From contig JAPUIX010000058.1 in the NCBI GenBank assembly GCA_027296625.1, positions 1 through 47,013 of the forward strand: DNA of 47,013 nt, in the 5' to 3' direction. The position numbers were made by a program, and so were the translations under genes. The notes below the pieces were generated by a model. That model worked only from the letters and a program-made list of their open reading frames with translations, ran no database searches and was not told where the DNA came from. This DNA comes from Gammaproteobacteria bacterium (GTDB taxonomy: Bacteria; Pseudomonadota; Gammaproteobacteria; JAKEHO01). Positions 1 to 47,013 of this stretch are shown here, piece after piece; the stretch's first letter is position 1; each line of letters begins with the position of its first letter.

Positions 1-243
1 TCAAAGGGAGGGGCGGAAGCCGTCCAGTGCATCGGCGTACGCAGCCGAGGCATTGGCGTCGCAATTAAAATCGTCGATGGTGGGCCTCGCGTCCTGGGGA
101 CAGTTACCGTGGAGGTCCTAAGACAGTTGCGGCTTTTGAGAGGCCTCAAACATGCGACGCTAGAACGATATGTCCGACCAAAGATTACAAATCATCGAGG
201 GACAGTAACGGGCGAGATAAGGACTGTCTTTGAGTTGCTGTAG
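1..243 (+). CDS. Asparaginase II-like protein, C-terminal part (5' end outside window)
   Basis: An open frame runs from the first base to a TAG at 241-243 and encodes the last 80 residues of a protein. It begins SKGGAEAVQCIG, continues with RGIGVAIKIVDGG and ends with an N-H-R-G-x-V-T-G-E-I-R segment. This order (K-x-G-A-E, G-x-A-x-K-I-x-D-G, then N-x-x-G-x-x-V/T-G-E-I-R) is what I know from the C-terminus of the asparaginase II family found in rhizobia and other proteobacteria, which hydrolyses L-asparagine to aspartate and ammonia. That family is unrelated to the E. coli AnsA/AnsB enzymes. The N-terminal part is missing, so the catalytic residues cannot be checked. Confidence 0.75.
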   Translation, partial: SKGGAEAVQCIGVRSRGIGVAIKIVDGGPRVLGTVTVEVLRQLRLLRGLKHATLERYVRPKITNHRGTVTGEIRTVFELL

Positions 244-307
244 GCAACGCCGGATTGCAAACTTCTAAATAGTTCGATGCGATTACATCATTAAGTGGAG
301 ATGTCGG

Positions 308-724
308 GTGGTGGTACAGGAGACATTGACTGTTAGTACCCGTGGTCGGGGTACTTATGACATTTCTGGCGACGTTGCCAGGGTCGTGGGGTCATCCGGT
401 GTGGAGAACGGTTTGTGTCACGTTTTCGTGCAACATACGAGCGCTTCGCTGATGCTGTGTGAGAATGCCGATCCCACCGTTCGAAGTGATCTGGAATCGT
501 TTATGTCACGGATCGTCCCAGACGGCGATCCGCTCTTTCAGCATACGACGGAGGGGCCCGACGATATGCCCGCCCATGTGCGGTCCGTGCTGACCCAATC
601 CGGACTGACCGTTCCGGTCAGCCGCGGGCGTTGTGTGTTGGGTACCTGGCAGGGGATTTACCTCTGGGAACATCGCAAAGCGCCCAACCGCCGGCGTATT
701 ACCATTACCGTCTACGGGGAGTGA
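308..724 (+). CDS. yjbQ: YjbQ/UPF0047 family protein
   Basis: This 138-residue protein fits the compact single-domain YjbQ (UPF0047) family in length and motifs. Visible features are QHTSASL near residue 38, the H-T-T-E-G-P-D-D-M-P-A-H metal-site region and a terminal G-T-W-Q-G-I-Y-L-W-E-H block. Family members have been linked to weak thiamine-phosphate synthase activity, but their physiological role is uncertain. The start is GTG at 308, preceded by GGAG about eight bases upstream; an ATG at 301 is out of frame. The gene converges on hemH, with 22 bases between the stops. Confidence 0.88.
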   Translation: MVVQETLTVSTRGRGTYDISGDVARVVGSSGVENGLCHVFVQHTSASLMLCENADPTVRSDLESFMSRIVPDGDPLFQHTTEGPDDMPAHVRSVLTQSGLTVPVSRGRCVLGTWQGIYLWEHRKAPNRRRITITVYGE

Positions 725-746
725 GCGTGGTCAGCGAGCCCGTTTT

Positions 747-1859
747 CTAGTGCTGTGCCCCCAGTGCTTGCGCCCTTTCTCTACTGGCTTCATTTTGCGT
801 TTTCTTATCCTTTGCGTTCCAGTCAGCCGACGCCTCCGGCCAACCTTGCGTGTGCTTGACAATCAGCTTAGCAAGCGCGCCGATGTGTTCAGGGGTATCG
901 TTCAAGGCCGGAATATAGTTGAATTGCTCGCTCCCGGCTCGCGCGAACAGCGCCCGGGCTGCCATGTCGATTTCCTCCAGGCTCTCAAGACAGTCAGCGG
1001 CAAATCCAGGGCAGACGACGTCCACACTTTTAACATTGGCAGCGCCCCACTCCCGCAGTGTCTGATCGGTGTAGGGCTTTAGCCATTCTCTTGGGCCCAA
1101 GCGCGACTGGAATGCGACACCCCAGGTGTCATCCGCGAGCTGCAAGCGCTCCGCCACAAGTCGGGCCGTCTTGTGGCACTGGCAGTGGTAGGGATCACCA
1201 GCCAAAAAGTAATGCCTCGGGATGCCGTGGAAGGAAAACAACAGTCGTTGCGAACGGTCGTGCAATTCCCAGTAAGTTTCAATCCGCTTTGCCAAGGCGT
1301 TGATGTAACCCTCGTCATCGTGGTATTGGGTGATCATGCGTATGTCGGGCAGCCACCGCCAGCCTCTGAGTACGCGGGTAACCGCATCGAACGTGGATGC
1401 GGTGGTGGTAGCGGAATATTGTGGGTAAAGCGGAAAAACCAGCAGGCGGCGGGCGTTGGCCTGGCGGAGTTTTTCAAGGGCGCTCTGAATTGATGGATTG
1501 CCGTAGCGCATCCCCAGGACAACCTTAAACGGTCCGCCAAATTTCTCCTGTAATGCCTGGCTTAGTGCTTCCGCCTGTCTCTCTGAAATCGTGCGCAGGG
1601 GTGATCCGTTGTCTGTCCAGATCTTCCTGTATGCTCCAGCCGAGCGCTTTGGGCGAGTACGAAGGATCACGCCGTGCAGGAGCAGCCACCGTAGTGGCCC
1701 CGGAAGTTCTATCACTCGCGGATCGGATAAAAACTCCCTTAGGTAACGCCTTAGCGCCGCTGGTGTCGGCGCATCAGGTGTCCCAAGATTATTCAACAAG
1801 ATCCCAATACACGCTTGGGTGCCATGGGTAAAATCCGAATCACCGACGTATTGAATCAT
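747..1859 (-). CDS. hemH: Ferrochelatase
   Basis: Ferrochelatase inserts ferrous iron into protoporphyrin IX in the last step of protoheme synthesis. The 370 residues show LLNNLGTPDAP near residue 21, GMRYGNPS at 116-123, PLYPQYSATTT at 143-153, SFHGIP with the catalytic His at 211, and CPGFAADCLESLEEI at 283-297 with the conserved acidic residues. A CQCHKTA stretch at 226-232 is common in proteobacterial forms. About 40 residues beyond the core make a polar C-terminal tail. It is transcribed away from the cupin gene, with 93 bases between the starts. A second heme gene, hemB, lies 26 kb away, so this is not a heme operon. Confidence 0.95.
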   Translation of the reverse strand: MIQYVGDSDFTHGTQACIGILLNNLGTPDAPTPAALRRYLREFLSDPRVIELPGPLRWLLLHGVILRTRPKRSAGAYRKIWTDNGSPLRTISERQAEALSQALQEKFGGPFKVVLGMRYGNPSIQSALEKLRQANARRLLVFPLYPQYSATTTASTFDAVTRVLRGWRWLPDIRMITQYHDDEGYINALAKRIETYWELHDRSQRLLFSFHGIPRHYFLAGDPYHCQCHKTARLVAERLQLADDTWGVAFQSRLGPREWLKPYTDQTLREWGAANVKSVDVVCPGFAADCLESLEEIDMAARALFARAGSEQFNYIPALNDTPEHIGALAKLIVKHTQGWPEASADWNAKDKKTQNEASRERAQALGAQH

Positions 1860-1952
1860 TCAAAATGTCTTCTTGTGCATAACAAATTTTGGTGGCCAAC
1901 AGTATAGCGCTTCCTCGCAGAGTGACGCTCGAAACATCATGAGGGCCGTACC

Positions 1953-2312
1953 ATGTTCATTAAACAACTTAATGCCTGCAATGAGATCATCGCCAACGAT
2001 GGCACTCGAGTATATGAATTGCTTCATCCACGCCAAGATCCGGTGGAGCTCCCGTATTCTCTTGCGTTAGCAATGTTGGATGCTGGACAGCGATCCAAGG
2101 TGCATTACCTTCGGCAAACGGAGGTTTACTATATCATTCGCGGACACGGCCGAATGCATGTGGGTGATGTGGATGAACCGGTTTCAGAAGGCGCTGCGGT
2201 CGTCATTCCGCCTGAGGCCCCACAATGGATTGAGAATACCGGTGAGACTGAGCTTGTATTCGCGGCAATCGTGAGCCCGCCGTGGCGAGCGGAGGACGAT
2301 GTAAGAATCTGA
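1953..2312 (+). CDS. Small single-domain cupin protein
   Basis: This 119-residue protein is a single cupin barrel. Motif 1 reads G-x-R-S-K-V-H-Y-L-R-Q-T-E-V-Y-Y-I-I-x-G-x-G, and motif 2 reads E-G-A-A-V-V-I-P-P-E-A-P-Q-W-I-E-N-T-G. The His and Glu of motif 1 are present. The usual motif-2 histidine (P-x-x-x-H-x-x-x-N) is replaced by Gln in APQW, so metal binding may be altered. Small cupins range from isomerases to ligand sensors, and no substrate can be inferred. The ATG at 1953 has GAGGG six bases upstream. It converges on mltD. Confidence 0.85.
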   Translation: MFIKQLNACNEIIANDGTRVYELLHPRQDPVELPYSLALAMLDAGQRSKVHYLRQTEVYYIIRGHGRMHVGDVDEPVSEGAAVVIPPEAPQWIENTGETELVFAAIVSPPWRAEDDVRI

Positions 2313-2357
2313 AAGAGGTGCGCCAGTGTTACGGGACTGTAATTGGGCGCTCTGTTG

Positions 2358-5084
2358 CTAACACACCTTACAGTCGGGACTCGGCTGTGGCGTTCCTTCG
2401 TGGCGGTGCTCCACGCGCGGGAAGATTACCGAAGTACCGGGGTGCACCGCGTTTAAGTCGAGGTTGGGGTTGTACTGACGGAGCAGCCAGACCGGCACGT
2501 CATAGGTGCGCCGCGAGAGCAACCAGAGTGAATCACCCCATTGGACAACGTGCTCGTGTGAGCCCGTGATCTGGAACTGCCCGAAAAACATCTCTTGCAG
2601 TTCGGAGTGGTAAGCTAGCCGTTGTTGCTCGAATTCCTCGGGGGTAACTCGGGAGAAATCCAGCTGTACACGTCTGCCGATCATCAGCGCCTGTCCGTAC
2701 TTCATCTTGTTTATGTACCGCAGTCGGCTCGCGCGCAGTTGAAGCCACTCAGCATAGTGGCCGAGTGTCTCCGCAGACTGCACCTCGATCGTGTGATCAC
2801 TTGCGACCGAGTAGTCGCTCGGATCCGCAGACAGGGCCGGGTGGACCGCTGTCGGCAACGTCGGCCCTAGTACCGCCGCCTCTTCGGGCGAAGCCGGCTC
2901 GGCGGACTCGATGGCCACGATATCTGCCTTGGTCATCTCCAGGGGGGTGGTCTCGGTGGTGGTATCGTCCGCGATGGGGGCCGTGCCAGCGGGGAGCGCC
3001 TCTGCAAAGGATTCGGGCCCGTCGATGGAAGAAGACTCGTGGGGAGTCGGTGCGACAGACGCGGTCTCGTAAGACTCACTTCGCATAGCGACGGTTTTAT
3101 CGGCGAGATCACCCTCCCCCGTGGCCGGCTCATTTTCCTCCGCTGCAAGTGCGGCAGCCTCGAGGGGATCTGGCGAAGCGGGTTCCTCCGGCTGGGTCTC
3201 TAAGCCCAACATTGAAGGCTTGAGTTGACTACTTGCGAGCTCATTGCGTGTTTCATCACTTAAGCTTTCAGGCATCTCGGCGGCAGCGGTTTCTGTGCTG
3301 CCCTGTTGGGTGTTGGGCTCCGTGGCTAGGGCGACTTGCACCTCTGCTGGCGGCGTTGACGTGGCCGGTGTCACGTCCTCGCCCTCGGCGGTTTCGGTTG
3401 CTGCGGATACCCCTATCTCGGGCGCGGCGCTTGCCACAACAGTCTCAGTGCTATCGATTGCGGTTTTTGCCGGCGGCTCCCCAACAGCTGTGCCATCGCT
3501 GCCAGTGGAAACGGCAGCGACGCGTATTGTCTGTCCCGGGTGGATAAGATGGCGGTTGGAAAGTTGATTGGCAGCGATAAGCTCTTGTTCGTTTACAGCG
3601 AAGCGGCGTGAAATTGAGGACACCGTGTCGCCGCGACGCACGGTGTAGAGTCCGTCAGCTGGTGGCTCAACGCGATCAACTTGCTTGGAACTCGCTGCCG
3701 CGACCTTCGTCGGTGCGCCACCTTCCTTGTAGGGCAAGCGTAACGTCTGACCCGCGACAATAAAATGACGGCTACGAAGCCCGTTAAGCTCAGCTAGCTC
3801 CCTGGGACTTGACCTGAAGCGTGCGGCAATGAGAGACAGGGTATCGCCACGCTGCACCTTATAGAACTTGTCGGGCGTCTGAGCGCTGAACCGCTCAGAC
3901 GGCGCAATGCTCGCAAGTACTGTTTCAGCGGACTCAGGCGCCAGATTGCGGGGCACGCGTAGCTTGAATCCGCGTGGCACGAACTTGGTCCCATTCCATA
4001 CCGGTGATCTGAGCGCAGGATTGTGTTTCTTTAGTATTCGCTGATCCACGCCCAAGGCGCGGTCGATTGTAGCGACCGTCATATAGTCGGGAACCTCCAC
4101 GGTCACCGTGTCTGGGGGTGTGTCGCGACGGAGCTTGCCGAAGTATTTCTGTGAATTATTAGCGACGTCGAGTGCGGCGAGAAACGCAACGTAAAAATTA
4201 CGCGATGCGAAGCCGAAGGTGCGGCTCTTATAGTCACGTACGATAATGGCGATGTCATCCGTTCCTAACTTCCGCACGGCTCGCCGCATACCCGCAATGC
4301 CGTGATTGTAGGCAGTAATCGCCAGTGGCCAACTGCCGATCACATTGTAATTGTGCTCCAGCAACTGTGCGGCGGCGACAGTTGAGAGGAACGGATCCAA
4401 ACGCTCGTCGACAACGTGGTCCACCCGCATATATCGGCGCCCCGTGGAGCGCGTGAACTGCCAGAGTCCGGAGGCCCCGACGTGCGATCGGGCCGCGGGA
4501 TTATAGGAGGACTCCACATGAGGCAGCGCAGCAAGTTCCGTTGGCAGGCCCATCTGCGAGAAGGTCTCTATAATGTACGCGTCCCAGGCGCCGGAGCGAA
4601 TGCGTCCGGCACGGAACTTGTCTGCCTGGCCCAACTGGAACCGAACCCGATCAGCAGCGGTGCGTAATGTACGGTTACTGACATCCGGGGGCCACTGCGC
4701 CAGTACAAGCCGTTCCTCCGCAGTGAGGCCCTGCCGCTTTCCTCCGCCAAGGGTTAGGAGGATTATCCTATATTGCTTCTTTACCTTTTTTACGTGCTTT
4801 GCCCGGGTGCGCCGACTCATGTCCGGTGAAAATCGGATGATCTCGTAGACGACATCAAATTCGCGGGCATCATGTACAAGTCCCCCTTGGGTGGGCACCT
4901 CCGTATACACGCGTGTCCAAAACTGAACAGCGGGTTCCAATTCTGGCGGTCGCGGCAGGAGAACAGGCTCTTTGGAAAGCGCGCTCGTGGGCAGTATGCT
5001 GAGCGCGATCACCATGAGGCAGATCTGCCTCAACGGCGCGCTCTGATTTGTCGCTTTCCGGTCTAATGTGGTCCCTTGAGCCAC
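2358..5084 (-). CDS. mltD: Membrane-bound lytic murein transglycosylase D-like protein with LysM repeats
   Basis: This periplasmic enzyme cleaves the glycan strands of peptidoglycan. Its 908 residues begin with a signal-like segment (hydrophobic about 20-37) without a clear lipobox. An SLT domain follows at about 165-290, with the catalytic Glu at 191 in HVESSYNP, then GASGLWQF and AITAYNHG. Two clear LysM repeats lie at about 408-450 (YKVQRGDTLSLIA) and 480-522 (YTVRRGDTVSSIS). Residues 525-745 are an Ala/Glu/Pro/Thr-rich linker. Near the end come a degenerate LysM-like segment and a last LysM (HVVQWGDSLWLLS). The start is GTG with GGGGGAAG just upstream. E. coli MltD is about half this length, so the long linker and extra repeats are unusual. 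Confidence 0.9.
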   Translation of the reverse strand: MAQGTTLDRKATNQSAPLRQICLMVIALSILPTSALSKEPVLLPRPPELEPAVQFWTRVYTEVPTQGGLVHDAREFDVVYEIIRFSPDMSRRTRAKHVKKVKKQYRIILLTLGGGKRQGLTAEERLVLAQWPPDVSNRTLRTAADRVRFQLGQADKFRAGRIRSGAWDAYIIETFSQMGLPTELAALPHVESSYNPAARSHVGASGLWQFTRSTGRRYMRVDHVVDERLDPFLSTVAAAQLLEHNYNVIGSWPLAITAYNHGIAGMRRAVRKLGTDDIAIIVRDYKSRTFGFASRNFYVAFLAALDVANNSQKYFGKLRRDTPPDTVTVEVPDYMTVATIDRALGVDQRILKKHNPALRSPVWNGTKFVPRGFKLRVPRNLAPESAETVLASIAPSERFSAQTPDKFYKVQRGDTLSLIAARFRSSPRELAELNGLRSRHFIVAGQTLRLPYKEGGAPTKVAAASSKQVDRVEPPADGLYTVRRGDTVSSISRRFAVNEQELIAANQLSNRHLIHPGQTIRVAAVSTGSDGTAVGEPPAKTAIDSTETVVASAAPEIGVSAATETAEGEDVTPATSTPPAEVQVALATEPNTQQGSTETAAAEMPESLSDETRNELASSQLKPSMLGLETQPEEPASPDPLEAAALAAEENEPATGEGDLADKTVAMRSESYETASVAPTPHESSSIDGPESFAEALPAGTAPIADDTTTETTPLEMTKADIVAIESAEPASPEEAAVLGPTLPTAVHPALSADPSDYSVASDHTIEVQSAETLGHYAEWLQLRASRLRYINKMKYGQALMIGRRVQLDFSRVTPEEFEQQRLAYHSELQEMFFGQFQITGSHEHVVQWGDSLWLLSRRTYDVPVWLLRQYNPNLDLNAVHPGTSVIFPRVEHRHEGTPQPSPDCKVC

Positions 5085-5262
5085 ACTGTCTTCCCCCTAC
5101 GCAATGTCAACCTGCTCTTGTGATAAATTGGCGTCGCTATGATCTGGTATTTGTATTTGCGCAACAGCCGATTAGGAGCGTTACTTATTGAATACCTAAG
5201 CTTACGTATATAGCACAGGAGTTCAAGTAATATTCTTGTATTTATTGATGTTGGAAAGGTTA

Positions 5263-5280
5263 GTCACACACGTGTGTGAC
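5263..5280. repeat. Perfect 18-bp palindrome, possible operator
   Basis: The sequence GTCACACACGTGTGTGAC is identical to its reverse complement over 18 bases. It lies between the end of the vWA lipoprotein gene (5337) and the GTG start of mltD (5084), about 180 bases upstream of mltD. A palindrome without a loop, and with no T-run on either side, fits a dimeric regulator site better than a terminator. The bound factor is unknown and I saw no second copy in the window. Confidence 0.5.
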
Positions 5281-5336
5281 CACAAAAATTTGGGGTAGGG
5301 TGATTGGGTGTGCGAAGTATCTTGTCAGGCGCCTTT

Positions 5337-5987
5337 TCAGCCGTCCAGGATTCGATCTAGGCGATCCATGTCGTTAATTACGCGCCATTTGCCCCCACCT
5401 GATTCAACACGCTGTTGCCATGCTTCCAAGCGGTTTAAATACTCACGGGGGTCTACGTTATCACTACGGAGTTTCGTTACGTTCACTGCCACGACATCAA
5501 ATCCAGTGAGCTGCAGGGGTATGTCACGTACATAACCTTTTCTGAGGTCTTCCTTAAGGTCCGAAAAGATCAGAATGGTTTTTTTGCCGGTGCCTTTTTC
5601 ATTCAGGTATTCAATAGCTTGCAAGATGCCGCCGGTGATATCTGTATATGCCGCAGGTTTGACTTCCTTGACGAAACTATCAACGCCCTGGCGGAACTTG
5701 CGTTTCTGATGATTGGCCATACTTGGCCGGTCGTCGAATGTCACCTTGGCGACGATGTCCTTCTCACTGAAACTGCCCGTATCGATGCGAGCGACCGCGA
5801 AAGAGTCTCTTGGTTCCATCGATACTAAGATGACATTAATGACTTTTTGCGCATCCTTGAGTTCGTTTACATAGGTGCCCGAAGTATCCATCAACATGTA
5901 GACACCGCGATTTGCCGGAGTGACATCGGAACATCCCGCTAATACGCATATTGCGGCTAGCATGATGAATCCTGTTAACCGTTTCAT
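5337..5987 (-). CDS. vWA-domain lipoprotein of unknown function
   Basis: This is the last gene of a three-gene envelope operon. The 216-residue product starts with a lipoprotein signal (lipobox V-L-A-G-C, Cys 19). A von Willebrand A-like fold follows, with a MIDAS-type motif D34-T-S-G-T38, a threonine in YTDITGG and a later FSDLKED aspartate after a hydrophobic strand (KKTILIF). Standard MIDAS is D-x-S-x-S plus T plus D; here the last Ser is Thr, which can still bind metal. It should be anchored in a membrane on the periplasmic side. Its ATG shares one base with the stop of the upstream membrane-protein gene (TGATG), so translation is probably coupled. I know no characterised homologue. Confidence 0.85.
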   Translation of the reverse strand: MKRLTGFIMLAAICVLAGCSDVTPANRGVYMLMDTSGTYVNELKDAQKVINVILVSMEPRDSFAVARIDTGSFSEKDIVAKVTFDDRPSMANHQKRKFRQGVDSFVKEVKPAAYTDITGGILQAIEYLNEKGTGKKTILIFSDLKEDLRKGYVRDIPLQLTGFDVVAVNVTKLRSDNVDPREYLNRLEAWQQRVESGGGKWRVINDMDRLDRILDG

Positions 5988-7447
5988 CAGGATGTCCCTC
6001 TAATAGTCATTGTCTCAGTTTTTGGTTCAGTGTCGTCTGACACCGATTTTGGCCCCATGATGCGCTTTCTGATGTGTTTCTCGATCCACAGTGGCCCGAA
6101 GATCACGAGATCGTACACGTGTACTAGCCATTTTCCGGAATAACGAAACACGTTTCCGGTCAGGCGTAAGAGAAAGGCCATACCCCGAAGGAGGCCAATC
6201 CCAATCATTCCGAGTACGGTTCGAAGCGAATGTACAAATGTTTCCAAAGGTATTGCTACAAACACGAGTGCGAAGGGCAGGATGAATCCCAGCCCCATTT
6301 GCGCAGCGGTGGTAATCCAGATAAATTCTGATTGAAACTCTGCGATGTCGTCACCTCGAAGTAAGGCGCTGGTGGCGAGTTCATCCTGCATTAGGGTTTC
6401 GCGCAGGAAAGCCAGTCCTGCCTCTACGCTGGCGAGTGCGAACAGAATGGTAAACGTGATCCAAACCATTCGAATGCGCATTCTGTCTTGTAGCGCACCG
6501 ATCACAGGAAATAGGCGTGTAATCCGCAGGGATTCCATCAGAAATAGCCCCATGGAGATTTCGACTAGGATGATCACCAATGCGGAAATATCCGCGATCT
6601 TGAAGTTTCCAATGGTATTATGCCCACCCACCATCTCCGCCATCGGCCGAGCGATCAAGTGAAAGTTAATCATCGCACCACCCATAGCGATGATGAGGAC
6701 GATAGAAGAGATGAAAAACTGAGTGAGTTCAGATGACGACAACATGCGTACCGCACGGTCGGTTTGCTTCTGAATATTTTCATAATCATCGATGTGCCGA
6801 TCGATGACTTTAGCGCGTTCCAGCAATCTATTTACATTCTTATCAACAAGCCCAAGTGCCCGTTGTAACCTTCGCCAATGGGGCATCATTTTTGTCAGCA
6901 ATTTGTGACGAACATGAGTGGCTTTGCGGTATTCCTCCAGGGCTCTATCATGAGCCTTAACCATGGAGCCGTGGATCTCTGCAAGAATGTCGCTAACCAT
7001 GGGGTCACTCTTTGCAGGTATCTTGGCAATGGCTTCGACTGCTTTAGTCCAGGCTAGTGGTGAGGGTGGTACTTCGGTGCTTTGTTTGTAGTCCTCTTCG
7101 ATCACAGTGAATTCTTCACTGAGTTTTCTGTGCAGCGTTGGGTATTCGGCCAGGTCGCTGCTAATAGTTGTATAAACCCGCTCGAATTCCCGCTCTATAA
7201 TGCGTTCCGATGCTTCCCTTCCAGCAGCCAATAAAACTTCTTTATTACGTTGGGATAATTTCTTTTCCGCTCGCATTATGGAGTTAGCGGCTAATCGCAT
7301 GGCATGATGCAAAACGCGACTAAACGACAGGATGACACGGTGCGCAGGTGCTCTCGCAATATACAAAAGCACGGCCAGGATGATGAGCCAGATTACCCCT
7401 GACCATAAGGGATTTGGCACAATCGTATAGATATCCGAAAATGACAT
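5987..7447 (-). CDS. Large coiled-coil integral membrane protein of unknown function
   Basis: The 486-residue protein has an N-terminal membrane segment (about 14-32). A long, charged, helical, probably cytoplasmic region follows (about 40-245, rich in E, K and R with heptad-like spacing). Then come at least five hydrophobic segments (roughly 250-272, 295-318, 335-358, 385-410, 415-440) and a polar basic tail. I recognise no catalytic motif. It follows a small lipoprotein gene and overlaps a vWA lipoprotein gene by one base, so the three products probably form an envelope complex. The ATG is preceded by GGAGG at good spacing. It is not recognisably MotA/ExbB-like, and the function is unknown. 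Confidence 0.8.
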   Translation of the reverse strand: MSFSDIYTIVPNPLWSGVIWLIILAVLLYIARAPAHRVILSFSRVLHHAMRLAANSIMRAEKKLSQRNKEVLLAAGREASERIIEREFERVYTTISSDLAEYPTLHRKLSEEFTVIEEDYKQSTEVPPSPLAWTKAVEAIAKIPAKSDPMVSDILAEIHGSMVKAHDRALEEYRKATHVRHKLLTKMMPHWRRLQRALGLVDKNVNRLLERAKVIDRHIDDYENIQKQTDRAVRMLSSSELTQFFISSIVLIIAMGGAMINFHLIARPMAEMVGGHNTIGNFKIADISALVIILVEISMGLFLMESLRITRLFPVIGALQDRMRIRMVWITFTILFALASVEAGLAFLRETLMQDELATSALLRGDDIAEFQSEFIWITTAAQMGLGFILPFALVFVAIPLETFVHSLRTVLGMIGIGLLRGMAFLLRLTGNVFRYSGKWLVHVYDLVIFGPLWIEKHIRKRIMGPKSVSDDTEPKTETMTIRGTS

Positions 7448-7497
7448 AAGGGCCTCCGGGTACTGCTAACTGCTACGTTCGACGAAGAGACACCAAA

Positions 7498-7710
7498 CTA
7501 TTGACTCTCTTGGTCGATAGTTTTGCGCTGTCTGGCAGCCGCGTCCATCAAGGTCTGTTCCACACCCTTGGCTTTTTCTAAAGCGTGCACTTGAGTCTCC
7601 CATACATGATCCTCGGCACTACGCGGTTTGTTGTTATTGTCTGTATCGCTCGAACAGCCCGATAGAAGCGATATCGCAAGACACAGTGGAAAATAAAGTA
7701 GGGTTCGCAT
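7498..7710 (-). CDS. Small lipoprotein, first gene of the vWA operon
   Basis: The 70-residue product has a lipoprotein signal peptide with lipobox L-L-S-G-C (Cys 19). The remaining 51 residues are polar: an Asn/Asp-rich linker, then a short helix rich in Glu, Lys, Gln and Ala. No domain is recognisable. It is separated by about 50 bases from the coiled-coil membrane-protein gene, and all three genes of the group are on the minus strand, so they are probably co-transcribed. The lipobox and context make it a credible gene despite its size. Confidence 0.7.
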   Translation of the reverse strand: MRTLLYFPLCLAISLLSGCSSDTDNNNKPRSAEDHVWETQVHALEKAKGVEQTLMDAAARQRKTIDQESQ

Positions 7711-8142
7711 GGTCTGTCTTCAGGACTTGGAGAAAATTCAGACGTATCGTTCTGTCCACTCCTACTATATAGCACTTTTTTTTTGCGTTGAGCCGCATCA
7801 AATCTATTATTGGCCGAACGGTGATTCACCGTGCCTTAGTGCCTAAAGCCACGCGGTTACAGCGATTTCTGGTTAGTATAATCTGAGTAATCTGCCACGG
7901 CCCTGGATTCTGCTTGAAATGTGATGTCTTAGGCATTTCCCGCAGCCCCATGGCATCCGACGGCGGGGCGTTGTCAACCGGTCCTGCTTTGTATTGTGTA
8001 AAGGATCTGATATCGACTGAGAAGAGAAAGCACATGGAATTCAATATGTTAACAACCAGTTAGTTAGTTAGCTACTGATTCCGGATCCCTTTCACGCAGT
8101 GCGACCAACTGATTCGACTGTCAAATAACGCGACAGTTCTGG
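7711..8142. other. Intergenic region without a convincing gene
   Basis: This gap lies between the start of the small lipoprotein gene and the end of ybbP. A 72-codon minus-strand frame at 7826-8044 has no signal peptide, motif or ribosome-binding site that supports it. On the minus strand, a TATAGT-like -10 near 7765-7770 could belong to the lipoprotein operon, but no good -35 accompanies it. An inverted repeat (ACTGTC, 9-base loop, GACAGT) at 8117-8137 sits just after the ybbP stop but lacks a T-run. A GTTA triplet repeat occurs at 8059-8071. Confidence 0.5.
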
Positions 8143-10632
8143 TTAAATCTGTCGCAGTGTTGCGATCGGTGATTGCTGAAGAGCAGAACGCGTCCCGATA
8201 ATGCCCGCAACGCCGATTCCGACTGCCCCGATGATAAGTCCTATAGGCAAGAGCCATGGATTAAACTGGTAATCGATATTGAAGACATGCGTGGCCAACA
8301 CATAGCCGCATATGCTCGCTGCGACAGCCGCCAGCAGCCCTGTGAACAGTCCCAAACAGGTAAATTCGGTGACTAAGCCTTTAACTAACTGCGAGGTGGT
8401 TGCGCCAAGCGTCCGGAGCAGTGCGATCTCCCGTATCCGTTCGTCATGGGTCGCCTGGATCCCAGCGAAAAGCACGACGAGTCCCGCCAGCAATGTGAGT
8501 ACGAAGACGTATTCCACTGCAGTTGCAGCCCGGTTAATGATCTGACGTGCCTGTCCCATGAGGGCATCGACATCGAGAATTGTGATGCTGGGAAAACGTT
8601 TGATGAGTTCGTTAAGCATCGGTTTATGCTCGGCTGACAGATGGAAACTCGTGATATAAGTAGCAGGGCTAGCTTCCAGCAATTCCGGGTTTGAAATAAC
8701 AAAAAAGTTGACATTGAAGGAGTCCCATTCGACAAATCGAATGTTACTGACTGTACCTTTCACTTCTCGGTCAGCAACCCGAAACACCAGACCGTCATTT
8801 AGCTTTATTCCAAGCGTATCAGCAATTCCCTGTTCAATTGAGAACAGGCGTTCATCCTGATCGTTGGCTGTCCACCAAACACCTTCAATGATTTGATTGT
8901 TCGACTGGAGCAGCTCAGCCCACGACAGGTTGAATTCCCGATCAGTAAGGCGTTGTGCCCGTGGGTCTGAATAATCATCCGGGTCCACGTCATGTTCATT
9001 GATGGCAATCAACCTGCCGCGCACCATCGGATACAGCAAGGGTGGCGCATCGCCTTGTTCCCTGAAGAAGCGTTTTATATCTTCCACCTCGTCTGGTTGA
9101 ATATTGATGATGAACTGGTTCGGTGCATCGGCAGGTAACTTATCCTGCCATTCAGCAATCAGGTCCGTTCGGACGACAGTCAGCAAAAGCATCGCCGTGA
9201 TTCCGAGACCGAGTGCTACTATTTGGACGATACTGCTCCCAGCGCGTCGGATGATATTCGTTAGGCCGAAACGCCATGCAACTCCGACGCGTGTGCGCAA
9301 ACCACTTAGCAATTTAATAACTATCCATCCAAGACCTGCGAGCACGACGCTAGTGATGACAAGTCCGCCCAACGTGTAAGCGGTTAATTGAACATAACCC
9401 GATTGCCACGGTGCCAGTGCCGCAAGTGCAGCGACCGCGACTATATACACGGTAACGTTTTGCCTCGGCACCGGCCCAAGATCACGCCGCAGAACCCGTG
9501 CAGGTGGCACGGACTTCAGGCGCGTGACTTCCGGCAGTCCAAACCCCAATAAGGTGATCAGCCCTACAGCAACACCACTGAGCACCGGAGTCCAGGTCGG
9601 TGGGGGGAGCACGGCGGAGGTGAGGTCCGACATCAGCCTGGAGAGGCCAAACTGCACTAGGAAACCCAGGGCACAACCCGCCAAACTGGTTACGAACCCG
9701 AGCGTGAGCAGCTGGATCAGATACGTGCGACTGATATATCCCTGGGTTGCTCCAAGACAGCGCATGATGGCGCAGTTGTCGAAGTGCCTGGCCACGTATC
9801 TGCGGGTGGCCAAGACGATGGCAAGGCCTGCCAACGCGACGGCAACCAGTGCTGCAAGGCCAAGAAACTGCTCGGCGCGTTCAAGCGCTGCACGAAGTTC
9901 AGGCCGGGCTTCCCGCAGACCCCGCATTGCCAGGTTTTCCTCACGTTGGATTCTGGCCCACTGGCGGAATGTGGCGATATCCTCAGGCGCGCCTGCCAGG
10001 AGTAGACGGTAGTGTACGCGGCTCGCTGGTTGCACCAATTGCGTTGCGGGGACATCAGCCAAATTGATTAGGATCCGTGGTGCGATGTTGAAGAGTTCCG
10101 CACCACGATCCGGTTCATAGGCGAGCACTCTGCTCACGACGAATTGGGATGCACCTAGGCTGATTTGCTCACCAATGGCAAGGTTAAGGAGCTGGATCAT
10201 GCGGGTATCTAGCCAAGCTGTACCGGGTTCGGGGATCTGCCGGGTTTCAATCGCCGATGCGAAAAGCTCGGGTGCTGTGCGCAGCTCGCCCCGCAAAGGA
10301 TAGTTGTCGTCGACGGCCTTTACCTCGGCGAGCTGTAACTTTTTGCCGGCTACCGCAACGCTCCGAAAGCTGAGTGACTGGGCTGTGCTTACATTCAGGT
10401 CTCGAGCTTGCGCAACAAAAAACGCTGGGATCGGATCGGGTGAAGCAAGAACCAGATCAGCAGCTAAGAGTTCTGCCGCCTGGTATTCAGTTGCGTGGTG
10501 GATTCGGCTGGTAAAGAATCCCACAGATGTCACGCTGGCAACCGCGATGATGAGCGCAATGGCGATGAGCTGGAGTTCACCAGATCGCCAGTCACGCTGA
10601 AGTGCGGTCAATGCAAATCTGATTATTTTCAC
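8143..10632 (-). CDS. ybbP: FtsX-family ABC transporter permease (YbbP)
   Basis: This 829-residue inner-membrane protein is the permease partner of YbbA. It has an N-terminal membrane anchor (about 18-42) and a large extracytoplasmic region. Two FtsX-type blocks follow: one from about 255 to 480 with several membrane spans and a R-C-L-G-A-T-Q loop, and a C-terminal one from about 700 with L-L-R-T-L-G-A-T-T-S-Q. The duplicated FtsX layout and the operon with ybbA match the E. coli YbbAP arrangement, proposed to act on envelope lipids or lipoproteins rather than small solutes; its substrate is not established. The start is GTG, and ybbA ends 21 bases upstream. Confidence 0.9.
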   Translation of the reverse strand: MKIIRFALTALQRDWRSGELQLIAIALIIAVASVTSVGFFTSRIHHATEYQAAELLAADLVLASPDPIPAFFVAQARDLNVSTAQSLSFRSVAVAGKKLQLAEVKAVDDNYPLRGELRTAPELFASAIETRQIPEPGTAWLDTRMIQLLNLAIGEQISLGASQFVVSRVLAYEPDRGAELFNIAPRILINLADVPATQLVQPASRVHYRLLLAGAPEDIATFRQWARIQREENLAMRGLREARPELRAALERAEQFLGLAALVAVALAGLAIVLATRRYVARHFDNCAIMRCLGATQGYISRTYLIQLLTLGFVTSLAGCALGFLVQFGLSRLMSDLTSAVLPPPTWTPVLSGVAVGLITLLGFGLPEVTRLKSVPPARVLRRDLGPVPRQNVTVYIVAVAALAALAPWQSGYVQLTAYTLGGLVITSVVLAGLGWIVIKLLSGLRTRVGVAWRFGLTNIIRRAGSSIVQIVALGLGITAMLLLTVVRTDLIAEWQDKLPADAPNQFIINIQPDEVEDIKRFFREQGDAPPLLYPMVRGRLIAINEHDVDPDDYSDPRAQRLTDREFNLSWAELLQSNNQIIEGVWWTANDQDERLFSIEQGIADTLGIKLNDGLVFRVADREVKGTVSNIRFVEWDSFNVNFFVISNPELLEASPATYITSFHLSAEHKPMLNELIKRFPSITILDVDALMGQARQIINRAATAVEYVFVLTLLAGLVVLFAGIQATHDERIREIALLRTLGATTSQLVKGLVTEFTCLGLFTGLLAAVAASICGYVLATHVFNIDYQFNPWLLPIGLIIGAVGIGVAGIIGTRSALQQSPIATLRQI

Positions 10633-10653
10633 GTTTTCTGCAATTGGGTTTGG

Positions 10654-11355
10654 TTAGGGCGTTCGAGTCGTGTCATGACTCAGTTTGCCGCCGTTTAGCG
10701 TAAGACGCGTGTGGCACCGCTTTGCGATGGCGTCGTCATGAGTCACCAGCACGAGGGTGGTTCCGTATTCCTGATTTAGCGAGAAGAGAAGATCAATGAT
10801 CTGTGCGCCGGTCTTCTGATCCAGGTTGCCCGTTGGTTCGTCAGCGAATAAAATCTTCGGTTGAGGTGCAAATGCTCTGGCAATCGCAACGCGTTGTTGC
10901 TCACCACCGGATAACTGACTAGGGTAATGATGCAGTCGTTCGCCTAGCCCAGTGCGTATGAGCACCTCAGTGCCTACCTCCCGTGGATCTTGATAGTTTG
11001 CCAATTCCAAAGGCAACATGACATTCTCCAATGCAGTGAGGCCGGGCAGCAACTGAAATGTCTGGAATACAAAGCCGACCCGCTGACTTCGCAACCGGGC
11101 ACGCCCGTCCTCATCGAGGGTACTGAGATCGACGCTATCCAAAATGACTCGCCCGCTAGTGGGCATGTCCAAGCCTGCGAGTAGTCCGAGTAACGTAGAT
11201 TTCCCCGACCCGGAAACGCCGAATATCGCCACAGCGTCTCCGTTCGAGATTGACAAATCAACGTTGTTGAGTATTGTCAATTGTCCTGCTGGACCGTTAA
11301 CGTGTTTGCTGAGTTCTTCAGCCCGGACAATTGGTAGGGTGCGATCTTTCCTCAT
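10654..11355 (-). CDS. ybbA: ABC transporter ATP-binding protein (YbbA)
   Basis: This is the ATPase subunit for YbbP. It shows Walker A GVSGSGKST, the Q-loop FQTFQLLPGL, signature LSGGEQQRVAIARAF, Walker B ILFADEPTGNLD and the switch His in LVTHD. The sequence belongs to the MacB/LolD-like branch. I placed the start at 11355 (MRKDRTL), giving 233 residues. An upstream in-frame codon at 11376 would run further into tesA and has no better ribosome-binding site. With this start, the ATG overlaps the divergent tesA ATG inside a single CATG tetranucleotide. Confidence 0.92.
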   Translation of the reverse strand: MRKDRTLPIVRAEELSKHVNGPAGQLTILNNVDLSISNGDAVAIFGVSGSGKSTLLGLLAGLDMPTSGRVILDSVDLSTLDEDGRARLRSQRVGFVFQTFQLLPGLTALENVMLPLELANYQDPREVGTEVLIRTGLGERLHHYPSQLSGGEQQRVAIARAFAPQPKILFADEPTGNLDQKTGAQIIDLLFSLNQEYGTTLVLVTHDDAIAKRCHTRLTLNGGKLSHDTTRTP

Positions 11356-11959
11356 GTTTGTACGTGCCTTCTTCATCGCATTGATATTTGTTGCGGCTGC
11401 TTTCGCAGCAACGGATCCCGTGATTCTGGTTCTAGGCGACAGTCTGAGTGCCGGTTATGGGATTGATACGAAACGGAGTTGGGTAGCTCTGCTGCAACAG
11501 CGTCTCGCCCAACAAGGCTACAGTTACAGGGTGGTCAACGCCAGTATCAGCGGTGATACCCTACGCGGCGCTCGCACTCGGCTCGGGGAACTTCTAAACA
11601 ACCACGGTCCGATCATCGTTGTAGTTGAATTGGGAGGCAACGACGGCTTGCGCGGCCTGCCAATATCAGAGTTGCGAGATAACCTGTCCAAGATACTTGA
11701 GGCATGTCGTGCCAGGGCCGCCGAGGTGGTGCTTGTGGCGATGCAGTTGCCTCCGAATTACGGCGGGCATTATACAGAACGGTTTGAAGCCGTCTATCGT
11801 GAGCTTGCTAAGGAGCACGATGTCATCCTTGCACCATTTATTCTTGATGGGATTGCTGATCATCCGGAACTCATGCAGGATGATGGCGTCCATCCCCGTA
11901 CGGCTGCCCAGGAACGAATGCTGAATAACCTGTGGCCTTCAATAATGCCGCTGTTGTGA
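11354..11959 (+). CDS. tesA: Periplasmic SGNH/GDSL esterase (TesA: thioesterase I, lysophospholipase L1)
   Basis: TesA is a broad-specificity periplasmic hydrolase of thioesters, esters and lysophospholipids. The 201-residue product starts with a signal peptide (MFVRAFFIALIFVAAAFA). The SGNH blocks follow: GDSLSAGYG with nucleophile Ser 30, NASISGDT, ELGGNDGLRG, and the Asp/His pair in DDGVHP. An upstream in-frame start at 11144 would add 70 residues encoded opposite ybbA, so I rejected it because MFVRAF begins a proper signal peptide. The divergent ybbAP pair next to tesA is the E. coli arrangement. The ribosome-binding site is weak (TAGGG about 12 bases upstream). Confidence 0.92.
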   Translation: MFVRAFFIALIFVAAAFAATDPVILVLGDSLSAGYGIDTKRSWVALLQQRLAQQGYSYRVVNASISGDTLRGARTRLGELLNNHGPIIVVVELGGNDGLRGLPISELRDNLSKILEACRARAAEVVLVAMQLPPNYGGHYTERFEAVYRELAKEHDVILAPFILDGIADHPELMQDDGVHPRTAAQERMLNNLWPSIMPLL

Positions 11960-12074
11960 AACTCCCGTGTATCGCCCGTTACCAGCCATAGAAACTGCTT
12001 GCGGATTGGTCTTGGAGTATGGCCGGCTCAGGGTTATCAAATTTGATTAAAGGGTTTAGGAAAGGGATCAGATT

Positions 12075-12650
12075 GTGAAGTTCTGCAGTAATTGCGGCGC
12101 CGCAGTTCAGCAAAAGATCCCTCCAGGGGACGATCGACCCCGCTACGTCTGCGAAGCGTGTTCTGCGATTCATTACCAGAATCCGAGAGTGGTGGCTGGC
12201 TGTATTCCCGAGTGGCAGGACCGTATTCTCCTTTGCCGGCGTTCAATTTCTCCACGTTATGGTTTATGGACCTTACCGGCCGGGTTCATGGAGATAGGCG
12301 AAACGTCCCTTGAAGCGGCGATACGTGAAACCACTGAGGAGGCGAATGCCAAGGTGGACGTCATCGGCCTGTATGTGCTCCTGAATTTACCCCATGTCGA
12401 TCAGGTATACATGATTTTTCGCGCGCGGCTGCTTGATTTAGATTTCTTGCCGGGAGACGAAAGTTTGGAAGTGCAATTATTTAAAGAAGAGCAGATCCCT
12501 TGGAATGATCTCGCCTTTTCCGCCATACGTCATACGCTGAGGCTCTATTTTGATGATCGGCGCCGAGGTCAGTTCCGCTTTCACATGGGAGACATCGTTC
12601 AGGTTGATGGCAGATACACTGGGTTTGAAGAACATCCTTCAGGAACCTGA
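12075..12650 (+). CDS. NUDIX hydrolase with N-terminal zinc ribbon
   Basis: The 191-residue protein opens with a zinc ribbon (Cys 4, Cys 7, Cys 26, Cys 29). A NUDIX box follows, G-F-M-E-I-G-E-T-S-L-E-A-A-I-R-E-T-T-E-E, fitting G-x5-E-x7-R-E-x2-E-E. The zinc ribbon directly before the NUDIX fold resembles the C-terminal half of NADH pyrophosphatase NudC, but the N-terminal NudC domain is absent. The exact nucleotide substrate is therefore open; NADH, ADP-ribose or another nucleoside diphosphate derivative are possible. The start is GTG, preceded by GGAAAGG. It lies 47 bases upstream of sfsA on the same strand. Confidence 0.9.
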   Translation: MKFCSNCGAAVQQKIPPGDDRPRYVCEACSAIHYQNPRVVAGCIPEWQDRILLCRRSISPRYGLWTLPAGFMEIGETSLEAAIRETTEEANAKVDVIGLYVLLNLPHVDQVYMIFRARLLDLDFLPGDESLEVQLFKEEQIPWNDLAFSAIRHTLRLYFDDRRRGQFRFHMGDIVQVDGRYTGFEEHPSGT

Positions 12651-12697
12651 TCTGATCGGTCTATTCGACTGAGTAATTAACAAGCGTACGGCTGGCT

Positions 12698-13408
12698 ATG
12701 CAATTTTCAAAGCCATTGATCCAGGGGACTTTGTTGCGCCGGTATAAACGGTTCCTGGCGGATGTTGAGCTGGCGGGCGGAGAACGCGTTACTGTGCATT
12801 GCCCAAACACGGGTTCCATGATGGGTTGTGCCGAGCCGGGATATCGGGTTTGGATGAGTGTCTCAGACAACCCCAAGAGGAAGTACAGGATGACTTGGGA
12901 AATCGTAGAGGACCAAGGGGGAACCTTGGTCGGCATCAATACGGTTCAATCGAACGGGTTAGTATGTGAAGCCATTAGTAACGGACTGATCGGTGAGTTG
13001 CAGGGCTATAAGGAATTGCGTTCTGAGGTGCGGATCAACAATGCCATGACCCGCATAGATTTGGTCCTCGATGGGAATACTAAAAAACCTCCTTGCTATG
13101 TAGAGGTCAAAAACGTAACGGCTGTGCATGATGAGGGTATTGCGTTGTTTCCTGACGCAGTGACGTTACGCGGAACCAAGCACGTCAACGAATTAATAGC
13201 GCTTTCAACGGCTGGAAATCGTGCAGTGATGTGTTTTTGCGTCCAGCGTGATGATGTTAGTTTAATGCGTCCTGCTGACGAGATCGATCCGACCTATGGG
13301 CGGATCCTTAGGCAGGCAATTGACTTAGGTGTAGAAGCAATTGCCTACCGTGCCAATGTGACGCTCACGGGCATTGAGCTGCGCGACAGGATCCCAGTTG
13401 AGACCTAG
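12698..13408 (+). CDS. sfsA: Sugar fermentation stimulation protein homologue
   Basis: The 236-residue length fits SfsA. Recognisable blocks are R-Y-K-R-F-L-A-D-V near the N-terminus, H-C-P-N-T-G-S-M, the central E-V-K-N-V-T (a PD-(D/E)xK-like core), and F-P-D-A-V-T-x-R-G-x-K-H. E. coli SfsA was linked genetically to maltose metabolism and contains a nuclease-like fold, but its biochemical role is unsettled. The ribosome-binding site before ATG 12698 is weak. It converges on the Cys-rich small gene, with ten bases between the stops. Confidence 0.93.
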   Translation: MQFSKPLIQGTLLRRYKRFLADVELAGGERVTVHCPNTGSMMGCAEPGYRVWMSVSDNPKRKYRMTWEIVEDQGGTLVGINTVQSNGLVCEAISNGLIGELQGYKELRSEVRINNAMTRIDLVLDGNTKKPPCYVEVKNVTAVHDEGIALFPDAVTLRGTKHVNELIALSTAGNRAVMCFCVQRDDVSLMRPADEIDPTYGRILRQAIDLGVEAIAYRANVTLTGIELRDRIPVET

Positions 13409-13418
13409 GCTGTTTTGT

Positions 13419-13646
13419 TTAACAGGGTTCGTCGAGCTTAACCCAGTAGCCGAAGGCGCATTCATAACACACGCCGTTGTCGCAAACGCAATCGTCCTGT
13501 TCATATTCCGTGTCATTCCAATAGCATCGTTTGGCGGCTCCTGACATTGAGACGGTGTCTGCTTCGGTTATGGAGCGGGCGATTTTGGAGTTTTTGCGGG
13601 CTGAATCCATGGGCTCAACCTGTACAGGGTCATCAGCTGCGGACAT
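13419..13646 (-). CDS. Small cysteine-rich protein of unknown function
   Basis: The 75-residue product has a polar N-terminal half without a signal peptide and a compact C-terminal half with six cysteines at 41, 53, 55, 60, 63 and 75, interspersed with Trp, Tyr and acidic residues (RCYWNDTEYEQDDC ending KLDEPC). The C-x-C-x4-C-x2-C core suggests a small metal-binding or disulfide-stabilised knot. A strong GAGGGGAG ribosome-binding site lies about four bases before the ATG, which supports translation. I do not recognise the family. It converges on sfsA and is divergent from sat. Confidence 0.6.
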   Translation of the reverse strand: MSAADDPVQVEPMDSARKNSKIARSITEADTVSMSGAAKRCYWNDTEYEQDDCVCDNGVCYECAFGYWVKLDEPC

Positions 13647-13718
13647 TGGCTCCCCTCGGGTTATGCTGTGAGTTCTGTAAGCTTAGCTTGAGCGCTTGTG
13701 GTGTGCCAGGAAAGACGG

Positions 13719-13880
13719 ATGTCTGTGCAGGAAGTTTCTTGTGTGATTGCTGCGGCAGTAGAGGCTCGCACTGCATTTTTAGCAAAGACCGGTTGGAATT
13801 TGCCGCAGAGATCGCTATCGTTACGTGTTCTGTTTTTTTGTTTCATGGATTGGGATACACCGGTCTTCAACCAAGAATAA
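13719..13880 (+). CDS. Possible small upstream ORF preceding sat
   Basis: A 53-codon frame starts at ATG 13719, preceded by CAGGAAAG, and stops four bases before the sat start codon. It encodes [16 protein letters not shown] followed by a mixed, moderately hydrophobic sequence ending NQE. The good ribosome-binding site and tight spacing to sat would suit a leader peptide or a coupled small gene. No domain is recognisable, and the frame may be chance. Confidence 0.25.
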
Positions 13881-13884
13881 GGCG

Positions 13885-15102
13885 ATGTCTGAGCTCGTAA
13901 GGTCCCATGGGGGCGGTGATCTAAAACCTCTGCTTCTTGAAGGTGACGCACTGGCTGCGGAGAAGGCCCGTGCGGAAAGTCTCAAACGGCTTGCTATCAC
14001 ATCCCGAGAGGTGGGTGATTTGATCATGATGGGAATCGGCGGATTTACCCCGCTGGAGGGGTTCATGGGTCACCATGACTGGCGCAGTGTTTGTGACGAG
14101 ATGGTCATGGCGAACGGTCTCTTCTGGCCAATTCCCATTACCGTATCCACCGATAAGGCGACTGCGGACGGTATCAAGGAGGGCACCGACATCGCACTGG
14201 TGGATGGGGAGACCGGCGAGATCATGGCCACCATGGAGGTGACCGAAAAGTACGAGATCAATAACAGCTACGAGAGCAAGACGGTCTACAAGACAACCGA
14301 TACCGAGCATCCCGGTGTCAAGATGGTCATGGAGCAAGCCGAAGTAAACCTCGCAGGTCCGCTAAAGGTGTTATCCCAGGGCGGTTTCCCGGAGAAATAT
14401 CCTGATACCTTTAAAACGCCCAAGGAAACGCGGGATATCTTCGAGTCCGAGGGCTGGAGTACGGTGGCCGCTTTTCAGACGCGAAATCCCATGCATCGGT
14501 CCCACGAGTATCTGGTCAAGGTCGCCGTGGAAATTTGCGACGGGATACTGGTGCACTCGCTCCTAGGCAAGGTAAAACCCGGCGATATTCCTGCTGAAGT
14601 CCGTATCCGGGCCATCCGTGTGTTGATAGAAAACTATTTTGTAGAGGACACTGTGGTACAAGCCGGGTATCCGCTTGACATGCGCTATGCAGGTCCCCGG
14701 GAAGCCCTGTTGCATGCCTTGTTCCGGCAAAACTACGGCTGTTCCCATCTTATTATCGGGCGTGATCATGCGGGAGTCGGGAGTTATTACGGCCCCTTCG
14801 ACGCTCAGCACATATTTGACGAAATTCCAAGCGATGCGCTTGCGATCCAACCTTTGAAGATCGATTGGACGTTCTGGTGCAACAAGTGTGAGGGCATGGC
14901 ATCTATGAAGACCTGCCGCCACGATGCCGCGGACCGTCTTTTACTGTCTGGAAGCAAATTGCGCAACATGCTTTCCACTGGTGCTGATGTACCAGAGCAC
15001 TTCAGTCGCCCCGAGGTTTTGGAGATCTTGCGGGAGTACTATGCTGGCCTTGCAGACGATGAAAGGGTAGTGGTGAATGTAACCGGACACTCGGCCCGCT
15101 AG
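13885..15102 (+). CDS. sat: Sulfate adenylyltransferase (ATP sulfurylase, Sat type)
   Basis: Sat interconverts ATP plus sulfate and APS plus pyrophosphate. In sulfur oxidisers it runs toward ATP and sulfate; elsewhere it activates sulfate. The 405 residues include FTPLEGFMG near 54-62, the nucleotide motif [11 protein letters not shown] at 198-208, GRDHAG at 292-297, and a zinc-type set Cys 332, Cys 335, Cys 344, His 346. This is the monofunctional Sat family, not CysD/CysN. I chose MSELVRSH at 13885 (AAGG upstream), because the extra 20 residues of the longer frame look non-coding. No aprAB or other sulfur genes are in the window, so direction of use is inferred only. Confidence 0.95.
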
Positions 15103-15133
15103 CTATCGCTTTATTCGTGAGGTGGCGCCTGCC

Positions 15134-16390
15134 TTAGCGTTTCATCGATTCGAAGAATTCAGCGTTGGTCTTTGTTGCCTTGAGTCGTTCAAGTAGAAAC
15201 TCCATGGCGGCTATTTCATCCATTGGGTGGAGGAGCTTCCTTAGGATCCACATTTTTTGTAGTTCGTCCGGGTTGGTGAGAAGCTCTTCCCTGCGCGTGC
15301 CGGAGCGATTGACGTTAATGGCAGGGTAAACACGTTTTTCATGCATTTTTCTGTCTAGATGGATTTCATTGTTGCCCGTGCCCTTGAATTCTTCGTAGAT
15401 GACATCGTCCATCCGTGATCCGGTGTCAACGAGGGCAGTTGCGATGATCGTCAAGCTTCCGCCTTCCTCGATGTTGCGTGCTGCGCCAAAAAAGCGTTTC
15501 GGGCGTTGTAGGGCGTTGGCGTCAACACCGCCAGTTAGCACTTTACCGGAAGCGGGAACGACCGTATTGTAAGCTCGCGCAAGTCTGGTGATGGAATCTA
15601 GCAGAATGACGGCGTCGAGTTTATGCTCCACCAGGCGCTTGGCTTTTTCGATCACCATTTCAGCCACTTGAACGTGGCGGCCGGCAGGCTCGTCGAATGT
15701 GCTTGAGACAACCTCGCCGCGCACGGACCGCACCATTTCCGTGACCTCCTCTGGACGCTCATCAATGAGCAGAACGATTAGATAACATTCTGGATGATTG
15801 TGGGTGATTGACTGCGCGACACTCTGGAGCATCATGGTTTTTCCAGCCTTCGGCGGGGAGACGATCAGGCCACGCTGTCCCTTGCCGATGGGCGCCACGA
15901 GGTCGATGATGCGGGGAGTGAGATCTTCTGTAGTGCCGTTGCCGATCTCAAGAGTCAGACGGCTATCGGCGAACAGGGCGGTGAGATTCTCAAAGAGTAT
16001 CTTGTTCTTGGCGTTCTCAGGCGGCTCGAAGTTGATTTCGTTGACCTTGAGCAGGGCGAAATAGCGCTCGCCGTCCTTGGGTGGGCGGATCTTACCGGAG
16101 ATGCTATCGCCTGTACGCAGGTTGAAACGCCGGATCTGGCTGGGTGACACATAGATATCATCGGGGCCTGCGAGATAGGAGCTATCTGCTGAACGCAAGA
16201 ACCCAAACCCATCCTGGAGAATTTCCAAGACCCCATCACCGTAGATGTCTTCACCCTTTTTTGCGTGGGCTTTGAGTATCTCGAAGATGACGTCTTGCTT
16301 GCGTGAGCGGGCTAAACCCTCGAGACCGAGGGTTTCTGAGATATCAACCAGCGCGGAAGGAGGTTTCTGTTTCAGTTCGGTGAGATTCAT
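15134..16390 (-). CDS. rho: Transcription termination factor Rho
   Basis: Rho is the hexameric RNA-dependent ATPase that terminates untranslated transcripts. The protein begins MNLTELKQK, like E. coli Rho, so I took 16390 as the start rather than an in-frame codon ten residues upstream. It is 418 residues long. Visible features are the N-terminal helix bundle, the cold-shock-like RNA site with GFGFLRS at 61-67, Walker A SPPKAGKT at 178-185, [24 protein letters not shown] and GGVDANAL. It lies downstream of trxA on the same strand, as in E. coli. The 175 bases between them could carry the autoregulatory leader known for rho elsewhere, but I saw no clear element. Confidence 0.98.
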
Positions 16391-16565
16391 AGCCGCCCGA
16401 CCGTTATGGCCGATGAACAACTAAGGACGTCATAAACGCCCACATAAATGGATTCGGGTAAAAGTCGATTTTGAGGGAATTACCGGGACAGCTAGTGCCG
16501 CCTTCAGTATTAAAGTAGCATGTCAAAAGGGTCGCGTCCAGCCCGAATAGCATAGCCGCGACTAT

Positions 16566-16892
16566 TTATATGGTACTGTCAACAAACGCCATCAGTTGCG
16601 ATTTGGACAAGGCCCCAACTTTGGTTCCAGCAAGATTGCCTTCCTTGAAGATCATCAACGTGGGAATCCCGCGAATGCCATATTTGGGTGGCGTTTTCGG
16701 GTTTTCATCGATGTTCATCTTGGCTACGGTGAGTTTGCCCGCGTACTGTTCCGAAATCTCTTCGAGAATCGGGGTAATCATTTTACATGGGGCGCACCAT
16801 TCCGCCCAGTAATCCACTATGACAGGAGTTTCGGACTTAAGTACTTCATCTTCGAAGGTTGAGTCGGTAACATGAACGATGCGTTCGCCCAT
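16566..16892 (-). CDS. trxA: Thioredoxin 1
   Basis: TrxA is the cytoplasmic dithiol reductant for ribonucleotide reductase, methionine sulfoxide reductase and others. The 108-residue length is exact for the family. The active site WCAPCK has Cys 33 and Cys 36 (E. coli has WCGPCK; Ala in place of Gly is common). DYWAEW precedes it, and the cis-proline GIPT (Pro 77) and the [10 protein letters not shown] region follow. It is divergent from rhlB across 99 bases and upstream of rho, the classical rhlB/trxA/rho neighbourhood. Confidence 0.97.
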
Positions 16893-16991
16893 CCGGTTAG
16901 GTCCTCTTTTGTTGCCTGACGATCATTTCAGCGAAATTGCCCGCCGATTGCAAGTCCAACATAAAGCTGGATCACGCTATCTTGTAATCTG

Positions 16992-18284
16992 ATGACAGTT
17001 CAGCATTTGACCGACGTACGATTTGCTGAATTTGATTTACATCAGCAGCTTATAGATGGCCTGGACGCAATTGGCTTTTCCCGTTGCACGCCGATTCAGG
17101 CTGAGTCGCTTCCTCTCATGCTATCGGGGAAAGATATGGCCGGTCAGGCCCAGACCGGCACAGGCAAGACCGCAGCCTTTTTATTGGCGACCATGGACCG
17201 GTTGCTGCGCAATCCAGCCCCACGTGCTCGGAAGCAAAATCAACCGCGTGCTCTGATCGTGTCACCTACAAGGGAGTTGGCTATCCAGATCCACAAAGAC
17301 GCCAAAGAACTTGGGCAGTATACACCACTGTCCCTAGGGCTGGTGTACGGGGGCATCGACTATGAACGCCAGCGAGAGATGCTGGAGAACGGGGTCGACA
17401 TTTTGATCGGTACGCCTGGACGCTTGATAGATTATTACAAACAGGGTGTCTTCAATCTTAAGGCCATTGAAGCGGCGGTTTTGGATGAGGCAGACCGCAT
17501 GTTTGATCTGGGCTTTATCCGTGACATTCGCTACCTATTGCGACGCATGCCGAAACCGGAACGGCGTTTGAACATGTTGTTCTCTGCCACCTTATCTCTG
17601 CGCGTGTTGGAATTGGCGTATGAACATATGAATAATCCGGAGATGGTGAAGATCAATCCGGAGCAGGTCGCAGCCGATAATGTTTCCCATATCCTTTATC
17701 ATCCCGCAACTAAGGAAAAAATCCCTCTGCTAATCGGATTGCTTAAGCAAATAGATCCGACAAGGACCATTGTCTTTGTTAACACGAAGCGGTGCGCTGA
17801 GACGGTTTGGGCCTATCTGGAGGGCAATGGGTTTCACGCCGCTATGCTCTCGGGTGATGTCCCCCAGGCAAAGCGGCAGCAGCTCATCGCAAAATTTGCG
17901 CGGGGAGAAATTCCGATCCTGGTTGCAACGGATTTGGCGGCACGTGGGCTGCACATCACCGATGTCAGCCATATTTTTAACTTTGATCTTCCACAGAATG
18001 GCGAAGACTATGTACATCGGATCGGGCGCACCGCGCGCGCGGGGGCCAGTGGTGATGCTGTGAGCTTGGCCTGCGAGGAATATGTTTATTCCTTGATGGA
18101 TATCGAAGAATACATCGGTCACAAAATACCCGTAGCATCAATTACGGACGACCTACTTGTCTCTCCGCTACCGCCAGCTAGGCGAAAACGGCATCAAGCT
18201 GGGGGCCACAAGCAACGACCTCCGACGAGTCAGCGCAAAAAAACAGGAATGCAGAGGACCAGAAAACGGGGCCACGCACGCTGA
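16992..18284 (+). CDS. rhlB: DEAD-box ATP-dependent RNA helicase RhlB
   Basis: RhlB unwinds structured RNA and in E. coli works within the RNase E degradosome. The 430 residues carry the Q motif FSRCTPIQ (29-36), Walker A AQTGTGKT (53-60), PTRELAIQI, the VLDEADRMFDLGF motif II, FSATLS, and the helicase C-terminal block HRIGRTARAG. A highly basic, Lys/Arg/Gln-rich tail of about 45 residues ends the protein, typical of RhlB and probably RNA-binding. The position divergent from trxA-rho separates RhlB from other DEAD helicases such as RhlE or SrmB. Confidence 0.93.
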   Translation: MTVQHLTDVRFAEFDLHQQLIDGLDAIGFSRCTPIQAESLPLMLSGKDMAGQAQTGTGKTAAFLLATMDRLLRNPAPRARKQNQPRALIVSPTRELAIQIHKDAKELGQYTPLSLGLVYGGIDYERQREMLENGVDILIGTPGRLIDYYKQGVFNLKAIEAAVLDEADRMFDLGFIRDIRYLLRRMPKPERRLNMLFSATLSLRVLELAYEHMNNPEMVKINPEQVAADNVSHILYHPATKEKIPLLIGLLKQIDPTRTIVFVNTKRCAETVWAYLEGNGFHAAMLSGDVPQAKRQQLIAKFARGEIPILVATDLAARGLHITDVSHIFNFDLPQNGEDYVHRIGRTARAGASGDAVSLACEEYVYSLMDIEEYIGHKIPVASITDDLLVSPLPPARRKRHQAGGHKQRPPTSQRKKTGMQRTRKRGHAR

Positions 18285-18298
18285 CAGTGAATAACGCT

Positions 18299-18970
18299 TT
18301 ATTTTGCAAATCGATGCTGTAACCAATTGCTTATCTCAGCGATTTCCGGCGGGCACACGGCATGCTGCATTGGGAAAGTGCGCCACTCGATGTCGTAATT
18401 CATGTTTTTCAGCTGATCGAAAGATCTCTGGGCCTGGACTAGTGGTATCACCGGATCTTCCGTCCCGTGGACCATCAATATTGGGATGTTAGTGTTTGCT
18501 TGGTGTGCTTCCTTAGACAGGCGGCTCGGCAAGGGCAGATAGGTAGATAGCGCCAGCACGCCCGCTAGCCGATGCGGGTGCCTTAATGCGGTATGTAAGG
18601 CGACAGCGCCACCTTGTGAGAAGCCTGCGAGCAGAATTTTATCGGTCGTGATTCCGACGTCGCGTTCTGCATCAATCAATCCCGTCAATATCCGAGATGA
18701 ATCCGCTATGCCATCAGTGTCTTCGTACTTCGTAAGATCGGCATCTTTAACATTGTACCAAGCCCGCATGGTAAGGCCGCCGTTAATCGTGATCGGCCGG
18801 TATGGCGCGTGTGGAAAGACAAACTGGATACCGTGATCATGCGGCAGCTTAAGCTCAGGCACGACCGGCTCGAAGTCGTGCCCATCGGCACCTAATCCGT
18901 GCAGCCAAATAACGGTAGCCGTATGTGTGCCCGCGGACGGGATCACAACGGCATCGAGTGGTCTGTCCAT
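18299..18970 (-). CDS. Alpha/beta-hydrolase carboxylesterase (EstB-like)
   Basis: This 223-residue cytoplasmic esterase belongs to the phospholipase/carboxylesterase (acyl-protein thioesterase-like) family. WLHGLGADG at 22-30 supplies the oxyanion region. The triad reads as Ser 118 in GFSQGG, Asp 172 in HGTEDPVIP and His 203 in PMQHAVCPPE. There is no signal peptide. The pattern matches the Pseudomonas carboxylesterase II group acting on short acyl esters; the natural substrate is unknown. It converges on rhlB with 14 bases between the stops. Confidence 0.9.
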   Translation of the reverse strand: MDRPLDAVVIPSAGTHTATVIWLHGLGADGHDFEPVVPELKLPHDHGIQFVFPHAPYRPITINGGLTMRAWYNVKDADLTKYEDTDGIADSSRILTGLIDAERDVGITTDKILLAGFSQGGAVALHTALRHPHRLAGVLALSTYLPLPSRLSKEAHQANTNIPILMVHGTEDPVIPLVQAQRSFDQLKNMNYDIEWRTFPMQHAVCPPEIAEISNWLQHRFAK

Positions 18971-19090
18971 TGTGGAGTGGCCAGTCGCTCGCTAATGCTT
19001 GATGGGAGGTATCCTCGCAATTTGATCCCATTGCTTGCAAGTAGCCTAAAACCGGGCAGAAACACGATTGGGCTCTGTTCGTGATTTTGC

Positions 19091-19120
19091 TTGGGCGAGC
19101 ATCTGAATCGTCATTGTAAT
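19091..19120 (+). promoter_or_regulatory. Candidate sigma-70 promoter for lptM-lysA
   Basis: TTGGGC at 19091-19096 and TGTAAT at 19115-19120 are 18 bases apart, giving a predicted start about 65 bases before lptM. The -10 matches the consensus at five of six positions, but the -35 only at three. The stretch TAATGGCGCGCAC that overlaps and follows this -10 recurs exactly at the upstream glnA promoter (21434-21446). Confidence 0.3.
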
Positions 19121-19191
19121 GGCGCGCACGGGAGAGGAATTTTTGTTATTCTCGGGCAACAGCGGAGATGGAGGTAGCAGGAGACACGTTC

Positions 19192-19338
19192 ATGAATACG
19201 CAGCTTTCCCAAATTGCAGGGTGGCTCGCTATGGTCGCATTGGCCATAGGAATCCTGATTGCAGGCTGCGGTCAAAAAGGGGATCTCTACCTTCCTGAAG
19301 ATGAGCAAACGGCCCTAATCGATCCCCCCATTCGTTAG
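19192..19338 (+). CDS. lptM: LPS-translocon maturation lipoprotein LptM (YifL-like)
   Basis: This 48-codon gene encodes a short lipoprotein. A hydrophobic signal ends in lipobox L-I-A-G-C (Cys 26), and the family hallmark G-Q-K-G-D-L-Y-L-P-E follows, equivalent to the C-G-L-K-G-P-L-Y-F-P start of E. coli LptM (YifL). LptM assists disulfide maturation of the LptD-LptE outer-membrane complex in E. coli. A GGAG ribosome-binding site lies eight bases before the ATG. It ends five bases before lysA, and a lipoprotein gene of this type directly before lysA is a known gammaproteobacterial arrangement. Confidence 0.85.
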   Translation: MNTQLSQIAGWLAMVALAIGILIAGCGQKGDLYLPEDEQTALIDPPIR

Positions 19339-19343
19339 CTAAC

Positions 19344-20594
19344 ATGGACCCTTTCCACACCCGGGACGGCCAGCTCTACGCCGAGGGGGTCGCGCTGACC
19401 GACATTGCTAGGCAATTTGGCACGCCCTGTTACGTCTACTCGAGGGCTGCCATAGAAGGTCAGTGGCACGCCTTCGATCAAGCTTTTGCGGAGGTTCCTC
19501 ACCTCATTTGTTATGCGGTAAAGGCCAACTCTTCCCTTGCCGTGTTGAATATTCTGTCGCGCTTGGGATCGGGCTTTGACATTGTCTCTGTCGGTGAACT
19601 TGAGCGCGTCATCAGGGCCGGTGGCGATCCGGGGAAGGTGATTTTTTCCGGCGTCGGCAAGCGGGCAGATGAAATGCAGAGTGCTTTGGAGACCGGCATC
19701 CGCTGCTTCAATGTTGAGTCGGTGGAGGAACTTGAACGACTCAACGATGTCGCTGGTGAGGTGGGTATGCGTGCTCCAGTGTCACTACGCGTGAACCCGG
19801 ATGTAGATGCCAACACGCATCCATACATCGCCACTGGGCTGAACGAAAACAAATTCGGGATCGCCCCTGACAGTGCTCGGAATCTCTTTCGTCAGGCGGT
19901 TACGATGCCCAACATTGACATCGTTGGCGCTGGCTTTCATATCGGCTCGCAAGTTACGGAAATGGGACCGTTCCTGGACGCATTTCGGCGTCTTCTTATG
20001 CTTGTAGGCGAATTAGAATCTGACGGCATTAAGATAAAGCAGCTCGATATCGGTGGTGGTCTTGGTATCCGCTATCGGGATGAGCATGCACCGACACCCG
20101 CTGACTACGGTGCATCATTTCTCACAGCGCTTGAGCACCGGCCTTATGAAATCCTGGTTGAACCGGGCCGTGCCATCGTCGGCAACGCCGGCGTGTTGCT
20201 AACTAGAATTGAGTACCTAAAACACACGGAGCACAAAAACTTCGTCATTGTTGATGCAGCCATGAATGACCTGGTGCGTCCCGCCCTTTACGATGCTTGG
20301 CATGACATCGTCCCGGTCGTGACCGATAAGACAAGCCCGGCTCGGCGTTATGATATTGTCGGACCGGTTTGTGAGAGCGCTGATTACTTGGGTAAGGCGC
20401 GGGAGCTTAGTGTCCAGTCCGGGGATCTGCTCGCTGTACGATCGGCTGGCGCCTATGGATTCTGCATGAGCTCGACCTATAACTCTCGGCCACGCGCAGC
20501 CGAAATCATCGTTGATGGGGAGGAAGCGCATCTCGGACGCGCTCGACAAACGCTGGAGGATTTGATGGCTGGGGAATTTCAGCTGCCGGAATAG
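19344..20594 (+). CDS. lysA: Diaminopimelate decarboxylase
   Basis: LysA converts meso-diaminopimelate to L-lysine, using pyridoxal phosphate. The 416 residues form the alanine-racemase-like barrel with the PLP lysine in CYAVKANS (Lys 60), FDIVSVGEL, GAGFHIGSQV, LDIGGGLGI, EPGRAIVGNAG, then the C-terminal GPVCESADYLG and SAGAYGFCMSSTYNSRPR. The last two carry the Cys and Tyr of the dimer active site. It follows lptM by five bases and is followed after five bases by a methyltransferase gene instead of the dapF seen in Pseudomonas. Confidence 0.97.
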   Translation: MDPFHTRDGQLYAEGVALTDIARQFGTPCYVYSRAAIEGQWHAFDQAFAEVPHLICYAVKANSSLAVLNILSRLGSGFDIVSVGELERVIRAGGDPGKVIFSGVGKRADEMQSALETGIRCFNVESVEELERLNDVAGEVGMRAPVSLRVNPDVDANTHPYIATGLNENKFGIAPDSARNLFRQAVTMPNIDIVGAGFHIGSQVTEMGPFLDAFRRLLMLVGELESDGIKIKQLDIGGGLGIRYRDEHAPTPADYGASFLTALEHRPYEILVEPGRAIVGNAGVLLTRIEYLKHTEHKNFVIVDAAMNDLVRPALYDAWHDIVPVVTDKTSPARRYDIVGPVCESADYLGKARELSVQSGDLLAVRSAGAYGFCMSSTYNSRPRAAEIIVDGEEAHLGRARQTLEDLMAGEFQLPE

Positions 20595-20599
20595 CTGAT

Positions 20600-21265
20600 A
20601 TGGAGCGTGTCCCTGAGCCTGAACTGATGAATAACCCAGCGCAGGCACGAGCTTACGCACAGGCGGATTTCTCTGCGCCGCATTCGATGTTTATCGACAA
20701 GTTCAAGACTGTGTTCCCCGTCGGGGTGATCGATGGCTATGTGCTTGATCTGGGCTGCGGGACGGCGGACATTACGGTTCGATTCGCCGAGGCCTATCCC
20801 AACTGCCGGCTCGACGGCGTGGATGGTGCCGAGCCGATGCTCCGATTCGGCCAAGTGGTCGTTGTTTCACACGGGCTTTCAGATCGCATCCGGTTGATAC
20901 ATGGGCACCTGCCGGGGGCGAAGCTGCCACGGAGACACTATGACGTGCTCATCTGTAACAGCCTGTTACATCATTTGAATGAGGGAAGAGTGCTTTGGGA
21001 AGCCGTCCGAATGTACACGCGCCAGGGTGGCGCAGTGTTTGTGATGGATCTTCTGCGCCCGGAAACTTCGGAAGCAGCCACTCGGCTCGTTGCCGAGTAC
21101 GCAGGGGGCGAGCCGGACATCCTGAGGCGTGATTTCTACAATTCCCTCTGCGCCGCCTATCGCCCGGATGAGGTCCGAGAACAACTCACCGCTGCGAGCC
21201 TGTCGCATTTAACAGTGGAGATAATCTCGGACCGGCACTTGATTGCCTATGGGCATCGATACTAA
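20600..21265 (+). CDS. Class I SAM-dependent methyltransferase
   Basis: The 221-residue protein has motif I VLDLGCGTAD at 48-57, an acidic residue after strand 2 (LDGVDGAEPML), and VLICNSLLHHL at motif IV. The N-terminal stretch ARAYAQADFSAPH is shared, in my memory, with a group of uncharacterised small-molecule methyltransferases. The acceptor is unknown. The start is five bases after the lysA stop, so it is probably the last gene of the lptM-lysA operon. Confidence 0.82.
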   Translation: MERVPEPELMNNPAQARAYAQADFSAPHSMFIDKFKTVFPVGVIDGYVLDLGCGTADITVRFAEAYPNCRLDGVDGAEPMLRFGQVVVVSHGLSDRIRLIHGHLPGAKLPRRHYDVLICNSLLHHLNEGRVLWEAVRMYTRQGGAVFVMDLLRPETSEAATRLVAEYAGGEPDILRRDFYNSLCAAYRPDEVREQLTAASLSHLTVEIISDRHLIAYGHRY

Positions 21266-21431
21266 TAACAGGCCATTGATCTCTGTTGCACACTCCGATT
21301 CCAACTTAACCCGCCAAGTGGATTGCGTATCGAAGCGGGCGCTGCTCCGGATTTTAAGGGGGAGGCTCACTTGGATGCCGTGACCCACGTGTCCGCGGGT
21401 CCTGAACATGTTTTTTAAGGCCGCGGTCGAT

Positions 21432-21437
21432 TATAAT
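21432..21437 (+). promoter_or_regulatory. Candidate sigma-70 -10 element upstream of glnA (glnAp1-like)
   Basis: A perfect TATAAT occurs about 330 bases before glnA. No convincing -35 is present at 16-18 bases (the region is T-rich), so an activator might be needed. The NtrC-type dyad begins five bases downstream, over the expected transcription start. In E. coli the NtrC sites likewise overlap glnAp1 and repress it. Confidence 0.4.
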
Positions 21438-21441
21438 GGCG

Positions 21442-21458
21442 CGCACAATAATAGTGCG
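21442..21458. promoter_or_regulatory. Candidate NtrC-binding dyad upstream of glnA
   Basis: CGCACAATAATAGTGCG contains GCAC-N7-GTGC, the invariant core of the NtrC consensus TGCACC-N5-GGTGCA. Its centre is about 127 bases upstream of the start predicted for the sigma-54 element at 21551, a normal enhancer distance (E. coli sites lie at about -108 and -140). Only a half site (TGCAC at 21486) is visible as a possible second site. Confidence 0.55.
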
Positions 21459-21550
21459 AAGAGCAGAAGGCTCGCCCCGTCTTAGTGCACTTGGCCTCGC
21501 ATCGGTCGTACTAATTTGTTGTCTTTTAACGGGTTACGGCGGCCCGGGTA

Positions 21551-21566
21551 TGGCATGTATTATGCC
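21551..21566 (+). promoter_or_regulatory. Candidate sigma-54 promoter of glnA (glnAp2-like)
   Basis: TGGCATGTATTATGCC has the GG-N10-GC spacing required for sigma-54 and matches the -24 element TGGCACG at six of seven positions; the -12 element is weaker (ATGC for TTGC). Predicted transcription starts near 21577, leaving an untranslated leader of about 190 bases before glnA. The same bases lie inside a perfect dyad, ATGGCAT-N5-ATGCCAT (21550-21568). Confidence 0.5.
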
Positions 21567-21645
21567 ATTCATGCCTGCCAAGGTTGTTTCTGTGGAACCG
21601 TATCTAGAGTGAGGAGGGGGATCAATTCGAAGCTGCGTAGTCATC

Positions 21646-21669
21646 CGTCATAAGTAGACGCCTATGACG
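21646..21669. repeat. Inverted repeat in the glnA leader
   Basis: CGTCATA at 21646-21652 is the exact complement of TATGACG at 21663-21669, with a ten-base loop. It lies in the predicted 5' untranslated leader, about 100 bases before the glnA start, and could form an RNA hairpin. No T-run follows. Confidence 0.35.
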
Positions 21670-21724
21670 AATGAACAGTCATCTATTACATCCCACTCTG
21701 CACGATGAACGCCTGGTAGGCATC

Positions 21725-21741
21725 AGTCGCCTCGTGCGACT
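21725..21741 (+). repeat. Short hairpin just before the glnA ribosome-binding site
   Basis: AGTCGC and GCGACT flank a five-base loop (CTCGT). The hairpin ends nine bases before the strong AGGAGGT ribosome-binding site (21751-21757) of glnA, so it could affect leader RNA stability or ribosome access. This is a structural reading only. Confidence 0.35.
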
Positions 21742-21765
21742 CAGAAAAACAGGAGGTATTCCATC

Positions 21766-23178
21766 ATGTCGCTAGCGAAACTTCAGGATCTAATTAAAAA
21801 ACACGGTATCAAAATCGTGGACTTTCGCTTCATTGATATGCCCGGCTTATGGCAGCACTTTTCGGTGACTACTGATGAGATCAACGAGGGGTTGTTTGCA
21901 GATGGGATCGGTTTTGACGGCTCCTCGATCCGTGGTTTCCAGGAGATTCAGGAATCCGATATGGTGCTGCTTCCCGATTCAGATTCATCCTTCGTTGATC
22001 CATATTTAGAAATTCCGACGCTTGCGGTGATCTGTGATGTGCTCGAGCCGGGGCTTAAGCCCTATGCGCGAAGCCCGCGGGAGGTGGCGAAAAAGGCGGA
22101 GACATATCTCAAGTCGACAGGTATCGCCGATACGGCGTATTTTGGGCCCGAGCCGGAATTTTTTATCTTTGATGATGTTCGGTTCGATCAAAACTCGCAG
22201 TGTGGTTACTACTATGTTGATTCTGTCGAGGCGGTGTGGAACTCAGGGCGCGAGGAAAATCCGAATCTCGGTTACAAACCGCGCCACAAGGAAGGATATT
22301 TCCCAGTTCCCCCGCATGACACCCTTCAAGATATTCGCTCGGAAATAGTACTCAATCTGGTCGATGCGGGCGTGCCCTGCGAGGTGCACCATCACGAGGT
22401 GGCAACGGCTGGACAAAATGAGATCGATATGCGCTTCACCTCGCTTGTGAGGATGGCGGACAATCTCATGAAGTTTAAATACATGGTAAAGAACACCGCC
22501 CGTAAGCATGGCAAGGTTGCTACGTTTATGCCGAAGCCGGTCTATTTTGACAATGGAAGCGGTATGCATGTCCACCAGAGTCTAGCCAAGGGCGGGACGA
22601 ATCTCTTCTACGATAAGTCCGGTTATGCCCTCACGTCGCAACTCTGTATGTTTTACATCGGTGGCTTGCTCAAGCACGCGCCGGCGTTAATGGCTTTCGC
22701 CGCCCCGAGCACCAATTCCTACAAAAGGCTGGTGCCGGGATTTGAAGCCCCCGTCAATCTTACTTATTCACAGCGCAATCGCAGCGCAGCGGTACGTATT
22801 CCTGTCTACAATGAGAGCCCTGCCGCGAAGCGCATCGAGTTCCGCCCGCCCGATTGCATGGCCAATCCTTACTTGCTGTTTTCAGCACTGCTAATGGCTG
22901 GTTTGGACGGGGTTGAGAACCAGCTAGACCCGGGCGATCCCGTTGATCAAAACATGTACGAACTTCCAGACAAGATCCTGCGTAAAATAAAAACGGTGCC
23001 GGGTTCGCTCGAGGAATCCTTCATTGCGCTGGAGAAAGATCACGCCTTCTTGCTCAAAGGGGATGTCTTCACGCAGGATCTACTCGACGTTTGGGTTGAC
23101 TATAAGCGTACCAATGAGATTGATGAGGTAAGTTCGCGCCCGCACCCGTGGGAGTTTTATCTTTACTTCGACCTTTAA
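21766..23178 (+). CDS. glnA: Glutamine synthetase type I
   Basis: GlnA makes glutamine from glutamate, ammonia and ATP as a cytoplasmic dodecamer. The 470 residues include the N-terminal DGSSIRGFQ, the metal-site EPEFF, the HHHEVATAGQNEIDMRF block, the nucleotide region GSGMHVHQSL, NRSAAVRIP and EFRPPDC. Tyr 398 in NMYELPDKI corresponds to the adenylylation site of E. coli GS (Tyr 397), so control by GlnE is likely. The ATG has a strong AGGAGGT site. The upstream region carries candidate NtrC and sigma-54 elements, and a GC-rich hairpin follows the stop. Confidence 0.98.
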   Translation: MSLAKLQDLIKKHGIKIVDFRFIDMPGLWQHFSVTTDEINEGLFADGIGFDGSSIRGFQEIQESDMVLLPDSDSSFVDPYLEIPTLAVICDVLEPGLKPYARSPREVAKKAETYLKSTGIADTAYFGPEPEFFIFDDVRFDQNSQCGYYYVDSVEAVWNSGREENPNLGYKPRHKEGYFPVPPHDTLQDIRSEIVLNLVDAGVPCEVHHHEVATAGQNEIDMRFTSLVRMADNLMKFKYMVKNTARKHGKVATFMPKPVYFDNGSGMHVHQSLAKGGTNLFYDKSGYALTSQLCMFYIGGLLKHAPALMAFAAPSTNSYKRLVPGFEAPVNLTYSQRNRSAAVRIPVYNESPAAKRIEFRPPDCMANPYLLFSALLMAGLDGVENQLDPGDPVDQNMYELPDKILRKIKTVPGSLEESFIALEKDHAFLLKGDVFTQDLLDVWVDYKRTNEIDEVSSRPHPWEFYLYFDL

Positions 23179-23188
23179 GTCCCCTACG

Positions 23189-23212
23189 CGGCCGGCGGTG
23201 CGCCGCCGGCCG
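23189..23212 (+). terminator. GC-rich hairpin after glnA, probable terminator
   Basis: CGGCCGGCGG and CCGCCGGCCG form a perfect ten-base stem around a TGCG loop, ten bases after the glnA stop. The T-rich stretch follows only after about 17 bases (AAGTTTTTCT), so it is not a textbook intrinsic terminator. It may stop or attenuate transcription, or protect the glnA message 3' end. Confidence 0.65.
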
Positions 23213-23353
23213 TCGTCACTTCAAGTTTTTCTACGATTCCTTTGTTGTCATTATTCAGTTTTCGACGGGTTCGCAAAGAACTGCCGCGAGCGCAGATTTG
23301 CTTCAACGGGCAATATTTAGCAGGAACCAATCGGGGCCCTGGTGGGTCTTTAC

Positions 23354-23382
23354 TTGAGGACGGTCAATGCATTGGTTATGCT
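23354..23382 (+). promoter_or_regulatory. Candidate sigma-70 promoter of the first DUF4124 gene
   Basis: TTGAGG at 23354-23359 and TATGCT at 23377-23382 are separated by 17 bases; each matches the consensus at four of six positions. Transcription would start at about the ATG at 23389, which has no visible ribosome-binding site, so the message could be leaderless. Confidence 0.3.
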
Positions 23383-23388
23383 GAATAG

Positions 23389-23901
23389 ATGCGTATCTTA
23401 TTCTTGATCCTCGGTTTTATATTGTCGTTCTCGGTATCGGCCGTCGTCTATCGATGGGTCGATGAGAATGGCCATGTCGTCTATTCGGACAGACCGCAAC
23501 CCGGTGCCCAAGTCCTTGAGGAAAAGGATGTTCAAACTGTTGATGCGCCCCCTGTTGAGCTGATCAGACCTAAATCAGATGCGAAAACATCGGCGAAAAA
23601 TGGATTTGCAGGCTACAAACGTGTCGCCGTGATGAGTCCACAGAATGACGAACCCGTCAGGGAAAACGCAGGAAATGTGACGGTATCAGTCACGCTCGAG
23701 CCTGGGTTGCAAACCAAGCTGGGGCACAAGCTCGCCTTGTTTGTGGATGGCGCACAGATTTCAGAACCGGGTACGGCGACCCAGTTTCAGCTGAACAATA
23801 TGAACCGCGGTGCACATACCCTTGAAGCCAAGGTGATTGGTGCCGATGGCAGCGTCATCAAGAGTTCCTCTCCGGTCACCTTCCATATGTTGCGTGTTTA
23901 G
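23389..23901 (+). CDS. DUF4124-domain exported protein, copy 1
   Basis: The 170-residue product has a signal peptide (about 1-18) followed by the DUF4124 block VYRWVDENGHVVYSDRPQPGA. Its C-terminal half resembles an Ig/fibronectin-like beta domain (from about 70, V-T-V-S-V-T-L-E-P and L-A-L-F-V-D-G). DUF4124 proteins are periplasmic and their role is unknown. From family memory, genes of this type are often found between glnA and ntrB in gammaproteobacteria. The ATG has no clear Shine-Dalgarno sequence. A closely similar copy follows after 35 bases. Confidence 0.85.
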   Translation: MRILFLILGFILSFSVSAVVYRWVDENGHVVYSDRPQPGAQVLEEKDVQTVDAPPVELIRPKSDAKTSAKNGFAGYKRVAVMSPQNDEPVRENAGNVTVSVTLEPGLQTKLGHKLALFVDGAQISEPGTATQFQLNNMNRGAHTLEAKVIGADGSVIKSSSPVTFHMLRV

Positions 23902-24437
23902 AGGTTTGCCGGCCAAACATTGGCTATCGGAAATCTATGCGTCCCCTCTTGTTGACGTTTGCTCTTGCGGTGTCACTTGCGGTCTCGGCCGTCACGTATC
24001 GATGGGTCGATGAGCAGGGCAACGTCGTCTATTCGGACAAGCCGCATCCCGGTGCCGAAGTCATCGAGGAGAAAGAAGTCCAAACGATACATGCGCCGCC
24101 TGTGCCACCGATAACACCGCGGGAGTCGACAGCGCCACCAGCAGTTGCCGGCTACGAACGCGTCGCCGTGGTGAGTCCAGAGGATGACACCCAGATCAGA
24201 GAAAATGCAGGGAATGTGACGGTGACTATCACCGTCGAGCCGGCGCTGCAGACCAAGCTGGGCCACAAGCTCGCCTTGTTCGTGGACGGCGCACAGTTTT
24301 CAGAGCCAAGCACGGCGACCCAGTTTCAGTTGATTAATATGGACCGGGGCACGCATACCCTCGAGGCCAAGATCATTGGTTCGGATGGTGAGGTGATCAT
24401 AAGCTCCCCACCATCCGAGTTCCATTTATTGCGTCAC
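23389..24437 (+). repeat. Tandem duplication of a DUF4124 gene
   Basis: The segments 23389-23901 and 23937-24437 encode paralogues that align from the signal peptide to FH-x-L-R near their ends. DNA identity is high in several stretches, for instance ACGGCGACCCAGTTTCAG and CACAAGCTCGCCTTGTT occur in both copies. The copies diverge in the linker around residues 50-75, and only the second has a Pro-rich tail. Confidence 0.8.
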
Positions 24438-24518
24438 TCCGTATTGCATCCGACGCCAGACCTGGGTGTTCCCACCCCAATCCCACCCGTTGTCGTTCCC
24501 GCTGGCGGCGGGCCGTAG
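23937..24518 (+). CDS. DUF4124-domain exported protein, copy 2
   Basis: The 193-residue paralogue of the preceding gene has a signal peptide ending near residue 18, then TYRWVDEQGNVVYSDKPHPGA. A Pro-rich linker (about 54-70) leads to the beta-rich domain ending near residue 167. It differs by a tail of about 26 residues rich in Pro and Gly (PTPDLGVPTPIPPVVVP), which might contact the cell wall or a partner. The ribosome-binding site is weak. Its place between glnA and ntrB suggests nitrogen-linked expression, but nothing in the sequence shows a nitrogen function. Confidence 0.85.
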   Translation: MRPLLLTFALAVSLAVSAVTYRWVDEQGNVVYSDKPHPGAEVIEEKEVQTIHAPPVPPITPRESTAPPAVAGYERVAVVSPEDDTQIRENAGNVTVTITVEPALQTKLGHKLALFVDGAQFSEPSTATQFQLINMDRGTHTLEAKIIGSDGEVIISSPPSEFHLLRHSVLHPTPDLGVPTPIPPVVVPAGGGP

Positions 24519-24727
24519 TCTTTAATACACCTCCACACGAGTCCTGCTAAGCCATCGGTAGACCGTTGTTCTGCTCCAACCTGGCCTGAATCTTGCCGCT
24601 TATTCATTAACGGGCGGTTCCGCCACATCGCATGCCGGTGCCTTGTGGGCGATAATGTCCTAACGACTTGATTTATAGGATTATTCGATTGCGGGAACGG
24701 TTTCGTACGGATGGATAGGGTGTCCTT

Positions 24728-24744
24728 TGCACCAAGATGGTGCA
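24728..24744. promoter_or_regulatory. Perfect NtrC-binding site upstream of ntrB
   Basis: TGCACCAAGATGGTGCA is exactly TGCACC-N5-GGTGCA, the NtrC (NRI) consensus. It ends 17 bases before the ATG of ntrB. In E. coli a site near glnL (ntrB) lets phosphorylated NtrC repress a local promoter, so autoregulation is the likely role here. Confidence 0.75.
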
Positions 24745-24761
24745 ATAATGCCCCGTTGACT

Positions 24762-25826
24762 ATGATCAAATCGGAACAGGCGCGACGTCTATTCGATCAT
24801 CTCACCACGGCAGTTTTGATGTTCGATGGGGAGCTCCGGCTCGCGGCCATCAACGCGTCTGGTGAGGACCTGCTGTCCGTCAGCGCTCGCCAAGTGCTGG
24901 GCCTGAAGGCGCAAGTGATCTGGCCGGATGCATCCATGTTTACTGGCACGCTGGAACGGTCATCTGTGAGTCAGGAGCCGTTTACGGAACGGGGGGTGGA
25001 ACTGCATCTTCCGGGTGGTAAGACAATGATGGTGGATTACACGGTGACCCCGATGGAGGAGAGTCAAGACGCCATTGCCCTTTTGGTTGAGCTGACCGAC
25101 GTGAGTGTGCGCCGTCGGATCGTCCGTGAAGAAGCGCTCGTAACCCAGAGCGAAGTCGCCAGGGCGCTCATCCGCGGCATGGCCCACGAGATCAAAAACC
25201 CCCTCGGTGGCCTCCGGGGCGCAGCCCAGTTGCTGGGGCGAGAACTTGAAGATCCAAAATTTGCGGAATACACGCGTATCATCATTGGTGAGGCTGATCG
25301 GTTGCAGCAGCTGGTGGACCGCATGCTGGCCCCCAACAGTCTCCCGAAAAAGAGCTTGGTCAACATTCATGAGGTGCTGGAATATTTGTGCAGCCTTGTG
25401 GAAGCCGAGACCAGTGCGGGTGTCACCATTGTGCGAGACTACGATCCGAGCCTGCCTGAGTTGAGTGCGGATCGCGAACAGCTGATCCAAGCGCTGTTGA
25501 ACCTTGTAAGAAACGCTGTGGAGGCGGTGGGTGTATCAGGTGAGATCACGTTACGCACCCGTCCGCAACGTCAAGTCACCATCGGACAGACGCGTTATAA
25601 GCTTGTCATCCGCGTCGATGTCATCGACAACGGCCCCGGCGTTCCACCCGAGATCGAACACGGTATTTTCTATCCGATGATCACCGGTCGCAATGACGGT
25701 ACTGGGCTCGGGCTCCCTATCGCACAAACGTTGATTCAACGGCACGGTGGTTTAATCGAGTTTGACAGCCAGCCCGGAAAAACAGTGTTTACTGTCTGGC
25801 TTCCGCTGGAGGGAGAGAATGGATAA
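24762..25826 (+). CDS. ntrB: Nitrogen regulation sensor histidine kinase NtrB
   Basis: NtrB (GlnL, NRII) is the cytoplasmic kinase/phosphatase that sets NtrC phosphorylation in response to PII. With the start at 24762 it has 354 residues: a PAS domain (about 5-115), the phosphorylated His 142 in GMAHEIKNPLGG, N-box NLVRNAVEA, G1 DNGPGVP and G2 GTGLGLPIA. I preferred MIKSEQARRLF to an upstream codon at 24711, because the longer frame would include the NtrC site and its extra residues do not look like a PAS start. Its TAA lies inside the ntrC start region, an eight-base overlap. Confidence 0.95.
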   Translation: MIKSEQARRLFDHLTTAVLMFDGELRLAAINASGEDLLSVSARQVLGLKAQVIWPDASMFTGTLERSSVSQEPFTERGVELHLPGGKTMMVDYTVTPMEESQDAIALLVELTDVSVRRRIVREEALVTQSEVARALIRGMAHEIKNPLGGLRGAAQLLGRELEDPKFAEYTRIIIGEADRLQQLVDRMLAPNSLPKKSLVNIHEVLEYLCSLVEAETSAGVTIVRDYDPSLPELSADREQLIQALLNLVRNAVEAVGVSGEITLRTRPQRQVTIGQTRYKLVIRVDVIDNGPGVPPEIEHGIFYPMITGRNDGTGLGLPIAQTLIQRHGGLIEFDSQPGKTVFTVWLPLEGENG

Positions 25827-27222
25827 AAAACGCGAGGTCTGGATCGTCGATGATGACCGCTCCATCCGCTGGGTGTTGGAAAAGGCGCTTACCCAAGCCG
25901 ATATGAACGTGACGAGCTTTGACAGGGCCGAGCCCATCATGGTGCGGCTTGGCGAGGAGACGCCTGACGTCATCATTTCTGATATCCGGATGCCCGGGAG
26001 TGATGGTCTCACCATGCTCAAGCAGGTAAAGCGGGCGCACCCAGACCTACCGGTCATCATCATGACCGCCTATTCGGATCTTGATAACGCCGTTGCGTCG
26101 TTCAAAGGCGGAGCATTCGATTACCTTGCAAAACCATTTGACGTGGATGAGGTCGTGAGCTTGGTTCAGCGGGCCGTAACACAAAACCGTGAGCGTGAAG
26201 CCGATCAGTTAGAGGGCGCCGAGGCCCGAGTGCCGGAGATCATCGGTGCAGCGCCTGTCATGCAGGAGGTCTTTCGGGCAATCGGTAGGCTCTCGCGTTC
26301 ACATGTTACCGTGCTTATTACCGGCGAGTCAGGGACGGGTAAGGAACTTGTTGCGCACGCCTTGCATCGACACAGTCCCCGTGCTGCTGCGCCGTTTATT
26401 GCGTTGAATACTTCGGCTATCCCACGTGAATTGCTGGAATCGGAACTCTTCGGCCACGAGCGGGGTGCTTTCACCGGCGCTCAGACTGAGCGAATCGGCC
26501 GTTTCGAGCAGGCCAACGGCGGGACCTTGTTCCTGGATGAGATCGGCGACATGTCGAATGAACTTCAGACGCGGCTCTTGCGAGTCCTCGCTAACGGGGA
26601 TTTCTACCGGGTCGGTGGGCAGGTGCAAATCACAGTGGATGTCCGTGTGATTGCTGCGACCCACCAGGACCTCGACGCCCGGGTAAAGGCCGGCACGTTT
26701 CGTGACGATTTATTCCATCGTTTGAATGTCATTCGTGTTCACCTGCCAGCACTACGCGAGCGTAGGGAAGACATCATATTATTGGCGAAACACTTTCTTG
26801 CGTTGGCGGCAAGGGAACTGGATGTCCCGCCCAAGACCTTGCTCGGTGAGACCGAAGCGTACCTCACAGGCCTCGATTGGCCGGGGAATGTCAGGCAAAT
26901 TGAAAATGTCTGCCGCTGGGTGACGGTGATGGCGCCGGCTCAGGAGATTCGTGTGGCGGATCTACCGCCGGAACTAAGCGGATCAACAGCATCTCAGTTC
27001 GGTGATTCCGACTGGGAAAGCATGTTGAAATTATGGGCGGAAGGTTGTTTGGCCCGTGGGGAGACGGGAGTCGTCGAGCAAGCTTTGCCCCGGTTTGAGC
27101 GGATCCTAATCGAGGCAGCCTTAAAGCAAACGGGTGGTCGCCGGCAGGATGCAGCTAGGTTTCTCGGATGGGGCCGAAATACCCTGACCCGCAAGATTAA
27201 GGAACTTGGGATCGAACGATAA
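25819..27222 (+). CDS. ntrC: Nitrogen response regulator NtrC, sigma-54 activator
   Basis: NtrC (GlnG, NRI) activates sigma-54 promoters of nitrogen-assimilation genes when phosphorylated by NtrB. From 25819 it has 467 residues. The receiver has acidic residues 11-13, phosphoacceptor Asp 55 (SDIRMPG) and Lys 105. The AAA+ domain has Walker A GESGTGKE (169-176), the sigma-54 contact loop GAFTGA (216-221) and Walker B GGTLFLDE (234-241). The C-terminal Fis-type helix-turn-helix is GGRRQDAARFLGWGRNTL. The ATG overlaps the end of ntrB by eight bases (GGAGGGAGAG upstream). Candidate target sites are present before glnA and before ntrB. Confidence 0.97.
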   Translation: MDKKREVWIVDDDRSIRWVLEKALTQADMNVTSFDRAEPIMVRLGEETPDVIISDIRMPGSDGLTMLKQVKRAHPDLPVIIMTAYSDLDNAVASFKGGAFDYLAKPFDVDEVVSLVQRAVTQNREREADQLEGAEARVPEIIGAAPVMQEVFRAIGRLSRSHVTVLITGESGTGKELVAHALHRHSPRAAAPFIALNTSAIPRELLESELFGHERGAFTGAQTERIGRFEQANGGTLFLDEIGDMSNELQTRLLRVLANGDFYRVGGQVQITVDVRVIAATHQDLDARVKAGTFRDDLFHRLNVIRVHLPALRERREDIILLAKHFLALAARELDVPPKTLLGETEAYLTGLDWPGNVRQIENVCRWVTVMAPAQEIRVADLPPELSGSTASQFGDSDWESMLKLWAEGCLARGETGVVEQALPRFERILIEAALKQTGGRRQDAARFLGWGRNTLTRKIKELGIER

Positions 27223-27274
27223 TTTTAGCCTGTCTCATTTGGCGCTTGTCGTTATCACGGGGGCCATCTTCGCC

Positions 27275-27622
27275 TCAAGCGAGCAAGCCACCGATGACGG
27301 CGCCAAGCCAGAGCATCCCGGTTTGGGAAAGCACCAGAATCAGTCCCCCTGCACCCGCAAGTACACCCAGGGAGGGTAGCCCTGTGAGGGCTGCGGCGAA
27401 TACGAACAGAGCGAGAGCAAAGAATAAGCAGGGCAACAATGCCGCCATCAGGCCAGCGCCGACACCACCCGCCACCTTGCCGCCCACTACGCCTGCAATC
27501 AAGGGCCCAATCACCGGCAACCAAAATAACAACAGGGAAATGAGGGTCATCCAGATCACGCCCATCAAGATACTGCCTTGCTGTGGGGCCTCCAGCGTTT
27601 TTGTTGCCTTCTCTTCTGGCAT
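27275..27622 (-). CDS. Small integral membrane protein of unknown function
   Basis: The 115-residue product has a short polar N-terminus and then about four hydrophobic segments (roughly 18-38, 38-58, 60-80, 83-112). They are rich in glycine (GVVGGKVAGGVGAG), which suggests tightly packed helices. No motif is recognisable. It lies between ntrC, with which it converges, and hemB, with 77 bases to the hemB stop on the same strand. Confidence 0.7.
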   Translation of the reverse strand: MPEEKATKTLEAPQQGSILMGVIWMTLISLLLFWLPVIGPLIAGVVGGKVAGGVGAGLMAALLPCLFFALALFVFAAALTGLPSLGVLAGAGGLILVLSQTGMLWLGAVIGGLLA

Positions 27623-27699
27623 CGTGGGTTCCCCTTTTTATTTTCCTCAGGCGTTAGCGTGACGCTGGGGTCTCTCGTTGTAACGGAAATTGGGCGGGC

Positions 27700-28734
<1,035 letters not shown>

Positions 28735-28882
28735 TTATACCGTACTGGCCGGATAAGCACCGGCATGTGAATTCATTATATCCTGCTTGCCGCTTATAGC
28801 GCTCAAATTCCCCGTTTGGTGGGACGTGGACTCTGCAGGGATGTCTCGGTCCACAATGCATTAGTGTATCCCACGTTTTTGT

Positions 28883-28911
28883 ATGACGGTTGAACAGAGC
28901 ACTGGTAAAAT
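28883..28911 (+). promoter_or_regulatory. Candidate extended -10 promoter of the ArsM-like gene
   Basis: ATGACG (28883-28888) and TAAAAT (28906-28911) are 17 bases apart, and the bases TGG directly before the -10 give an extended element. The leader would be about 44 bases with GAGGAG before the ATG. I saw no ArsR-type operator. Confidence 0.35.
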
Positions 28912-28961
28912 CTAAAAACGCGGGTCCAGTCTATAGTCTTTAAGGTTATGAGGAGCACACG

Positions 28962-30080
28962 ATGAACGTTCAATCGGCAGTATCTGAACGCTATTCCAAG
29001 GGCGCAAAGGAAAAACAGGGGGCTCTATGCTGCGCAGTCGATTACGATTCAGCGCTTTTGCGCTTGTTGCCCCGGGAGATCGTTGATAAGGATTACGGTT
29101 GTGGTGATCCAACCCGTTACGTTCGTCAAGGTGATGTCGTGCTCGATCTCGGCAGCGGCAGCGGCAAGGTGTGTTACATTGCGGCGCAGTTAGTCGGTGA
29201 GAAGGGCCGGGTGATCGGTATCGATATGAATAATGACATGCTCGCGCTGGCAAGGAAGTATCAATCCGAGATGGCAGATAAACTCGGAGGCGACAGAGTT
29301 AAATTTCTAAAGGGCCATATTCAGGATCTTGCGCTGGATGTGGAAAAGCTCGACCGGTATCTTGCCAAGCATCCTGTTGTCACTGCCTCGGATTATGCTC
29401 GAGCGCAAGAGTGGCAAGCTGAACAACGCACCAATGCCCCGCTCATTGCTAATGAGTCTGTGGATGTGATCATCTCCAATTGTGTGCTTAATCTGGTGGA
29501 GGACAGTGCGAAGCGGGAACTGGTGAGTGAAATCAGCAGGGTCCTAAAGCCCGGCGGTCGCGTCGCAATCTCCGACATTATCAGTGATGAGCCTATTCCC
29601 AATCACCTCAAGGCCGACGCGGAACTCTGGAGCGGGTGCATCTCAGGTGCCTTTCAGGAGCAAGAGATGATCGAGGCATTTCAGGAGGCTGGTTTTCTGG
29701 CCGTGCGCTACGACAGGTGGGCCACGGAGCCCTGGCGGGTGGTGGAAGGCATCCAGTTTCGTTCAATCATATTGACTGCGGTTAAATCTTTGGGGACAGA
29801 GTGTCTGGATCGGGGCCATGCGGTGATCTATAGGGGCCCATTCCGGGAGGTGACGGATGACGAGGGGCATGTGTTCCCACGTGGTGAGCGCATGGCAGTC
29901 TGTGAGCGAACGTATCGTTTCTTGATGGAGGGAGCCTACCGGGACGATTTTATCGGGATCACACCTGACACGCCTCGTGAGCCTGTTCCCTGGTGTGCGC
30001 CTGTCGGCACGCGGCGGCCGGCGTCTGAGACAAAGGGCGGACAGCATACAGGGGATCGCGCCTCATCCGCCTGTTGTTAA
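28962..30080 (+). CDS. ArsM-like SAM-dependent methyltransferase
   Basis: The 372-residue protein looks like an arsenite S-adenosylmethionine methyltransferase. Motif I is VLDLGSGSG (60-68). The cysteines expected to bind trivalent arsenic are Cys 47 (DYGCGDP), Cys 174 (SNCVLNL) and Cys 226 (SGCISGAF); Cys 23-Cys 24 and a terminal Cys 371-Cys 372 pair add further thiols. ArsM methylates As(III) to volatile or less thiol-reactive products. Between motif III and SNCVLNL there is an inserted region of about 45 residues that I recall from a related bacterial subgroup. No arsR, arsB or arsC is in the window, so arsenic as the substrate is inferred. Confidence 0.75.
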   Translation: MNVQSAVSERYSKGAKEKQGALCCAVDYDSALLRLLPREIVDKDYGCGDPTRYVRQGDVVLDLGSGSGKVCYIAAQLVGEKGRVIGIDMNNDMLALARKYQSEMADKLGGDRVKFLKGHIQDLALDVEKLDRYLAKHPVVTASDYARAQEWQAEQRTNAPLIANESVDVIISNCVLNLVEDSAKRELVSEISRVLKPGGRVAISDIISDEPIPNHLKADAELWSGCISGAFQEQEMIEAFQEAGFLAVRYDRWATEPWRVVEGIQFRSIILTAVKSLGTECLDRGHAVIYRGPFREVTDDEGHVFPRGERMAVCERTYRFLMEGAYRDDFIGITPDTPREPVPWCAPVGTRRPASETKGGQHTGDRASSACC

Positions 30081-30107
30081 TCAATTAAGGGGGCGTTCGC
30101 GGTAGCG

Positions 30108-30830
30108 CTACGCGTTCGTCACAGTCTCACTGGATAAGCGCTGCATCGTGCGTTCGATCCAGTCCTCGGCTTGTCCTTTAATATCTGCTGCCGTCTTTCC
30201 TTTCGGCTCGATCACGGGTCCGACGACTAGGCGAATAGTGCCTGGGCGTTTAATAAAGGTGTTCCGTGGCCAGAACAGGCCAGCGTTATGAGCCACCGGG
30301 ACGACCGGATATCCGGTTTTTTCCGCAAGCAGGCCACCAGCCGGCAGGTAAGGTCCGCGCTCACCCGGTGCGATCCGTGTGCCCTCGGGAAAGATGATCA
30401 CCCATCGGCCTGCACGGAGCCGTTGGGTCCCTTGCTCGATGATCTGGCCAAGAGCTCTCCGAGTCGAAGTCCTATCGATAGCAATGGGCTCAAGTGTTGC
30501 TAGGGACCACCCAAAAAATGGAATCCACAACAATTCCCGTTTTATCACATAGACTTGGGGAGGAAATATCTGCTGGAGAGACAGAGTCTCCCAGGCAGAT
30601 TGATGTTTGCACAAAACAATGGCCGTCTCCTTCGGAGGGTCATCGACATACTCAACCTGATACCGAAGCCTACAAGTGATCTCTAGCCACCATAAGTTGA
30701 AATAAATCCAGCCTGAGATAAAGCGGTAGCGCCAGAGAAACGGGAGGGGAAGAATAAGAATGCTTACTGGAGCAAAGATCAGAGTAGATGCAGCAAGACC
30801 CGCATAGAACAGGCACGAGCGAAGCAAGAG
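30108..30830 (-). CDS. plsC: 1-acyl-sn-glycerol-3-phosphate acyltransferase
   Basis: PlsC acylates lysophosphatidic acid at the inner membrane in phospholipid synthesis. The product has N-terminal hydrophobic segments and the acceptor/catalytic motif HQSAWE (His 77; Glu replaces the usual Asp of HX4D, as in many gammaproteobacterial members). VIKRELLWIPFFGW and FPEGTR (148-153) follow. I placed the start at 30830, eleven bases after the gmhB stop with GGAAAAGG upstream, which aligns with homologues (240 residues). An upstream in-frame ATG at 30869 would overlap gmhB by 29 bases. It ends the glyQ-glyS-gmhB-plsC cluster. Confidence 0.9.
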   Translation of the reverse strand, partial: LLLRSCLFYAGLAASTLIFAPVSILILPLPFLWRYRFISGWIYFNLWWLEITCRLRYQVEYVDDPPKETAIVLCKHQSAWETLSLQQIFPPQVYVIKRELLWIPFFGWSLATLEPIAIDRTSTRRALGQIIEQGTQRLRAGRWVIIFPEGTRIAPGERGPYLPAGGLLAEKTGYPVVPVAHNAGLFWPRNTFIKRPGTIRLVVGPVIEPKGKTAADIKGQAEDWIERTMQRLSSETVTNA

Positions 30831-30840
30831 CATCTGACGA

Positions 30841-31380
30841 TCAACCTTTTCCCAGAACCTCATCGACAAAGGTGGCTAAATCATCATGTATGGACACGCC
30901 TTTCATGTCGTCGCCTTTATCCAATACATCTCGACCCTTGCCGCTTAGCACTAGTACCGGTCTCGCGCCCGCATTCCGCGCGGCCTCGATATCGCTGAGG
31001 CGATCACCAACTGCTGAAACGTCTTTCATTGAAATGTGCAGCCGAGATGCGATTTCTTTGAAAAGGCCTGTGCGCGGCTTACGACACTCGCAGCCTTCCT
31101 TTGGCCCATGGGGGCAAAAAAATATCGCCTCAATTGCACCACCGACTTCGGCAAGTTGTTTATGCATCTTCTTATGGATCTGATTCAAGGTTTCTATGTC
31201 GAACAAGCGACGCGCAAGGCCAGACTGGTTGCTAGCTACTACCACCCGATATCCGTCACGCGATAGACGTGCGATAGCTTCCAGACTGCCGGGAATTGGT
31301 TTCCATTCATCAGGCGATTTAATAAAGTTATCTGCATCGTAGTTGATGACACCATCACGGTCGAGAATGATCAACGCCAT
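30841..31380 (-). CDS. gmhB: D-glycero-beta-D-manno-heptose-1,7-bisphosphate 7-phosphatase
   Basis: GmhB removes the C7 phosphate during ADP-heptose synthesis for the LPS inner core. The 179-residue HAD-family protein has the catalytic Asp 7 and Asp 9 in LDRDGVINYD, VASNQSGLARR, and the structural zinc site Cys 89, His 91, Cys 97, Cys 99 (CPHGPKEGCECRKP). GDRLSDIEAA holds the Mg-binding aspartates. The zinc loop separates GmhB from the histidinol-phosphate phosphatase domain of HisB. It sits between glyS and plsC on the same strand, a common gammaproteobacterial order. Confidence 0.95.
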   Translation of the reverse strand: MALIILDRDGVINYDADNFIKSPDEWKPIPGSLEAIARLSRDGYRVVVASNQSGLARRLFDIETLNQIHKKMHKQLAEVGGAIEAIFFCPHGPKEGCECRKPRTGLFKEIASRLHISMKDVSAVGDRLSDIEAARNAGARPVLVLSGKGRDVLDKGDDMKGVSIHDDLATFVDEVLGKG

Positions 31381-31435
31381 AATATCGCGAGCTTCAAAAA
31401 ATATAAGTTGGCAAAAATGTTTTAGAACTCATGCG

Positions 31436-33556
31436 CTACCCTTGCAATCGCGATATATCAGCGGCTTCAAGGAACAAAGTGCTTAGCTTTTTCAGAAGCG
31501 CCAAGCGATTATTTTTCAAAGCTTCGTCCTCGCACATTACCAGTACATCATCAAAGAACGCGTCCACACTGTCCCGTAGACCAGCAAGCTGTGTCAAGGC
31601 GCCGGTGTAGTCACTCTTTTCCAACAAGGGTCTGACTTTAGCATCAATTTCTGCGAGTCGCGTCGCGAGGTGCCGCTCAGCTGGTTCATCAAGCAGTGTC
31701 TCTTCGACTTTGTCTTTAGTGACTCCCCCAGCCTGTTTTAAGATGTTCCGGATGCGCTTGTTAGCTGCCGCCAGACTTTTGGCCTCCGGTAACCCGCGAA
31801 AATCAGCCACCGCACGGATACGTCGGTGAAAATCGTAGGGCCGCGTAGGCCGGCGTGCGAGTACCGCCTCAAAAACGTCCGTTCCAATTCCGTCCTCAAG
31901 ATAGTAGCTGCGCAGGCGTTCCATCATGAAGTTGTAAACTTCACTACTCACTTTAGAGGTCTTAAACTCGGGGGAGTAATTCTTTGCTGCTGCCACAAGA
32001 AGCTGTTCCAGGTCCAGATCTAATTCACCTTCGATTAGGATACGTAAACATCCGAGCGCCGCACGACGCAGCCCAAACGGATCTTTGTCCCCCGACGGGG
32101 CATTGCCAATGCCAAAGATCCCGACCAGGGTATCCAGTTTATCCGCTAGGGCCAGCCCCTGCCCGGTTGACGTCCGGGGGAGTTCGTCACCTGCGAACCT
32201 GGGCATGTATTGTTCGTCTAGAGCTTGTGCAACCTCTTCCGGCTCACCGTCGTTGATGGCGTAGTAGCGCCCCATAATGCCCTGAAGTTCAGGGAATTCG
32301 CCAACCATCTGTGTGAAGAGGTCATTCTTAGAAAGCTCGCCGGCGCGCCGCGCCCACGAGCGATTGGCGCCGAGTGCTGACGCGATTTTATCGGCGAGTT
32401 TTATAACGCGATCAGATTTCTCATAGAGCGTTCCCAGCTTGCTTTGAAAGATGACGCCTTTGAGATCGCTTCTACGCTTGGCTAAGGGCGTTGAACGGTC
32501 CTGTTCCCAGAAAAAAGCAGCATCGCTGAGTCTTGGGCGAATAACCCGCTCATTACCCGCCCGAACCACATCAGGATCTCGACTTTCGATGTTGTAGACG
32601 GCTATGAAATGAGGCATCAGCCGGGACTGGCTATCCACCACGTGGAAATATTTCAGTTTGTCTGCCATGGTGGCGATGAGTATCTCAGCAGGAAGTGCCA
32701 GAAATGCCTTATCAAAAGAACCTGCGAGCGTGTTTGGCCATTCCACCAGGGCCGCGACTTCGTCCAACAGGGCATTGTCAATCACGGCCACACCATGGAT
32801 GGTTTTCGCTGTGTCCTGAACCTGTTTTTGGATCCGCTCACGCCGCTCATCAAATGCAGGTATGACGTAGCCTTGTTTCTCAAGGACAGATGCATATTCG
32901 CTCGCGTTGGTGAGTTCTATAGGCGCAGGGTGATGAAAGCGGTGTCCACGGGTCGCATGGCCAGCCAATACACCTAATATCTCTGCAGGGATCGTGGCAT
33001 CGCCATACAACAACACTACCCAGTGCACGGGCCGTATAAATTCTTCCTCGCCGGCGCCCCAGCGCATACGCTTGGGAATAGGGAGTTTTGCCAGCGCCCC
33101 GCGGACGATCTCGGGTAAGAGTTCCGCAGTCGCCTGTCCTTTCTCCCGGCTGCGGTAGATCAGCCAGCGACCTTTTGGAGTCTCGAGACGTTCCAAGGCA
33201 TCAATCGTTACCCCGCATGAACGTGCAAAACCTTCTGCAGCGGGTGTCACATTCCCCTCGGCGTCAAACGCGGCCGAGAGCGCTGGGCCGCGTCGCTCGA
33301 TTTCTTTGTCAGGTTGTTTACTAATTAAGTTGTTTAACATAAGCCCAAGTCGACGGGGTGTGGCATAGGGCAAGGCCTCGTCATATGTGAGCCCCGATTT
33401 TTCAACTGCGAGGGTGATGCTCTGGGCAAAGACCGTGGATAGGGATTTTAGGGCCTTTGGCGGTAACTCTTCCGTGCCAATCTCGACAAGCAGATCGTGT
33501 GCAAGCATTGCCTCTTTACGGGCAGGGGTATTGGTGGCTCGAGCGGATTTTGGCAT
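31436..33556 (-). CDS. glyS: Glycyl-tRNA synthetase beta subunit
   Basis: GlyS is the tRNA-recognising subunit of the bacterial alpha2beta2 glycyl-tRNA synthetase. It is about 700 residues long, as in the family. LLVEIGTEELPPKAL marks the N-terminus, followed by ATPRRLG, HFIAVYNIESRD, DPFGLRRAALGCLRI and a C-terminal anticodon-binding helical domain. The start may be 33556, 13 bases after glyQ, or an internal ATG at 33508 (MLAHDLLVEIG), which matches homologues better; the 16 extra residues are polar and uncertain. Confidence 0.96.
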   Translation of the reverse strand: MPKSARATNTPARKEAMLAHDLLVEIGTEELPPKALKSLSTVFAQSITLAVEKSGLTYDEALPYATPRRLGLMLNNLISKQPDKEIERRGPALSAAFDAEGNVTPAAEGFARSCGVTIDALERLETPKGRWLIYRSREKGQATAELLPEIVRGALAKLPIPKRMRWGAGEEEFIRPVHWVVLLYGDATIPAEILGVLAGHATRGHRFHHPAPIELTNASEYASVLEKQGYVIPAFDERRERIQKQVQDTAKTIHGVAVIDNALLDEVAALVEWPNTLAGSFDKAFLALPAEILIATMADKLKYFHVVDSQSRLMPHFIAVYNIESRDPDVVRAGNERVIRPRLSDAAFFWEQDRSTPLAKRRSDLKGVIFQSKLGTLYEKSDRVIKLADKIASALGANRSWARRAGELSKNDLFTQMVGEFPELQGIMGRYYAINDGEPEEVAQALDEQYMPRFAGDELPRTSTGQGLALADKLDTLVGIFGIGNAPSGDKDPFGLRRAALGCLRILIEGELDLDLEQLLVAAAKNYSPEFKTSKVSSEVYNFMMERLRSYYLEDGIGTDVFEAVLARRPTRPYDFHRRIRAVADFRGLPEAKSLAAANKRIRNILKQAGGVTKDKVEETLLDEPAERHLATRLAEIDAKVRPLLEKSDYTGALTQLAGLRDSVDAFFDDVLVMCEDEALKNNRLALLKKLSTLFLEAADISRLQG

Positions 33557-33569
33557 GGCATTTCCGGCG

Positions 33570-34520
33570 TTACGTTTGGACCTTGGATGCCTTTCCTTTT
33601 ACCGACTGCAGCAGAGGAAAACCCAGCTCCTCTCGCCGTTTAAGATATGCTTCGGCAACCGCTCGTGCCATGCTCCTTACACGCAGAATAAAACGCTGGC
33701 GCTCGGTGACGGATATCGCGTGGCGTGCATCTAGGAGATTAAAAAGGTGTGAGGCCTTGAGCACCAATTCATACGCAGCCAGCGGTAAGTCTGCCTTGAT
33801 AAGTTTCTTGCTTTCTTTCTCGCAAGCGTCAAACCAGCCAAATAGTGACGGAGTATCTGTGCCCTCAAAATTATAAGTCGACATCTCTAACTCGTATCGT
33901 TGATAGTTATCCCCATAGGTAATGGCCCCAAGATCGGTGCGGGCCCATACGAGGTCAAAAACACTCCCCACGTCTTGCAGGTACATGGCAATGCGTTCGA
34001 GACCGTAGGTAATCTCTCCTGACACCGGACGGCAGTCTATCCCGCCGACTTGCTGAAAATAGGTGAACTGGCTGATTTCCATGCTATTGAGCCATACCTC
34101 CCAGCCCAAGCCCCATGCCCCCAAGGTCGGCGATTCCCAGTCGTCTTCAACAAAACGGATGTCGTGGACCAAGGGGTCGATACCGAGGTGTTGGAGGGAG
34201 CCCAGGTAGCGGTCCTGGATATCCAGGGGCGACGGCTTCAGGAGTACCTGAAATTGAAAGTACCGCTGCAGGCGGTTGGGATTCTCACCATAGCGCCCGT
34301 CGGTCGGCCGTCTGGCCGGCTGGACAAAGGCCGTCTTCCACGGTTCGGGTCCAATTGCACGCAGAAAGGTCGTTGGATGAAAGGTGCCCGCGCCCACTTC
34401 CATGTCATAGGGTTGCTCGATGATACACCCCTCGGCGGCCCAATATTCCTGCAGCGCCAAGATCAATCCTTGAAAGGTAGTGATATCACGCTCGTTTGTT
34501 AAAGTTGCATTGCTGTGCAA
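33570..34520 (-). CDS. glyQ: Glycyl-tRNA synthetase alpha subunit
   Basis: GlyQ is the catalytic class II subunit that activates glycine and pairs with Gly[73 protein letters not shown] (motif region) and [13 protein letters not shown] are all present. No ATG stands near the conserved start. I placed it at TTG 34520, with AGGGG seven bases upstream, giving 316 residues. A GTG at 34583 is also in frame but has no good ribosome-binding site, and the added residues match no family N-terminus. Confidence 0.95.
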
Positions 34521-34527
34521 GAAGAAT

Positions 34528-34532
34528 CCCCT
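34528..34532 (-). promoter_or_regulatory. Ribosome-binding site supporting the TTG start of glyQ
   Basis: AGGGG on the minus strand lies seven bases before TTG 34520. It is the only strong Shine-Dalgarno match near the conserved N-terminus, so it decides between the TTG and the more distal GTG. Confidence 0.5.
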
Positions 34533-34755
34533 GCAAGAGACACGTGGCCGGGAAGTATAGCCCGTGAATGCCCGTCTGTGCACGCAAGCGCCGCTGATCC
34601 ATCGCTTGTTTGAAACCCCGGGCTCCGCTCAGTCATGCAGCGTTGCACATACCGACAAATCGCGATTGGGCGTCATGTGGCGCACAACGGTACGCTCAGC
34701 AGTGAATACCTGGATCTCCTGCATTACGGAGGTGGGTTGTGGCGTCTCTTAAACG

Positions 34756-35946
34756 TTATTGTTGGGGCAGGACCAAGGATTCGGATTTTGCTTCTGACTC
34801 CAGAGGCTTGATGAGGTCATCCAAATGCTTGGTAAGTATGGCGATCTTGAACTCGGGGATGACAAAGGCCCAATCAGATAGCACTTCGTTTAGCGTCGCG
34901 ACTTCTTGTTCCACTTCTTCCTTGCTCTTAAGTCTATGTCGTGTTTCCTCTTCATTGGGCACTTCAGTGTTCTTGCCGGGCCCCTTGGGCGCGGCGCTTA
35001 TGTCGCCTTCGCTAGCGGGCACATCATCGGCTTCGATCGCCGGCACAGCAGACTCGTCGAAAGCAAACTCAAACGTTGAATAACTCTTAGTGTCTACGTC
35101 ACGTGTGGTGATTGTCGCAATGAGGCCGTCGAACGTCGTTACCGTCGTAACGACACTCTCGCTCGCCGGTGGGAGGTTACTTCTTGCGTCGACATCATCC
35201 AGGCGAAACTCTTCCAATGCAGTAGCCAGGCTGTTGAGCGCAACCTGGGACTTTAATTTCATGCCGTCCGGGATGTCGGTGAGCGTATAGTCTTTCTCAT
35301 CCGTGCTCGCTCGGCTGATCGTCACCTGATTCCCGTCTGGATGTTTAGCAGTCACTTCCCGGACTCGACCTGAAGCAATATCGACAATGTCCGGGTTCAG
35401 CCAGCTTGTCACCGTCGCATCAATATCTAGATCACCTTCAACCAGTAGGGCCTGGGGTGTATCCGCCTTGCGCACGTAGAGCGCGGGTGGGCCAGTTCCT
35501 GTTCTGGTCAATCGATCTTTCCCTACGATGATCGAACCCATGATCTTTCCTTCCCGGTCTTTGAGTGTGATAAGGATCGACTTGGAATCTTCATCATCCA
35601 CATCCTTCACACCGAGCCGCGAATAAAGGCTGGGGTTCCTCGTTTTTCCTTCCAGCACACGAAGTTGTGCCATGCCCACAATGCTGGCTTTTACCTTCTC
35701 GAATAGCGCGGGATAGCCACCCGAACTCTCGATCACCCATCCATCACCCTGTTGTGTGAGCGTGACACCAGCGTTTCTTGTGCGGACTTCGACACGGGCG
35801 ACATCATTGATGTTGGGCATTAATTCCGGGAAGAGGATTGCTTTATCCAGTTCGGTTTGCGGTGCGCGCTGATAGACGATGATCGCAGCGGCAATAATCA
35901 CTACTACTGTAACAACCGTGAGAGTGAGAAAGGTGCTTTTCTTCAT
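34756..35946 (-). CDS. DUF4340-domain membrane-anchored protein
   Basis: The 396-residue protein has one N-terminal membrane segment (about 5-25). A long soluble, probably periplasmic, region of repeated beta-type modules follows (for example V-T-L-T-Q-Q-G-D-G-W-V-I-E and LYSRLGVKDVDDEDSKSI), typical of DUF4340. An acidic, Pro-rich linker lies at about 300-330, followed by a helical tail. DUF4340 proteins accompany Gld-type ABC transporters in many bacteria, and their role is unknown. It is the last gene of a four-gene minus-strand operon, starting 27 bases after the GldG-like gene. Confidence 0.85.
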   Translation of the reverse strand: MKKSTFLTLTVVTVVVIIAAAIIVYQRAPQTELDKAILFPELMPNINDVARVEVRTRNAGVTLTQQGDGWVIESSGGYPALFEKVKASIVGMAQLRVLEGKTRNPSLYSRLGVKDVDDEDSKSILITLKDREGKIMGSIIVGKDRLTRTGTGPPALYVRKADTPQALLVEGDLDIDATVTSWLNPDIVDIASGRVREVTAKHPDGNQVTISRASTDEKDYTLTDIPDGMKLKSQVALNSLATALEEFRLDDVDARSNLPPASESVVTTVTTFDGLIATITTRDVDTKSYSTFEFAFDESAVPAIEADDVPASEGDISAAPKGPGKNTEVPNEEETRHRLKSKEEVEQEVATLNEVLSDWAFVIPEFKIAILTKHLDDLIKPLESEAKSESLVLPQQ

Positions 35947-35973
35947 AGCGATATCCCTAATCGGCGCGATACG

Positions 35974-37860
35974 CTATGCGCGGCGATGTGTCCGATAGAG
36001 CCATACACCGATGGCAATGAGTCCAATGAGCAACGGAATGAGACCAATATTGATAAAGCGTAGCTGAGCGCCTAATCTTTCGATGTTTTTTTGCAGGTCA
36101 TGCTGCACGGCGCGCAGATCCTTGCGGACTGTTAGTTGCTCCTGACGAAATTTTTCAAGTTCCTGAGCCTGTGCGGGGCTGAGAATAAGCGAGCTGTCTG
36201 TCCCTTGTTTTTGCTGTAGTTCCGTGATCTTTCGTTCTGTTTCCTCAAGCTTGGTCTGGAGAGCGTGTTCCTGGTCACGGAAACGCGTTTCTGCTTCGCG
36301 TCTGATGTCCTCCACCCGTTCGAAAGGTCTGGCGTGTTTGCCGCGGCTACGCAGGCTGATAAGGTCATCGCTTCCCCCGAGATTTTCCAGGGCGTTGATC
36401 ACAAAATCTCCATTGTTTGCTATCGGTTGGGGAACGCGCATCCCGTAGAAATTTTGGATCTGTACCCAGAATTGGTCGCTTAGCATGTCAGTGTCAGCGA
36501 CAACGATGAGATTAACTGGTTCTGCAGACTCGCTGATAAAGTTTGGGTCTTCGGTTGCTTCATCCTCGTCGTCTTCCTTTGGTTTTCCATCTGGGAATGC
36601 GGTTTTGACCGTGCCACTGATCCTTCCTGCGAGCGTAAGCTTTTTGCCTTCCGGCTTGTAGGACTTGAGGAGCACGGTGGGATCACGTTGGAAGATAACG
36701 CCGTCCCGTTCCATCTTCATAGATCGTTCTCCCGTCTCAATGAGTGGGATAAACTCAATTTCCGCGTCCTCCTTTTTCTGAAGGATTCCTGTGCTCCCAA
36801 CATTCATAACGGTCAGCTCGCTTGTCACGAAGTCATCCGAGTTGAAGTTGTCGGAGGTCAGCCGGAGCCATGGGAGGTACTCTATTTCCTGTGGCCCGCG
36901 GGGGCCGATGTGTTGCACTCGAATTGCTGCGTCCAGATCTCCTGCAATCTTGCCGTCGACAAGTTCCAGGCCCCATGCATCAAACAAGGTCTGGAGGTCT
37001 GAGCTGCGTTCGGGTAGCGCCATCGGATTACGAGGATCGGGCCGTGCATCGTCGGCCTCTGAGAGGGGGTCAACGAAGATGATCGCCTTACCACCCTTCA
37101 GTACGAATTGCTCGATGGCATATAGTGTCTGGTCATTAACATTCTTGGGGTGGACAACCATCAGCACGTCTACGTCATCATCGATCTCTCGAGTTTGCGA
37201 GCCAAGATTGCGCACGTTGAAGAATTCCATCATTGCTGACGTAATCGCCCAAGGTGGGGCTGGTCGTGGCGGGGGACTTATCTGATCCCGACTCGCGCCA
37301 AATAGAGGTAGAGGACTTAATATGGCCACGACCCGCTTTTTTGGGTTGGCAAGGTCATAGATTAATCGGGTTAGGTCGTATTCCAGCGATGCTTCTTTGT
37401 TTGGCCGGAAGAACGGAACAATGGCCTCATCATCGGTGGAGTTGGTTCCCACTAAGCCAAAGTATGCAAGGTCACCGGCTGAGTTGACTGGCACGGTTTG
37501 CAGTCCATAGGCTACTGCTTGATCTTCCTCTTCAGAGAAAGGCTCAACGTCAAAAATCGTGAGCTTCAATTTACCATTGGCGTGTGCAACGTACTCTCCA
37601 AGCAAGTCTCGAACGCGAATTCCATAGTTCAGCAGAAGCGGAAATCCGCTAAATTGTCTTTCCGAGAAGTAGAATCTGAGGTTGATCGGCTCATCCAGGC
37701 TGTTAAGGATGTTTATCGTTCCTTCGGATAGGGTAAATAGCTTGTTATTGGTTAGGTCGAGCCGCTGAGTGGTGAATGTTGCGTTTGACAGTATGTTTAT
37801 GGCTATGAAGAGCCCTGCCGCAAGTACTAGACTTGTCGCAGTCAATAATTTTCTGTTCAT
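35974..37860 (-). CDS. GldG-like ABC transporter auxiliary protein
   Basis: The 628-residue protein has membrane segments at the N-terminus (about 7-27) and near the C-terminus (about 600-622), flanking a large periplasmic region. That region reads as the ABC-transporter-auxiliary fold of the GldG family: LTNNKLFTLSEGT, the FDVEPFSEEEDQA strand and VMVVHPKNVNDQTLYAIEQFVLKGGK. A coiled coil (about 520-600, rich in Glu, Gln and Arg) precedes the last helix. GldG works with GldA and GldF in Bacteroidetes gliding, but homologues occur widely in non-gliding bacteria with unknown substrates. Confidence 0.87.
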   Translation of the reverse strand: MNRKLLTATSLVLAAGLFIAINILSNATFTTQRLDLTNNKLFTLSEGTINILNSLDEPINLRFYFSERQFSGFPLLLNYGIRVRDLLGEYVAHANGKLKLTIFDVEPFSEEEDQAVAYGLQTVPVNSAGDLAYFGLVGTNSTDDEAIVPFFRPNKEASLEYDLTRLIYDLANPKKRVVAILSPLPLFGASRDQISPPPRPAPPWAITSAMMEFFNVRNLGSQTREIDDDVDVLMVVHPKNVNDQTLYAIEQFVLKGGKAIIFVDPLSEADDARPDPRNPMALPERSSDLQTLFDAWGLELVDGKIAGDLDAAIRVQHIGPRGPQEIEYLPWLRLTSDNFNSDDFVTSELTVMNVGSTGILQKKEDAEIEFIPLIETGERSMKMERDGVIFQRDPTVLLKSYKPEGKKLTLAGRISGTVKTAFPDGKPKEDDEDEATEDPNFISESAEPVNLIVVADTDMLSDQFWVQIQNFYGMRVPQPIANNGDFVINALENLGGSDDLISLRSRGKHARPFERVEDIRREAETRFRDQEHALQTKLEETERKITELQQKQGTDSSLILSPAQAQELEKFRQEQLTVRKDLRAVQHDLQKNIERLGAQLRFINIGLIPLLIGLIAIGVWLYRTHRRA

Positions 37861-37877
37861 CTCGTTCTGATTTTTCC

Positions 37878-38612
37878 TTATGCTGCTTTTTTTATCTCAA
37901 TTGCAACGATGTTGGCGTACAACCAAAAGCAGATCAGCGTTGCGAAGTAAATGACATCACGAATGTCAATCACGCCTTTTTTAATGGATTCGAAATGAGT
38001 AAAAAAGCTGAATGAACTGATGACATTTACAATGGCCTGTGGTGCCCAGCCCCGAAAAAAGTCGACCACAAGGGGGAAACCGCTCATGATGAAACAAAAA
38101 GAGATTACGACGCTCACCACAAACGCAATAACCTGGCTTTTTGTGAGAGCTGAAATACACGAGCCTATTGCCAGAAAACTGCCTGCCATCAAGAGGCTAC
38201 CGAAGTAGCCTGCAAGGATGACTGTATTATCTGGATTGCCCAGGTAGTTCACCGTCATCCACATTGGAAAGGTCAAAGCCAATGCGACCGCCGTGAATGC
38301 CCAAGCTGCGAGAAATTTGCCAATCACCGCTTGCGGTAACGTAATGGGCAGTGTTATCAATAATTCAATCGTGCCGGTTTTTAGTTCTTCTGACCAAAGT
38401 CGCATTGCAATTGCTGGCATCAAAAAAAGATAGAGCCAGAGATGGAAGCGGAAGAATGGTTCAAGATCGGCTTGGTTACGTTCATAAAAGGCACCAAGAT
38501 AGAACGTAAAAATGCCGGTTAGAAAAAGAAAGATCACGATAAAGACATAGGCTACAGGTGTAGCGAAATATCCGGTGAGTTCACGCTTGAAAATGGCAAT
38601 AATGCTTCTCAT
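37878..38612 (-). CDS. ABC transporter permease, ABC-2/GldF-like
   Basis: The 244-residue protein has six hydrophobic segments, starting with IAIFKRELTGYFATPVAYVF, an N-terminus common to GldF and other ABC-2 permeases. LWSEELKTGTIELLITLPI is the cytoplasmic loop that contacts the ATPase in this family. It lies between the ATPase gene (24 bases) and the GldG-like gene, so it is the membrane core of this exporter. Substrate unknown. Confidence 0.9.
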   Translation of the reverse strand: MRSIIAIFKRELTGYFATPVAYVFIVIFLFLTGIFTFYLGAFYERNQADLEPFFRFHLWLYLFLMPAIAMRLWSEELKTGTIELLITLPITLPQAVIGKFLAAWAFTAVALALTFPMWMTVNYLGNPDNTVILAGYFGSLLMAGSFLAIGSCISALTKSQVIAFVVSVVISFCFIMSGFPLVVDFFRGWAPQAIVNVISSFSFFTHFESIKKGVIDIRDVIYFATLICFWLYANIVAIEIKKAA

Positions 38613-38636
38613 GATACTTGTGCCTTGCCTTCTTTG

Positions 38637-39581
38637 TTAAGACTCGGTGGTAATAATGCGGAACACCTCGTCCAGTCGTCCAGCCTCGACGCGCATTTCG
38701 GTAATGACCCATCCATTCGAGTGCACACAGTCACTCACGACCGAAACAATTGATTGCCCATTCTCGGGGACAACCACCAGATGAGTTGTACCATCGATGC
38801 GTGCAAGTTCCTCCAGTGATGCAACATTTTTAAGACCCGCAAGCTTTGCCTTGTCCTCTTCCGTGAGCTCTGACTTTATTGTTAATGAGACAGCGTTATG
38901 GAAACGGGACTTCGCTGCAAGTTCTTCGGGGCTGCCATCAAAAAGAAGATTCCCATTGGAAATGATGATGGCTCGCGTGCAAACAGAATCTACTTCCTCA
39001 AGGATGTGAGTAGAGATAACGATGGCTTTATCTTTCGCCATCTCAGTAATCAAGGTCCTCACCTCATATTTCTGATTAGGGTCCAATCCGTCAGTTGGTT
39101 CGTCCAGGACAAGGACCTCCGGGTCATGCAACAAAGCCTGTGCAAGCCCGACACGACGTTTGTAACCCTTGGACAGCGTCTCGATGCGCTGATCCATCAC
39201 CGACTCTAGTCGGATTTTTCTTACCACATCGTTTATACGGCTTTCCTTATATTGGCCGTTCAGACCACGAATCGCGGCGATAAAGTTGAGAAACGAAGTC
39301 GGTGTCATCTCCCCGTACAGGGGTGCTCCCTCCGGGAGATAGCCAATTCGTTCCTTTACTTGGATGGGTTCATCGATGACGTCGTGGCCACAGACGGTAA
39401 CCGTACCGCTGGTGGGTTCTAGAAACCCCGTTATCATCTTCATGGTGGTGGACTTCCCTGCGCCGTTCGGGCCCAGGAAGCCAAGTACCTCGCCGTAGGC
39501 CACCCTGAACGACATATCACGAACGGCGTGCAAAGGGCCGAATCGTTTATTCAGCTTGTTGGTTTCAATCGCAATTTTCAT
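38637..39581 (-). CDS. ABC transporter ATP-binding protein, GldA-like
   Basis: The 314-residue ATPase shows Walker A GPNGAGKST (37-45), Q-loop YLPEGAPLYGEMT, signature LSKGYKRRVGLAQAL, Walker B VLVLDEPTDGLDP and the switch His in VISTHILEEV. A C-terminal domain of about 90 residues follows, as in GldA and other ABC-2 exporter ATPases. It is the first gene of the operon, so its promoter should lie within 39582-39908 on the minus strand. Confidence 0.93.
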   Translation of the reverse strand: MKIAIETNKLNKRFGPLHAVRDMSFRVAYGEVLGFLGPNGAGKSTTMKMITGFLEPTSGTVTVCGHDVIDEPIQVKERIGYLPEGAPLYGEMTPTSFLNFIAAIRGLNGQYKESRINDVVRKIRLESVMDQRIETLSKGYKRRVGLAQALLHDPEVLVLDEPTDGLDPNQKYEVRTLITEMAKDKAIVISTHILEEVDSVCTRAIIISNGNLLFDGSPEELAAKSRFHNAVSLTIKSELTEEDKAKLAGLKNVASLEELARIDGTTHLVVVPENGQSIVSVVSDCVHSNGWVITEMRVEAGRLDEVFRIITTES

Positions 39582-39908
39582 AAAGGTGTCGAGCTAGTGT
39601 TTGTCCAAATTTTCCGTTTGCGCAACAGGCATCGGGAAGGGCGACCTGAAGATTGAGTATTGTGACGGTGGCCCCGCCAGAGTGCTAGCTTTCATGGATT
39701 CCTGCCATAAGGGCAAACTACAGGTTGGACGGAAACCAATCTAATGAAAGTGGGGGTTTCGGCGCGATCATTCTCCACAGAATTCTTTGCCAGTCAATCT
39801 GCCACAAACAGGGGGTGTTGCACAAAAGGACCTTTCCACCCTGGTGATCCCTGACGGCTCCTTTGTTTCTGGAAGAGGGAATTCAAAGTGCTTGGATGTT
39901 GGGATCAA
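39582..39908. other. Intergenic region between two minus-strand operons
   Basis: The region holds the 3' side of the speA operon and the upstream side of the Gld-type operon. A plus-strand frame at 39787-39999 runs into the dehydrogenase gene and has no support. On the minus strand, a CAATAC-like -10 occurs near 39660 without a good -35. I saw no strong hairpin terminator. Confidence 0.45.
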
Positions 39909-40808
39909 TCACAAAGGGCGCTCTTTCTTTGGCCCGGATGCGTCGCTCTGCTGCTTTGCCTTCAATCGGAAAAGGGCTGAGATGTCCTCATCTCTGTGAT
40001 CGGATTCCATTAACTGCTGGTAGTGATGTAGGGTCATTTCGACGATGGCCAAGGGGGCGCCGCCCACGTTTTTAGCCATGTCACGGCAGATTTCAAGATC
40101 TTTGTGGTGCAGGCTTACCTTGAATCCGGGCTGAAACTCACCTGCCAGCATGCTCTTACCCCGATGGCTCAAAAACCAATTACCGGCCGCACCGCTCGCC
40201 ACAACGTCGATGACTCTATCCATGCTGAGCCCCATGGCTTGACCAAAGGCCAGGGCTTCGGTGACCGCTTGGTTGATTCCAGCTGCCATGATCTGATTGA
40301 CGGCTTTAGCGGCCTGGCCAGAACCTTGCGGGCCCATGTGGATAATTGTGGTTGCAACGGCCGCAAGGGTCTCTCGAATGCGATCGAGCGCATTCGCATC
40401 CCCGCCAATCATCATCGCGAGGGTTCCCTTCTTTGCTCCTTCGACGCCGCCAGAGACAGGGCAGTCAAGGAAAGCAGCGCCGCGTTCGCGAAGCCTTTTA
40501 GCCACCTCCTTTGCCGTCTCTGCGCTGACCGTGGAGGTGTCAGCCACGACGGTACCGGTGCGTGTTGTTGGGAGCAGCGCCTCGATTACGCTTTTGACGT
40601 CCGCATCGCGCGATACCGATGTGATAATGAGCTCGCAACGCTCGGCAAGCTCGGCGGGCGTTTCGCAAAGCAGTACGCCGGTGTCCATTGCCACCCGCTC
40701 AGCCTTCTCCCGAGTCCGGTTCCACACCGCAACTAGATGACCTGCTTTATGCAGGTTGAATGCCATGGGCGCCCCCATGGCGCCAAGACCAATAACACCC
40801 GTTTTCAT
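39909..40808 (-). CDS. Beta-hydroxyacid dehydrogenase (GarR/HIBADH family)
   Basis: This family oxidises 3-hydroxyisobutyrate, tartronate semialdehyde (in reverse), glyoxylate-type or similar acids with NAD(P). The 299 residues show the Rossmann motif GLGAMGAPM (7-15), then ADTSTVS (89-95), the substrate motif DCPVSGG (115-121), and the catalytic Lys 168 and Asn 171 in GSGQAAKAVNQI. VWNRTREKA after strand 2 (Arg rather than Asp) suggests NADP(H). The substrate cannot be fixed. The ATG overlaps the speA stop (ATGA), so expression is probably coupled to speA. Confidence 0.9.
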   Translation of the reverse strand: MKTGVIGLGAMGAPMAFNLHKAGHLVAVWNRTREKAERVAMDTGVLLCETPAELAERCELIITSVSRDADVKSVIEALLPTTRTGTVVADTSTVSAETAKEVAKRLRERGAAFLDCPVSGGVEGAKKGTLAMMIGGDANALDRIRETLAAVATTIIHMGPQGSGQAAKAVNQIMAAGINQAVTEALAFGQAMGLSMDRVIDVVASGAAGNWFLSHRGKSMLAGEFQPGFKVSLHHKDLEICRDMAKNVGGAPLAIVEMTLHHYQQLMESDHRDEDISALFRLKAKQQSDASGPKKERPL

Positions 40809-42751
40809 TGCGTTGTGCCCTCAACCCGGTGTTCCAGATAGGTATAGCCGCCGAGGCCCTCGTTCAATGCCGCAAGGTATCGATCGCGCTCCTCGGGAGA
40901 CAGCTCTGCCGCAGCGACTCGTTCGCGATAGGTACGTTTGAGGTCCGCGGCGTTGATATGCACCGAGCTCAGCACCTCGGCAACCGTGTCGCCACGTTGC
41001 GGGTCAGTGAAGCGGTACCTACCATTAGACGCCACTTCCACGTTGACCGAATGGGTGTCACCAAAAAGGTTGTGCATGTCCCCCAGAATTTCTTGGTACG
41101 CCCCGAGAAGAAAGATACCCAGCAGATACGGTTCGTCCTTTTGCAATGCATGGATCGGCAAGCTGGTCTCCAAGCCTTCGCTGTCCACGTAAAAGTCGAT
41201 GCGGCCATCCGAATCACAGGTAAGATCCTGAATCCTGGCCCGCTCTGTTGGCTGCTCATTGAGGCGTTGCAGGGGCACGATTGGGAACACCTGTTGAATT
41301 GCCCAGGTGTCGGGCATGGACTGGAACAATGAAAAATTGCAGAAGTACTTGTTAGCCAGTTTCTCGTCCAGTTCTTTGAGTGCTTCTCGATGTTTCGGCA
41401 AAGTATTGTCAAGCGCGTCGCGAACCGCCCGGCAAATTACGTTGTAAAGGTGCTCAACGCGGGCACGCTGAGCCAGATTCAGGATCCCATGGTTAAACAT
41501 CTCCCTCGCCTCAACGAGCCAATTGTCTGCTTCATGGTAGACCTCCAAGGCACGCCCCGGCTTCAATGACTGCAATGCCTGCCAAAGGTCCTTGACGATC
41601 TGAGGTTCGTCAGGCTTAGGCGGATCAGTGATTGATATGCTGGAAGTGTTTTCAATATCGATCACGTTTGTAATAAGCATCGCATGATGGGCCGTCATGG
41701 CACGGCCTGACTCGGTGACGATATGAGGATGGGGCAGATCCTCCTTCTTGCAGATCTCAGCTAGCGCGTGAACCACGTTGTTAGCATACTCCTGAATGCT
41801 ATAGTCCATGGAACAGAAGTTTTGTGACTGGGTACCGTCATAGTCCACGCCCAATCCACCACCGACATCTACGCTGACTACGTTGACACCCAGCCTGCGA
41901 AGTTCTGCATAGTACCGGGCGCCCTCGCGCAAGGCGCGCTGAATATCGCGAATACTGGGGACCTGCGACCCGATGTGAAAGTGCATCATCTGCAAGGTGT
42001 GTAACAGACCTGCAGCGTTAAGACGTTTGATAACCTGACAAACTTGGTCGGCAAGGAGTCCAAACTTTGACTTTTCGCCGCCTGTATTCTGCCAGTTGCC
42101 AGTACCAATGGATGATAGACGCAGACGTACACCGAGCAGGGGATCTATCCCGGCCTGCGATGCTTCGTTAATGATGAGCTCAAGTTCTGAAAGCTTTTCT
42201 ACAACAATGTAGATTCGAAGCCCCAAGCGCATTCCAATCAGAGCGAGCTGGATATAGCTTTGATCTTTGTAGCCATTGCAGATGATCGTCCCGCTGCTTG
42301 GTGCCAGCGCGAGTGCCGCCATCAGTTCGGGCTTGCTTCCCACTTCGAGGGAAACGCGATCGGCGCCGCATTTGAGGATCTGATCGATGATATGACGCTG
42401 CTGATTAACTTTTATGGGATAAGCGGCTGTGTAAGAAGCCTCGTAACCCGATTTCCTCATCGCTTCGGCAAAGGCATCACATAATATGTGGACTCGATGG
42501 TGAAGAATGTCGGTAAAGCGTACGAGCACTGGATAAGATTGCCCGGATCTATTGAGCTCATCTGCAATCTCAAAGAGGTCGATCTCGGGTCCTTTCTGCC
42601 GCCCCTTTGGTCGGACGATCAAATGCCCGTCTTTGCTAATGTCGAAATAACCGTCACCCCACTGCGCAATGTTGTAGAGTTCGCGCGAGCGCCCTGCGTC
42701 CCAGTTTTGGGTTACCCCGCCGCCTTTCGATTGGATCTGATGCACCTTCAA
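40805..42751 (-). CDS. speA: Biosynthetic arginine decarboxylase
   Basis: SpeA decarboxylates arginine to agmatine, the first step of one putrescine route. From TTG 42751 it has 648 residues (E. coli has 658). YNIAQWGDGYFDI marks the true N-terminus, with the PLP lysine Lys 114 in YPIKVNQ, then CNGYKDQSYI, GEKSKFGL, MHFHIGSQVPSI, VDVGGGLGVDYDG, TESGRAMTAHH and TCDSDGRID. A longer frame to 43051 runs across the 3' end of the M20 gene; the extra residues look random, so I rejected it. TTG 42751 has AAAGGA eight bases upstream and overlaps the M20 stop; GTG 42745 is an alternative. Confidence 0.95.
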   Translation of the reverse strand: MKVHQIQSKGGGVTQNWDAGRSRELYNIAQWGDGYFDISKDGHLIVRPKGRQKGPEIDLFEIADELNRSGQSYPVLVRFTDILHHRVHILCDAFAEAMRKSGYEASYTAAYPIKVNQQRHIIDQILKCGADRVSLEVGSKPELMAALALAPSSGTIICNGYKDQSYIQLALIGMRLGLRIYIVVEKLSELELIINEASQAGIDPLLGVRLRLSSIGTGNWQNTGGEKSKFGLLADQVCQVIKRLNAAGLLHTLQMMHFHIGSQVPSIRDIQRALREGARYYAELRRLGVNVVSVDVGGGLGVDYDGTQSQNFCSMDYSIQEYANNVVHALAEICKKEDLPHPHIVTESGRAMTAHHAMLITNVIDIENTSSISITDPPKPDEPQIVKDLWQALQSLKPGRALEVYHEADNWLVEAREMFNHGILNLAQRARVEHLYNVICRAVRDALDNTLPKHREALKELDEKLANKYFCNFSLFQSMPDTWAIQQVFPIVPLQRLNEQPTERARIQDLTCDSDGRIDFYVDSEGLETSLPIHALQKDEPYLLGIFLLGAYQEILGDMHNLFGDTHSVNVEVASNGRYRFTDPQRGDTVAEVLSSVHINAADLKRTYRERVAAAELSPEERDRYLAALNEGLGGYTYLEHRVEGTTQ

Positions 42752-44172
42752 TGGGTTTGTCCTTTCATGTAGTGATCGGCAAGCACGTTGGCCACGCAGC
42801 AGGTCAGCCTTTTCGCCGTTGGTATATGCAGGAACTCGTTGGGGCCGTGTGCATTTGATTGGGGTCCCAACACGCCGGTTACAAGAAACTGTGCCTCTGG
42901 AAATCGCTCGCCCAACATTCCCATAAAAGGAATTGAGCTGCCTTCTCCCATGTAGATGGCCGGTTTGCCAAAGTAGGTACGGGAGGCTCGATCGAGCGAC
43001 TCCTCCAGCCATGGAGCGAGCTGTGGGGCATGCCAGCCCGAGGCGCTCCAATCCGGCTCAAACGTGACATTGGCACCATGGGGTGGATCTTTTTCCAGGA
43101 TTTCCGTCAGCGCTTGGGCAGCCATCTTGGCGTCGCAAGTCGGTGGCAGGCGCAAGGAGAGTTTCACGGCAGTCAACGGACGCAACACGTTGCCGGCATT
43201 TTTAAGTGACGGCAGTCCGTCTGCACCGATGATGGAAAGTACAGGACGCCACGTTCGATTCAAAATAAGCTCCCTCGCGTCGTCCGAGGCGGGTTTAGCG
43301 CCATTCTGGAATGGGAACTTGTGGTACGCTGCCTTTCCTAAAACTTCCGCTGCAAAGGTAGCCTGCTCTACGCGCTTTTTGGGAATTTCCACGTAGAACG
43401 CATCGGGCAGTATTCTGCCTGTCTTATCATCTTCCAGACGACTGAGCAGGTTTCTAACGATTCGAAAGCTTGACGGTACGATACCGCTTGCATCGCCTGA
43501 GTGCACGCCTTCGGTGAGGATCTGCACGGTAAGGTTGCCGCCGACAAGTCCTCTAAGTGAGGTGGTACACCACAATTGCTCGTAGTTTCCGCAGCCCGAA
43601 TCCAAGCAGATCACGAGGCTCGGCCTTCCAATGCGATCGGAAAGCAGATCGATATAGTGTGGCAAGTCATAACTGCCACTCTCCTCGCATGCCTCAATAA
43701 TGACGATGCATCGCGCGTGGGGGATCTGGTGTTTCTTTAGTGCCTGAATTGCTATGAGACTCGCGAACATTGCGTAGCCATCGTCCGCTCCACCCCGGCC
43801 GTATAGTCTTTCCCCATCAAGCACCGGTTCCCATGGCCCCAAACCTTCTCGCCATCCAGTCATTTCCGGTTGTTTGTCTAGATGGCCGTAAAGTAACACG
43901 CAGTCATCGGAGTCGCTTGCGATGTCCATAAACATTAGCGGCGTCCGACCAGGCAAGCGGATCACCTCAAGGTCCATATCATCCATACCCCGCTGGTTGC
44001 ACCAAGCTTCAAACTGCGCGACGGCTTTGTCTATATAGCCATGCGCCTGCCATTCGGGATCGAAAAGTGGGGATTTATTGGGGATGCGGATGTAATCGAT
44101 GAGTTCCGGGACAGCAGAGGTATCCCAGCTCGGCTCGACGAACTCCTGGATCTTGGTGCTTACCACGGGCAA
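42748..44172 (-). CDS. M20-family metallopeptidase (dipeptidase or carboxypeptidase-like)
   Basis: The 474-residue protein is a cytoplasmic M20 metallopeptidase without a signal peptide. Metal and catalytic residues can be read: His 97 and Asp 99 in YGHLDK, Asp 130 in GRGGADDGYA, Glu 163 and Glu 164 in EACEESGS, an Asp in CLDSGCGN, and a final His in NAHGPNEF. The dimerisation domain lies between. M20 enzymes cleave dipeptides or N-acyl amino acids. The substrate is unknown, but coupling to speA suggests it might free arginine or a related compound. It is the first gene of the operon. Confidence 0.9.
   Translation of the reverse strand: MPVVSTKIQEFVEPSWDTSAVPELIDYIRIPNKSPLFDPEWQAHGYIDKAVAQFEAWCNQRGMDDMDLEVIRLPGRTPLMFMDIASDSDDCVLLYGHLDKQPEMTGWREGLGPWEPVLDGERLYGRGGADDGYAMFASLIAIQALKKHQIPHARCIVIIEACEESGSYDLPHYIDLLSDRIGRPSLVICLDSGCGNYEQLWCTTSLRGLVGGNLTVQILTEGVHSGDASGIVPSSFRIVRNLLSRLEDDKTGRILPDAFYVEIPKKRVEQATFAAEVLGKAAYHKFPFQNGAKPASDDARELILNRTWRPVLSIIGADGLPSLKNAGNVLRPLTAVKLSLRLPPTCDAKMAAQALTEILEKDPPHGANVTFEPDWSASGWHAPQLAPWLEESLDRASRTYFGKPAIYMGEGSSIPFMGMLGERFPEAQFLVTGVLGPQSNAHGPNEFLHIPTAKRLTCCVANVLADHYMKGQTH
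42760..42765 (-). promoter_or_regulatory. Ribosome-binding site for the TTG start of speA
   Basis: AAAGGA on the minus strand, inside the last codons of the M20 gene, is eight bases before TTG 42751. This supports starting speA at the M20 stop codon. Confidence 0.45.
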
Positions 44173-44852
44173 AGTCTACCTGTCAGAATATCGGACATCA
44201 AAATGCTCAGAGGGTTGTAATCTCCGAATTTATTGCTTATACGCAGTCGGGATACGGTTGCGCCATCGGGTTAATAACGCGGCTTTTCGATGGCGCTGTG
44301 CAAGACCTTTCTTCTGTTAAATTGCTCTTGTTTCTATTAGTCCTGTTTTTAGTCCCAAGCGTTCTTTAAGGTTTGAACTTGCGGTATCTTATACTGAATT
44401 TGAAAGTACATAATTTGTTCCTGACATTACATTTTTCCTTCAGGGGTTGGCGGCCCAAGCCATTTGAGTCGCGCTTCTAGCGACGACCGCCCAAAAGTTT
44501 TATGTAGCGTGGGAAGTGCCCGTGCTATGCACCATCGCCGAGCATGGCTTCGTATCATTGGTAATTAAAGCGTACAAAATCTCATCGTGCGGGCGCCTCA
44601 GTCATAACTGGAAGCCAATCTAGTGTACTTGAGTAACGCTGGAAACGCGGGAGGAACGGAGGGTATGTGATGTGGAGAAGTCGCTAAGGGGAAGAGCTCA
44701 CGCGAGAGGGCCGTATCAACCACATATTGGCGTCGTCGCTGGCGGTACTGTACAGCTTCGAGGCGACAGGCAGCTATACGTTAGCTGTGTACGAAAGTTA
44801 GAGAAATACAAGCCAATTTTTTCCAGAAATGTTCACTTACGGAGATTTTGCC
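44173..44852. other. 680-base non-coding region between M20 and far
   Basis: No frame here has both a motif and a plausible start. A frame from 44672 runs into far in another phase and looks random. The part around 44300-44450 is AT-rich and may carry promoters for the divergent M20 and far genes; TATACT near 44390 could be a -10, but no -35 fits. A perfect nine-base inverted repeat is at 44260-44296. Confidence 0.5.
44260..44296. repeat. Nine-base inverted repeat upstream of the M20 operon
   Basis: GCGCCATCG at 44260-44268 is the exact complement of CGATGGCGC at 44288-44296, with a 19-base loop. It lies about 90-125 bases upstream of the M20 start. It could be a regulator site or an RNA hairpin on the minus-strand leader. 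Confidence 0.4.
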
Positions 44853-46835
44853 ATGAACTACTTCGTCACCGGGGCTTCAGGTTTTATCGGGCGTCGATTG
44901 GTTGCCCGGCTGCTGCAACGTGGTGGAACCGTATACGTACTCATGCGAGCACGGTCACTGGATAAATTAGAGCAGGTGCGCGATATCTGGGGCGCACAGT
45001 CTGATCCCGTTGTGCCCATAGTCGGCGATCTGACGGAAGCCAGTCTCGGAGTCTCGGGAAAGGATCTCAGGAGGCTGAAAGGGAAAATCGATCATTTCTT
45101 CCACCTGGCCGGCGGATACGACCTGAACGCAGATGGGGAAAGCCAGTACATCGCGAATGTGGAAGGCACGCGCCATACACTGGAGTTTGCCGAGGCGGTG
45201 GAGGCTGGCTGTTTCCATCACATGAGTTCCATCGCCGCTGCCGGAACTTACGACGGCGTCTTTCGGGAGGACATGTTCGATGAGGCCAGCGGTCTCAACC
45301 ATCCTTACTTCCGCACTAAGCATGATTCTGAGGCGCTGGTACGCCAACAGTACAATCGGCCGTGGCGTGTCTACCGGCCAGGGGTTGTCGTTGGCGATTC
45401 GCAGAGCGGTGAGGTGGACAAAATTGATGGCCCCTACTTCCTCTTTAAGCTGATCCAGAAGATACGTAAAGCTCTGCCTCCCTGGATGCCCACTATCGGT
45501 CTCGAAGGTGGGCACTGGAACCTGGTACCGGTGGACTTCGTAGTAAACGCCATGGATCATATCGCCCATCTTGATGGCCAGGATGGCCAGTGCTTTCATC
45601 TCGTTGATCCCGAACCTCACTACCTGGGTGAGGTCCTCAATATCTTCGCCCGGGCGGGTCACGCGCCGACCATGACCATTCGTCTGAATGCACGCATGTT
45701 CGGTTTTATCCCTTCTTATGTCATAGAGGGCCTGGCCAAAGTCACGCCGGTGCGTCATATCACCAAACAGATACTCCAGGACCTCGGTATTCCCAAAGAA
45801 TTATTTCAGTTTATTAACAAACCGACCCGCTTTGATTGCCGGGAGACGACAAAGGCATTGCAGGGCACTGACATCAAGGTGCCGCCCTTGGAGGACTATG
45901 CCTGGAAGTTGTGGGACTACTGGGAACGCCACATGGATCCCGACCTGTTTGTCGACCGAAGTCTGAGTGGCAAGGTCGGTGGCCGCATTGTCATGGTAAC
46001 TGGTAGTTCGTCGGGTATCGGCAAGGCCACGGCGCTGAAACTGGCAAGTGTCGGCGCAACCGTTCTGCTGGTGGCCCGCGGCGAGGACAAATTGCGTGAG
46101 ACACTAGAGGAGATCCAGTCTGCCGGCGGCTGCGCTTACAGCTACAGTTGCGACCTGTCGGACATGGCTGCCTGCGACAAGCTGATTAAACAGGCGTTGG
46201 AAGAACACGGAGGTGTCGATTTCCTTGTGAACAATGCCGGCCGCTCAATCCGGCGTTCCATTGCCCTTTCATTTCGCCGATTCCACGATTTCGAACGCAC
46301 CATGCAGCTGAACTACTTTGGTTGCCTGCGCATGACCTTGGGCTTTCTGCCCTGCATGCTGAAACAGCGGCGTGGGCATATCATTAATATCTCCTCCATT
46401 GGCGTGTTGACCAATTCACCACGATTTTCCGCTTACGTTGCCTCCAAGGCGGCACTGGACGCTTTCTCACGCTGCGCAGGTGCAGAGTTCGCCGGTGAGG
46501 GGATCTATTTCACCACCATCAACATGCCATTAGTGCGCACCCCGATGATCGCAGCTACCAAGTTGTACCAGCACGTGCCTACGATCAGTCCTGAAGAAGC
46601 GGCTGACATGGTGGTCGAAGCCATCATCTACCAGCCAAAACGAATCGTCTCACGCCTGGGGAAAGCCATGTGGGTCGCCTACGCTATTGCGCCCAAATTG
46701 CTTGAAATCGTTATGAACACTGCCTTTCGGCTGTTCCCTGATTCCGCTGCCGCTATGGGGAAGCGGGAGGAAGAGGTGGAACCGACACCGGAACAGGTGG
46801 CATTTGCTCAACTGACCCGGGGTATTCATTGGTAA
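44853..46835 (+). CDS. Alcohol-forming fatty acyl-CoA reductase, two SDR domains
   Basis: The 660-residue protein has two Rossmann domains. The N-terminal extended SDR has TGASGFIGR (6-14) and active pair Tyr 152/Lys 156 (YFRTK). The C-terminal classical SDR, from about residue 375, has VTGSSSGIG, NNAGRSIRRS, ISSIGVLTN and Tyr 528/Lys 532 (YVASK). Layout, length and many segments (VDFVV, HLVDPEPH, FINKPTRFD, INMPLV, and the ending RGIHW) match, from memory, the Marinobacter reductase that turns fatty acyl-CoA into fatty alcohol for wax esters. I chose MNYFVTG at 44853 with ACGGAG upstream, eight codons after another in-frame ATG. No wax-ester synthase gene is in the window. Confidence 0.92.
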   Translation: MNYFVTGASGFIGRRLVARLLQRGGTVYVLMRARSLDKLEQVRDIWGAQSDPVVPIVGDLTEASLGVSGKDLRRLKGKIDHFFHLAGGYDLNADGESQYIANVEGTRHTLEFAEAVEAGCFHHMSSIAAAGTYDGVFREDMFDEASGLNHPYFRTKHDSEALVRQQYNRPWRVYRPGVVVGDSQSGEVDKIDGPYFLFKLIQKIRKALPPWMPTIGLEGGHWNLVPVDFVVNAMDHIAHLDGQDGQCFHLVDPEPHYLGEVLNIFARAGHAPTMTIRLNARMFGFIPSYVIEGLAKVTPVRHITKQILQDLGIPKELFQFINKPTRFDCRETTKALQGTDIKVPPLEDYAWKLWDYWERHMDPDLFVDRSLSGKVGGRIVMVTGSSSGIGKATALKLASVGATVLLVARGEDKLRETLEEIQSAGGCAYSYSCDLSDMAACDKLIKQALEEHGGVDFLVNNAGRSIRRSIALSFRRFHDFERTMQLNYFGCLRMTLGFLPCMLKQRRGHIINISSIGVLTNSPRFSAYVASKAALDAFSRCAGAEFAGEGIYFTTINMPLVRTPMIAATKLYQHVPTISPEEAADMVVEAIIYQPKRIVSRLGKAMWVAYAIAPKLLEIVMNTAFRLFPDSAAAMGKREEEVEPTPEQVAFAQLTRGIHW

Positions 46836-47001
46836 GCTTTAAGCATAGACAGAATTGCGCAGTATGATAAGGAGAAAGTGGCGAGGGGTATGAAATAGCC
46901 TTCGCCAGCGGCGGGAATCGGCGCGATTTTGCACCCCGTGGATGCTAGTATCACCATTCCGCGTAGCCACGATCTTCAAACTCGATAAACGGGGGGATCA
47001 C

Positions 47002-47013
47002 ATGTATTCAGTA
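47002..47013 (+). CDS. Possible start of the next gene (truncated by the window end)
   Basis: ATG at 47002 is preceded by a GGGGGGAT ribosome-binding site and opens a frame M-Y-S-V that is cut after four codons. A TAGTAT hexamer about 50 bases upstream could be a -10. Nothing can be said about the product. Confidence 0.35.

Follow-up and report, generated by a model that had tools for sequence, protein, structure and literature searches.

In the Rcs system, RcsF binds the periplasmic domain of IgaA and thereby triggers the response (PMC5978795). PilY1, a protein associated with type IV pili, carries a von Willebrand A (vWA) domain that has been tied to surface sensing (PMC9210963). Other bacterial systems that combine a vWA domain with a MIDAS motif are BatA/BatB and the MoxR-associated RavA-ViaA and NorQ-NorD. 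The locus described below also encodes a vWA protein with a MIDAS-type motif (DxSxT), which is here a small lipoprotein accompanied by a constant membrane partner.

The analyzed DNA (hereafter, the window) is a stretch of 47,013 nucleotides that comprises positions 1-47,013 of contig JAPUIX010000058.1 from Gammaproteobacteria bacterium (JAKEHO01; assembly GCA_027296625.1). The original prediction described an envelope operon at 5337-7710 encoding a small lipoprotein (SML), a membrane protein (MP), and a vWA lipoprotein (VWA). An ORF check confirmed three genes at these coordinates, all on the minus strand, and the lipoboxes of the first and third products (Table 1). The base shared by the second and third genes was likewise borne out, as were the membrane segments of MP (five clear hydrophobic ones and a weaker sixth) and its charged helical region. 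Two other gene groups were observed in the window: (i) a glutamine synthetase gene followed by genes for a PAS/HisKA kinase and a sigma-54-activating response regulator (21766-27222), in an NtrB/NtrC-like arrangement, and (ii) an ABC-transporter cluster with DUF4340 and ABC_transp_aux proteins (34756-39581), which presumably resembles gliding-type (GldFG-like) transporters.

Table 1. Genes and sequence features of the SML-MP-VWA locus in window coordinates
Feature	Position	Strand	Remarks
SML, 70-aa lipoprotein	7498..7710	-	Lipobox LLSGC; separate widespread family, genus-specific neighbor
MP, 486-aa predicted inner-membrane protein	5987..7447	-	First gene of the conserved pair; without known family
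MP residues 32-243, predicted long helical hairpin (helices 32-99 and 149-226)	6719..7354	-	DSSP of model; predicted cytoplasmic
MP residues 244-429, predicted C-terminal membrane domain, 4-5 segments	6161..6718	-	Hydropathy and model
TGATG, one-base overlap of MP stop and VWA start	5985..5989	-	Putative translational coupling
VWA, 216-aa lipoprotein with predicted von Willebrand A domain	5337..5987	-	Second gene of the pair; lipobox LAGC; ORF, AlphaFold2, Foldseek, adjacency
VWA lipobox cysteine C19	5931..5933	-	Invariant in alignment; +2 residue Ser
VWA MIDAS motif 1, D34-T-S36-G-T38	5874..5888	-	DxSxT
VWA MIDAS Thr115	5643..5645	-	Alignment
VWA MIDAS Asp143	5559..5561	-	Alignment

Predicted structures of the lipoprotein and the membrane protein

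The AlphaFold2 model of VWA (pLDDT 94.3) has an alpha/beta, Rossmann-like vWA fold, and a Foldseek comparison of this model with the PDB matched many vWA domains with E-values down to 2e-7. The Pfam family VWA_2 scores 21.2 bits, under its gathering cut-off of 27 bits, which is a detection threshold and not a structural criterion; VWA_2 was matched at E<=0.01 in 54 of 75 VWA homologues. Sequence evidence for the vWA assignment is thus weak, whereas the modeled structure makes it secure: VWA is predicted to be a true vWA protein, and the original assignment of the third gene was right, with AlphaFold2 and Foldseek being decisive. The first MIDAS motif of VWA is DTSGT, that is, DxSxT rather than the canonical DxSxS, and 119 of 129 homologues retain this motif together with T115 and D143. 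The substitution of threonine for serine may still permit metal binding.

The residue at position +2 of VWA is serine in 71 of 128 homologues and aspartate or glutamate in 7. According to the sorting rule of Escherichia coli lipoproteins, serine at this position directs a lipoprotein to the outer membrane. Outer-membrane sorting is therefore predicted for VWA under this rule, which may not be that of the host. Such a location fits poorly with direct contact to MP, an inner-membrane protein for which short periplasmic loops are predicted.

Hydropathy analysis of MP gave hydrophobic segments at approximately 13-31, 244-262, 284-302, 330-348, and 381-399, and a weaker one at 411-429. The AlphaFold2 model (mean pLDDT 88.8, pTM 0.71), read through its secondary-structure string, has main helices by DSSP at 13-30, 32-99, 149-226, 230-273, 284-306, 321-363, 376-395, and 398-448. 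The predicted layout consists of an N-terminal membrane helix, a hairpin of approximately 10 nm (helices of 68 and 78 residues at 0.15 nm per residue), and a membrane domain; the periplasmic loops (residues 263-284 and 349-378) are predicted to be short, and no large periplasmic domain is present in this layout. Just after the first membrane helix, TM1, MP of the window has five K/R and no D/E residues (family mean, 4.9 to 0.4). Because of this positive charge, the hairpin is probably cytoplasmic, and the earlier proposal that the helical region reaches into the cytoplasm is supported as a prediction.

No Pfam or NCBIfam family and no sequence relative in the PDB was matched by MP, and a fold search of its model against the PDB gave no match at E<=0.001. 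The original prediction that the middle protein falls outside characterized families accordingly stands, and the MP family appears to be undescribed. Weak sequence matches in the PDB (GPCR fusions and a designed bundle) and to Pfam coiled-coil families were judged compositional.

One residue of MP, Glu271, was considered as a candidate MIDAS ligand and rejected. All 5 copies that lack a lipoprotein have lost this residue and all 4 that have a degenerate one retain it, but by our estimate about one column of this kind among 92 would arise by chance. Copies whose partner no longer has MIDAS residues retain it too, and two pairs whose MIDAS is intact have alanine at this position; Glu271 was therefore not used as evidence.

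Distribution of the gene pair

In all 80 loci retrieved, some of them cut by contig ends, VWA lies directly behind MP; these were the best 80 of 441 relatives from the contig search, so that this set is biased towards close relatives. Across a total of 136 loci, a set in which certain contigs appear twice, 131 show the two genes side by side. The 136 comprise 125 loci with an intact VWA gene, three with a gene truncated at a contig end, three with a degenerate partner, and five with none. The three partners were called degenerate vWA proteins from their position and from residual similarity judged by eye. The divergent MP copies L177, L178, and L180 have a lipoprotein-like partner without MIDAS residues, and no partner gene was found for the divergent copies L034, L179, L181, L182, and L184. 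In most relatives, MP and VWA genes share a four-base ATGA overlap or are separated by a gap of a few bases.

MP is present in 16 of 94 relatives and, within the class, in 53 of the 370 genomes sampled, or about one in seven. Genomes were drawn evenly from GTDB species; many are metagenome assemblies, and gene absences can thus be due to missing contigs. MP was also found in other proteobacterial classes, with named records from Kiloniellales, Mariprofundaceae, and Ghiorsea. Further relatives occur in Hydrogenovibrio and Thiohalophilus thiocyanatoxydans. These relatives were retrieved with an alignment query, whereas a single-protein query of genome contigs returned nothing; a plasmid search gave no match. 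The window's genome, approximately 97.7% complete, carries one more MP-VWA pair, which is located on a different contig, shows 60% identity, and belongs to a different old branch; this pair (L002, on contig C23 of G000) has a FabH-like gene upstream. The mutual information calculated for MP and VWA is dominated by ancestry (effective sequence number, 58).

MP and VWA are an uncharacterized unit conserved across many lineages as a pair and not as a trio, and no description of this pair was found in literature searches.

Genomic linkages specific to single clades

Two kinds of genes adjoin the pair in particular clades of the MP family, as defined by a quick LG+G4 tree that contains long branches. 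The first is a histidine kinase and response regulator. Of 370 genomes, 12 encode a dedicated response regulator, and each of these also has MP (hypergeometric p of about 2e-11, ancestry ignored); they represent ten families and three gene arrangements. The regulator gene is located directly next to MP in 11 of the 12 (in G208, its neighbor is a second, partial copy of MP) and 7.3 kb away in the other one. Kinase and regulator together adjoin the MP-VWA pair in ten loci (L026, L027, L029, L030, L148, L151, L152, L157, L159, and L165).

The regulator consists of a receiver and a winged helix. Its best NCBIfam match is to TIGR03787/TIGR03785, the proteobacterial dedicated sortase two-component system, of which it is not a member (40.5 bits vs. 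a cut-off of 335.7 bits). The linked kinase has HATPase_c with an intact ATPase domain, two membrane helices, and little periplasmic part, and thus could need an external sensor. No Pfam HisKA match was obtained for this kinase, which carries an extra C-terminal region. The regulator is absent from the window's genome.

The second linkage involves fliA, which is located directly upstream of MP in 30 loci, all from one clade. Farther upstream, cheR-cheD-cheB are found in some loci and fliF-fliG-fliH-fliI in others; DUF1249 and Sel1/SPOR genes lie downstream of the pair. Sigma-28-like boxes with at least 10 of 12 matching positions were identified upstream of MP in 8 of 27 fliA loci vs. 6 of 106 other loci (p 0.0014, ancestry ignored), and approximately one would be expected in shuffled sequence of the fliA loci. 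FliF is encoded in 41 of 53 MP-positive vs. 165 of 317 MP-negative genomes (p 5e-4, ancestry ignored). FliF was not found in the remaining 12 genomes with MP, that of the window among them, and on these grounds a necessary flagellar role of MP was rejected. As FliF is missing from both the window's genome and its sister, the flagellar link is not general. The flanks of the pair in other clades contain no common envelope machine. As the kinase/regulator and fliA linkages are each confined to one clade, each counts as a single ancestral association.

Possible functions of the pair and comparison with known systems

Tentatively, and at somewhat less than even confidence, we propose that MP and VWA constitute a two-gene signaling module that connects the envelope to the cytoplasm. 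In this mechanism, (i) VWA would bind an envelope ligand or partner through its metal site, (ii) it would then influence MP at its short periplasmic loops, either directly or via a third component, (iii) MP would pass the change of state through its membrane domain to the cytoplasmic hairpin, and (iv) the hairpin would engage an output that differs between lineages. This output could be the kinase and regulator in one clade, probably the flagellar/chemotaxis program in another, and some other partner in the non-flagellated organism of the window; joint action of the two proteins, with an output rewired between lineages, would be the simplest account.

Several observations point to signaling: the pair is conserved, even among paralogues whose lipoprotein lacks MIDAS; the genes are tightly coupled in most loci, and two ancient copies are kept in the window's genome; both the kinase/regulator and the fliA linkage, the latter with its sigma-28-like boxes, connect the pair with regulatory genes; and the vWA domain with MIDAS is predicted to lie outside the cytoplasm, with the hairpin beside the positively charged segment after TM1. 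The main weakness of this reading is one of geometry, since the +2 serine would place VWA in the outer membrane, where MP would be beyond the range of a short linker. In addition, the linkages are each limited to a single clade, and both the regulator and FliF are absent from the window's genome. The further proposal of a new class of trans-envelope sensors, in which a MIDAS lipoprotein gates MP with its 10 nm arm and the outputs (a private two-component system or sigma-28 and chemotaxis) are interchangeable, is in our estimate unlikely. If the pair is a sensor, it would supply a further, vWA-based route for signals across the Gram-negative envelope. The kinase/regulator and fliA linkages are two entry points to what it senses and controls.

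Instead of a sensor, the pair could have a structural or assembly role in the envelope, for instance, in motility or cell-wall-linked machines, which we consider rather unlikely. The long, rigid hairpin predicted for MP would suit such a role, and so would the surroundings in one clade, where fliA, che, and fliF-fliI genes precede the pair and Sel1/SPOR and DUF1249 genes follow it. However, the FliF-negative genomes with MP, the window's among them, and the lack of a common envelope machine beside the pair in other clades argue against this role.

It is doubtful that MP is a channel, a mechanosensitive pore, or a transporter, with VWA as its extracytoplasmic regulatory subunit. Subunits of the alpha2delta type, which bear vWA domains, regulate calcium channels. 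The matches of the VWA model include the vWA domains of alpha2delta-1, CACHD1, and CLCA1, the membrane domain of MP is multi-span, and TTYH proteins and MscK are among the best, though insignificant, fold matches of MP (E 0.06-0.17). These vWA matches are, however, generic to the fold, MP itself has no fold match at the threshold given above, and a regulatory role agrees better with the clade-specific linkages.

That SML, MP, and VWA form one complex, as originally proposed, is highly improbable: the three genes share a strand and short gaps (50 nt between SML and MP in the window), and their order is kept in the only other genome of the genus, but SML belongs to a separate family with matches at E<=0.01, some of them weak, in 53 of the 370 genomes from the class, mostly apart from MP. 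SML adjoins MP only in this genus, and elsewhere the region upstream of MP contains isolated, unrelated lipobox-like ORFs and no recurring small-lipoprotein family. The claim of a three-gene unit co-occurring across genomes therefore stands for the MP-VWA pair, present in many lineages, and fails for SML, a chance neighbor of this pair. Judging from its divergence from the same-genus copy (dN 0.34, dS 0.96, dN/dS of about 0.35), SML looks like a real gene that is not part of the conserved unit. Members of the SML family (7498-7710 and L199-L206) are approximately 70-90 aa long and, in the copies read, have in common an 'LEKAKGVEQTL'-like helix of the pattern 'LEKA..VEQTL'; the family has no NCBIfam or Pfam match above cut-off. 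Two other associations suggested for the locus were not recovered: the adjacent peptidoglycan hydrolase gene (LysM/transglycosylase) is matched in no other related locus, and no link to defense was seen, since PADLOC gave no match for the three window proteins. The linked response regulator likewise had no PADLOC match.

Turning back to MP and VWA as a putative signaling module, we compared it with the described systems. The fold search with VWA also matched BatB (3ibs) and NorD; unlike the BatA/BatB and MoxR-associated proteins, VWA is a lipoprotein with no membrane helix past the signal peptide. A MoxR partnership was rejected, as in 40 MP-positive genomes all of the listed PF07726 matches above cut-off lie more than 5 kb from MP; the nearest is 8.5 kb away (G045), and the MoxR gene of the window's genome is on another contig. 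PilY1 shares the vWA domain, whereas VWA is a small lipoprotein constantly accompanied by MP, and the genes that recur beside the pair include no noted pilus genes. The Rcs system (RcsF-IgaA-RcsCDB) resembles the pair in combining a lipoprotein with a multi-span inner-membrane protein that has a cytoplasmic part, and one MP clade has a linked histidine kinase and regulator as well. It differs in that MP has no large periplasmic domain, VWA is built on a vWA domain, and a kinase is linked to only a minority of the pairs. With no homology to RcsF or IgaA being claimed, Rcs may be regarded as the nearest architectural analogy to the MP-VWA pair.
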